From a virus: a DNA stretch of 35,586 bases. The stretch is from positions 1-35,586 of the IMG/VR virus record IMGVR_UViG_3300032271_000316. One strand, written 5' to 3'. A program made the translations under genes and the position numbers. This document shows, piece after piece, positions 1 through 35,586 of the stretch. Under the pieces are notes generated by a model that saw only the letters and a program-made list of their open reading frames with translations, did no database searches and was not told the origin of the DNA. Position 1 is the first letter of the stretch. Each line of letters opens with the position of its first letter.

Positions 1-410
1 GGACCAGAGACGGCGGCGGTGCCAGTGATCGAGACGCTGCCGCTCACTGGCTGGGTGGCCTGGTAGAACGTGCCGCTCACTGGTACCGCCGTGGCGCGCA
101 GCTGCGCATCTGTCAGGCCGCCGCCGCTGCTGCCGCCGCCGGGTGATGTCAGATCATCGATGAAGATCTGCAGACGATCTGCAGAGCTCATTGACTGAGT
201 GCTGAACTCCAGGGTCAGCGTGGTATTGCCGCCGCCGGTGGTGCGCACCGCACCCTTTGATGGGACGTTGAACTGATAGAGGATCGTGCCGCTGGTCACG
301 TTCGTGATCAGCAGGAACTGCTCCAGCGTGTAGGTGCCAGGGACCACCACCGTGCCGGCATTGGCGGCGCCAGGTGTGAAGGTGTAGCTGGTGAGCAGTT
401 GCTTTGACAT
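1..410 (-). CDS. Virion structural protein, N-terminal part (cut by window edge)
   Basis: The ATG at 410 overlaps the stop of the upstream gene (TGATG) and the frame stays open to base 1, giving about 136 residues. The first 100 residues look like a beta-rich virion protein (MSKQLLTSYTF start). They are followed by a Gly/Ser-rich hinge and LTDAQLRATAVPVSGTF, then a near-repeat ATQPVSGSVSITG. LTDAQLRA...PVSG repeats are common in head or tail accessory proteins of siphophages. The gene lies between the gpFII-like joiner and, on a circular map, the tail terminator, so it is probably displayed on the virion. If the two window ends were joined directly it would close after about 18 extra residues inside the next gene, which looks unnatural; I treat it as truncated. 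Confidence 0.7.
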   Translation of the reverse strand, partial: MSKQLLTSYTFTPGAANAGTVVVPGTYTLEQFLLITNVTSGTILYQFNVPSKGAVRTTGGGNTTLTLEFSTQSMSSADRLQIFIDDLTSPGGGSSGGGLTDAQLRATAVPVSGTFYQATQPVSGSVSITGTAAVSG

Positions 411-748
411 CAGTCCATCACGATCTGGAAGGCTGTGTTGTTGTCCGAATCATTTACCGATGCTGGCGTGGTCGTGATTGCCAGCGGCACCCGGCAGAAA
501 GTGCCATCGTCAATCCGCATCGGCTTGTGCTCCACAATGTAGGCAGTTCCATCGACCGTGATCGAGTCGCCGTAATCGAGGTCGCCAAACTTTGAGGTCT
601 CAGCCGTCAGCATGTAGGGGATGAACACCACATCGCCGCCAAGCGCCTCTTCGCTGTTCTGATCCAGAATGCCAAGGCCTGATGCCGTGGCGGTTGTGCA
701 GGTGACGCCGAAGTCGGCAAGGAAGGCCGTGGGGGTTTCGGTGATCAC
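410..748 (-). CDS. Head-tail joining protein, gpFII-like
   Basis: The 112-residue product starts MITETPTAFLADFGV, goes through a beta-rich middle (DSITVDGTAYIVEHKP) and ends in FQIVMD. The opening 'laDFG..' and the later '...v.g..y.V......DG' pattern fit the lambda gpFII-type joiners that close the head-tail junction. Its place, after the capsid genes and before the tail genes, agrees. The start overlaps the previous stop by 4 bases and its stop overlaps the next ATG, so it is translationally coupled on both sides. The family call rests on pattern and position and is moderate. It could instead be another small neck protein. Confidence 0.55.
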   Translation of the reverse strand: MITETPTAFLADFGVTCTTATASGLGILDQNSEEALGGDVVFIPYMLTAETSKFGDLDYGDSITVDGTAYIVEHKPMRIDDGTFCRVPLAITTTPASVNDSDNNTAFQIVMD

Positions 749-1041
749 GCAAAGATCCTGCTAGGGGTGGCCGGAGTGACGACATACGGCAGCCACGCTT
801 TAGGCGGCTCGCCGATGTAGTTGACGTGCCAGCCGCTCAGCAGCACGGGTGGGGTGATCACCTTGCCTGTGTCGGGGTCAAAGGTGCCGCCTCGGTAGAT
901 ATGCCCTACGCAGTCGAGGGCGTGAGTGTGGCTGGCGGTGAGGGGATGCGTGACGCCTTCCTCGTCGGTGTAAAGAAGACCAGCAGCATCCAGCGCAGCC
1001 ATGCCGGTGGATTCGTCGGGAAAGCGGATGTAGTGGGTCAT
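745..1041 (-). CDS. Small head/neck-region protein, unknown
   Basis: The 98-residue product starts MTHYIRFPDESTGMAAL. It has an acidic N-terminal half, a central GHIYRGGTFDPDTGK segment and a C-terminus rich in Pro and Trp. There is no signal peptide or membrane segment. It overlaps both neighbours by 4 bases (ATGA), so it belongs to the late head operon between a lectin-like fibre and the gpFII-like joiner. I do not recognise a family. An accessory role in fibre attachment or neck assembly is possible from position only. Confidence 0.6.
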   Translation of the reverse strand: MTHYIRFPDESTGMAALDAAGLLYTDEEGVTHPLTASHTHALDCVGHIYRGGTFDPDTGKVITPPVLLSGWHVNYIGEPPKAWLPYVVTPATPSRIFA

Positions 1042-2078
1042 CGCGTGATCGCCTGCAGGGTGGAGTCAGGCAAGCGGGTTGGCCAGTAGGTGAGGCGGCG
1101 GATGGTGCCGTTGGTCAGTTGCCCAGAGACAAAGTTTTGGCCGATAAACAGGCGATCTGGTGTTGGAATGGTTGCGGATGTGTCCTCGGTTCCAATCTGT
1201 CCGTTTGTCGCAAGGTTGATACTATTCAGTTTATAAGCGGCTGCCACTGCAAAACGAGCGCCTCCAGAGATAACTGGCCCTGCGCCTACATCCGCCTGCG
1301 TAACCGCTCCATCCAATACGGCAATCCCTAGCAATCCGACACTACTGCGACGTATAAACATGCGTTCATTGCCTGCTGCATCTGAAATGTCTGCGGCAAG
1401 CTGAACAATTGTGTTTACTGGCGCTGAGTTTACATCCGCAAACACCGTCCCCTCATCCTGCCGATACCAACTACTAAAGTTCGCCCCCGTAATGCTGGCA
1501 ACGTCCGCGCTGCGGGTGGCGGCTGCGGTGGTGGTGGGGATCACACTGGTAGCAAAGGCACCCTGCTCTAGCTGGGCATTGGTGACACTGCCCGTCACCG
1601 TCAGGATCAACGTCCCGGCAGTTGGCGTGAATGTCAGCGTTGTCCGCGCCGGAAATGCACCGCTGCCAATCGCTGGGCCTGCCGTGCTTGCTCCAGATAG
1701 CGTGACGGTTCCCGATCCGTAAAAAGACAACGTGTAAGCTACCGCTGCAACGGTAATAGATTGCGTTCCCAATGTTGCGCTGTTAAGTAGCAGGTTCGTC
1801 CTCTGCTCCTCCACCAGCAGCCCCAGGCTTTCGCGGGTCGAAGGGTTGTGGTCAAACCTTGGCACGTTTGTGGCAGCCGTTTGCAATGTGCCGTTGCTGT
1901 CAATGTAGGTTGCGCTGCTTGCACGGGTGAAAGTGATCCGTGGATCCAGGTTTTTCTGCAGAGCAAAGCGCAAGTCAAGCGTGGCAGATGAAAACTGACT
2001 GCCCTTGTATCCAGCCATCGAGCCACGAATGCTGGCCTTGACGCTGCTCCTTAGTTGCTTGCCCAGCAATGCCGCCAT
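1038..2078 (-). CDS. Phage fibre/spike protein with lectin-like C-terminal part
   Basis: 346 residues. Residues about 45-105 carry the FTRASSATYIDSNG ... RFDHNPSTRESLGLLVEEQRTNLL block that marks many virion fibre or adhesin proteins. The region after about residue 200 looks like a concanavalin/LamG-type beta sandwich (WYRQDEGTVFADVN ... DRLFIGQN ... IRRLTYWPTRL). Such proteins decorate heads or tails and bind sugars. Here the gene lies in the head module, which suggests a head fibre or an adhesin. The stretch 1,180-1,480 is more AT-rich than its flanks, as expected of an exchanged receptor-binding module. The family block is clear; where it sits on the virion is inference. Confidence 0.75.
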   Translation of the reverse strand: MAALLGKQLRSSVKASIRGSMAGYKGSQFSSATLDLRFALQKNLDPRITFTRASSATYIDSNGTLQTAATNVPRFDHNPSTRESLGLLVEEQRTNLLLNSATLGTQSITVAAVAYTLSFYGSGTVTLSGASTAGPAIGSGAFPARTTLTFTPTAGTLILTVTGSVTNAQLEQGAFATSVIPTTTAAATRSADVASITGANFSSWYRQDEGTVFADVNSAPVNTIVQLAADISDAAGNERMFIRRSSVGLLGIAVLDGAVTQADVGAGPVISGGARFAVAAAYKLNSINLATNGQIGTEDTSATIPTPDRLFIGQNFVSGQLTNGTIRRLTYWPTRLPDSTLQAITR

Positions 2079-2082
2079 GCCT

Positions 2083-2415
2083 TCACTGCGCTCCTACGAA
2101 GCCAGACACGGACGGCGTGCCACCGCTAAGGCTCACCAGGCGCATCCTGACGTAGCGCACCGGAGCGCTGCTGAGGATGTAGCCCGTGGTGCCGTTGGCG
2201 GTCAGCGTGGTGTCCGAGTTGTTCTGGTCCAGGTTGAAGTAGCTGGTGCCATCCAAACTGCCCTCCATGCGGATCACCACGTTGGTGCCAATGCTGGCAA
2301 CGGTCACCTGGAACGCAATATCGCGCCCGCCAATCTCAATGGCGCTGCTGGTGCCAGCAGCTGTGAGTGTCGTGAATGCAACGACGCCAAAACTGGATTG
2401 ATCGCCAAGTGCCAT
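2083..2415 (-). CDS. Small beta-rich virion protein, possible capsid decoration
   Basis: The 110-residue product starts MALGDQSSFGVVAFTTLTAAGTSS. It consists mostly of short beta strands and includes a RYVRMRLVSL segment near the end. There is no signal or membrane segment. It sits two genes downstream of the capsid protein and just upstream of the fibre gene, where decoration or head-completion proteins are often found. The strand pattern (ie.gGrdi.fqv.v....nv.irmEGSlDGtsy) would suit a small jelly-roll-like domain, but no named family is claimed. Confidence 0.6.
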   Translation of the reverse strand: MALGDQSSFGVVAFTTLTAAGTSSAIEIGGRDIAFQVTVASIGTNVVIRMEGSLDGTSYFNLDQNNSDTTLTANGTTGYILSSAPVRYVRMRLVSLSGGTPSVSGFVGAQ

Positions 2416-2418
2416 GGG

Positions 2419-2601
2419 TTACTCCTTGGGGTTGGTGGTGACGGCCTTGGCCTTTTGTGCCGGCTTGACTTCTGCCACCGGCTCAACCTGATGCGCCACC
2501 AGGGCGAACTGCGCATCATTGAGATCCAGCTCGGCGCCAGGTTCAAACACCTGCTCGCCAAGGTGAACAAAAAAGCCGGATCGAACCTTGAAGCGTGCCA
2601 T
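2419..2601 (-). CDS. Small protein downstream of capsid gene, unknown
   Basis: The 60-residue product starts MARFKVRSGFFVHLGEQVFEPG and ends in a Lys/Ala/Pro-rich tail. The N-terminal half (vrsGffvh.g...f.pG.eldL) resembles the short beta-roll proteins often found between capsid and head-tail genes. Its ATG abuts the T-tract of a strong terminator hairpin (2,605-2,629), so the usual ribosome-binding position is inside that hairpin. Expression should therefore need read-through and unfolding of the stem. Function unknown. Confidence 0.55.
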   Translation of the reverse strand: MARFKVRSGFFVHLGEQVFEPGAELDLNDAQFALVAHQVEPVAEVKPAQKAKAVTTNPKE

Positions 2602-2604
2602 AAG

Positions 2605-2629
2605 AAAAAGGGGCCGGATGGCCGGCCCC
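2605..2629 (-). terminator. Rho-independent terminator after the capsid gene
   Basis: Read on the minus strand, a perfect 8-bp stem GGGGCCGG / CCGGCCCC with a 4-base loop (CCAT) is followed at once by TTTTT. It lies 17 bases after the capsid stop and 4 bases before the next ATG. This is a typical attenuator that makes capsid mRNA more abundant than downstream head genes. Confidence 0.85.
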
Positions 2630-2645
2630 GGTTGTTGTGCAGGAA

Positions 2646-4589
2646 TCAGGCGATGATGTCGGTGATCGCAGCAAACGATTCAGGGTGGCGAACAGCGATG
2701 TCCACCGTCTGCATCGTGCGGATGTCAACCGAGCCGGCGTTGTAACCGCTGCCGTATGGGTTCGGGAGCACCTCGAGCGCCCCCCAGAGGCCGATCACCA
2801 GCTGGCTGAAATCACCGAAGATCAGCGCGCTCAGGCCGGTGCCGGTGCCCTTGGTCAAGTTGGCCGGAACCTGGTTAGAGCGATACATCGGATAGCCGTT
2901 CACGTTGATCGGCGTGCCCAGGGTGGTAACGCCATCTTGTGCCGACCAGAGGTATTCCCCGTAAACCGATTTGAGCTGCTTGATGGCGCTCAACACCTTG
3001 GCGTTGGTCAGGTAGCTCAGGTTGCCATTCAGTGCATTGGCGACATCGACAGCGCGTTCCAGTTGAATCAGCTGGTCAAGGCCACTGGTGCTGGAAGTGC
3101 TGGCGTTGGCCAGCGCGGCGCCGTTGGTGCCCATGGCCACCGAACCGATGCTCGCCTGGTTCAGGATCCCTTTGGGCTGACCGGAAGAACCGGAGCCATT
3201 GATGGCGGCTAGGTCGATGCCCAGAGCCATCACCTTGGCAAGATCGTTGCGAACAACCATCTCAATGTCAGGGGTGGCCTGCTGCAGCGCCAGGCGGCTG
3301 TACTGCGAGCGAGCGCCGATCTGCTTGGGCGAAAGGGTCACCTGGTCAAACAGGGCTTCCGCTTCAGTGATGGAACTTGCCTCAGTCACCCAATAGGTGG
3401 CGGTTGCCGATGTTTGCCTTGGGATTGCCACGTTGCCGACCAAACCGGTCAGCATCGTGGGCCCGAGACTCATGATCAGGGCCTGGTTCCGGAGGACTTC
3501 GATGAAGCTGCCAGCCAGGAGGTTGGTGGCCACCAGGTTGCCGCCGGTGGTGGCGGAACCCACGGCATAAGCTGCCCGGACCTGCAGGTTGTGGGGCATG
3601 AAGAAGCCCGACGTGGCCTTGCCCGTTTGCCGCTCAATCTCGGCAGAAACCTCACGCTCCAGGCCGGCCTCGCTCCAGTTGCCGGAGATAGCGGCGTTGA
3701 TGGCGCGGACCAGGCTGTATTCGCGCTGTTCCTTGGCGTTCAGGTCAACCGAGCCGGAGCTCTGGTCGATCGGTTCGGGCTTGACGTTGATCTTGTCGAG
3801 GATGGCCTGGCGGGCCTCGTCCAGGCTGCGGCCGGACTCGACGCACTGGCGGGCCAGGTCAGCGAAACCGTGGCGCTCGCCCAGGGCGGTGATGGAGCTG
3901 ATGCGGTTGCGCTCGGCGGCAGCTGCCTCAGAACGCACCGCCTCGATGTTGAGGTCGGACATGGGAATGGGGGGTTGAGGGGTGGGGATGGAGGCAGCAA
4001 CCTCCTGAACGGCAGGTTCAGGCTCAGGAGCCCGAGCCTGTGGCTCAATGACGGGAAGCGCACGGATCGGCACTTCTCGCTCGTCGTGATCGGCGCTGCG
4101 GCCGATGCCGACGGTGGGGTCGGCTGGGATTGAAACCAGCGACACCTCGAAAGGCATCCAGCGCTCGGCGGTGAACGTCTGCATCTGGCTGTCGTCGCGC
4201 TTCTCGCCAGCGGCCAGTTCCATCACGCGATAACCAAAGGAGACGTTCCGCAGGATCCCGTCCTGCACGTCCTGCTGAACCTGCTGCGCCTGGGCGCTGC
4301 TGCTGAACCTGGCGGTGGCATAGCCGCGGTCACCTTCAATCCAGCTGCGCTCCACCACGCCGATCAGCTGATTCGGATCGTGGTTCAGCAGCAGCGGCGC
4401 ACCGTCATTCAGGCGGCTCAGGTCTGCAGCACCCTGCGCATGGCTGAGCACCTCGTTGCCGAAGTAACGCTCAACCGGATAGGTGGAGCTGAACGGGAAC
4501 GAAATCGTGCGTGATTCGGTGTCGATCTGCGCGCCGTCAATCGGTGCGGATCGGGTCAGGCTTGGGAGCTTGATTCTGTCCATGGCCAC
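2646..4589 (-). CDS. Prohead protease fused to HK97-type major capsid protein
   Basis: 647 residues. Residues about 20-165 form an S78-type prohead protease: LLLNHDP with His70, RNVSFGYRV with Ser117, and the closing FEVSLVSIPADP with Glu148 near the third catalytic position. A Pro/Glu-rich linker (about 180-210) follows. The HK97-fold capsid part starts near MSDLNIEAVRSEA (Met210), with a coiled delta-like segment to about 300 and the major domain (GGNLVATNLLAGSFIEVLRN ... GTPINVNGYPMYRS ... SVDIRTMQTVDIAVRHPESF) to the end. The start may be GTG at 4,589 or ATG at 4,583. No Shine-Dalgarno was seen before Met210, so release of the capsid part by self-cleavage is more likely than internal initiation. 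It lies directly after the portal gene. Confidence 0.93.
   Translation of the reverse strand: MAMDRIKLPSLTRSAPIDGAQIDTESRTISFPFSSTYPVERYFGNEVLSHAQGAADLSRLNDGAPLLLNHDPNQLIGVVERSWIEGDRGYATARFSSSAQAQQVQQDVQDGILRNVSFGYRVMELAAGEKRDDSQMQTFTAERWMPFEVSLVSIPADPTVGIGRSADHDEREVPIRALPVIEPQARAPEPEPAVQEVAASIPTPQPPIPMSDLNIEAVRSEAAAAERNRISSITALGERHGFADLARQCVESGRSLDEARQAILDKINVKPEPIDQSSGSVDLNAKEQREYSLVRAINAAISGNWSEAGLEREVSAEIERQTGKATSGFFMPHNLQVRAAYAVGSATTGGNLVATNLLAGSFIEVLRNQALIMSLGPTMLTGLVGNVAIPRQTSATATYWVTEASSITEAEALFDQVTLSPKQIGARSQYSRLALQQATPDIEMVVRNDLAKVMALGIDLAAINGSGSSGQPKGILNQASIGSVAMGTNGAALANASTSSTSGLDQLIQLERAVDVANALNGNLSYLTNAKVLSAIKQLKSVYGEYLWSAQDGVTTLGTPINVNGYPMYRSNQVPANLTKGTGTGLSALIFGDFSQLVIGLWGALEVLPNPYGSGYNAGSVDIRTMQTVDIAVRHPESFAAITDIIA
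4019..4040. repeat. Palindromic element in the protease-capsid linker
   Basis: CAGGCTC (4,019-4,025), spacer AGGAGCCC, GAGCCTG (4,034-4,040), 7-bp perfect arms. It encodes ARAPEPEP in the linker between protease and capsid. Member of the dispersed family. Confidence 0.6.
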
Positions 4590-4592
4590 AGA

Positions 4593-6143
4593 CTAGGAAT
4601 CGGCGGGGATTGAATTGCCTGGATCTTGCGCGTCAGGCGGCGCCGCCGGCACCTGCTCGGCGCCCTTGGCGTCCACCGTGGCTGGGTCGGTGTCAAACAC
4701 CAGGCCAAGCTCAGCGGCCAGCTCCAGCTCACGCGCGCGCGTGGTGAACAGCTCCTCCAGGTCGCCGCCGCCCTGGGCCACCACATCGCCCTGCGTCATG
4801 AAGCCGCAGCGGACGGCTTCCTTGTAGGACGCCACCTCCTTCTGCGGATCCACCCAAGCCCAGCCGCGCGGTAGCCACCGGGCCTGGTTGTAGCGGCCAG
4901 GGTCCGCGTCATAGCCCGGCAGATTGAGCGCACCGGCCAGGGTGGCCATCTCTAGCCAGACATCAAACACCCGCTGATGCAGACTCTCGATCAGCCAGGA
5001 CTGCTCCACCCGGTAGCTGTCACGGGCCTCGATCAGCTCCAGCCGGGCGCTGCTGTAGTTGGTCTGGCTGGCATCACCCGACAGGCTGAAGTACGGCACG
5101 CCGATGCCCACAGCAATGCTGCGCAGGCAAGCGCGCATGAATGGCTCAAACGTGGTCGGCCGGTTGAGCTGCGGCACCGTGACAGTTTCGCCCGGGGCCA
5201 GGTAGCTCCACTTCCCCGGCGCCCAATCAACCACCTGCTGGCCGTCCATCACGCCATCAGAGAAGCCATCCAGGCCGCCCTCGGGTGATTGGATGAAGCC
5301 CATCAGCGCAGCGCCGGCCCTGGCCGCCACCAGCTCGGAATCGGCATAGCCCTCCAGCTGATGCAGCCGCGCCAGCGCCGAAGCAAAGCGCGTCACACCA
5401 CGGGTTTGCCCGGGCCTGTCCTGGTGAAACAGATGCACCACGTCAGCCGCTGACACTCGGATGCGCTTCTGGTATGGGTTGGTTTTCTGCCCGTACTGGT
5501 AATCGAAGGGATGACGGGGGAAGAAGTGGTAGGCAATCGGCCGTTTCCATTCGTCAATCTCAATCCCCATCCGAATCTCATTGCCGTTCTCGCCCACGCC
5601 GTTGTAGTTCTCGTCCAGCATCTCCGCCTCCAGCACCTGCAGCGCCAGCGGCACCTTGGAGCGGCCCATGGACTGACGCACCAGGCGGATGAACACCTCG
5701 CCGGATTCGACCACCGAGGCATAGGCCAGGCGCTCGATGTCGTTGAAGCACAGCAGGCCGGCAACGTCGGCGCTGTCCTTGCGGCACCACTCAGCCCAGC
5801 GGCTCTCGATCGCGTCGTTGATGGCCGAGTCAAGCCGGCCGCCGCCGCGTTGCATCCGTACCTGACTTTGAAACACCACGCCCTGGCCGACCACGTTGTC
5901 GGTCAGCTTGCGGACGGCGTTCTTGGCGTAGTCGTTGTCACGGACCAGCTGCCGCGCGCGGTTGCGCAGCGTCATGGCGCTGCCGCGCACCTCCGCGTCC
6001 TGGCTGGTGCCCAGCGTCACCCAGTCGGACGTGAGCCGGTTGAACAGCGCACCGCCAAACGTGCGGCGCCGGATCGGCGGCGTGCCTGCTGGTGCCTTCA
6101 GGCCCAGCCGCTCACGGATCGAGAAGCCCAGACCGAATGCCAT
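4593..6143 (-). CDS. Portal protein, lambda family
   Basis: 516 residues. The portal forms the dodecameric ring through which DNA enters and leaves the head. Recognisable blocks include RNRARQLVRDNDYAKNAVRK near 60-80, VVGQGVVFQSQ, SGEVFIRLVR near 145, and HLFHQDRPGQTRGVTRFASA near 235-255, all typical of lambda gpB-type portals. The C-terminus is Ala/Pro-rich. The ATG at 6,143 overlaps the gpW-like stop (TGATG). The gene order terminase large subunit, gpW, portal, protease is the lambda order. Confidence 0.95.
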   Translation of the reverse strand: MAFGLGFSIRERLGLKAPAGTPPIRRRTFGGALFNRLTSDWVTLGTSQDAEVRGSAMTLRNRARQLVRDNDYAKNAVRKLTDNVVGQGVVFQSQVRMQRGGGRLDSAINDAIESRWAEWCRKDSADVAGLLCFNDIERLAYASVVESGEVFIRLVRQSMGRSKVPLALQVLEAEMLDENYNGVGENGNEIRMGIEIDEWKRPIAYHFFPRHPFDYQYGQKTNPYQKRIRVSAADVVHLFHQDRPGQTRGVTRFASALARLHQLEGYADSELVAARAGAALMGFIQSPEGGLDGFSDGVMDGQQVVDWAPGKWSYLAPGETVTVPQLNRPTTFEPFMRACLRSIAVGIGVPYFSLSGDASQTNYSSARLELIEARDSYRVEQSWLIESLHQRVFDVWLEMATLAGALNLPGYDADPGRYNQARWLPRGWAWVDPQKEVASYKEAVRCGFMTQGDVVAQGGGDLEELFTTRARELELAAELGLVFDTDPATVDAKGAEQVPAAPPDAQDPGNSIPADS

Positions 6144-6721
6144 CAGATGAACCTCACGAACGTGGAGCCGGGATTTCCCAGGCCATTGGCCACCCGTTCG
6201 GCGGCCAGCTCACGCGCCACCCGCGCCTTGAGGCGTGATTCCAGATCGACCAGCTCGGCCAGGCTGAACTTCTCCAGTTGCCGGCTGCCGATCATGTAGC
6301 GCTTGACAGCGCCGCCACTGATCACCGCGCGGATGGCCGCCTGCACCGCTTCCAGGTCAATCTGCGACTGGGTGCGGCCGTCGTAGCTGGCGGCGGTGCC
6401 GCTGTAGCTCAGGGCTGCAAGCACCTTGCTGGTGCCAGTGCCGATCGTGTGCGCGTCGCTTCCCTTGACCGCCCGGGTTTGCCAGTACCAGGCTCCGACC
6501 GTCATGCCCAATGACGTGGCCGCGCTGATCGTGCTTTCCCAGGCCTGGCCGTTCACCGCTGCTGACACCGTGATGCCGCCGGCGCCAGTGGCCTGGCTGC
6601 GGAAATAGGTGCTCAGGCTCCAACCATCAGCCGGTGTGATCGGGTTGCCAAACGCATCCGTGGTGGCGTAGTTGCGCCACTGCACGGTGTCGCCTGCCCG
6701 GAACTGGAGCGGGAGAGTCAT
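6143..6721 (-). CDS. gpW-like head-tail joiner with extra N-terminal domain
   Basis: 192 residues. The last 60 residues (YMIGSRQLEKFSLAELVDLE ... ending TFVRFI) match the pattern of lambda gpW: a basic residue-rich hairpin, a Leu-rich helix and a short tail. gpW fills the portal end before the tail joins. The position between large terminase and portal is exactly that of lambda W. Unlike the roughly 68-residue lambda protein, this one carries about 115 extra N-terminal residues (FRAGDTVQWRNY ... WYWQTRAVKG), a beta-rich domain. The gpW match is by eye. Confidence 0.7.
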   Translation of the reverse strand: MTLPLQFRAGDTVQWRNYATTDAFGNPITPADGWSLSTYFRSQATGAGGITVSAAVNGQAWESTISAATSLGMTVGAWYWQTRAVKGSDAHTIGTGTSKVLAALSYSGTAASYDGRTQSQIDLEAVQAAIRAVISGGAVKRYMIGSRQLEKFSLAELVDLESRLKARVARELAAERVANGLGNPGSTFVRFI

Positions 6722-6722
6722 G

Positions 6723-6741
6723 GCCTCAGGCTAGGAATCCT
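6723..6741 (-). promoter_or_regulatory. Inverted repeat with CCTAGCC core before the gpW-like gene
   Basis: On the minus strand CTCAGG and CCTGAG form 6-bp arms around ATTCCTAG, ending a few bases before the ATG at 6,721. The CCTAGCCT core recurs in front of several other genes (see findings). It could be a translation or RNA-processing signal; no function is proven. Confidence 0.4.
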
Positions 6742-6745
6742 GAGT

Positions 6746-8647
6746 TCACCAGTTCGTGATGAATGACGTCTGCTGCGATGGCGGCCGCTGCTGCCGCTGC
6801 GGTCGCGGCGCCGGCGCAGCCTGCAGCGTGGCCTCGATCTGATCCCACATCGTCGCGCGGTTGTAGCGCCTGGCCACCAGCTGCAGCGCGGCATAGGCCA
6901 TGCGGGTGCAGTCGCCGGCTTCGTCGCGAGAGCCGGCAGGCAGCGCCCAGCTGTAGGTGGTCTGGCCCTTGTCGCGCTTCGGCATACGCTTCCAGGGGAA
7001 CAGCTCGGCCAGGAATTGATCGGTACTGGCTATGCCGAAATGCAGGTAGCCCGGGCCAGGCTGCTCGTTGCGCAGCCTGCCTTGCAGGTGGTTGACACTG
7101 GCGTCATAGCCGACGTTGAACAGCAGCACGCCGCGTTTGGTGATGCCCTGGTTCTTGCGGTTCACGTCCACCGGCACGCCGCGGCCGATCAGCGGTTTGC
7201 CCTTCTGGTGTGCGCCCTTCATCGGCACCCAGCTCGATGTACGGCTGCGGCACCAGTCGCGCACCTCATGCGTGGCATAGCCGCCGTCGTCAATGCCGCC
7301 CATCGTCAGCTTGAGCTCGGTGCCATCGGCCTTGCGCCATCGCGTCTTGGCGATCTGATCGAGCTGGGCCAGGGTTTCGGGCTGCTGCGGGTCGCCATCA
7401 ATCTCCCAGTGCCCCAGGTGCCAGCCCTCCTCACCGCGGCCCCAGCCCCAGACCGTCAGCACCAGCCGCTCGCCGGCGGTGCCACCGCCGCCCTGCACGT
7501 CAACGCCGGCGGTGATCAGCAGCACGCCATCAGGCACTGTGTCTTCCAGGTAGCCGTTGCCGGCTGCTTCGTTCTTGCGCCGCTGGGCCAGGCCGTCGCC
7601 GGTCAGCTTGCCGCTGATGGAGTCTTCCCACGGCTCGCCCAGCACCGTGTTGCGGAAGGTCTGCATCGCGTCGGGGTCGCCCTTGCGCATGGCGTCGAGG
7701 GCCTCGGCGTGCTCACGCACCAGCACGGTCCAGTCCGCTGCGGGGGAGTAGCTGTAGGCCGCCCAGATGTGAAAGCTCACCAGCCCCGGCTGCTGACTGA
7801 TCGCCGTGGGGCGCCATTCGCCGCGCTCCACCATCCAGCGTTTCTTGCTGTGCGGGATCGGCTCGGCGCAGTTCTCGCAGCTGTAATGGCCGGCGTGCTC
7901 ACCCTCGCGGATCATCTGCTCCCAGCGCAGCACCTGCATGGCCTGGCAGAACGGGCACGGCACATAGAACCGCCGCTGGTCACCGCGCAGGAAGGCTTCT
8001 TCCGTTTTGCCGCCGGCGAAGATCGGGGTGCCGCCCTGGCCGATCTTGCGGTCCCAGTAGTAGTCGGCCCGGTTGCGGCCCAGCTTGATCGGGTCGCCCT
8101 CGTCGAGCTTGGGGTAGGCGTCGACCTCATCGAACAGCACCACCTTCCGCGACTTGCGCCGGAAGCTCCGGCCGCTGGCCGCGTTCACGATGTCAATCAG
8201 CCCGCCATTGCTCAGCTGTTTCAGCAAGATCGTGTTACTGGCGGTGTTGCGGGCCTTGCTCTCTGAGATCAGGCCACGCAGCACCGGCGTGTCCTCAAAC
8301 AGCGGTTTGATCTCCTCCTTCGAGTAGCCCTCCGCGTCTTCCTTCACCGGCTGCACGATCATCACCGGGCAGGGATCCTGGTGGCTGAAGAACTGCACCA
8401 CCACGCCGAGCATCTTCGTCCAGCCCACCCGAGCGCTCTTCATGATCGCCACCGTCTCCACGGCTGGATCGGTGAAGGCGTCAAGAATCTCGCGCTGGTA
8501 CGGCAGCGTGCTCCACCTCCCTTTCTCGGCGGCGTTGCCGGTCATCACCGCAAACTCATCGGCGTACTCGCTCAGCCGTAGCCGCGGCGGTGGCTTGAAG
8601 CCAGCCAGGATCTGCCGGGTCAGCTCGCCCACGTCGGCGCTGATCAT
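6746..8647 (-). CDS. Terminase large subunit, GpA family
   Basis: 633 residues, close to lambda gpA in length. It is the packaging motor and nuclease. The N-terminal ATPase has a deviant Walker A (IMKSARVGWTK, about 68-78) and Walker B (KVVLFDEVDAYP, Asp173 Glu174). A zinc-ribbon-like CPFC ... CENC pair follows near 235-260, as in many GpA proteins. The nuclease part begins near LLITAGVDVQGG (about 375) with later acidic residues. The C-terminus is Gln/Pro-rich, perhaps for portal contact. The ATG at 8,647 overlaps the small-subunit stop by ATGA. Confidence 0.96.
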   Translation of the reverse strand: MISADVGELTRQILAGFKPPPRLRLSEYADEFAVMTGNAAEKGRWSTLPYQREILDAFTDPAVETVAIMKSARVGWTKMLGVVVQFFSHQDPCPVMIVQPVKEDAEGYSKEEIKPLFEDTPVLRGLISESKARNTASNTILLKQLSNGGLIDIVNAASGRSFRRKSRKVVLFDEVDAYPKLDEGDPIKLGRNRADYYWDRKIGQGGTPIFAGGKTEEAFLRGDQRRFYVPCPFCQAMQVLRWEQMIREGEHAGHYSCENCAEPIPHSKKRWMVERGEWRPTAISQQPGLVSFHIWAAYSYSPAADWTVLVREHAEALDAMRKGDPDAMQTFRNTVLGEPWEDSISGKLTGDGLAQRRKNEAAGNGYLEDTVPDGVLLITAGVDVQGGGGTAGERLVLTVWGWGRGEEGWHLGHWEIDGDPQQPETLAQLDQIAKTRWRKADGTELKLTMGGIDDGGYATHEVRDWCRSRTSSWVPMKGAHQKGKPLIGRGVPVDVNRKNQGITKRGVLLFNVGYDASVNHLQGRLRNEQPGPGYLHFGIASTDQFLAELFPWKRMPKRDKGQTTYSWALPAGSRDEAGDCTRMAYAALQLVARRYNRATMWDQIEATLQAAPAPRPQRQQRPPSQQTSFITNW

Positions 8648-9189
8648 GCCTTCACCTCCCCGGCCGCCAGCTCGTCGAGGGCCTCACGAATCAGCGTGGT
8701 CAGCAGCTCCACCTCCTCAATCTCCAGGTGCGGGATGCGCTGCTTGGCCGTGCTTGGCACGCCCAACAATCTCGTGCGCGTGATGTTCACCGCGCCGCCC
8801 CAGGCCAGCTCCACATCCTCGCGGCGCAGCAACAGGCCTTCCTGCGTCTTGCGCTGGAGCTCCAGCAGATTGGCCTTCTCGAACTCGCTGCGGGCGCGGC
8901 TGTCGTTGTAGGCCGGCAGCTCCTCAGGTTCTGGCGCCCTGGGCGGTGGTAGCGGCGGCTGCTTGGGTTGTGGCTTGGTGCGCTCGGCCAATGGCCGCAG
9001 CGGCTGCGGTGAATCCGTGCGCGTTCTGGTGATCGCCGCCCAGCGTTGCTCCAGTGCGTCGCGCTCGATCAGCGGGTTGCCATCTGGCCCCGGCACCGTC
9101 TCCAGCTCGTTGCGCTGGATCTTGCGGTAGATGCTGCCGCGACTCTTGAGCCCGAGCACCAGGGCCGCTTCCCCAACCGTAATCAGCAC
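8644..9189 (-). CDS. Terminase small subunit, Nu1-like
   Basis: 181 residues. The N-terminus is a winged/MerR-like helix-turn-helix (TVGEAALVLGLKSRGSIYRK) of the kind Nu1 uses to bind cosB. A Pro-rich linker (about 65-95) leads to a helical half with SRARSEFEKANLLELQRKTQ, EGLLLRREDVELAW and a C-terminal Leu-rich helix, the usual oligomerisation and large-subunit contact region. GTG at 9,189 is the only possible start because an in-frame TAA lies directly before it. The repeat-rich region 9,199-9,250 just upstream is a likely binding site. Confidence 0.9.
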   Translation of the reverse strand: MLITVGEAALVLGLKSRGSIYRKIQRNELETVPGPDGNPLIERDALEQRWAAITRTRTDSPQPLRPLAERTKPQPKQPPLPPPRAPEPEELPAYNDSRARSEFEKANLLELQRKTQEGLLLRREDVELAWGGAVNITRTRLLGVPSTAKQRIPHLEIEEVELLTTLIREALDELAAGEVKA

Positions 9190-9198
9190 TTAGAGCGG

Positions 9199-9250
9199 CT
9201 TGTCACACCTTGTCACAGGCTAGGGAACATGTGACAAGGTGCTGTGACAA
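9199..9250. other. Nested TTGTCACA inverted repeats: candidate cos/pac or terminase-binding site
   Basis: Two direct copies of TTGTCACA (9,200-9,207 and 9,210-9,217) face two inverted copies, TGTGACAA (9,230-9,237 and 9,243-9,250). The inner pair extends to perfect 12-bp arms (9,206-9,217 and 9,230-9,241) around a 12-base centre that holds the CCTAGCC motif. The element sits directly upstream of the small terminase gene, where lambda-type phages keep cosB. Autoregulation of the terminase operon is an alternative. Confidence 0.55.
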
Positions 9251-9376
9251 CACCCGGGGATCGTGCGCCATGGTGCCCAGGGGTCGCCTTGTTGCGAGGG
9301 GTTCTCAAGTGAAAAATCGGGCTGCTTGGCACCGCCACTACCCCCTCGCCCGGGAAGGACCCGTTGATTGCCGTGA
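9251..9376. other. Non-coding remainder of the gap upstream of terminase
   Basis: No convincing gene was found in this 126-bp stretch. It holds a GC-rich half and an AT-richer half with a TTTTTC run on the minus strand. It could contain the late promoter or a cos nick site, but no -10/-35 pair or nick-site symmetry was clear. Confidence 0.4.
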
Positions 9377-10006
9377 TCAATTTTTGTCATAGCCGCGGGC
9401 GATGTCGTCCATCTTCTTCATGAAGCCCTTGACAAATTCATCGTTGATCAACCGCGCCGCCGTGGCCTGGAGCTCGTCTGCGTAGCGACCTTTGCCCAGG
9501 AAGATCGAGCCGATGGACGGACCGTAGAGGCTGTGGATCTTGCCTTTACTGTCCTTGCGACCGACCAGCTCGTTCCCGTTCTTACCGATAAAGACGAATG
9601 CACCGGTGTAACGGTGACGGCCATCGGCCCTGATCACCATGGCCGTCAACGGTTTGCCTGGCTTGGTTGGCTTGCCCCAACCCATGCCACGGCCTAGGCC
9701 TGGCTGGCCGGTGGCCCTGGTGCCTGGCTTCATGCCGAACTGCGCCAGTGTTGGTGAAGTCCTGGCAAATCGAATGCTGGCGAATGAGGCATCAGGTGCA
9801 ATGTAAGCGTTCTTGATGTCCTGCTTGATTCGCGCTGATTTGATGTTGTAGCGCTGGCCGATCTCCTTGGCCACTTGTGTTCTGATTGCAGCCGTTGCCT
9901 TGGTCAGGCCAGCGCGTTGCGCCTTGGCGAAGTTCTTGGGATCAGTGAACTCCACCATCTTCTGCAGCTGGCTGAGGCCTTCCAGCTTGATGGTGATCCC
10001 TGCCAT
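9377..10006 (-). CDS. Minor tail protein Z-like (tail completion)
   Basis: 209 residues. The N-terminus (ITIKLEGLSQLQKMVEF) followed by KAQRAGLTKATAAIRTQVAK and a Tyr/Asn-Ile-Lys motif (QRYNIKSARIKQDI) is typical of the prophage minor tail protein Z family, which helps finish the tail end that joins the head. A basic Gly-rich loop spans about 95-120 and a helical C-terminus closes with GFMKKMDDIARG. In lambda the Z gene lies next to U; here it is on the other side of the terminase, next to replication genes, an unusual place. The ATG at 10,006 has a purine-rich GGGTGAGAG just upstream. Confidence 0.8.
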   Translation of the reverse strand: MAGITIKLEGLSQLQKMVEFTDPKNFAKAQRAGLTKATAAIRTQVAKEIGQRYNIKSARIKQDIKNAYIAPDASFASIRFARTSPTLAQFGMKPGTRATGQPGLGRGMGWGKPTKPGKPLTAMVIRADGRHRYTGAFVFIGKNGNELVGRKDSKGKIHSLYGPSIGSIFLGKGRYADELQATAARLINDEFVKGFMKKMDDIARGYDKN

Positions 10007-10157
10007 CTCTCACCCTGCGCACATGCACCACAGTCTGGTCAGGGTGCAGCTGCCGGTAAAGCCAGCCAGCTGCCCAATGTGACCGTGCCTTGATGGCGTG
10101 ATCCTGCGTGCGGCGTGGGTCGTTGTCCACCTGAGTCGTGACCAGCCAGGCAATCAC
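9942..10157 (-). CDS. Possible small protein overlapping the gpZ-like start
   Basis: The 71-residue frame starts at a GTG that overlaps the previous stop (GTGA) and otherwise fills a 147-bp gap. The first 45 residues (VTTQVDNDPRRTQDHAIKAR and following HWAAGWLYRQLHP) have a natural composition and codon use like the neighbours. The last 21 residues lie over the gpZ-like gene in another frame. I do not recognise the product. It may be a real small early gene, or a spacer. Confidence 0.4.
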   Translation of the reverse strand: MIAWLVTTQVDNDPRRTQDHAIKARSHWAAGWLYRQLHPDQTVVHVRRVRDGRDHHQAGRPQPAAEDGGVH

Positions 10158-10363
10158 GGCAGCAGCCGCTCCAGCTCATTGCGCTGCACATCCAGATCCG
10201 ATGGCAGCGACCATTCGCAGAAGTCCTCGCCGTCAATGCTGGTGACCACAACGCTCTGGACAGTGTTCCAGCTGGCGACCCAGTTGAGGATCAGCTCTTG
10301 CCACCACTTCAGCCAGGGATTTGACCGCTCGATCAGCCAAGAGAGCGATGCCGAGCGCTTCAT
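10154..10363 (-). CDS. Small Trp-rich protein, unknown
   Basis: 69 residues from ATG 10,363 (MKRSASLSWLIERSNPW...), rich in Trp and Leu, with an acidic C-terminus (DVQRNELERLL). An upstream GTG at 10,408 is possible and would overlap the RusA stop. I prefer 10,363 because a TAGCCTGTCC motif like those before other genes of this genome lies about 20 bases upstream. It sits between the resolvase and the gpZ-like gene. No family recognised. Confidence 0.55.
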   Translation of the reverse strand: MKRSASLSWLIERSNPWLKWWQELILNWVASWNTVQSVVVTSIDGEDFCEWSLPSDLDVQRNELERLLP

Positions 10364-10400
10364 GGTGTCCCAGGGGCTGGGACAGGCTACGAATGGCAGA

Positions 10401-10817
10401 TCAACCACGGATCTCCCTGATCTCGATCTGGCAGCCCTCCAGCTCGCCGGGCAGCGCGTATTCCTTGGATGCCACTACAAACGCGACCTGGCTGTCGTCG
10501 TGGAAGAGCACACCGGTGAGGCCATCCAGGGTGCTGCGCTGCAGCTTGTCGAGATCCGGCCGCGTGATGTGCGACGACGGTGCTGACGGTTTGAGCTTGC
10601 CTTTGGCGTTGTAGTGACCTTTAGGCCTGGCAAAGCGAAACAGCAGATGCAGGTAGACCGGCTCAGCCGTGATGGCCAGGCCGGTCTTCAGTGCTTCCTG
10701 CCTGACCGCTTCACGCCAGGGCTTCACCTTGGCCGATGACTCCACCATGCGGCCACCGCCGACATGGCGCTTTGATCCTTGTGGCGCCGGGGTCAGGCCA
10801 AGGACGTGAAAGATCAC
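10401..10817 (-). CDS. rusA: RusA-type Holliday junction resolvase
   Basis: 138 residues. RusA dimers cut four-way junctions left by recombination or replication. The family pattern is clear: TPAPQGSKRHVG at the N-terminus, PWREAVRQEA, then RPDLDKLQRSTLDGLTGVLF and HDDSQV. Asp88, Asp90 and Asp107/108 are the expected metal-binding acids. Length is slightly above E. coli RusA (about 120). It starts by ATGA overlap with the coiled-coil gene upstream, in the minus-strand replication block. Confidence 0.92.
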   Translation of the reverse strand: MIFHVLGLTPAPQGSKRHVGGGRMVESSAKVKPWREAVRQEALKTGLAITAEPVYLHLLFRFARPKGHYNAKGKLKPSAPSSHITRPDLDKLQRSTLDGLTGVLFHDDSQVAFVVASKEYALPGELEGCQIEIREIRG

Positions 10818-11092
10818 TCCTCAATCACCCGGCTCAGCGTGGCAAGGCTGATCGCGTTGATGCCGCCGCGGCCCAGCGCTTCGCGCTGGTGCTGCAGCAA
10901 TGCCTGGATGCGGCGGCGTTCGTCGTCGCGGCCCTGCTGGTAGGCCGCAGCGGTGGCAGCGGCGCTGGTGGCGTGCTCAATGGCTGCTGCGGTGTGGCGG
11001 TCACGCTCAAGGCGTTCGCGTTCCAGTTCAGCCGCGGCCTGCTCGATCAGATCGCAAACGCTGGCGCGGATGCGCTCCAGTGGCTTGATCAT
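10814..11092 (-). CDS. Small coiled-coil protein, unknown
   Basis: The 92-residue product is almost entirely helical: IRASVCDLIEQAAAELERER and an Arg/Glu/Ala-rich middle, then GRGGINAISLATLSRVIEE. Charged heptads suggest a coiled coil; there is no membrane segment. It overlaps RusA downstream and the next small gene upstream by 4 bases each. It could act as a partner of a replication or recombination enzyme; that is position-based inference. Confidence 0.65.
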   Translation of the reverse strand: MIKPLERIRASVCDLIEQAAAELERERLERDRHTAAAIEHATSAAATAAAYQQGRDDERRRIQALLQHQREALGRGGINAISLATLSRVIEE

Positions 11093-11313
11093 TCCTCGGC
11101 CTCAGCGCACAGATAACGCGCGGCGTCCTGCAGGCTGAGCGGCCGGCCGGCCATCTCTTCCAGCACGATCAACTCACCGGCCAGGTGGACCAGCACCATG
11201 CGCGCGGTGGTGCTGAGCCAGGTGGCGCTGGAGTCGGCTTCCATGATCGCTTCGGTCATGGCCGAAACGGTGCGATCAACCAGGGTGTCCTGGGTGCTTT
11301 GAGTGATGTTCAT
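11089..11313 (-). CDS. Small helical protein, unknown
   Basis: 74 residues from ATG 11,313 (MNITQSTQDTLVDRTVSAMT). This start overlaps the upstream stop by ATGA, so I prefer it to longer frames whose N-terminal part would lie over the previous gene and is Arg/His-rich nonsense. The middle is hydrophobic (ARMVLVHLAGELIVLEEMAG) and could form a membrane-near or dimer helix. The end is acidic (CAEAEE). Function unknown. Confidence 0.65.
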   Translation of the reverse strand: MNITQSTQDTLVDRTVSAMTEAIMEADSSATWLSTTARMVLVHLAGELIVLEEMAGRPLSLQDAARYLCAEAEE

Positions 11314-11663
11314 GGCTTGGGTGCGCGGACGGTCCAGAACGGTGCGCCAGTGGTGGCGGTAGCGGTGCCATCGGCCTCGGCGGCCTTCCTGGCGGTCTTG
11401 AGCTGCTGCTCGATGGCTTTGACCGGCTCGGGATAGTCCCAGCTGCGGCGGCCGGTCGACCAAGCAAATGACCAATCAGCGTGGCTGAAGCCGCCCGGGT
11501 CGAGCTCACCGGCATCAACCAGCTCGCTGAGCCGATCGAGAACGCGCTCATCAAGCGCCCTGAGGCGCGCCAGGCCCGTTCTCAGCTCGATCAGGTAGTC
11601 CAGGAGGTCATCAACGCCCAAGGCGCTCAGATCGGCCTCAGAAGCCCGAGCAAGGTCAGCCAT
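11310..11663 (-). CDS. Conserved-looking phage protein, unknown
   Basis: 117 residues. The N-terminal half is helical and acidic (ADLSALGVDDLLDYLIELRT). The C-terminal half has a conserved-looking block: WSTGRRSWDYPEPVKAIEQQ, then ADGTATATTGAPFWTVRAP. Short proteins with a similar ATATTG-PFW ending are, to my knowledge, common in phages and prophages and unnamed. Neighbours are a 30-residue membrane peptide upstream (overlapping) and a helical protein downstream, all in the replication block. Confidence 0.65.
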   Translation of the reverse strand: MADLARASEADLSALGVDDLLDYLIELRTGLARLRALDERVLDRLSELVDAGELDPGGFSHADWSFAWSTGRRSWDYPEPVKAIEQQLKTARKAAEADGTATATTGAPFWTVRAPKP

Positions 11664-11748
11664 GGATGATCACGGCGAAGAAGGCGGCAAAGAAGGCGCA
11701 CAGGGCCAGGTCGCCAAAGCGTTGGCTGCTTGTGAATCGTGAGTTCAT
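11656..11748 (-). CDS. 30-residue membrane peptide
   Basis: ATG 11,748 opens a 30-codon frame: MNSRFTSSQRFGDLALCAF, then FAAFFAVIIHG. The C-terminal 20 residues make one strongly hydrophobic helix, and the N-terminus is basic, so it should insert in the membrane with the N-terminus inside. The stop lies 8 bases inside the next gene. It is the first gene after the 11,770-11,817 control region. It may be a genuine microprotein or only a leader. Confidence 0.45.
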   Translation of the reverse strand: MNSRFTSSQRFGDLALCAFFAAFFAVIIHG

Positions 11749-11769
11749 GGTCGTGGTGCTGGGTGGTGG

Positions 11770-11791
11770 CAGGCTCAGGACTCTGAACCTG
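11770..11791. repeat. Palindromic element, 8-base-spacer type
   Basis: CAGGCTC (11,770-11,776), 8-base spacer, GAACCTG (11,785-11,791). With the flanking GG/CC the arms pair at 10 of 11 positions. It is one of a family of similar elements spread over the window (see findings) and lies between the CTTAG operator and the membrane peptide gene. No T-tract follows, so it is not a typical terminator. Confidence 0.5.
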
Positions 11792-11796
11792 CCGGG

Positions 11797-11817
11797 ATCT
11801 TAGGGAACGGCTAAGGG
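11797..11817. promoter_or_regulatory. CTTAG-N7-CTAAG operator, copy 1
   Basis: CTTAG (11,799-11,803), 7 bases, CTAAG (11,811-11,815), lying in the 87-bp gap upstream of a minus-strand small-gene operon. Two other copies with the same spacing precede the XRE regulator and the gene after it, so this is probably a binding site for that regulator. Confidence 0.6.
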
Positions 11818-11835
11818 ATCTGGGAATCCCTGCTG

Positions 11836-12486
11836 TCACGAACTGAAACCAGGCTCAGAAGCCCGAGCCTTCCAGGTCGCCCAGGCGCCAGCCCAGGCCA
11901 TGCGGCACTCAGCGACGCTGTAAAGCGGGCTGAAGGTGGTCTGGCCAGGGCGGCACCAGATGGTCTGCCCGGCGTCGTAGTGCTGGCCATTCGTGGCCTC
12001 CAGCGCCATGTAGCCCCCGAGCTGCACGGCGGTGGAGTAGCTGCTGCCGTTCTCACCGAGGGTCTTGAGGTCCGCCAGGATCCGTCGGCCGTCGGCGTCG
12101 ATGTAGGCGCAGTCAAAGGTGCCAGCAACGCGGCGCTGGATGCAGCAGGTCGGGCGTTCGCTGGCGATCACCTGGAGGCTGTCCCAGCGCTCGTGGGTGA
12201 TCAGCGGCTGAATCCAGTCGGCATGGTCACCATCGGCCAGCTGCCGCAGCTCATCGTTCATGTCCTGCTGCAGGAACAGCTCCAGGGCCTTGTGGGTCTG
12301 ATTGCCGCGCGACTCCCAGGTAGCGCGTGTGGCCTCGATGCGCTCCATGGCCAGATCGGACTTCAGGACGGACAGGACGCCGGTGACGCTGATGGGGAAC
12401 TCCACCTCTCCCAGCCAGTAGCGGTGGCCAGGGTCGCGGCGGCGAAGGCCGGGGATGGGTTGGAGCCAGGGGTGCGGGGTGGGCAT
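11836..12486 (-). CDS. PD-(D/E)XK nuclease, RecB/Cas4-like
   Basis: 216 residues. The C-terminal half carries the nuclease signature: AGTFDCAYIDADGRR then ILADLKTLG, i.e. the metal-binding Asp of G-x-x-D and the D-L-K of the (D/E)XK core, followed by YSTAVQLGGYMALEA, the Q-x-x-x-Y motif of the RecB-like group. The N-terminus has SVTGVLSVL and a helical RGNQTHKALELFL block (His in the H-x-x-E-like position). It likely trims DNA ends for recombination with the single-stranded DNA-binding protein encoded at 23,404. It ends with an in-frame palindromic element (11,851-11,870). Confidence 0.8.
   Translation of the reverse strand: MPTPHPWLQPIPGLRRRDPGHRYWLGEVEFPISVTGVLSVLKSDLAMERIEATRATWESRGNQTHKALELFLQQDMNDELRQLADGDHADWIQPLITHERWDSLQVIASERPTCCIQRRVAGTFDCAYIDADGRRILADLKTLGENGSSYSTAVQLGGYMALEATNGQHYDAGQTIWCRPGQTTFSPLYSVAECRMAWAGAWATWKARASEPGFSS
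11850..11870. repeat. Palindromic element inside the nuclease gene end
   Basis: AGGCTC (11,851-11,856), 8-base spacer AGAAGCCC, GAGCCT (11,865-11,870). It encodes the RASEPG stretch at the C-terminus. The spacer is nearly identical to that of the copy in the protease-capsid gene. Confidence 0.5.
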
Positions 12487-12548
12487 GGGTGGTGAAGGGG
12501 TGGGGGGTCTCGCGCGCGTCGTGGGACGTCCAATGTGACTCCATCGGA

Positions 12549-12566
12549 TCAGACTCCAGAGCCTGA
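12549..12566. repeat. Palindromic element in the origin-like gap
   Basis: TCAGACTC, CA, GAGCCTGA: 8-bp arms with one mismatch and a 2-base centre, like the copy at 23,204. It lies among the TGTGAC motifs. Confidence 0.45.
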
Positions 12567-12598
12567 CTCACTTTTTGGTCGGTCACATGCCTGTCACC

Positions 12599-12646
12599 AT
12601 GTGACTCCCGCGTGCCAATTCTGAAATTGGACTACGGGAGTCACAT
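12599..12646. repeat. 48-bp near-perfect palindrome
   Basis: Outer arms of 12 bp (12,599-12,610 and 12,635-12,646) and inner arms of 6 bp (12,615-12,620 and 12,625-12,630) are separated by a 4-by-4 unpaired bulge, with a 4-base loop CTGA. It could extrude as a cruciform or fold in RNA. No T-tract follows on either strand. Confidence 0.8.
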
Positions 12647-12726
12647 TGTGACTGCCATGTGACCTGCCTTAAACCCTCTCTATGACTACCTTTTTTAGAC
12701 ATAGAGTCACATGAGGACGCACGTAA

Positions 12727-14928
12727 TTAAGGGGGCATCGATCGGTCCTCGTTCGAGGCGAACCACTGAGCGCCCAGCGGCGTGAGCTTCCAGTGGCCCG
12801 GCATCGACTGGACCCGAGCGATCATTGGCCGCCTGCCGCCGCTGGCCCTGGTGATCGAATTGGCCACCGTGCCGCGGCTGTAGCACTTGATCCGGCCCAG
12901 CTCAGCAAACAGGTCCTTGCGGTGGAGGCTGGGTTTGCCCTGCTCCATCGCCTGCCAGAGCAGCAGGCCGATGCCATGGCGCACATCACGGATCACCTCC
13001 GTGGCGGCCGTGACCTTGAGCGCGCCGGTGTCCTCATCGATCTGGTAGTGGAACTCCCGAGCTGTTCCCTGCCGGCACTTGCGCACGACCCATGCGCGCA
13101 GCTTGGTGGAGTAGCGGGTTCGCTTGGGTTTGGGTCCAGCGAACCCGTCGTTGTCTTCGCCTTCCGGCACCATCTCCAACGCGTGCACCATCGATGGGAT
13201 TTCCTTCCATGCCTTGGCGCCTGCGGCTTCACCGCCGGCGGTGCCGTCGTGATTGAGCCATAGGACGGACGTGTGGCGGCAGATCACCTCCTTGGTGAAC
13301 GTGAGCAGCGCGGTCACCTGGCTGTTGTCGCAGTAGTTGACATCTGCGCGGGCCGTGACGGCCTTGCAACTGTCGATCACCACCAGGCGGATGGGATGGG
13401 ACCGCACGAAGCCCAGCAGCGCCAGGCAGCCGCGCAGTGATGCCTCCCAGCCGAGCGCGCTCTGCTCGGGGTCGTGCGCCCAGACGTGGAACCGGCTGCC
13501 ATCGCCAGACGCCGCCAGTGCCGGGTGATCGGCCTTGCCCAGCTCCTGCAGGGTGCGCACCAATGGCGCCGGGCCGGAGTCTGCGGCGATCATCAGGACA
13601 TCACCCTGAAGCGGCAGGGAATCGCGGTCAAGGAAGCCGGTGCCATCGATCACGGCAAAGGCCATCGCCAGCGCTGCCGTTGTCTTGCCGGCACCGGCCG
13701 GAGCGAACAGCAGGGTCTGATCATTGGCCGGCAGGAAGCCTTCCAGCAGCCAGTCAATGCCGACCACCTTGGACAGGTCGATGGAGCGGTAGGACGGCCG
13801 TTGCTGTGGCGTCGCGCCATCGCTGCGTTGCTCCTGCTCGGTGAGAAGCCGGAACAGGGCCGCCTGCAGTTGACCGTCCGTGCGTCTGAAGCGCGCCATG
13901 AGCTCAGCGCGGATCGTCATCTCGTCGTCGTCGTCACCATCGCGGATGGCGGCCAGCAGCAATGCCAGCAGCTCGCGGTAGGTGGCGGGCGGCGCTGCGG
14001 TCGGCTCTTCGTGGTCAACACCGCCTGATGGCTTTCCCGGCTGCTGCTGCTCCTGCCGCGGCCGCTGGTACCTGTAGCCGTCCTGGCCGGCCATGTAGTG
14101 GAGCGTGCCGATGCTGACGCCACTGCCTTTGAAGCTGGCCCACTTCGCCAGGCATTCGGCCTCGTCGAAGCTCGAGCACCCGCGCGACCATGCCAACCAA
14201 TCAGTGAGCAGCCCTGGATCCACCGAATGCAGCGCCATGCCGACGGATAGCCAGCCGTCGTAGTCCTCGCGCGGCCGGATGTGCGCCAGCAGGTCCAGGG
14301 CGCGCGGTACGTCCGCTTCGGTGCTGGGTTGGTGCTCAGCTGCGGCCGGTTCGTCGTGCGGCTTGTGCAGGGCCGCCAGCAGCCATTCCGGCGCGTCGGC
14401 CACCTGCAGATCGGCTGGTGACTGCCCAGGCAGCCAGGAGTAGCCACCGGTGTCAGGGTGCGCACCAGCGATGACGGACTGGTGCCCGGTGCCGCGCAGC
14501 TCCAGGACGATGCGGCCGGCGTCATTGCGGAAGACGCGACGACCGCGCAGATGGGGCCATAGGTCACGCGGCACGCGGTAGGCCATCTGCCGGCGGTTCG
14601 GCAAGCCTGAGGTCCAGCCGACGGTCTTGGGCAGTGCGGACCAGACACGGCCGAACTCCTGGCGGAAGCGTGCGACGGCACCGGATCCATCGAAGTCAAC
14701 GGCGATCACGCCAGACGCTTCACCCAGCACCAGGCCAACGGCCTTGACGAAGCTGGAATCCGCCAGCTCGGCGATGCCATCAGCGTCGTGGGTGGCGTTG
14801 GCCCAATCCGTCTTGATCTCCCCGGTGGCGGGGTCTACAGGCCGCTTGAGGCCATCGCAGGGGATCAGCCGCCAGTCCGAATCCACCTGCTGGAGCTCCG
14901 CCAGGAGCTCGGCTGCCAGGGTCATCAC
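12727..14928 (-). CDS. Primase-polymerase/helicase replication protein
   Basis: 733 residues. Residues 1-200 look like a bifunctional primase-polymerase domain (WANATHDADGIAELA, GVIAVDFDGSGAV with Asp78 and Asp80, and later GTGHQSVIAGAHPDTG). About 215-290 resemble a primase C-terminal helper (YDGWLSVGMALHSV ... AECLAKWASFKG). A RecA-like ATPase follows with Walker A LFAPAGAGKTTAA near 410, Walker B-like RLVVIDSCKAV near 515 and LWLNHDGTAGG near 550. The last 70 residues suggest a winged helix. GTG at 14,928 or ATG at 14,925, the latter overlapping the RHH stop. It should prime and unwind phage DNA. The candidate origin lies directly downstream. Confidence 0.9.
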   Translation of the reverse strand: MMTLAAELLAELQQVDSDWRLIPCDGLKRPVDPATGEIKTDWANATHDADGIAELADSSFVKAVGLVLGEASGVIAVDFDGSGAVARFRQEFGRVWSALPKTVGWTSGLPNRRQMAYRVPRDLWPHLRGRRVFRNDAGRIVLELRGTGHQSVIAGAHPDTGGYSWLPGQSPADLQVADAPEWLLAALHKPHDEPAAAEHQPSTEADVPRALDLLAHIRPREDYDGWLSVGMALHSVDPGLLTDWLAWSRGCSSFDEAECLAKWASFKGSGVSIGTLHYMAGQDGYRYQRPRQEQQQPGKPSGGVDHEEPTAAPPATYRELLALLLAAIRDGDDDDEMTIRAELMARFRRTDGQLQAALFRLLTEQEQRSDGATPQQRPSYRSIDLSKVVGIDWLLEGFLPANDQTLLFAPAGAGKTTAALAMAFAVIDGTGFLDRDSLPLQGDVLMIAADSGPAPLVRTLQELGKADHPALAASGDGSRFHVWAHDPEQSALGWEASLRGCLALLGFVRSHPIRLVVIDSCKAVTARADVNYCDNSQVTALLTFTKEVICRHTSVLWLNHDGTAGGEAAGAKAWKEIPSMVHALEMVPEGEDNDGFAGPKPKRTRYSTKLRAWVVRKCRQGTAREFHYQIDEDTGALKVTAATEVIRDVRHGIGLLLWQAMEQGKPSLHRKDLFAELGRIKCYSRGTVANSITRASGGRRPMIARVQSMPGHWKLTPLGAQWFASNEDRSMPP

Positions 14929-15095
14929 TTCTGGGGTTCCGACTCGGAAGCCTGAGTCACGGGATCCGCCGCCATGGCCTGCTCCAGGGCCAGCAGCACG
15001 ACGGCGTTGAGGGCCAGGCCTCTGCGCGTGCGCTGTGTTTCAAGCCATAGCCGCTGCGCCGGGGTTGGCCTGATATTTAGCGGGTTGCGTTGCAT
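14925..15095 (-). CDS. Ribbon-helix-helix DNA-binding protein (Arc/CopG-like)
   Basis: 56 residues starting MQRNPLNIRPTPAQRLWLE. The pattern is that of a ribbon-helix-helix protein: a short beta strand (NPLNIRPT), helix A (PAQRLWLETQRTR), turn (RGLALN) and helix B (AVVLLALEQAMA), with a polar tail. Such dimers bind operators in the major groove. It is the first gene of the minus-strand replication operon, facing the divergent control region, and probably regulates it. Its stop overlaps the primase start (TGATG). The tail codes through a palindromic element variant near 14,938-14,960. Confidence 0.8.
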   Translation of the reverse strand: MQRNPLNIRPTPAQRLWLETQRTRRGLALNAVVLLALEQAMAADPVTQASESEPQK

Positions 15096-15194
15096 GTGCG
15101 ACGATCAGCGTTCTGAGTTAAGGTAGCCGTTACGGCTCAGGCAAGCTACTCTGAACCTGCAAGCTAAGCCGGCGCTTTTGCCGGATACCACTGG
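15096..15194. promoter_or_regulatory. Divergent control region between the two early transcripts
   Basis: 99 bp with several inverted repeats: AGCCG-TTA-CGGCT (15,125-15,137), GTTCTGAGT facing ACTCTGAAC across it, and a CCGGC-GCTTTT-GCCGG stem just before the methyltransferase ATG. On the minus strand TTGCCT and TTAACT are spaced by 17 bases, a weak sigma-70-like pair for the primase operon. The symmetric sites suit the RHH protein encoded next to it. Exact promoters are not certain. Confidence 0.55.
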
Positions 15195-16505
15195 ATGACC
15201 CAGGCGCAGTTCACTGCGACGGCACCGCTGACCGTTGAGGTCAAGCTGTCCCAGATCGTTTTTGATGAAGGCCTGTACCCACGGGTTGAAGGCCACGACC
15301 CCGCCACGGTCCAGACCTACGTGCGCGACATGGAGCAGATCGAGGCGGCTGGAAAGCTGATCTCGATCAACGCCGACGGCGTGCTCTTGGACGGTCGCCA
15401 TCGGATGCTGGCCTACAAGACCCGTGCCGATGGTGCTGACCCTGAAGTCCGGGTCTACCAGTACCCGATCAGCAGCAAGCTGGAATCATTCCGGCTGGCC
15501 TGCGAGCTGCAGGACCGTGGCTTTGCGCTGAACAACAACGACCGCCAGGCCAGCGCCAAGCGGCTGTATGCGCTGGGTAATCAAAGCCAAGCCGACATCG
15601 CCAAGGTGCTTGGCGTCTCAGCGCCAACCGTGAGCAAATGGCTGTCGCGCACGATCAAGGAGGAGAAGGAAGCCAAGCAGAAAAAGGCGCGTGAGATGTG
15701 GCTGGCCTGCGCCACCCAGGAGGAGATCGCCGAGGCGGTCGGGGTGCCGCGCCAAACCATTGACGGGTGGACGGCAGATTTTGCTGAAAGTTGCCTTGCG
15801 CAAGATTCGGCAAATCCTCCCGGCTTTGAGCCACCCATCTACAACGTCTGGAGGCAACAGGCCAAGACCAACGCCGTCAGCCATTTCGGCAATAGCGAAA
15901 CGCGTTGGGTCGAGAACCTGCTGTACCTGTACACCAACCCAGCCGGCATCGTGGTGGATCCGTTCGGTGGTGGTGGGTCCACCATCGACGCCTGCAAGAA
16001 GTGGAGCCGCCGCTACCACGTCTCGGACCGCAAGCCGATTGTGGCGCGTGAGCATGAGATCAGGCTGCACGATCTCACCACTGGCCTGCCGTCGCTGCGC
16101 TGGAAGGATGTGGACCTGGTCTACCTGGATCCGCCGTACTGGAAGCAGGCAGAAGGCCAGTACAGCGACGACCCGACCGACCTAGCCAACATGGAGCTGG
16201 AGCAGTTCAACAAGGAACTGGCCGGGATCATTAACGGCTTCGCCAAGAAGCTCAAGGATTCCGCCAGCGATAAGCCGGCCTACATCGCGCTAATCATCCA
16301 ACCGACGCAGTGGAAAGCGCCAGAGCGCCAGTTCACTGATCACGTTGGCGACATGTTGCGAGCGGTCAAGCTGCCGGTGAACATGCGCTACTCGGTGCCT
16401 TACGAGTCGCAGCAGTGCACCGCGCAGATGGTGGAGTGGGCCAAAGCTGCTAAGCGCTGCCTGGTGCTGACACGCGAGATCGTGGTGTGGGAGGTTCAGC
16501 GATGA
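15195..16505 (+). CDS. ParB-domain / DNA methyltransferase fusion
   Basis: 436 residues. Residues about 12-110 form a ParB/sulfiredoxin-type domain (VKLSQIVFDEGLYPRVEGHD; LLDGRHRMLAY, 64-74). Two helix-turn-helix segments follow: SQADIAKVLGVSAPTVSKWL and TQEEIAEAVGVPRQTIDGW. The C-terminal half is an amino-methyltransferase: DPFGGGGST (Asp255 onward, the cofactor loop) and LDPPYW (Asp312-Tyr315, the catalytic motif), in the order cofactor loop then catalytic motif. It should methylate adenine N6 or cytosine N4 at a site chosen with the help of its HTH. It may protect phage DNA or regulate transcription. It overlaps the next, putative nuclease gene by ATGA. First gene of the plus-strand early operon. 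Confidence 0.9.
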   Translation: MTQAQFTATAPLTVEVKLSQIVFDEGLYPRVEGHDPATVQTYVRDMEQIEAAGKLISINADGVLLDGRHRMLAYKTRADGADPEVRVYQYPISSKLESFRLACELQDRGFALNNNDRQASAKRLYALGNQSQADIAKVLGVSAPTVSKWLSRTIKEEKEAKQKKAREMWLACATQEEIAEAVGVPRQTIDGWTADFAESCLAQDSANPPGFEPPIYNVWRQQAKTNAVSHFGNSETRWVENLLYLYTNPAGIVVDPFGGGGSTIDACKKWSRRYHVSDRKPIVAREHEIRLHDLTTGLPSLRWKDVDLVYLDPPYWKQAEGQYSDDPTDLANMELEQFNKELAGIINGFAKKLKDSASDKPAYIALIIQPTQWKAPERQFTDHVGDMLRAVKLPVNMRYSVPYESQQCTAQMVEWAKAAKRCLVLTREIVVWEVQR

Positions 16506-17068
16506 CACGCACCCGCGCCTATGGAGAAGATAGTGATTTCGGGGATTACATCAGGAGGCAGCCGTGCATGGATTCCCGGAAGCTTGCCGTTAACGACTGC
16601 GACTGGATGTTTCAGCGCTACAGAACGACCGTCGACAGCATCGGCACCAGGGAGATTCAATCCATTATGTGGGTTGAGGTCAAAACTCGGGGCGCGGTTC
16701 CGCGCAAAAGCCAGCTTGAAACTCTGTCTCTTTTCCATGAAGGAGCGTTAAGAGCTAGCAAGTCACCTTGGTCTAGGGGCGAAAAGGTAATTAGGCATCA
16801 TGGCGTTTCGGTGCTTTCTTTTACTGGCACGTCTCCATTGAACTCTGAAGTGATCTGGTGGGGGAGGTTTAGGTCAGATGACCTAATGGATATTCATTGG
16901 CAAAAGGTCACAGAGGCTCAAATGATTGGCTTGTTGATGTTCGATCTTCATTCCGATAATCTCACGACTCAGCCTTACCGACGGCATCATAAGACCGGAG
17001 TTATTGAACAACTGGTCACGCTGCCAATCGGCCTGAGTACCTACGTCAAAGTTGAGGCTAGGTCGTGA
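16502..17068 (+). CDS. Putative PD-(D/E)XK nuclease next to methyltransferase
   Basis: 188 residues from ATG 16,502, coupled to the methyltransferase stop. The N-terminal part has NDCDWMFQRYR (Asp34), then MWVEVKTRG with Glu59 and Lys61, then a Gln at 71. This Asp ... E-x-K ... Q spacing is that of a PD-(D/E)XK endonuclease core. The remainder (SEVIWWGRF, an acidic-Leu helix, a basic tail) matches nothing I know. The gene is clearly less GC-rich than its neighbours, a sign of separate origin. Together with the methyltransferase it could make a restriction-modification-like pair, or degrade host DNA while phage DNA is methylated. The nuclease call rests on the motif alone. Confidence 0.65.
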   Translation: MTRTRAYGEDSDFGDYIRRQPCMDSRKLAVNDCDWMFQRYRTTVDSIGTREIQSIMWVEVKTRGAVPRKSQLETLSLFHEGALRASKSPWSRGEKVIRHHGVSVLSFTGTSPLNSEVIWWGRFRSDDLMDIHWQKVTEAQMIGLLMFDLHSDNLTTQPYRRHHKTGVIEQLVTLPIGLSTYVKVEARS

Positions 17069-17229
17069 ACGTTGGACAACTTAACCCACGCGGCATCAAC
17101 TGGACGCAGGTTTTGCGCGCTGCCGGGATTTCTGAGCCGCCATGGGAAAAGCCGGCGGTCGCTCTGCCGGCCACAGCAGACCCAGCGCTACCCATGCCTG
17201 ATGAATCCGACAACTGGATGCACCGCTAG
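17065..17229 (+). CDS. Small Pro-rich protein, unknown
   Basis: 54 residues from a GTG that overlaps the nuclease stop (GTGA): MNVGQLNPRGINWTQVLRAA, then GISEPPWEKPAV and a Pro/Ala stretch ending DNWMHR. No known family. The coupled start and ordinary codon use support a real gene, perhaps an accessory of the methyltransferase/nuclease pair. Confidence 0.6.
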   Translation: MNVGQLNPRGINWTQVLRAAGISEPPWEKPAVALPATADPALPMPDESDNWMHR

Positions 17230-17247
17230 CCCCACCCCCACCCACCT

Positions 17248-17529
17248 ATGACCAGCACCGTTTCTCACACCGTTTACCACGGCCTGCACGGCGTCGGGAG
17301 CCTGACCGTGAAGGCCAGCGCGCCTGTCTGGACAACAGGCCGATCCTGCTGGCTGGTGACGTTCACGCGTTACGGGACGCGCGGCAAGCAGCTCGATCAG
17401 TGCGCAGCCTGGATGCCAGGCGAGCAGGCCTGGGATCTGACGCGATGGGATCCCGGCAACAGCCGCCTGGTGCCTGCAGATGCGCTGGCCAAGGTCGAGG
17501 CCTGGCTAAAGGAGCAGGGTGATGGCTGA
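17248..17529 (+). CDS. Hypothetical early protein, 93 residues
   Basis: Starts MTSTVSHTVYHGLHGVGSL. It is a small beta-rich protein with several Trp and Tyr (CWLVTFTRYGTRGKQLDQC, then AWDLTRWDPGNSRLVP) and a helical end. No membrane segment. The leader is C-rich with no Shine-Dalgarno. Its end overlaps the next gene's start. Function unknown. Confidence 0.65.
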   Translation: MTSTVSHTVYHGLHGVGSLTVKASAPVWTTGRSCWLVTFTRYGTRGKQLDQCAAWMPGEQAWDLTRWDPGNSRLVPADALAKVEAWLKEQGDG

Positions 17530-17980
17530 CCATTTTCGTGGCACCACGGAAATGGCGCCCGCCCCACCCAGCCGCGCCGCCCTGGCGGCCGTGCTGGCTC
17601 AGGCTGCTGAGTCTGAACCGCTGCTGGCTGATGTGCCTGCTACGGAGATCACTTGGGGCCTGCAACGCGTTGATCTGGCCAGCGGCTGGAGCCTGTGGAT
17701 CTCATGGCGTGACGGCGCCCTGGGACCACTGCTGCAGGCCACGGCACCAGATGGCAGCTGGTGGTCGTATGGCTGTGATCGCTGGCCGGACTGGAATGCC
17801 GGGCCTGATGCCGTGGTGCTCGATCCACTGCGGCATCTGATCACCGCAGAGCAACGCCAGCGGCTGGAGCACCGGCTGCTGAGCTGCAGCTGCTGGCCTG
17901 AACCAGACATGCCGCCGCGGCCGGCGCTGCTGCCGCTTGAGCAGCTCGATGAGCTGTTGGCGGAGCTAGTGGCTTCATGA
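17522..17980 (+). CDS. Hypothetical early protein, 152 residues
   Basis: ATG 17,522 (or GTG 17,519) lies inside the end of the previous gene. The middle is Trp-rich (WSLWISWRDGALGPLL, then DGSWWSYGCDRWPDW) and the C-terminus helical and acidic (LEQLDELLAELVAS). Cys-Ser-Cys-Trp near 120 stands alone. The N-terminus carries a variant of the dispersed palindromic element (17,596-17,615). It overlaps the zinc-ribbon gene by 4 bases. No family recognised. Confidence 0.65.
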   Translation: MADHFRGTTEMAPAPPSRAALAAVLAQAAESEPLLADVPATEITWGLQRVDLASGWSLWISWRDGALGPLLQATAPDGSWWSYGCDRWPDWNAGPDAVVLDPLRHLITAEQRQRLEHRLLSCSCWPEPDMPPRPALLPLEQLDELLAELVAS

Positions 17981-18204
17981 ATTGCCCTGCTTGCGGCGGA
18001 CCGTCCAGGGTCAGCACCACTCGCCCGGTGATCAGCGCTGAAGGTGGCCGCTGCCGGTGGCGCGTGTGCGTCACCTGCGATCACCGCTGGTATAGCTGGC
18101 AGGCACCAGAGCAGCTGCTGCCGTCTTATGCGGTGCGCTGGCTGGCATCTGATGTGGCGATCGATGCCGCGGCGCTGCGTCGCCTGCGGGAGCAGCGGCC
18201 ATGA
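17977..18204 (+). CDS. Zinc-ribbon protein, NrdR-N-terminus-like
   Basis: 75 residues. MNCPACGGPSRVSTTRP near the start and RWRVCVTCDHRWYSW about 25 residues later form a four-cysteine zinc ribbon of the type found at the N-terminus of NrdR regulators and in phage zinc-finger activators. The rest is a helix (AIDAAALRRLREQ). It is too short to hold an NrdR ATP-cone, so it is probably a DNA- or RNA-polymerase-binding adaptor. Its stop overlaps the following HTH protein start. Confidence 0.75.
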   Translation: MNCPACGGPSRVSTTRPVISAEGGRCRWRVCVTCDHRWYSWQAPEQLLPSYAVRWLASDVAIDAAALRRLREQRP

Positions 18205-18539
18205 GGGTTGCGCTGACGATGGAGGAGCGTGAGGCCAGGGTGCGGCGGATCCTTGCCCTCTCGCCGACGGCTTCTAACGCTGATGTCGCCAGCGCCACTG
18301 GCTATGTACGCGAGACGGTGCGGCGCGTGCGGTTTGGCTTGATCGATGCTGACGTGCTGCCAGAGCTGCCGCGCCTGGAGCTTGGCGTCGGCAATGTGTT
18401 TTGCCATCAATGCGTGCAATGGGGTCCAGGTGACGTACACGGAAACAGCCGCGGCCGTTGCGCCCTGGGGATCCCTGAATGCAGCCTGGAAGGCACGAGA
18501 TGTGCGCGAGTCTGCAGCGCCTTCCATCGGAGTTTTTAG
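18201..18539 (+). CDS. Helix-turn-helix protein with Cys-rich C-terminus
   Basis: 112 residues. The N-terminal half is a helix-turn-helix (REARVRRILALSPTASNADV, then ASATGYVRETVRRVRFGL). The C-terminal half has six Cys (CHQC, GRCALGIPEC, TRCARVC), which could bind a metal or an iron-sulfur cluster. Followed at once by a strong terminator, it closes the first plus-strand operon. A regulator of early or late genes is likely; the family is not recognised. Confidence 0.7.
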   Translation: MRVALTMEEREARVRRILALSPTASNADVASATGYVRETVRRVRFGLIDADVLPELPRLELGVGNVFCHQCVQWGPGDVHGNSRGRCALGIPECSLEGTRCARVCSAFHRSF

Positions 18540-18564
18540 CTTTACGTGGTGCAGTGGTGCTAGG

Positions 18565-18598
18565 CCCCGGCTGTTGCTGTCAGTCGGGGTCTTTTTTT
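18565..18598 (+). terminator. Rho-independent terminator ending the first plus-strand operon
   Basis: A 9-bp stem (CCCCGGCTG / CAGTCGGGG, one G-U pair) with a 7-base loop is followed by TCTTTTTTT. It separates the plus-strand operon from the convergent minus-strand phosphoesterase gene, whose stop lies in the T-tract. Confidence 0.9.
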
Positions 18599-19466
18599 AT
18601 GCCGGCTCGCAGCTGATGTCGACGCCGGATTCCTGGTTTGGCTTGAGCTTCAGCCAGATCCCACCCAGGCCCTTGGGCATCACGATCCGCTCGACTGCCC
18701 AGCCGCCACCATCGGCAAACTCTTCCTTGTAGGTGCCGGTTTGCAGGTGCCAGCGCTGCTCAATGCGCTGCTTGCCGGTGCTGGTCAGCCGGTAGCAGGG
18801 GTGTGAGACGATTGAGCGTTCGTGGTTGTGGCCATTGACCAGGATCGAAGCGTCCGGGGCGATGCCGGCATACCTGCCGCCGCCCATGGTGCCTTTGCTG
18901 ATGATGCCGCCCCAGGCTCCATGGTGAAAGAACAGGCACACGCGGCGGGTTCTCTCGTCTCGCGTGCTGCCGGCCCGATAAAAGGTGAACCAGACGAAGC
19001 CCTGGTAGCGCATGTGCTCGACCGGTGAATCATGCCGATCGCGCATCAGCCGGGTCAGGTTCCCAAGCGGGTCAACTTCGTTGTTGTTGAGGACGGCGGT
19101 TTCGTGATTGCCATCGCTGACCATCAGGATCGTCTGGCTGAACGGCTTGAGAAAATCAGCCGCTTCGCTGAACACCAGATCGAAGTAGTTGCTGCCCAGG
19201 TGCTCAGGCCTGATGGAGCCCTTGCTGCCACGCCGATCGCGTTTGCCTTGCATCAGGCAGAGCACGTCCCCAAAGAACAGCGCATGGCCGCCGCGCCCCT
19301 GGGCCTGTTTCAGGTGCTTGCGCAGCAGCTCTCGATCGCATTTGGGGTTGTCAAGGTGGATGTCTGACGCCAACAGAAACTCATGGCCGTCCGCCTTTTC
19401 GTAGGGAATGCGGATCTCCAGCAGCTCAGGACTGTGGCGTAGCAGCTTGAGCCGTGGTTGGACCAT
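18597..19466 (-). CDS. Calcineurin-like metallophosphoesterase
   Basis: 289 residues. All five metallophosphoesterase blocks are visible: ASDIHLDN (Asp35, His37), FFGDVL (Asp67), SDGNHE (Asn120, His121), FFHHGAWGG (His181/182) and NGHNHE (His213, His215). These bind two metal ions and cleave phosphomono- or diesters, possibly of nucleic acids. The C-terminal 70 residues are a beta domain (WHLQTGTYKEEFADGGGWAV). It lies in a minus-strand island inside plus-strand genes and does not fit the packaging or tail modules, so it may be a cargo gene for the host or an anti-defence or DNA-processing enzyme. Substrate unknown. Confidence 0.9.
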   Translation of the reverse strand: MVQPRLKLLRHSPELLEIRIPYEKADGHEFLLASDIHLDNPKCDRELLRKHLKQAQGRGGHALFFGDVLCLMQGKRDRRGSKGSIRPEHLGSNYFDLVFSEAADFLKPFSQTILMVSDGNHETAVLNNNEVDPLGNLTRLMRDRHDSPVEHMRYQGFVWFTFYRAGSTRDERTRRVCLFFHHGAWGGIISKGTMGGGRYAGIAPDASILVNGHNHERSIVSHPCYRLTSTGKQRIEQRWHLQTGTYKEEFADGGGWAVERIVMPKGLGGIWLKLKPNQESGVDISCEPA

Positions 19467-19490
19467 GGGAGCCTCATCGGCAACCCAAGG

Positions 19491-19682
19491 CTAGGAATTG
19501 TTACCGATGGGACTGGTTGAAGCCGTTTGATGCTGGCCTTGCTCAAAAAACTCAGGGCAGTGGCGCTTGAGCTCATTGACCAGGTTTTCTACGTCGGGGA
19601 TCCCAGTCGGGTCAAAGTCCGGCTTTGAGGCCTGCCGAGCCGCGATTCGGCGTAGGGCTGTGGCTGCGTTCATGCCGATCAT
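19491..19682 (-). CDS. Small protein upstream of the phosphoesterase, unknown
   Basis: The 63-residue product starts MIGMNAATALRRIAARQ. A basic helix, DFDPTGIPDVENLVNELKRH and a polar tail follow. Either Met1 or Met4 may start it. The stop TAG is part of the ATTCCTAGCC motif that precedes the phosphoesterase. It belongs to the three-gene minus-strand island. No family recognised. Confidence 0.6.
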   Translation of the reverse strand: MIGMNAATALRRIAARQASKPDFDPTGIPDVENLVNELKRHCPEFFEQGQHQTASTSPIGNNS

Positions 19683-19711
19683 CTTGAATCATCTCCATGC
19701 GACCGTCTGCG

Positions 19712-19897
19712 CTACGCAAGCATCTGCCGCACCTTCCAGCGGCTGCAGCCGAGACGCTCGGCGATGCGTTGCTGGCTGAGGCCGGATCGGCGCCAGCGCC
19801 GCGCGCGGTCCTGGTCGGTCTCAATGAACCAGGCGAGGAACAGGACGGGCATGAGCAGCAGGGCCAGGGCCCATGCTGCAAGGCAGGTGGTGGTCAT
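19712..19897 (-). CDS. Membrane-anchored helix-turn-helix protein
   Basis: 61 residues. Residues 2-24 (TCLAAWALALLLMPVLFLAW) form one strong membrane helix; the remainder is a cytoplasmic helix-turn-helix of the resolvase type (RARRWRRSGLSQQRIAERLG, CSRWKVRQMLA). The basic loop after the helix puts the HTH inside the cell. A DNA-binding domain held at the membrane is rare in so small a protein. It lies next to the integrase control region and is transcribed away from it. It might tether or sense at the membrane, or be an anti-repressor. The domain reading is from sequence; the role is unknown. Confidence 0.7.
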   Translation of the reverse strand: MTTTCLAAWALALLLMPVLFLAWFIETDQDRARRWRRSGLSQQRIAERLGCSRWKVRQMLA

Positions 19898-19917
19898 GGT
19901 GGTGAATGCTGTGGGTT

Positions 19918-19951
19918 GATCGCCAGGGGGCAGCGCCCGCGCCTGGTGATC
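19918..19951. promoter_or_regulatory. Imperfect inverted repeat before the integrase
   Basis: Arms 19,918-19,927 and 19,942-19,951 (GATC, one mismatch, CCAGG) pair at 9 of 10 positions and enclose a smaller GGGC-AGC-GCCC stem. It lies directly beside the attP-like repeat in the 118-bp divergent region. A recombinase accessory site or operator is plausible. Confidence 0.45.
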
Positions 19952-19996
19952 TGACCACTATATACCCCCGTACACCGACGCGAGCGTCAGTGGTCA
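19952..19996. other. attP candidate: inverted repeat beside the serine integrase
   Basis: TGACCACT (19,952-19,959) and AGTGGTCA (19,989-19,996) are perfect 8-bp inverted arms 29 bases apart, and GACGC-GA-GCGTC (19,977-19,988) lies inside. Large serine integrases usually recombine at a site of about 45-50 bp with imperfect arms next to their gene, which this matches in size and place. It could also be an integrase operator. Confidence 0.5.
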
Positions 19997-20015
19997 CCGG
20001 GTTACAGTCCGTCGC

Positions 20016-21299
20016 ATGGGACGGCTCCATCTCGGCTACGGCAGGGTCAGCACCAGCAGTGGCGAGCAGCTCAGCGCGCTCGATGGTCAGCTGCACTGGC
20101 TGGCGGAGCAGGGCTGCGACCGGATCCTGTCCGACGTGGAATCAGGCCTCAACGTAGCCCGCGCCGACTACGGGCAGCTGCTGGAGCTGATCACCGCCGG
20201 GCAGGTCGCCACGATCAGCGCCACCCGGGCCGACCGGCTGGGCCGCGATGCACCGGAGCTGGTGCGCCTGGTGCAGGCCTGCGACCGCGCTGGCGTCACG
20301 GTGATCACCAGGGACGACGGCCGGCTGTCAGCGCGCACCGCGGAGGAACTGCTGCTGCTGTATGTCCGCGCCGCCCTGGCGCAGGGGGAAAGCATGAAGA
20401 TCAGCCAGCGGGTCCATGGTGGCCTGGCTCAGGGCCGCGCCATCGGCAAGCCGATGCGCAAGCCGTGCTGGGGATACCAGCTGCGCGCGGATCGCCTGGC
20501 CCTGGAGCCGCACCCCATCGAGTTTGGCAAGGCGCAGCGCTTCATTCGGCACCTGCAGGCAAACCACTGGCGGATGGCTACCACGCTGCAGGAGCACCGC
20601 GACCTCGCGCCGTTCACCAGCTGCCGCGGGGTGCGGGCCTGGCTGCTGAACCCCACCCTGCGCGGCGGCATTGGCTACCACCAACGCGCGAACCACGCCT
20701 ACGAAACGATCACCTGGGGCCGGCACCAGCCGCTGCTGACCCATGCCGAATTTGCCGAATTTGAGCGGGTGACGGCCGGCAACCGGCTGATGTGGGGTCG
20801 CAACGTGGCCACGATCCCGCGGCTGCTCACCGGGCTCTGCGAATGCTCAGAGTGCGGCTGCAGGCTGAAGTACATCGGCGGCCGGACCGTGCCGAGCCTG
20901 AAGTGCAGCGGGACGCTCTGCAGCCAGCTGTACCGCGGCACCAGGGAGGATGTGATCGCGCAGTATGTGATCGAGCAGCTGAGCCAGCGCGCGGCCGAAC
21001 GGTTGGCGGCCAGTGTTGGTGCCGAGGAACCACCGGAGGCACGGGAGCTGCGTCAAGCCATCGCCGCGCTGACTGCCCTGGGGGATCCTGATCTCGCCGG
21101 AGTGATCGCGGCAAAGGAGCAGCGCCTGGAGCTCCTGTTGCAGCGGCCGGCGGTGGATGACGCTCTGGTGCGACGGATCAGCGATCCGCTGTGGTTTCAG
21201 ACCGTGCCGCCCGACGAGCTGCGCGCGATCTTTCAGGCGCTGGTCGAGCGGGTGACTGTGACCAGGCAGGCACCGACGGCCATTCGCCTGCGGCTTTAG
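20016..21299 (+). CDS. int: Large serine recombinase / integrase
   Basis: 427 residues. The N-terminal resolvase domain has LGYGRVSTSSGEQ with catalytic Ser12 after Arg10, and SATRADRLGRD in the active site. A recombinase domain follows (KPCWGYQLRAD, WLLNPTLRGGIGYH), then a zinc ribbon near 270-305 (GLCECSECGCRL ... LKCSGTLCSQ) and a helical C-terminus. It integrates the phage into, and with a partner excises it from, the host chromosome, which marks the phage as temperate. The GC-rich composition matches its neighbours. It is somewhat short for the class (often 450-600), but the conserved parts are present. Confidence 0.95.
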   Translation: MGRLHLGYGRVSTSSGEQLSALDGQLHWLAEQGCDRILSDVESGLNVARADYGQLLELITAGQVATISATRADRLGRDAPELVRLVQACDRAGVTVITRDDGRLSARTAEELLLLYVRAALAQGESMKISQRVHGGLAQGRAIGKPMRKPCWGYQLRADRLALEPHPIEFGKAQRFIRHLQANHWRMATTLQEHRDLAPFTSCRGVRAWLLNPTLRGGIGYHQRANHAYETITWGRHQPLLTHAEFAEFERVTAGNRLMWGRNVATIPRLLTGLCECSECGCRLKYIGGRTVPSLKCSGTLCSQLYRGTREDVIAQYVIEQLSQRAAERLAASVGAEEPPEARELRQAIAALTALGDPDLAGVIAAKEQRLELLLQRPAVDDALVRRISDPLWFQTVPPDELRAIFQALVERVTVTRQAPTAIRLRL

Positions 21300-21501
21300 C
21301 CGCCAGGTAGCGCGCGTCGTTGCGCAGCACGATGGATCCGAGGTCCATGGGTCTGTTCATGCTCAGCACTCTGAGCCATGCCACCGCAAGCCGTCAAGCA
21401 TCAAAGGCCTGAGGCCGATCTGCGGCGGATCGGCTTCATCGCAGTTGTGAGCCGGGGTCTGCGCGTCTTAGGGTTTCGCTAAGACAAATCCAGGGACACC
21501 G
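21300..21501. other. Non-coding gap with inverted repeats before the repressor gene
   Basis: Besides the operator at 21,465 this 202-bp gap holds GCTCAG-CACT-CTGAGC (21,361-21,376), an 8-base-spacer palindromic element, and GCCGATC-N7-GATCGGC (21,414-21,434). No convincing gene was found. Confidence 0.5.
21465..21485. promoter_or_regulatory. CTTAG-N7-CTAAG operator, copy 2 (repressor leader)
   Basis: GTCTTAG (21,465-21,471), 7 bases, CTAAGAC (21,479-21,485), the most symmetric of three copies, ending 16 bases before the XRE regulator ATG. Its position suggests autoregulation. Confidence 0.7.
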
Positions 21502-22233
21502 ATGAGCACCACCTACAGCCTGACCAAAGAAGGCCAGACCGCTGCCGCCTCAGAGTTTGGGCGGATGCTGCGGCGCTGGCGAACAATCAACGGCTGGACC
21601 CAGTACACCGCCAGGCGCTGGGCCGAGGAGGCCGGCCTTGACGACGTTGTGCGTCACAGCGGCCTGTCTGAGCTGGAGCGCGGCCTGACGAAATCACCGC
21701 GCAACGTGGTGTTCCTCAGCCTGGCCAACCTGAACCTGCTGATCGCTGAGCAGCAGTTCACCGGCGTTCATTCGCGCGACTTGCTCGATCAGCTCAAAGG
21801 GTCCAAGGCGATCTGTGATCAGGACGGCAAGCCATGGGGGCCGCTGGAGTTTTGGGGATGCCATGCCGGGATCTTGTTGCCAGTGGCCTGGTTGGCGCCA
21901 CCGGCCACCACGCCGGCGCCGGTGCTGACGATCGAGCAGGCTGTTGATCTGTGCGCCAGCTGGTCATCGCAGGTCATCGAAGCCGCCAAGGCCGCTGGCG
22001 CCAGCCCTGCTGATCTGATTTCGATCGGAGGCTTTGCCAGGCCGCTGCGGCTGCGGCAGAAGTGGTTGGCGGTGGCGATGGGCCTGGAGGTGATGACGCC
22101 GGTGGAGCTGGAATCGCTTTGGGACGTGGATACGTCCGAATGGCTGCCGGCCCAATGGCTTGAAGCCTGGCGCCAGACCCTGCCGCTGGCCGCAGCGGGG
22201 GGGGGGGTGAGTTCTGATCCGGTACCGGCTTGA
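21502..22233 (+). CDS. XRE-type transcription regulator, candidate phage repressor
   Basis: 243 residues. Residues 18-65 are an XRE-like helix-turn-helix (FGRMLRRWRTINGWTQYTAR, then SGLSELERGLTKSP). The C-terminal part has TIEQAVDLCASWSSQVIEAA and a Trp-rich end, perhaps for dimerisation or ligand binding; no LexA/CI-type peptidase motif is visible. It follows the integrase, as lysogeny repressors often do, with a symmetric operator in its leader. The gene ends in an 11-G run (22,197-22,207). One G fewer would stop translation directly after the Gly codons and remove seven residues. Confidence 0.8.
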   Translation: MSTTYSLTKEGQTAAASEFGRMLRRWRTINGWTQYTARRWAEEAGLDDVVRHSGLSELERGLTKSPRNVVFLSLANLNLLIAEQQFTGVHSRDLLDQLKGSKAICDQDGKPWGPLEFWGCHAGILLPVAWLAPPATTPAPVLTIEQAVDLCASWSSQVIEAAKAAGASPADLISIGGFARPLRLRQKWLAVAMGLEVMTPVELESLWDVDTSEWLPAQWLEAWRQTLPLAAAGGGVSSDPVPA

Positions 22234-22245
22234 GCCTTGCTGATC

Positions 22246-22266
22246 GTCTTAGCGATCGGCTAAGGT
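22246..22266. promoter_or_regulatory. CTTAG-N7-CTAAG operator, copy 3
   Basis: GTCTTAG (22,246-22,252), spacer CGATCGG, CTAAGGT (22,260-22,266), between the XRE regulator and the next gene. Same spacing as the other two copies. Confidence 0.65.
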
Positions 22267-22291
22267 CTGCAGTGTGCAGCACATTCACCAC

Positions 22292-22927
22292 ATGCACCAT
22301 CTATCGACTGAACTTGCGTTGCGGGCGTTTGAGGCCGACGCCTCATTCTCAGCAGCGCTTGCCGCTTGCCAGGCCGAGTTCCCGCCTGGGATCGGCCCCA
22401 TCGAGGCCGCGCGCATGGCCACCGCCCATGGCTTCTCCTGGCTGAGCCGGCCATCTGGCCCTGGCTTTCTGGAGGTCAGGCTGCGCCATTGCGGCGGCGC
22501 TGACGCCGCTGCCGAGGGGTCGTCAGCCGCTGAACTGTTGGCCGGCCTGCTGGGCATTGTCTGGCCGGCTCAGGCTCAGACTCCCGAGCCAGAGAAACTA
22601 TGCAAAATTTGCATAGATGAAGACCAGGCGCCGGAGCCAGTAGAAGCCGCGGCCGAATCGCTGGCAGCCGCCACCAATGGCGCGTTGGTGTCAGATCCAG
22701 CTGAGCCCGATCCGTGCACACCATTGACGCCAGAGCAGCGCACCGCAGCCCTGGATGTTGTCAAGGCGCTGACGGCCGCGCAGCGGCAGGCTTTCACGAT
22801 CAGTTTTCGCGATGCGTTCCGCGTTGATCGCTCTGCCAAGGCGATTGCCCCGTTGATCACCGAGCTGCGCCATCTCGAGTTCTGTGATCGCTGGACCCTG
22901 GAAGCGGCCGGGGAGGTCGCGGCATGA
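22292..22927 (+). CDS. Hypothetical protein with operator-controlled start
   Basis: 211 residues from ATG 22,292 (MHHLSTELALRAFEADASFS); a GTG at 22,274 is possible but lies only 7 bases after the operator. The N-terminal 80 residues are helical. A Pro/Glu/Ala-rich middle follows, and the C-terminus is a compact helical domain (LTPEQRTAALDVVKALTAAQ ... LITELRHLEFCDRWTLEAAG), resembling the small winged domains of replication proteins. The middle carries a palindromic element (22,571-22,590) and a perfect 19-bp AT-rich palindrome (22,598-22,616). First gene of the repressor-to-sigma operon. Function unknown. Confidence 0.7.
   Translation: MHHLSTELALRAFEADASFSAALAACQAEFPPGIGPIEAARMATAHGFSWLSRPSGPGFLEVRLRHCGGADAAAEGSSAAELLAGLLGIVWPAQAQTPEPEKLCKICIDEDQAPEPVEAAAESLAAATNGALVSDPAEPDPCTPLTPEQRTAALDVVKALTAAQRQAFTISFRDAFRVDRSAKAIAPLITELRHLEFCDRWTLEAAGEVAA
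22571..22590. repeat. Palindromic element inside an early gene
   Basis: CAGGCTC (22,571-22,577), spacer AGACTCCC, GAGCC (22,586-22,590); encodes QTPEPE-like residues. Member of the dispersed family. Confidence 0.5.
22598..22616. repeat. Perfect 19-bp AT-rich palindrome inside a gene
   Basis: CTATGCAAA and TTTGCATAG are exact 9-bp arms around one base. It encodes LCKICI in a gene that is otherwise GC-rich, and lies 8 bases after a palindromic element. Confidence 0.75.
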
Positions 22928-23193
22928 ACGACATCAAGAACCGCGAGCGCCTGCGCCGCGCCCTGGAGCTGATTGATCAGATGGCCGACGAGCACCAGGT
23001 CAGCCTCAACGAGCGCGCTGCCGCCACCGTTGATCAGAACCCTGGCCCCATCGGCATCGGCCGGATGCTGGCCGTCAGCCGCCGCTGCGATGCGTTGCAG
23101 CGGATCGGCCGGGAGCTTTCCGAGCTGCTGGACCACTACCCGCCCGGCGCCCTGCTGCCGGTGCTTCCTTATCAACAGGACATTGCCGCATGA
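22924..23193 (+). CDS. Small helical protein, unknown
   Basis: The 89-residue product starts MNDIKNRERLRRALELIDQM. It is mostly helical with a conserved-looking GIGRMLAVSRRCDALQRIG and a Pro-rich end. The ATG overlaps the previous stop (ATGA) and its end overlaps the next start. No family recognised; context suggests an early regulatory or replication accessory. Confidence 0.6.
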   Translation: MNDIKNRERLRRALELIDQMADEHQVSLNERAAATVDQNPGPIGIGRMLAVSRRCDALQRIGRELSELLDHYPPGALLPVLPYQQDIAA

Positions 23194-23399
23194 GCAAGAA
23201 GACTCAGGCTCCCGAGCCTGATCGACCCAAACCCTATGGGCGCCGCCCGCGCCGCCCGCCTGGCCACTACGTCATGACCGTGCTGCAGCTCGACGCTCAC
23301 CAGGCCGTCATGAACGTCATGGCCACTTACAACCTCAGCGCCTCCGGTGCTGTCCACCACCTCGTCCGCCTTGGTGCGGGCCTCGATCCACTCATCTGA
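23190..23399 (+). CDS. Small protein with ribbon-helix-helix-like C-terminus
   Basis: 69 residues. A basic N-terminus (RPKPYGRRPRRPPGHYV) leads to a short strand (VMTVLQL), a helix (DAHQAVMNVMATYN), a turn (LSAS) and a second helix (GAVHHLVRLGAGL), the layout of an RHH protein. It may bind DNA as a dimer. Its start carries an 18-bp palindrome (23,204-23,221, two-base centre) that encodes TQAPEPD. It lies just before the SSB gene. Confidence 0.6.
   Translation: MSKKTQAPEPDRPKPYGRRPRRPPGHYVMTVLQLDAHQAVMNVMATYNLSASGAVHHLVRLGAGLDPLI
23204..23221. repeat. Palindromic element, 2-base-centre type
   Basis: TCAGGCTC, CC, GAGCCTGA: 8-bp perfect arms at the N-terminus of the RHH-like gene. It matches the dispersed family apart from a spacer shorter by 6 bases, which preserves the reading frame. 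Confidence 0.6.
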
Positions 23400-23403
23400 A
23401 CCC

Positions 23404-23982
23404 ATGGCATCTGACATCCACTTCACCCCTGCTGCACCGGTCCGCTGGTGCCACTTGATCAGCGCTCGCACCCAGCTCGACGAGTCCAAGCCCAAGGCCT
23501 GGACCGCTGAACTGGTGCTGAGCCCGGCCACTGACCCGAAGCACAAGGCCTTCATCGACAAGCTCGATCAGATCTTTACCGACACCCACGGCCCCAAGAA
23601 GAAGCGCAGCGACAAAGGCCAGCCTTGGAAGCCGGACAAGGACGATCCCACCAAGACCGTTGTCAAGTTCAAGGCGCTGGAGTTCGTCCGCGAAGACGGC
23701 AGCAAGGCCACCGGCCCGCAGATCATCGATGCCAAGCGCCAGCCGTGGGACGGCAGCCAGATCGGCAACGACAGCCAGCTGATCATCAAGTTCGGCACCC
23801 ATGGCTGGGAGCGGCCGGAAGGGACCGGCCTGAGCCTGCAGCCCAAGGCCGCCCAGGTGCTCACGTTTGTGGCCCGGGAGGAAGAGGACGCCACCGACGG
23901 CTTCGAGGAGCAGGACGGCTACAGCGTCACCCAGCCGGTTGGTTTTGTTGATGAGTTTGCCGAGGACGAGGCTCCGTTCTGA
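23404..23982 (+). CDS. Single-stranded DNA-binding protein (DUF2815/T7 gp2.5-like)
   Basis: 192 residues from ATG 23,404; longer frames would overlap the previous gene. The OB-fold-like body has PKAWTAELVLSPATDPKHKA, KRSDKGQPWKPDKD, TVVKFKALEFVREDGSKA and LIIKFGTHGW, the pattern I know from phage DUF2815 proteins. The C-terminus is acidic and ends DEFAEDEAPF, the terminal-Phe acidic tail by which SSBs and gp2.5 recruit partners. It coats single strands for the primase-helicase and nuclease. It overlaps the sigma factor start by one base. Confidence 0.87.
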   Translation: MASDIHFTPAAPVRWCHLISARTQLDESKPKAWTAELVLSPATDPKHKAFIDKLDQIFTDTHGPKKKRSDKGQPWKPDKDDPTKTVVKFKALEFVREDGSKATGPQIIDAKRQPWDGSQIGNDSQLIIKFGTHGWERPEGTGLSLQPKAAQVLTFVAREEEDATDGFEEQDGYSVTQPVGFVDEFAEDEAPF

Positions 23983-24890
23983 TGTCTTCCTGGTGGCACG
24001 AGCAGGCCGGCCGCTTTCCGCTGCTTACCGCAGCCCAGGAGATCCACCTGGGCACCGCGGTGCGCGCGTGGCTGGATCACCCTGACCCGGTGCCACCTGC
24101 CATCATTCGCCGCGGCCGGCGTGCGCGTGATCAGTTCGTGCGCGCCAACCTGCGCATCGTCATCAGTGTGGTTGACCGGTACCGCAACGCCGCACCGCAA
24201 CATCGCTGCGATCTGATCCAGGCCGGCAACGAAGGCCTGATCCGCGCGGTGGAGAAGTTCGACCCTGCCCGGGGTTACAAGTTCTCCACCTACGGGTATT
24301 GGTGGATCCGCCAGAGCATCCACGCTCACCTGGAGCACCACAGCCGCAACATCCGGCTGCCCACCAGCCACGCCCTGCAGCACAACCGCCTGCAGGCAGC
24401 AATGCAGCAGCTCAGCCAGGAGCTTGATCGGGTGCCTACCCGGCAGGAGCTAGCCGACGCCGCAGGCTGGAGCCTGGCCACGCTGGAGGCGATCCTGGCG
24501 CGGCCTCAGTCCACGCTCAGCCTTGACGCACCGAACCGGCGGATGGATGACGCTGCGCCGCTCATGGATTGCATTGCAGCACAGGCGGCCGATCCGCTGG
24601 AGGCCCTGCACGATGGCCTGCAGCTGGAGAAGATCCAGGGATTCCTGCACCACCTCAGCCCACTGGCCCAACGCCTGATCACCGATCAGTTTCTGTCGCC
24701 GGTCCCATCAAGTCTCGGCGCCTTGGCCAAGCAAGAGCACACCAGCCGCCAGCGAATCCGGGATACCCTCAATCATTCCTTGCGGCGTTTGCGCCAGCTG
24801 GCGTCAGCTCGTCCCCTGGAGCCGCTCAAACCACCGAAGCACCAGCCCACGGAGATTGGCGAGCAGATCGAGCTGAGGCTTGGGTTGTAG
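23982..24890 (+). CDS. Phage-encoded sigma-70 family factor
   Basis: 302 residues. Region 2 is clear: RRARDQFVRANLRIVISVVD, RYRN, DLIQAGNEGLIRAVEKFDPA and RGYKFSTYGYWWIRQSI, about 46-115. Region 3 follows (VPTRQELADAAGWSLATLEA) and region 4 with a helix-turn-helix near 225-275 (LGALAKQEHTSRQRIRDTLN). Region 1.1 is absent, as in alternative sigma factors. It ends the plus-strand operon, an apt place for a factor that turns host RNA polymerase to late minus-strand promoters. The end overlaps the convergent gene at 24,804. Confidence 0.92.
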   Translation: MSSWWHEQAGRFPLLTAAQEIHLGTAVRAWLDHPDPVPPAIIRRGRRARDQFVRANLRIVISVVDRYRNAAPQHRCDLIQAGNEGLIRAVEKFDPARGYKFSTYGYWWIRQSIHAHLEHHSRNIRLPTSHALQHNRLQAAMQQLSQELDRVPTRQELADAAGWSLATLEAILARPQSTLSLDAPNRRMDDAAPLMDCIAAQAADPLEALHDGLQLEKIQGFLHHLSPLAQRLITDQFLSPVPSSLGALAKQEHTSRQRIRDTLNHSLRRLRQLASARPLEPLKPPKHQPTEIGEQIELRLGL

Positions 24891-25100
24891 CTGCTTTGCT
24901 GCGGCCTGGCAATCCATCAGCGCGTGCTTGATCTCCAGTTCCGCGATGCGCCGCATGGCGTTCTTGAGTAGATCTTCCTGTTGATGAAAGGCGCACAGCA
25001 GTGAGTCGGCCACGCCACGCAGTTGATCAGGGTGCATCACCTGCAGCTGGCGCCGTTGGATCTCGATGCCCGCCGATCTTTCCAGACTGCGGTTGACGGT
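24804..25100 (-). CDS. Small helical protein convergent with the sigma gene
   Basis: 98 residues from ATG 25,100 (MTVNRSLERSAGIEIQRRQL); ATG 25,121 or further upstream is possible but would run under a plus-strand gene. It is helical throughout (DQLRGVADSLLCAFHQQEDL, then KNAMRRIAELEIKHALMD), with an Arg-rich end. It overlaps the sigma gene by 87 bases at its 3' end, so the two transcripts would be antisense to each other there. Function unknown. Confidence 0.55.
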   Translation of the reverse strand, partial: TVNRSLERSAGIEIQRRQLQVMHPDQLRGVADSLLCAFHQQEDLLKNAMRRIAELEIKHALMDCQAAAKQLQPKPQLDLLANLRGLVLRWFERLQGTS

Positions 25101-25163
25101 CATCCAGTCGCCCCAGCCCATGTGCTTAGTCAAGCCCTGTCGCCAGTCTGGTGACGACATCCT

Positions 25164-25168
25164 GGAGG
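25164..25168 (+). promoter_or_regulatory. Strong Shine-Dalgarno GGAGG
   Basis: GGAGG five bases before ATG 25,174; it decides the start of the small plus-strand gene. Most genes here lack so clear a site. Confidence 0.6.
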
Positions 25169-25173
25169 CTGTG

Positions 25174-25311
25174 ATGACGCCTGAAGGCCTGCAATGGCGC
25201 ATCTGCAGTGGTGGCACCTGCCTGTCTGATCACAGCGGCAGGCGGCTGCTTGAGCGCTACCAGGCGTTGCTGATCGATCAGGGCAAGGAGCTGCCCGACT
25301 GGATGCACTAG
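25174..25311 (+). CDS. 45-residue protein, unknown
   Basis: MTPEGLQWRICSGGTCLSDH, then SGRRLLERYQALLIDQGKEL and PDWMH. The GGAGG ribosome-binding site supports this ATG over longer frames. The stop overlaps the lysozyme stop by 4 bases on the opposite strand. It is a lone plus-strand gene in the lysis region. Two Cys and a helical end are visible; no family. Confidence 0.5.
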   Translation: MTPEGLQWRICSGGTCLSDHSGRRLLERYQALLIDQGKELPDWMH

Positions 25312-25958
25312 GCCTTGGACCAGACAGCACCTTCTGCAGTGCGGCGTCTGCGCAGACCGGCCTCAACGCTGGTGCCAGGGTTGACGTAAAGCATCAGGGC
25401 GCCGGGCACGCTGGCCCAGTCCTGGCTGCTCAGCGCACGGCTGATGGTCCCGAAACCGCTCGACTGGTAGAACCCGTTGCCGACGTTGTAGGCAAAGCTC
25501 ACCAGGCAGGCCTGCTGCCCCGGGCGCATCCGGCCCCACCCAGGAATCCGGCCGGCCAGAGTTTGCCAGTCGCGTTGCAGGCGAGCGTTCAGCAGCTGAT
25601 CAGCTTGCGCCTGGCCGATCCGATCGCCAGGCCGCACCGGGCTGCCGTCGCCGTAGGTGGTGCTGCCCCATCCAATGGTCCAGGGATCGCCGCCGGTGCC
25701 GGGGTCGGGATAGGCGTGCAGGACGCAGCCTTCAAACTGCTGCACCAGGGGCGCGCAGATTGCCAGCCAGCTGCCGGACTGCGGTGGCTTGGGTGCCGCT
25801 TCGGTGACTGCTGCTTCCCAGATGGCGCGCAGATCGCCGCCGGGTTGGATGCGCTTGCGCAGCTCGTCAGGCAGCGCCTGATCGAACTGATTCCAGAAGG
25901 CCTGATGATGACTGCTGCTGATCTTCGTGAACCGCGCGTAGTCCCAGAGAGGAATCAT
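25308..25958 (-). CDS. Endolysin, GH24 lysozyme
   Basis: 216 residues. After an N-terminal helical region of about 65 residues comes the GH24 lysozyme domain: QFEGCVLHAYPDPG with Glu76 and Asp85 (the E-x8-D spacing of the family), WTIGWGSTTYG with Thr94, then YNVGNGFYQSS and a Gly-Leu-Arg-Arg-Arg end typical of phage muramidases. It cuts the peptidoglycan glycan chain. No signal peptide, so it depends on a holin. The ATG overlaps the small membrane gene upstream (ATGA). Confidence 0.92.
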   Translation of the reverse strand: MIPLWDYARFTKISSSHHQAFWNQFDQALPDELRKRIQPGGDLRAIWEAAVTEAAPKPPQSGSWLAICAPLVQQFEGCVLHAYPDPGTGGDPWTIGWGSTTYGDGSPVRPGDRIGQAQADQLLNARLQRDWQTLAGRIPGWGRMRPGQQACLVSFAYNVGNGFYQSSGFGTISRALSSQDWASVPGALMLYVNPGTSVEAGLRRRRTAEGAVWSKA

Positions 25959-26146
25959 TTGGCGTCTCCTTCAAGGCGGGCGAGCAGGGTTCCAAGGGCG
26001 CCGGCAGCCGTCAGTGCACCGGCAGCGGCGCCACGCCAGGCGTCGGTGCATTTGTCATTGCCACCGCAAAGCAACGGTGCCCCAAAGCCGCCAACGGCGG
26101 ACAGGATCACGCAGAAGCTCAATGCAGCAATGATCCGGCCGTGCAT
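25955..26146 (-). CDS. Small membrane protein, holin candidate
   Basis: 63 residues with an N-terminal hydrophobic helix (IIAALSFCVILSAVGGFGAP), a short Cys-containing loop (CGGNDKCTDAW) and a second, Ala/Gly-rich helix (GAAAGALTAAGALGTLLARL). It lies directly upstream of and overlaps the lysozyme gene. Size, topology and place suit a holin or a small lysis lipoprotein-like helper; the two Cys could form a disulfide. Confidence 0.65.
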   Translation of the reverse strand: MHGRIIAALSFCVILSAVGGFGAPLLCGGNDKCTDAWRGAAAGALTAAGALGTLLARLEGDAK

Positions 26147-26169
26147 GGCGAACCCTCGGACAGGACAGG

Positions 26170-26418
26170 CTAGGGATCGACTCGTGCTTCCAGCTTTGAG
26201 GTGCGCTGCTCCAGGTTGGCCAGCCGCCCGAACATCTCCGTGCGATCCGACTTGATGTCGATGTGAAGCTGCTCCAAGCGCTTGGCCACGTTCTCCATGC
26301 CGACCGTCAGGCGGATCACAATCTCTCGGTTCTCCCTGGCGCGGCCGGATGCAACGATCAGCCCGGTTCCAGCTCCTCCCATCGTGGCGCCGATGACGGC
26401 GGCAAGGATTTCCAGCAC
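26170..26418 (-). CDS. Membrane helix plus coiled coil, lysis cassette protein
   Basis: 82 residues from GTG 26,418; the upstream sequence in frame belongs to the gap after the tail gene. One hydrophobic helix at the start (LEILAAVIGATMGGAGTGLI) is followed by a long charged coiled coil (RLTVGMENVAKRLEQLHIDI, then LANLEQRTSKLEARVDP). XhlA-like haemolysin or holin accessory proteins have the same parts in the reverse order, so it may be a second holin or a Rz-like spanin. ATG 26,382 is an alternative start. Confidence 0.6.
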   Translation of the reverse strand: MLEILAAVIGATMGGAGTGLIVASGRARENREIVIRLTVGMENVAKRLEQLHIDIKSDRTEMFGRLANLEQRTSKLEARVDP

Positions 26419-26453
26419 CGGCGGCAGTAAAGCAACAGGACAGGCTAGGCAGA

Positions 26454-26819
26454 TCAGAAGGCTGCGCTGACCAGCTTGACCGTCACGTCGACTAGGCCGT
26501 TGTCGAGCTGCGTCTCCGCCGGTGCATCCGCATAGCGCCACATGGTCGTCGATGGGAACAGCGTTTGCGTGTGGCCAACTAGGGCAGTAGCCGACAGATC
26601 GAAAGGTTCAAAGTCGCCATTCTGGCCGTTGTAGTGCGTGCGGATCAACAGGGCCTCGGCGGCTGACAGGTTGGTGAATCCCAGCTCCATGGTGAAGTCC
26701 ACCTGATTGCTGGCATGCAGGAATCGCACATTGCAGTTCTGATAGTCCACTACCGTCAGCGGATAGGCCCCCAGGCTGTAGCGCCTGGTCAGTGGTTCCA
26801 GGGACGGGAAGGTGGCCAT
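26454..26819 (-). CDS. Minor tail-associated protein, paralogue of the adhesin N-terminus
   Basis: The 121-residue product starts MATFPSLEPLTRRYSLGAYP. It aligns by eye with the first 130 residues of the adhesin gene at 27,257-28,459 (TFP-L-P---R---G-(Y/F)P, THY--Q-G-F--FDL, -WRY--P). The shared domain probably attaches to the tail tip; this copy lacks the glycine-rich part. It lies between a structural protein and the lysis genes. Confidence 0.65.
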   Translation of the reverse strand: MATFPSLEPLTRRYSLGAYPLTVVDYQNCNVRFLHASNQVDFTMELGFTNLSAAEALLIRTHYNGQNGDFEPFDLSATALVGHTQTLFPSTTMWRYADAPAETQLDNGLVDVTVKLVSAAF

Positions 26820-27232
26820 CAGTTCTGCAGGGTGATCACCGTGGCGGCAATGGAGAGGGTTTCATTGTTGGTCGCCCTGGTCGCCCCGAAGTCGATGTAG
26901 CAGACCAGGGGATCGTTGGCTGCGGTGCCGGTCGACTTGTAGATCACGGCTCCGCGCACGGTCAGGGTGCTACTGGTCCAGCTGGGCGACGAGAAGGTCG
27001 CTGTCTCCCGGTCGTTTGTGGTGTCCTTAGCCAGAGTCACCGTGACCGTGGCACCGCCTGCGGTGTAAGCCGTGCCGCTGACTTCATTGGTGACGCTGGA
27101 GCGCTTCAGGTGCGCGTCCTTGTCAGCGACGTAGCTGCTGTTGACCAGCATGGCCTTAAAGGTATCGCTGGCCAGGTTGATGCTGGCCCGGCTCAGGTCA
27201 TCCCAGAAGCTGTTAAAGATGAAGGATGCCAT
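26819..27232 (-). CDS. Tail-region structural protein (FNSF...INL family)
   Basis: The 137-residue product starts MASFIFNSFWDDLSRASINL. The blocks YVADKDAHLKRSSVTNEVSG, TAYTAGGATV and RGAVIYKSTGT then VCYIDFG are, to my knowledge, common to a family of small beta-rich phage proteins often annotated only as structural. It lies between the adhesin and its paralogue, so it is probably part of the tail tip or its fibres. It overlaps the next gene by one base. Confidence 0.7.
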   Translation of the reverse strand: MASFIFNSFWDDLSRASINLASDTFKAMLVNSSYVADKDAHLKRSSVTNEVSGTAYTAGGATVTVTLAKDTTNDRETATFSSPSWTSSTLTVRGAVIYKSTGTAANDPLVCYIDFGATRATNNETLSIAATVITLQN

Positions 27233-27256
27233 GAAGCCAAGGGCGATGAGCCAAGG

Positions 27257-28459
27257 TTAGGTGAGGTATCGAATGATCACGATGCCGGAGCCGCCGTTGC
27301 CGCCTGGTGCGCCGGCATCCCCCATGCCACCTCCGCCCCTGTTGTTGGCTGCCACTACGTTTGTACCGCCATACTTTCCGCCGCCGCCGTCCACTGCGGC
27401 GCCAAGCCCCGAAACTGAATTGCCTGCCCCACCTCCGCAATAAGTAGTTGCAGTGCCACTTATGGAGCTACTTGACCCTGATCCTCCGTCTTTACCGCTT
27501 CCTGCGCTGCCAGCGCCGCCGCCTCCACCGCCGTAATTGCTTCCAACGGAGTTAGCTCCGGCATTTCCTTGCGATGGAGTAGTTGCGGGAGTGTTGCCAG
27601 CGCCTCCAGCCGTCGTATTTTGACCACCGCCTCCGCCGCCAGATCCTCCACTACCACCGGCGGAAGAACCGGTCCCGCCGGCACCACCGCCGGCAGCGGT
27701 GATTGTGTTAAATGCAGAATAATCACCTTGGCTTCCAGTATTGGCTACACCACCTGCGCCAACAGTAATCGAATAAGTTCCAGCGCTAACTGTTGTGTAA
27801 CCGGTGCGAAAACCACCGGCTCCGCCGCCCGCGCCGTAAACAGTGCCACCGCCCCCGCCGCCGCCAACAATTAGATACTCGACTGTCCCACCAAGCGAAA
27901 CAGTTAGCGTTCCGCTGGATGTGAATGTGTGAATTGTATAAACACCAGATGTTGTGATTGTGCCGCCCGTGGCCGCCGCATGTGTTGCGCCACCGGTGCC
28001 CACCACCGACCCGCCACTAACGGCCCCACCCGACAGCGACGCCAGCGCCGTGAATGCCCCACCGGCCAGGTTGATGCCCTCGGAAACAACGCCCTCCAGC
28101 CGCACGCTCACGTCGTAGCGGGTCTGATCATCAGCGCCGTAGTCCTCGACCTGGGGCGGCTCCATGTAGCGCCAGATCCCCGTGGGGTTGTAACCGCTGG
28201 AGCTGCTGACGCCTGACCACACATCCGCTGGCAGATCAAACGCCTTGAACCCACCCGACTGCGCCACATAGTGCGTGGCGATGCTGAGCATCTCTGTCTC
28301 GGTCAGTCCCTGGAAGAGCAGCCGCAGCTCCGTGTGCAGCTGCACGTTGGAGAGCATCACCGTGCGCTGCTGGGCGCCAGGGGAGCGGCTGAAGGAGTTA
28401 GGGAACTGCCCTGGCGTCCAGGTGCGTGCGTAGGGCTTAAGGGTGGGGAAGGTGGTCAT
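27257..28459 (-). CDS. Tail adhesin with glycine-rich receptor-binding region
   Basis: 400 residues. Residues 1-130 are the attachment domain shared with the gene at 26,454. After a hinge comes VEYLIVGGGGGGG and a long glycine-rich stretch of GGGG/AGG turns (about 180-390), ending GGSGIVIIRYLT. This layout, strand-Gly-rich arches-conserved VIIRY end, is typical of phage tail adhesins that bind host surface receptors through variable glycine-arch loops. The DNA is repetitive on the minus strand because of Gly codons. It starts just after the tail-tip gene. Confidence 0.85.
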   Translation of the reverse strand: MTTFPTLKPYARTWTPGQFPNSFSRSPGAQQRTVMLSNVQLHTELRLLFQGLTETEMLSIATHYVAQSGGFKAFDLPADVWSGVSSSSGYNPTGIWRYMEPPQVEDYGADDQTRYDVSVRLEGVVSEGINLAGGAFTALASLSGGAVSGGSVVGTGGATHAAATGGTITTSGVYTIHTFTSSGTLTVSLGGTVEYLIVGGGGGGGTVYGAGGGAGGFRTGYTTVSAGTYSITVGAGGVANTGSQGDYSAFNTITAAGGGAGGTGSSAGGSGGSGGGGGGQNTTAGGAGNTPATTPSQGNAGANSVGSNYGGGGGGAGSAGSGKDGGSGSSSSISGTATTYCGGGAGNSVSGLGAAVDGGGGKYGGTNVVAANNRGGGGMGDAGAPGGNGGSGIVIIRYLT

Positions 28460-28462
28460 GGT

Positions 28463-30640
28463 TTAGTAGGGCCAGCTCAAGCCATTTGTTGTGACGCTTC
28501 GGGTGCTTCCATCGCTGTAGATGATTGTGGCAAGCTCAAAACCTGAGGTGTATCCAGTGTAATGCGTTGGAACGTATGCTTGCTCAGATAGCTTCAAGTT
28601 TGTGTAATAGTCACTGGCGCCAGGGGAGCCAAAGAAATAAACAGTTTGAAGCCCATACCGTATGTAAGAAATGTAAGTTCCCCTGTCTTGCCAAGCCACA
28701 AGATAACCTTGGAGCCGGTCTATTGTTTTGGGCGTGGCTGCAACCGAGCCATACGCAGAAATAGTTTGTTTATCGCTGCACGCATAATTGATTTGAATGG
28801 TTCCGTAATGTCCGGCAGGCGCTCCTTTTATGTAAGCTGCAAGCAAAATAGATGTTGCATTGGCAGCTTCATTGCTTGTCGTTTGGACGCTTGCGCTGTA
28901 CGCAGGAAGCAACGGATCGCCGCCGGTGCTGGTTGGGTTATTGCTAACCGTAACGGTTGCGGAAGGATTGGTATTTCCATTTGCGCAAAGGGTCAAGCCC
29001 GAAATGGTCGGTGTCCCATTTGTTGCTTCGCTGTAAGTAAACGGAGACCCAGCGATCACGCTTGCATCTCTCAACGGATCCGCAGGGTTCGCCGTTGGAT
29101 CTGGCAGTTGCGTGCCTTCACCGCTGGTGGCCTGCGACACCGCTCCAGAGCCGACCGAGCTGTTGCCGCTGGAGCTGGTGCTGGTCGGCACGCTGGTGTC
29201 GGTGCTGCTATTGAGGTCGCAGCTGGTGCCGGTCAGGTTGCTGGGCAGCACCAGGCCGGTTGGGGTCACGTTGGCCACATCGAGCGCCACCAAGCTGCAG
29301 TAGTTGTTGTCCACCGGGAAATGCGTGCACTCGTAGGTGACGACACCCTGCATGTTTTTGGTGATGCGTTCGATCTGGTAGTAGTAATCATGCACTGATG
29401 GGAAGAACTGTGACGGCGTGCGCGTCATGCGAACTCGGATCACATCACCAGGGTTCAGCAAGGCGTTGTGTGAATCCGGCTGGGCCGTGAACTTGCAGGT
29501 ATGGGTGACGTAGTACCGGCGCGCCAGGATGTAGGCACCAACCTTGACGGCATGCGCCTCGCTGGTGCAGAACTGGCTGAGGTCGTGCGTTTCCTTAGGC
29601 CCGCTGGTGCCGCTGTAGGACACCTCAGCGGTGCGGATGATGCCGCAGTCGTTCTCCTGCTGCTGGCGCCAGATCACCTGGCAGGTGAACGGCAGACGAT
29701 CAGCCAGCGAGACGTAGCTCACCTGGAAACTCTCCGGGGTGATCAACGTCTCATCGAAGACGTAGACCGGCGTGATCGCCGTGGTCTTGATCGTCCCGTC
29801 GGTGTTGATCGGCAGCAGTGGCCGCAGGCCGCGCTTGCCCTGGATGCTGCTTTCGCTCAGCAGGAAGTACCGCGCCCATTGCGTGATGAAGTCCGCCAGG
29901 TTGCCGCTGGCGCTGATGACGCCATTGCAGCTCAGGCCATTGACGCGCACGAAGGTGTCGGCGGTTGTCAGCGTGGTGGAATCGATCAACGCATCCGGCA
30001 CCCGGCTGGTCTGCTGCATCAGCCACCGCACCAGATCGGGGAAGCTGTCCGATGCGGCCGTGGTGCCGTCCTGCAGCCGCGTCACCCAGATGCCGCCGCG
30101 GATGAAGATGTTGATCTTCTTCTTCCAGAACGTCGAGCCGCTTGGCACTGCGTTCTGAAACGACAGTGTGGTGACGCCTGGATAGAACCCGACGCTGCCG
30201 CATTCGGTCGTGGCGGCCGATGCGGTGTTTGATGGCACGCTCTGATAGGCCAGCACGTTGCCCGGCGTCCAGGTGCCAGCACGGGCGCCATAGGCCTGGG
30301 TGAACGTGCCAACCCTGCAGACGCTCTGGAACACATCACGGACCTGCACGCCGTTGAGCTGGCCCTGGCTCAGCGGCAGCAGGTAGAACGCCGTGATTGC
30401 ACCGCCTGAGACATCCTGAAAACGACATTCACTGGCCTTGGGCGAGAGCATCACGCCGCCGGTGCCGTCGTTCTTGCGCACGCCGAACACCACAGGCACC
30501 GGCTCACCCATGACGATCGATGCCTGATCGCCATCCATGGCGCCAACGCCAGCGGCGCCGATGTTGCTGGTTGGGGTGTTGACCTGGCCGCTGCTCAACG
30601 CCAGCAGCGCCAGGGGATCATCAGCGCTGAGCCAGGTCAT
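28463..30640 (-). CDS. Tail tip attachment protein, gpJ-like
   Basis: About 725 residues; ATG 30,640 overlaps the upstream stop by ATGA (ATG 30,649 also possible). It has an N-terminal MGEPVPVVFGVRKNDGTGG hub signature, KKINIFIRGGIWVTRL, ITQWARYFLLSESSIQGKRG, and LGxP-like LNPGDVIRVRMTRT near 400, all usual in lambda J-type central hub proteins. A Ser/Thr-rich linker (about 475-520) leads to a variable, AT-richer C-terminus (28,480-29,060) that probably contacts the host or the adhesin. Order with the L-like gene upstream and the adhesin downstream fits. Confidence 0.82.
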   Translation of the reverse strand: MTWLSADDPLALLALSSGQVNTPTSNIGAAGVGAMDGDQASIVMGEPVPVVFGVRKNDGTGGVMLSPKASECRFQDVSGGAITAFYLLPLSQGQLNGVQVRDVFQSVCRVGTFTQAYGARAGTWTPGNVLAYQSVPSNTASAATTECGSVGFYPGVTTLSFQNAVPSGSTFWKKKINIFIRGGIWVTRLQDGTTAASDSFPDLVRWLMQQTSRVPDALIDSTTLTTADTFVRVNGLSCNGVISASGNLADFITQWARYFLLSESSIQGKRGLRPLLPINTDGTIKTTAITPVYVFDETLITPESFQVSYVSLADRLPFTCQVIWRQQQENDCGIIRTAEVSYSGTSGPKETHDLSQFCTSEAHAVKVGAYILARRYYVTHTCKFTAQPDSHNALLNPGDVIRVRMTRTPSQFFPSVHDYYYQIERITKNMQGVVTYECTHFPVDNNYCSLVALDVANVTPTGLVLPSNLTGTSCDLNSSTDTSVPTSTSSSGNSSVGSGAVSQATSGEGTQLPDPTANPADPLRDASVIAGSPFTYSEATNGTPTISGLTLCANGNTNPSATVTVSNNPTSTGGDPLLPAYSASVQTTSNEAANATSILLAAYIKGAPAGHYGTIQINYACSDKQTISAYGSVAATPKTIDRLQGYLVAWQDRGTYISYIRYGLQTVYFFGSPGASDYYTNLKLSEQAYVPTHYTGYTSGFELATIIYSDGSTRSVTTNGLSWPY

Positions 30641-31101
30641 AGCTTGCACCCCATGCCCATGATCTGCGTGGTGAACCGCAGCGGTGGGATCTGCACCCCA
30701 ACCGGCGAAAGCGCCGAGCCGAGCTGCAGCGCCATGGTGGTAAGAGAGGCGGTGCCGCCCACCACCTGTCCGGTGAAGCTGGCCACCAGGGTCTGTGAGG
30801 TCTGCGGCGTTGTGTTCCCGGCAGTCGGGTCGAACATGTAGAGCGACAGATCCACCAGCTGGCCGCCGCTGATCGCCGCGGTGAATGCCGACACCACTTC
30901 GCTATTTGCCGGCGCGGTCAGGGTGATCGAGGTCTCTTCACCGCTGACACCGGCGCTGAAGCCGTCCGCCTCAAACGGCATCCAGGTCCACTGCTGGCTG
31001 GCCCATGTCACCGTGGTGCCGCCGTAGTAGCTCTGCCAGCGGCGGTAGGTGGTGCCGCCGGCGTCATAGAACCGCAGGTATTGGGACTGAGCTCTGGCCA
31101 T
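30637..31101 (-). CDS. Minor tail protein, L-like
   Basis: The 154-residue product starts MARAQSQYLRFYDAGGTTYR. The middle (GEETSITLTAPANSEVVSAF) and the end (PPLRFTTQIMGMGCKL) match the small minor tail proteins that sit between tape measure and tip in lambda-like tails. GAGGTGAG before the ATG is a good ribosome-binding site and overlaps the tape-measure stop. Exact family is by pattern and position. Confidence 0.65.
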   Translation of the reverse strand: MARAQSQYLRFYDAGGTTYRRWQSYYGGTTVTWASQQWTWMPFEADGFSAGVSGEETSITLTAPANSEVVSAFTAAISGGQLVDLSLYMFDPTAGNTTPQTSQTLVASFTGQVVGGTASLTTMALQLGSALSPVGVQIPPLRFTTQIMGMGCKL

Positions 31102-31102
31102 C

Positions 31103-33307
31103 TCACCTCATCCCCAGGGCCAGCCGTGCGGCTGGGGTCCGCAGCCGACCGATCACACCTTCAGCCACCTGCTGCGCCGTGCGCTGCAGATCCTCGACGG
31201 TGACGTACTGCTTGCCATCAAGCTGCATCACCGGCCCGGTCTGGATCGTGATCTGCGGTGCACCGCCGCCGCCCTGGAGCACAGCAGCCCCGCGAGCGCC
31301 GGCCATGTAGCTAGCCGAAGCATTGGCCATCTGATCGGCTGGGATGATGTATTCCGGCTGGCCGCCTTCCCCAATCAGACTCAGGGTGGGGCCGGTGACG
31401 TAGCCGCCGGTGGCGAACCCATTCCAGGCGCTTGTCGCCCACCATGGTGCAAAGCGATTGTTGTTCTGCGGGCCAGCAGCAAAGGCGGTGCCATAAACCA
31501 CGCCTTGAGCTTGCGTGCCGGCAGCCATTTGCGACAACATGCCGCCACCACCACCGCCGCCGCTGGAACTACTGGACAGGGACGTGGGCACGATGTTGTT
31601 GGCGGCTTCCTTGATCTGCTGCAGCGACCTGAGCTCCTGATCAGTGGTTGACCTGATCTGCTGCTGCGTGGCCTGGTACTGGGCCTCGCCTGCGCGCATC
31701 CTTTGCTCAGCGATCTGCTTAGAGAGGATGTACTCCTTGTCTGCGTTGTTGGTCTGGATCTTCTGCAGCGCCAGCTGCTGCTCCAGTTGGTCTGTCTTGG
31801 CGCCGTGAGCCTTGGCGTTCAAGATGGCCGCTTCTGCTGATCGCAGTTCCTCCCAAGCCGTGCGGCGCTTGAGGTCGGCAATGTCCACCTCGGCCTTGAT
31901 CTGCGCATTTGCTGCATCTTTCTGCAGCTTGGCGTTAGCCAGCTCCAGCTGCATGATCTGCATTGTCAGCTTGATCTTCTGTTCTTTTGTTGTGGCCTGA
32001 TCGCGTTCGCTTTTGAGGATTGAAATGGCGGCATTATTAACGGCGATGTCTGCGTTGTACTTGGCCTCCGTCAACCTGACCTGGCCTTGAACGGCCTGGC
32101 TGGTGGCGTCCATGGTGGCCTTCAACAGTTCGGCCTTAAACTTGGCTTGTTCAATGGCTGCGTTGTACTCTTCTTGTTTTTTGCGGTCATCTTCAATCGC
32201 GTCGCCAGTTGATTTCAACGCATTGGTCAGGCTGTTTGCGTTATCTGTTGACGTGGAAATGCTTGAGCCAAGTGATTCTGTAGCTTTGTTAATGCCGGCA
32301 ACAGCCAATGCGGTTGCGGCAGCGGCGGCGGCAAGCATTGCCCAGCCTGCCGGGCCAGACAATGCCTCCAGGGCAGCTTGGGCAATCGCGGCTGCTTTGA
32401 TTGCTTCTTGCAGTGTTTTGTAGGCACCAACAACCAAGCCCAACCCCAATACCCATGGGCCAATGGCTTTGCCTACCGATGCGATTGTTTCTATTGCTTG
32501 CTTAATGCCGGCTTCATTGTTGACAAGCCACGTTTGAATGCCTTGGCCAACAGCCGCAAGATAATCCACCGCTTTTGTCAAATACGGCAAAAGCTGACCG
32601 GCAACGGCCATGCCAATTTGCCCAAACTTTGTTTTTACTCTTTCCAGGCTGTCGTTGTAAGCGTCGGCCTTTTTGGCGAAATCCGTGCTCATGCTGGCAC
32701 CGAGGCCTTCGATCGCCTGGCGCCCTTCGTTGAGCATCGGAATCATGCCAGCACCTGCCTTGCCAAACAGCTGCAGTGCCAGGGAAGCCTTTTCTGCTCC
32801 ATCGGGCATGTTGCGGAACTTGTCCGCCACTTCAAACATCACCTCATCAGTGCCTTTGAGCTTGCCCTGCGCATCCACTGCGCTCAGTCCTAATGTCTTC
32901 AGCGCCGATGCAGCTGGGCCTGATCCTGTAGCCGCTGCTTCTGCCATGCCTTTTGAGAGCTTGATCATGGCGGATCCGACGCTCTCGATGTCGGTGCCTG
33001 ATTGGTTGGCAACCTGCTGGAACTTGCTCAAGTTCTCAACGCTGACGCCTGTCTTCTGGCTCAAGTCGCGCATGTTGTCGGCAGCATCAATGGCCGACTT
33101 CGCAAATGCCACCAAGCCAGCAACGCTCAAACCGGCACCCAGTGCCACCAGGCCGCCGGTCAGGTTGCCGACCACATTCTTGAGCCCGCCAAAGGCCCCA
33201 TCTACCCCCTTGGCCGCAGTTTCCAGTCCCTTGATCTGGCCAGACACGGCCTGAAACCCATCGGCCTTAACGCCAATCTTGAGAATTGCGTCCAGCGTGG
33301 TAGCCAT
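31103..33307 (-). CDS. Tape measure protein
   Basis: 734 residues. The N-terminal third (GFQAVSGQIKGLETAAKGVD; AAATGSGPAASALKTLGLSA; ASLALQLFGKAGAGMIPMLN) is the common tape-measure domain. About 270-350 hold Ala-rich membrane-like helices, 370-560 a long Lys/Gln/Ala coiled coil, and the end SLIGEGGQPEYIIPADQMA is a typical tape-measure C-terminal motif. At the usual 0.15 nm per residue it predicts a tail near 110 nm. The stretch 31,900-32,650 is more AT-rich than its flanks. Starts by TGATG with the chaperone gene. Confidence 0.93.
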   Translation of the reverse strand: MATTLDAILKIGVKADGFQAVSGQIKGLETAAKGVDGAFGGLKNVVGNLTGGLVALGAGLSVAGLVAFAKSAIDAADNMRDLSQKTGVSVENLSKFQQVANQSGTDIESVGSAMIKLSKGMAEAAATGSGPAASALKTLGLSAVDAQGKLKGTDEVMFEVADKFRNMPDGAEKASLALQLFGKAGAGMIPMLNEGRQAIEGLGASMSTDFAKKADAYNDSLERVKTKFGQIGMAVAGQLLPYLTKAVDYLAAVGQGIQTWLVNNEAGIKQAIETIASVGKAIGPWVLGLGLVVGAYKTLQEAIKAAAIAQAALEALSGPAGWAMLAAAAAATALAVAGINKATESLGSSISTSTDNANSLTNALKSTGDAIEDDRKKQEEYNAAIEQAKFKAELLKATMDATSQAVQGQVRLTEAKYNADIAVNNAAISILKSERDQATTKEQKIKLTMQIMQLELANAKLQKDAANAQIKAEVDIADLKRRTAWEELRSAEAAILNAKAHGAKTDQLEQQLALQKIQTNNADKEYILSKQIAEQRMRAGEAQYQATQQQIRSTTDQELRSLQQIKEAANNIVPTSLSSSSSGGGGGGGMLSQMAAGTQAQGVVYGTAFAAGPQNNNRFAPWWATSAWNGFATGGYVTGPTLSLIGEGGQPEYIIPADQMANASASYMAGARGAAVLQGGGGAPQITIQTGPVMQLDGKQYVTVEDLQRTAQQVAEGVIGRLRTPAARLALGMR

Positions 33308-33558
33308 CAGCGGTACAGCTCCAGCAGATAGGTCGTTTCCATGATCTGCAGATCCTCGACCATTCCGGCCGGATCGCTCACCTGATACAGGCTAAACATC
33401 CACTGCGCCACATTCAGATCAAGCCCTACCGGGCCTTTCGGCCCCTGGCGCCATTGCGTCTGGAGGCGGCAGAACATGACCACGGCGTCCCAGTTCTCGG
33501 CCCACACCTTGAAATGCTTGGGTGTGGTCATTTCCTTCGGCAGCTCAAGGCCCATCAT
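33307..33558 (-). CDS. Tail assembly chaperone, second part (DUF1799-like, T-like)
   Basis: 83 residues if started at ATG 33,558, but more likely made mainly as the C-terminal part of a frameshift fusion. The core, VMFCRLQTQWRQGPKGPVGL and EDLQIMETTYLLEL, is the pattern of DUF1799-type chaperones that hold the tape measure. The minus-one frame is open from the slippery run at 33,629 to here and reads NLEDAARYCLNGG, as expected of this family's N-terminus. See frameshift entry. Confidence 0.8.
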   Translation of the reverse strand: MMGLELPKEMTTPKHFKVWAENWDAVVMFCRLQTQWRQGPKGPVGLDLNVAQWMFSLYQVSDPAGMVEDLQIMETTYLLELYR

Positions 33559-33599
33559 CTGCGCTTGGCTTTCGATGTCAGCGCTCCTGTCGCCGCCGT

Positions 33600-33998
33600 T
33601 CAGGCAATACCTTGCAGCGTCTTCGAGGTTTTTTTTCGCCCGCCAATGATCGATTCATTCCAGGCGATCACGATCGCTGCGGCAAAGGAAGCGCGCTGGA
33701 TCAGCTCCTGCTTGAGGCCTTCGGTGAACTCCACCGCCTGGCCGTTGCTGGTGATGCCAGACCAGCCGACCAGCAGCTCCTCGGCAATGTCCATGTCATC
33801 GATCATCTCTTCGGTGGATTCACCGGCCTGGGCTGCCACCATCCGCAGCCGGATCAGCTCGTTCAGCTCGTTGATGCGTGGCTGGCTAAGCCGACGGAAG
33901 ACCGCCGTGAACGTCTCTGCCTTGTGCGTGCGGTTGCTCGGCTCACCCAGGGACACCACCCATTCGTAAGTGTCGCCCTTGTCGATCTCAAATCCCAT
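33600..33998 (-). CDS. Tail assembly chaperone, first part (G-like)
   Basis: 132 residues. Small acidic-helical protein (YEWVVSLGEPSN; LIRLRMVAAQAGESTEEMID; WNESIIGGRKK) between tail tube and tape measure, the place of lambda G. Near its end the DNA has eight A on the coding strand. Normal reading stops at 33,600; a minus-one slip continues into the DUF1799-like frame. It should bind tape measure and tube subunits during tail assembly and be absent from the virion. Confidence 0.8.
   Translation of the reverse strand: MGFEIDKGDTYEWVVSLGEPSNRTHKAETFTAVFRRLSQPRINELNELIRLRMVAAQAGESTEEMIDDMDIAEELLVGWSGITSNGQAVEFTEGLKQELIQRASFAAAIVIAWNESIIGGRKKTSKTLQGIA
33629..33636 (-). promoter_or_regulatory. 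Programmed -1 frameshift site (A AAA AAA)
   Basis: The coding strand reads CGA AAA AAA ACC in the upstream frame, so the heptamer A_AAA_AAA (33,636-33,630) is in the correct phase for a minus-one slip. The new frame, checked codon by codon, has no stop through to ATG 33,558 and on to 33,307. An 8-A run in GC-rich DNA is unlikely by chance. No stimulatory structure was modelled. Confidence 0.85.
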
Positions 33999-33999
33999 G

Positions 34000-34932
34000 T
34001 CAGGTCAGAGCAATGGACCATTCGTTGTTGCCGGCGCTGGTTGGCAGCGGCCGGAACGGCAGGGTAATCATCGTGATCGCGTCCTGCTCCTGGATCGACG
34101 GGGTATCAAAAGCGCAGGTGCTGGCCGTGAAGGTGATGATGTTGCCGGCCGTCTGGCCGTGCTGCCAGCTGATTGAGCCGGTCGTCTGCGCCGTCACGAT
34201 CGCCAAGAAGTCCTTGGTGGCGAAGTTCGGCAGCTCGATCGTCAGCGAACCTTTCGGTTTGCGGCCGGTCACGAACACTTCCTTGGTGCAGCCGGCCAGC
34301 TGGCGAAAGGTGGTTTCCACCCCCAGGCTGAAACTGAAGTCGCTCATGCAGGCCGAGAAGCCATGCACGCTGACGGCCGTGGTGTTGTCGCTGTTCACGG
34401 CAACAGGGCTGGCCTGGGCGCTGTAGGTCGCTGTGGGCAGCGTCAGGGCGCCGGGGGCGCCGTACTGACCTATGTGATCAAACATCAGCGTCGGGATGGC
34501 GCCAGTGCTCATCTTGAGTTCAGCGGTCCCGCGCAGGCCGGTGAAGGCTTGCTTGGCGCCATCGTCCTTGTAGAAATCGAACGAGTAGCTGCTGAAGCCG
34601 CTGCTCACCGGGCTGTAGGTGACGCTGGTGCTGGCCACGATCGCCTCGGCCGCCGCGCTGCTGCGCAGCAGGGAGCCCCAGCGTGGTGCCGTGCCGGCCG
34701 TGCCGCTGCCCGCCAGCTCGACGGTGGCCTTCACCGGCACCGTGCGCTGGGTGACGATGCTGGCGCGGTTGCCGAAGTAGGACTGGATGTTGCCGCGCTC
34801 CTTGAGCTCCACCGCCAAGGGGCTCACGTCCAGCTCGGTGAACAGCAGCGCATCCGTCGCCGCCGGGGTGCTGCTGGTGTTGTAGGTGGTCTCAATCTTG
34901 GTGAGAGCCAGGCGATTGCGCCACAGCGGCAT
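34000..34932 (-). CDS. Tail tube (major tail) protein, gpV-like
   Basis: 310 residues. It starts MPLWRNRLALTKIETTYNTS; the body is beta-rich with TVPVKATVELAGSGTAGTAP, RWGSLLRSSA, TYSPVSSGFSSYSFDFYKDD and a GRKPKGSLTIELPNFATKDF segment, which I associate with siphophage tail tube proteins. It stacks as rings to make the tail. The place between the tail terminator side and the chaperones is that of lambda V. It follows the small Pro/Glu gene by two bases. Confidence 0.88.
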   Translation of the reverse strand: MPLWRNRLALTKIETTYNTSSTPAATDALLFTELDVSPLAVELKERGNIQSYFGNRASIVTQRTVPVKATVELAGSGTAGTAPRWGSLLRSSAAAEAIVASTSVTYSPVSSGFSSYSFDFYKDDGAKQAFTGLRGTAELKMSTGAIPTLMFDHIGQYGAPGALTLPTATYSAQASPVAVNSDNTTAVSVHGFSACMSDFSFSLGVETTFRQLAGCTKEVFVTGRKPKGSLTIELPNFATKDFLAIVTAQTTGSISWQHGQTAGNIITFTASTCAFDTPSIQEQDAITMITLPFRPLPTSAGNNEWSIALT

Positions 34933-34934
34933 GA

Positions 34935-35108
34935 TCAGTCCTCAGGGTTGGGGGCGGGTTCGGGATTCACGGGCTGGGGGTCTGGCTCGGGAGCAGGCTC
35001 AGGAGCAGGTGCGCTGTCATCACGCAGCACCCATTCCCAGGCCATCTCATCGAGCAGGTAGCTGCCGCCCGCAGCGGGGAAGGCAGGCAATGGCCGGGGT
35101 TCAGGCAC
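34935..35108 (-). CDS. Small Pro/Glu-rich protein in the tail operon
   Basis: 57 residues from GTG 35,108: MPEPRPLPAFPAAGGSYLLD, EMAWEWVLRDDSA, then repeated APEP/PEPA units. No other frame in this 214-bp gap is as long. The CTAGCCTTGGG motif lies about 25 bases before the GTG, as before other genes here. The acidic, Pro-rich tail looks unstructured. Function unknown, perhaps a tail-assembly helper. Confidence 0.6.
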   Translation of the reverse strand: MPEPRPLPAFPAAGGSYLLDEMAWEWVLRDDSAPAPEPAPEPDPQPVNPEPAPNPED

Positions 35109-35146
35109 TGCAGATCAGGATCGTCATCCCAAGGCTAGTAATCGCC

Positions 35147-35569
35147 TCAGGACTCCAGGCTTGAGATGCTGGTGCGGTATCTGACCGTGTAGGTGTTGAT
35201 CATCCAGAGCGTGGACATATCGGCGTCATCCAGCTTGAAGTCCACGCCAGTCGGCACCAGATCAACCGCCAGGCCGCCAAGCGTGCGGTCGCTCATCAGC
35301 TCGTTGTGCATGGACACCGCGACCGGATCGGCATCCTGATCTGGTACCACTCCACGGGCATAGACCACCACCAGCACATCCAGCGACCAGTCGAGCTTGC
35401 AGGTGCTCACCACGGTCGGCGTGTCGCGGCCTGGCTCAATCACCAGAGCCGGCGCTTCATCGCGGTTCAGGGCCTGCTGGCGGCTGCGGTAGACGCGCGC
35501 ATTGACGCCGCTGGTGTTGACCAGCAGGGTCTCAAAGCGCGCCAGGATCTGCTCTCGTTTGCTGCTCAT
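35147..35569 (-). CDS. Tail terminator protein, gpU-like
   Basis: 140 residues. It starts MSSKREQILARFETLL; the middle VYRSRQQALNRDEAPALVIE and WSLDVLVVVYARGV, with the end YTVRYRTS, follow the usual gpU-type terminator pattern (helix, then a beta sheet with an acidic loop). It caps the growing tail tube and joins it to the head. It is the last gene before the right edge; the truncated virion gene at base 1 would precede it on a circular map. Confidence 0.8.
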   Translation of the reverse strand: MSSKREQILARFETLLVNTSGVNARVYRSRQQALNRDEAPALVIEPGRDTPTVVSTCKLDWSLDVLVVVYARGVVPDQDADPVAVSMHNELMSDRTLGGLAVDLVPTGVDFKLDDADMSTLWMINTYTVRYRTSISSLES

Positions 35570-35586
35570 GGATCAGGCAAAGGCAA

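Follow-up and report, generated by a model that had tools for sequence, protein, structure and literature searches.

Origin Candidate in the Gap Downstream of the Primase–Helicase Gene

The locus considered here raises the question of whether a 240-bp non-coding gap, filled with short repeats and placed directly behind a primase–helicase gene, is the site at which a phage begins to replicate, and, if so, which part of which protein reads the repeats. The window, by which we mean the whole stretch of DNA analysed, is a viral sequence record 35,586 bases long, in which no end repeats were found. Its terminase, portal, capsid, tail, integrase and sigma-factor genes, together with the 82% DNA identity of its terminase genes to those of Synechococcus phage S-LBS1, indicate a temperate siphovirus, and the presence of terminase, portal, capsid and tail genes sets it apart from satellite islands, which lack a full virion gene set. 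Related loci occur in Synechococcus, Cyanobium and Vulcanococcus genomes, which makes a picocyanobacterial host very likely. At 15195–16505 on the plus strand, the window also encodes a predicted protein of unusual composition that mixes ParB-like, several HTH and N6/N4 methylase matches. GC skew gave no usable signal across the window because the gene strands switch. The elements of the locus are as follows.

12487–12726, no strand: proposed replication origin, a 240-bp non-coding gap between two co-directional minus-strand genes
12727–14928, minus strand: primase–helicase, proposed initiator (Pfam Prim-Pol 1.7e-18, PriCT_2 4e-18, AAA_25 3.3e-14)
12751–12993, minus strand: its C-terminal winged-helix domain, proposed iteron reader (AlphaFold2 H-H-H-E-E, core pLDDT 85–94)
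11836–12486, minus strand: PD-(D/E)XK exonuclease-like gene downstream of the gap (PHROG 298 4.3e-13; PF12705)

We propose that the gap is, with high probability, an iteron replication origin of a picocyanobacterial temperate siphovirus, opened by the primase–helicase, which reads the iterons via its C-terminal winged helix. Support for this reading comes from the clustered repeats and soft stretch, from the order of the genes, from the modelled winged helix, and from the way in which iteron type varies with the C-terminal domain. In the proposed mechanism, the primase–helicase would bind the ATGTGAC iterons through its C-terminal winged helix, the AAA helicase ring would assemble over them, the adjacent soft stretch (12668–12707) would then be melted, and the N-terminal Prim-Pol domain would prime synthesis. 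The start of replication at the gap, the iteron binding and the melting are inferred.

Iterons, Stems and the Soft Stretch

The gap starts at the stop codon of the minus-strand primase–helicase gene and is thus immediately 3′ of the proposed initiator gene, behind which the preliminary description had placed it. It contains six copies of ATGTGAC, three per strand, and one near-variant, TTGTGAC, in the numbers first reported; the 48-bp nested palindrome, the second stem and the palindromic element described at the same time are likewise real in the sequence.

12533–12539, plus strand: iteron ATGTGAC, motif match
12582–12588, minus strand: iteron ATGTGAC, motif match
12599–12605, plus strand: iteron ATGTGAC, motif match
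12640–12646, minus strand: iteron ATGTGAC, overlapping ATGTGACTCC (12637–12646), invariant in five relatives
12646–12652, plus strand: near-iteron TTGTGAC, motif match
12657–12663, plus strand: iteron ATGTGAC, motif match
12706–12712, minus strand: iteron ATGTGAC, on the primase side of the soft stretch; GTGACTCTATG invariant in relatives
12549–12566, no strand: palindromic element TCAGACTCCAGAGCCTGA, arms paired 7/7 in all six close relatives
12599–12646, no strand: 48-bp palindrome of two opposed iterons, 12 + 6 pairs, 4-nt internal mismatch, 4-nt loop
12678–12688/12696–12706, no strand: second stem, 10/11 paired
12668–12707, no strand: softest 40-bp stretch, proposed unwinding element, holding the T-rich loop and the CTCTATG/CATAGAG stem

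Counted over the entire window, TGTGAC is no more frequent than expected (18 copies against 18.4). The heptamer count of six was reached in 0 of 500 dinucleotide shuffles of the gap, and none of 695 other 300-bp stretches of the window matched the gap's repeat count. The stretch at 12668–12707 ranks first as the softest 40 bp of the 35.6-kb window according to nearest-neighbour energy. As expected of an iteron origin, short repeats clustered beyond chance lie beside the gene of the proposed initiator, and an easily melted stretch adjoins them. Six sites are located on one side of this stretch and one on the other, primase side; in three of the related loci considered below (L089, L110 and L112), sets of sites are found on both sides. 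A search of Rfam gave no match, which indicates no known RNA element.

Fold of the Proposed Iteron Reader

The last domain of the primase–helicase and that of a second C-terminal class among the related proteins were both modelled as winged helices (AlphaFold2, core pLDDT about 85–95). VIA-align matched the two models to winged helices of the MarR, PadR, TubR and DtxR types, with a best Z of 10.9 for the window and 12.1 for the other, and the matches of the window's domain also included the archaeal MCM C-terminus and ORC2. Similarity of fold does not in itself establish what a domain does. Hsp70 matches returned for the window's model by Foldseek alone were rejected as spurious (TM about 0.26), VIA-align having given winged helices. 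The origin-binding domain of P4 alpha is absent among the 50 fold-comparison matches listed, and an alignment of the C-terminal domain against sequences of solved structures gave no useful match. For the whole protein, solved structures gave weak matches in the ATPase part only, to RAD51 paralogues and, more weakly, to RepA.

These data bear on the possibility that the repeats are operators through which the primase–helicase or a phage repressor controls the replication operon, the origin being elsewhere. MarR- and PadR-type proteins are the nearest folds, the gap sits between two co-directional genes, and in plasmids the same sites commonly serve as operator and origin. However, no sigma-70-like promoter or terminator was found in a scan of 12300–12900, and the number of sites, their spread and the genome's softest stretch fit an origin better, while control by the primase–helicase itself would be compatible with an origin. 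We regard the operator explanation as improbable.

Conservation of the Gap in Close Relatives

The gap is kept in five relatives, in which the complete primase–helicases are about 71–73% identical. The segments GTGACTCTATG, ATGTGACTCC, TCAGGCTC(T/A)GGAGTCTGA and TGGAGTCAC are invariant or nearly so. The same holds for the CTCTATG/CATAGAG stem, which encloses an A-rich loop and has 7/7 pairs in each of the six sequences compared. Since L116 and L120 retain a single strict ATGTGAC and most of their other sites read GTGAC or GTGAT, the exact iteron is loose and its core is probably GTGAY. In three close relatives (L122, L093 and L097) the heptamer test gives a weak result, with 14–21 of 500 shuffles reaching the count. 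The repeat arrangement of the window, searched for as an exact pattern in viral contigs, gave no match, and comparison of the gap DNA with phage records gave weak partial matches at E 10 only.

The palindrome behaves differently from the iteron cores. Its outer arms are paired 12/12 in the window versus 8–10/12 in the relatives, so that the 48-bp structure, earlier put forward as part of the origin, looks like a by-product of two opposed iterons. This also concerns a stem-loop origin of the pRN1 type, in which the primase–helicase would recognise the palindrome itself. The origin of pRN1 is a 100-bp stem-loop just downstream of a Prim-Pol/helicase/winged-helix gene (PMC4234260), and the window does have a palindrome of 12 + 6 bp in the gap after its primase–helicase gene; but a large conserved stem-loop of this kind is not found, as the palindrome is not kept in the five relatives and the iteron cores are, which makes such an origin very unlikely here.

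Related Loci Keep the Gene Order and Differ in Their Repeats

We chose the nuclease gene as the anchor for finding related loci, because it is kept where the primase–helicase is exchanged, and scanned viral contigs and prokaryote genomes. The order replication protein, gap, nuclease was found in about 35 loci of picocyanobacterial viruses and prophages, several of which are near-duplicates. Most of the gaps have a short repeat of their own, usually present on both strands, whose count is reached in 0–2 of 500 shuffles. For 22 of the 35 loci, no other part of the locus equals the gap in repeats. The original proposal of an iteron origin with an unwinding stretch beside its initiator gene is well supported by these loci. 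There are about 14 repeat types in all, one of them weak.

GTGAC: window-type gaps
CCGGACA: L095, L104
CGGGAAT: L101, L105, L109, L128, L131
CGTGAAA: L154, L159
GCCAACA or GCCAACC: L089, L107, L110
TACCCGA: L127, L135
TGCTGAA: L134
GGGCAAT: L085
CCTAACC: S-LBS1
AAGTTTC: L114, L149, L152, L155
AAGAATC: L153, L162 (Synechococcus sp. WH 5701)
AAAGATT: L157
GGGGGAC: L156
ATGAATG (weak): L001

In L134 the repeat cluster is about 2 kb from the gene end, and the gap of isolate S-CBS3, which has a distant nuclease, is without a repeat cluster. In S-CBS3 (L168, 1276–1576), the RepA-like helicase gene contains four GTGACAA in its 3′ portion, which may be an origin within the gene. In L085 (3493–3957), the open frame of the replication gene extends across the GGGCAAT iterons, which may place the origin within the initiator gene, an arrangement like that of lambda O.

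A second element, approximately TTGCRGYGCARNSGWTCT, occurs in gaps with different iterons (L089, L101, L114, L131, L149, L154, L156, L157, L001 and others) and is absent from the window. It has 37 matches in 11.4 kb of gap versus 14 in 408 kb elsewhere, a ratio inflated by the fact that the pattern was picked after seeing the matches.

Repeat Type Follows the C-Terminal Domain

The proteins upstream of the gaps are mosaic in structure. Some begin with Prim-Pol/PriCT_2 and others with an unrelated N-terminus, and AAA_25 or DUF3987 makes up the middle part. We compared 465 protein pairs, taking the last 115 residues as the C-terminal domain, with iteron classes and a similarity measure that were defined after seeing the data. 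Repeats are shared by none of the 394 pairs with unlike C-terminal domains, even though the N-terminal primases are alike in 89 of these pairs and the helicase parts in 25. Among the 71 pairs with like C-terminal domains, all of which are also alike in the helicase, so that the two parts are confounded, the repeat is shared in 41 (33 of 50, plus 8 of 21 in which the N-terminus is unlike). A partial Mantel test of the iteron on the C-terminal domain, given the N-terminal and helicase parts, yielded r = 0.18, a value as high being reached in 0 of 2000 permutations.

Individual pairs follow the same pattern. The window and L131 have an N-terminal similarity of 0.55, a C-terminal similarity of 0.07 and no sharing of repeats; L131 and L109 have values of 0.04 and 0.83 and a repeat sharing of 0.76. 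In one family of close relatives, each of three repeat types is paired with its own version of a C-terminal helix (ALSAYKT, ALTTYK or ALSIYTT). In a second family, proteins with ESTIRNN or ESTVRNN have CGGGAAT, and those with EGSVRNN have CGTGAAA or ATGAATG. The preliminary description had suggested a comparison among related phages, with loss of the repeats beside a kept primase as counter-evidence; the repeat does change beside a kept N-terminal primase, and it does so when the C-terminal domain is exchanged.

Taken together, the co-variation supports the view that the C-terminal domain of the initiator sets iteron specificity, and the repeat and the protein part that would read it seem to evolve as lock and key. 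On balance, we lean towards a more general statement, namely that picocyanobacterial siphoviruses swap primase, helicase and winged-helix domains almost freely, and that the origin iteron co-evolves only with the winged helix. That the repeats are read by another phage protein, such as the ParB-like HTH/methylase (15195–16505), as a partition or accessory site is very unlikely: the product has HTH and ParB-like matches, but no homologue was found in the (limited) flanks of iteron-sharing relatives, and the repeat type tracks the primase–helicase C-terminus.

Repeats in the Terminase Gap

The TGTGAC core had been reported to recur at the terminase gap, with one DNA-binding factor suggested for both places. 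A TGTGAC cluster is indeed present there, at 9202–9248, with a different extended motif, TTGTCACA. Nearly all relatives retain the inverted repeats TTGTCACA/TGTGACAA ahead of the small terminase gene. Among them are L028 and L056, in which the primase gap has iterons unlike TGTGAC, namely ATTCCCG and CCAACA. The terminase-gap repeats therefore form a separate element, and the suggestion of a common factor is contradicted. They are more likely part of the packaging site, and 9202–9248 is a candidate terminase-binding (cosB-like) site. Seven related contigs (L006, L015, L018, L024, L039, L053 and L070) have a common starting point in the alignment, to within one or two bases. It lies 144–147 bp upstream of the small terminase gene, at about 9333/9334 of the window, and suggests a fixed DNA end (cos). 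For S-LBS1, headful packaging instead of cos was inferred by its authors (PMC6157547).

Significance and Comparison with Known Systems

The gap is a well-supported candidate for an iteron origin of a known kind, undescribed for this phage group in the literature searched. Our search of open-access literature for replication-origin iterons of cyanophages gave a single paper, which concerns ICP1, a phage of Vibrio cholerae, and the satellite PLE. The matched sets of proteins and repeats represent natural exchange experiments and make C-terminal reading directly testable, and the origin could supply replicon parts for picocyanobacteria. If the proposed pairing is true, some 14 natural protein–repeat pairs, some of them few residues apart, would provide a readable code for origin-binding winged helices, and the pairing of iteron and winged helix would set which phages share or block each other's replication.

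In the Lake Bourget isolate S-LBS1, a repeat cluster (CCTAACC, 11 copies) likewise stands behind the primase–polymerase gene, whereas the helicase, the C-terminus and the iteron differ from those of the window and the nuclease gene is missing. The S-LBS1 paper mentions no repeat or iteron (PMC6157547). At the end of the S-LBS1 record (L004, last ~405 bases), part of the CCTAACC repeat region is present twice, perhaps as an assembly overlap of a circular contig.

P4 alpha combines a primase, a helicase and a winged-helix origin-binding domain that reads origin repeats in one protein (PMC4234260). Its primase is of the Toprim type (PMC4234260), in contrast to the Prim-Pol (AEP)/PriCT_2 primase of the window protein. 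The predicted winged-helix C-terminus is common to both proteins in fold alone, with no sequence relation. No second cluster resembling crr of P4 was seen in the window.

In ORF904 of pRN1, Prim-Pol, helicase and C-terminal winged helix are combined, with the origin just downstream of the gene (PMC4234260), and the C-terminal winged helix of Prim-Pol replication proteins has been suggested as the origin reader in related families (PMC5862659). The window has the same domains and a candidate origin directly downstream, but with iterons, whereas in pRN1 the helicase is of the SF3 type and the origin is a long stem-loop that lacks iterons.

SaPI Rep recognises, through its C-terminal domain, iterons that directly follow its gene (PMC7581432). 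In PICIs, the origin is found 3′ of the gene for the initiator, and its iterons surround an AT-rich stretch (PMC6092414). The window resembles these pri-rep-ori modules in its initiator helicase, there sometimes fused to a primase, with the origin directly 3′, in its short iterons and AT-rich stretch, and probably in C-terminal reading, which is suggested here by co-variation (PMC6092414, PMC7581432). Unlike them, the window's module belongs to an autonomous temperate siphovirus and has an AAA_25/RepA-like helicase, and its iterons are short and on both strands, with only one on the primase side of the soft stretch.
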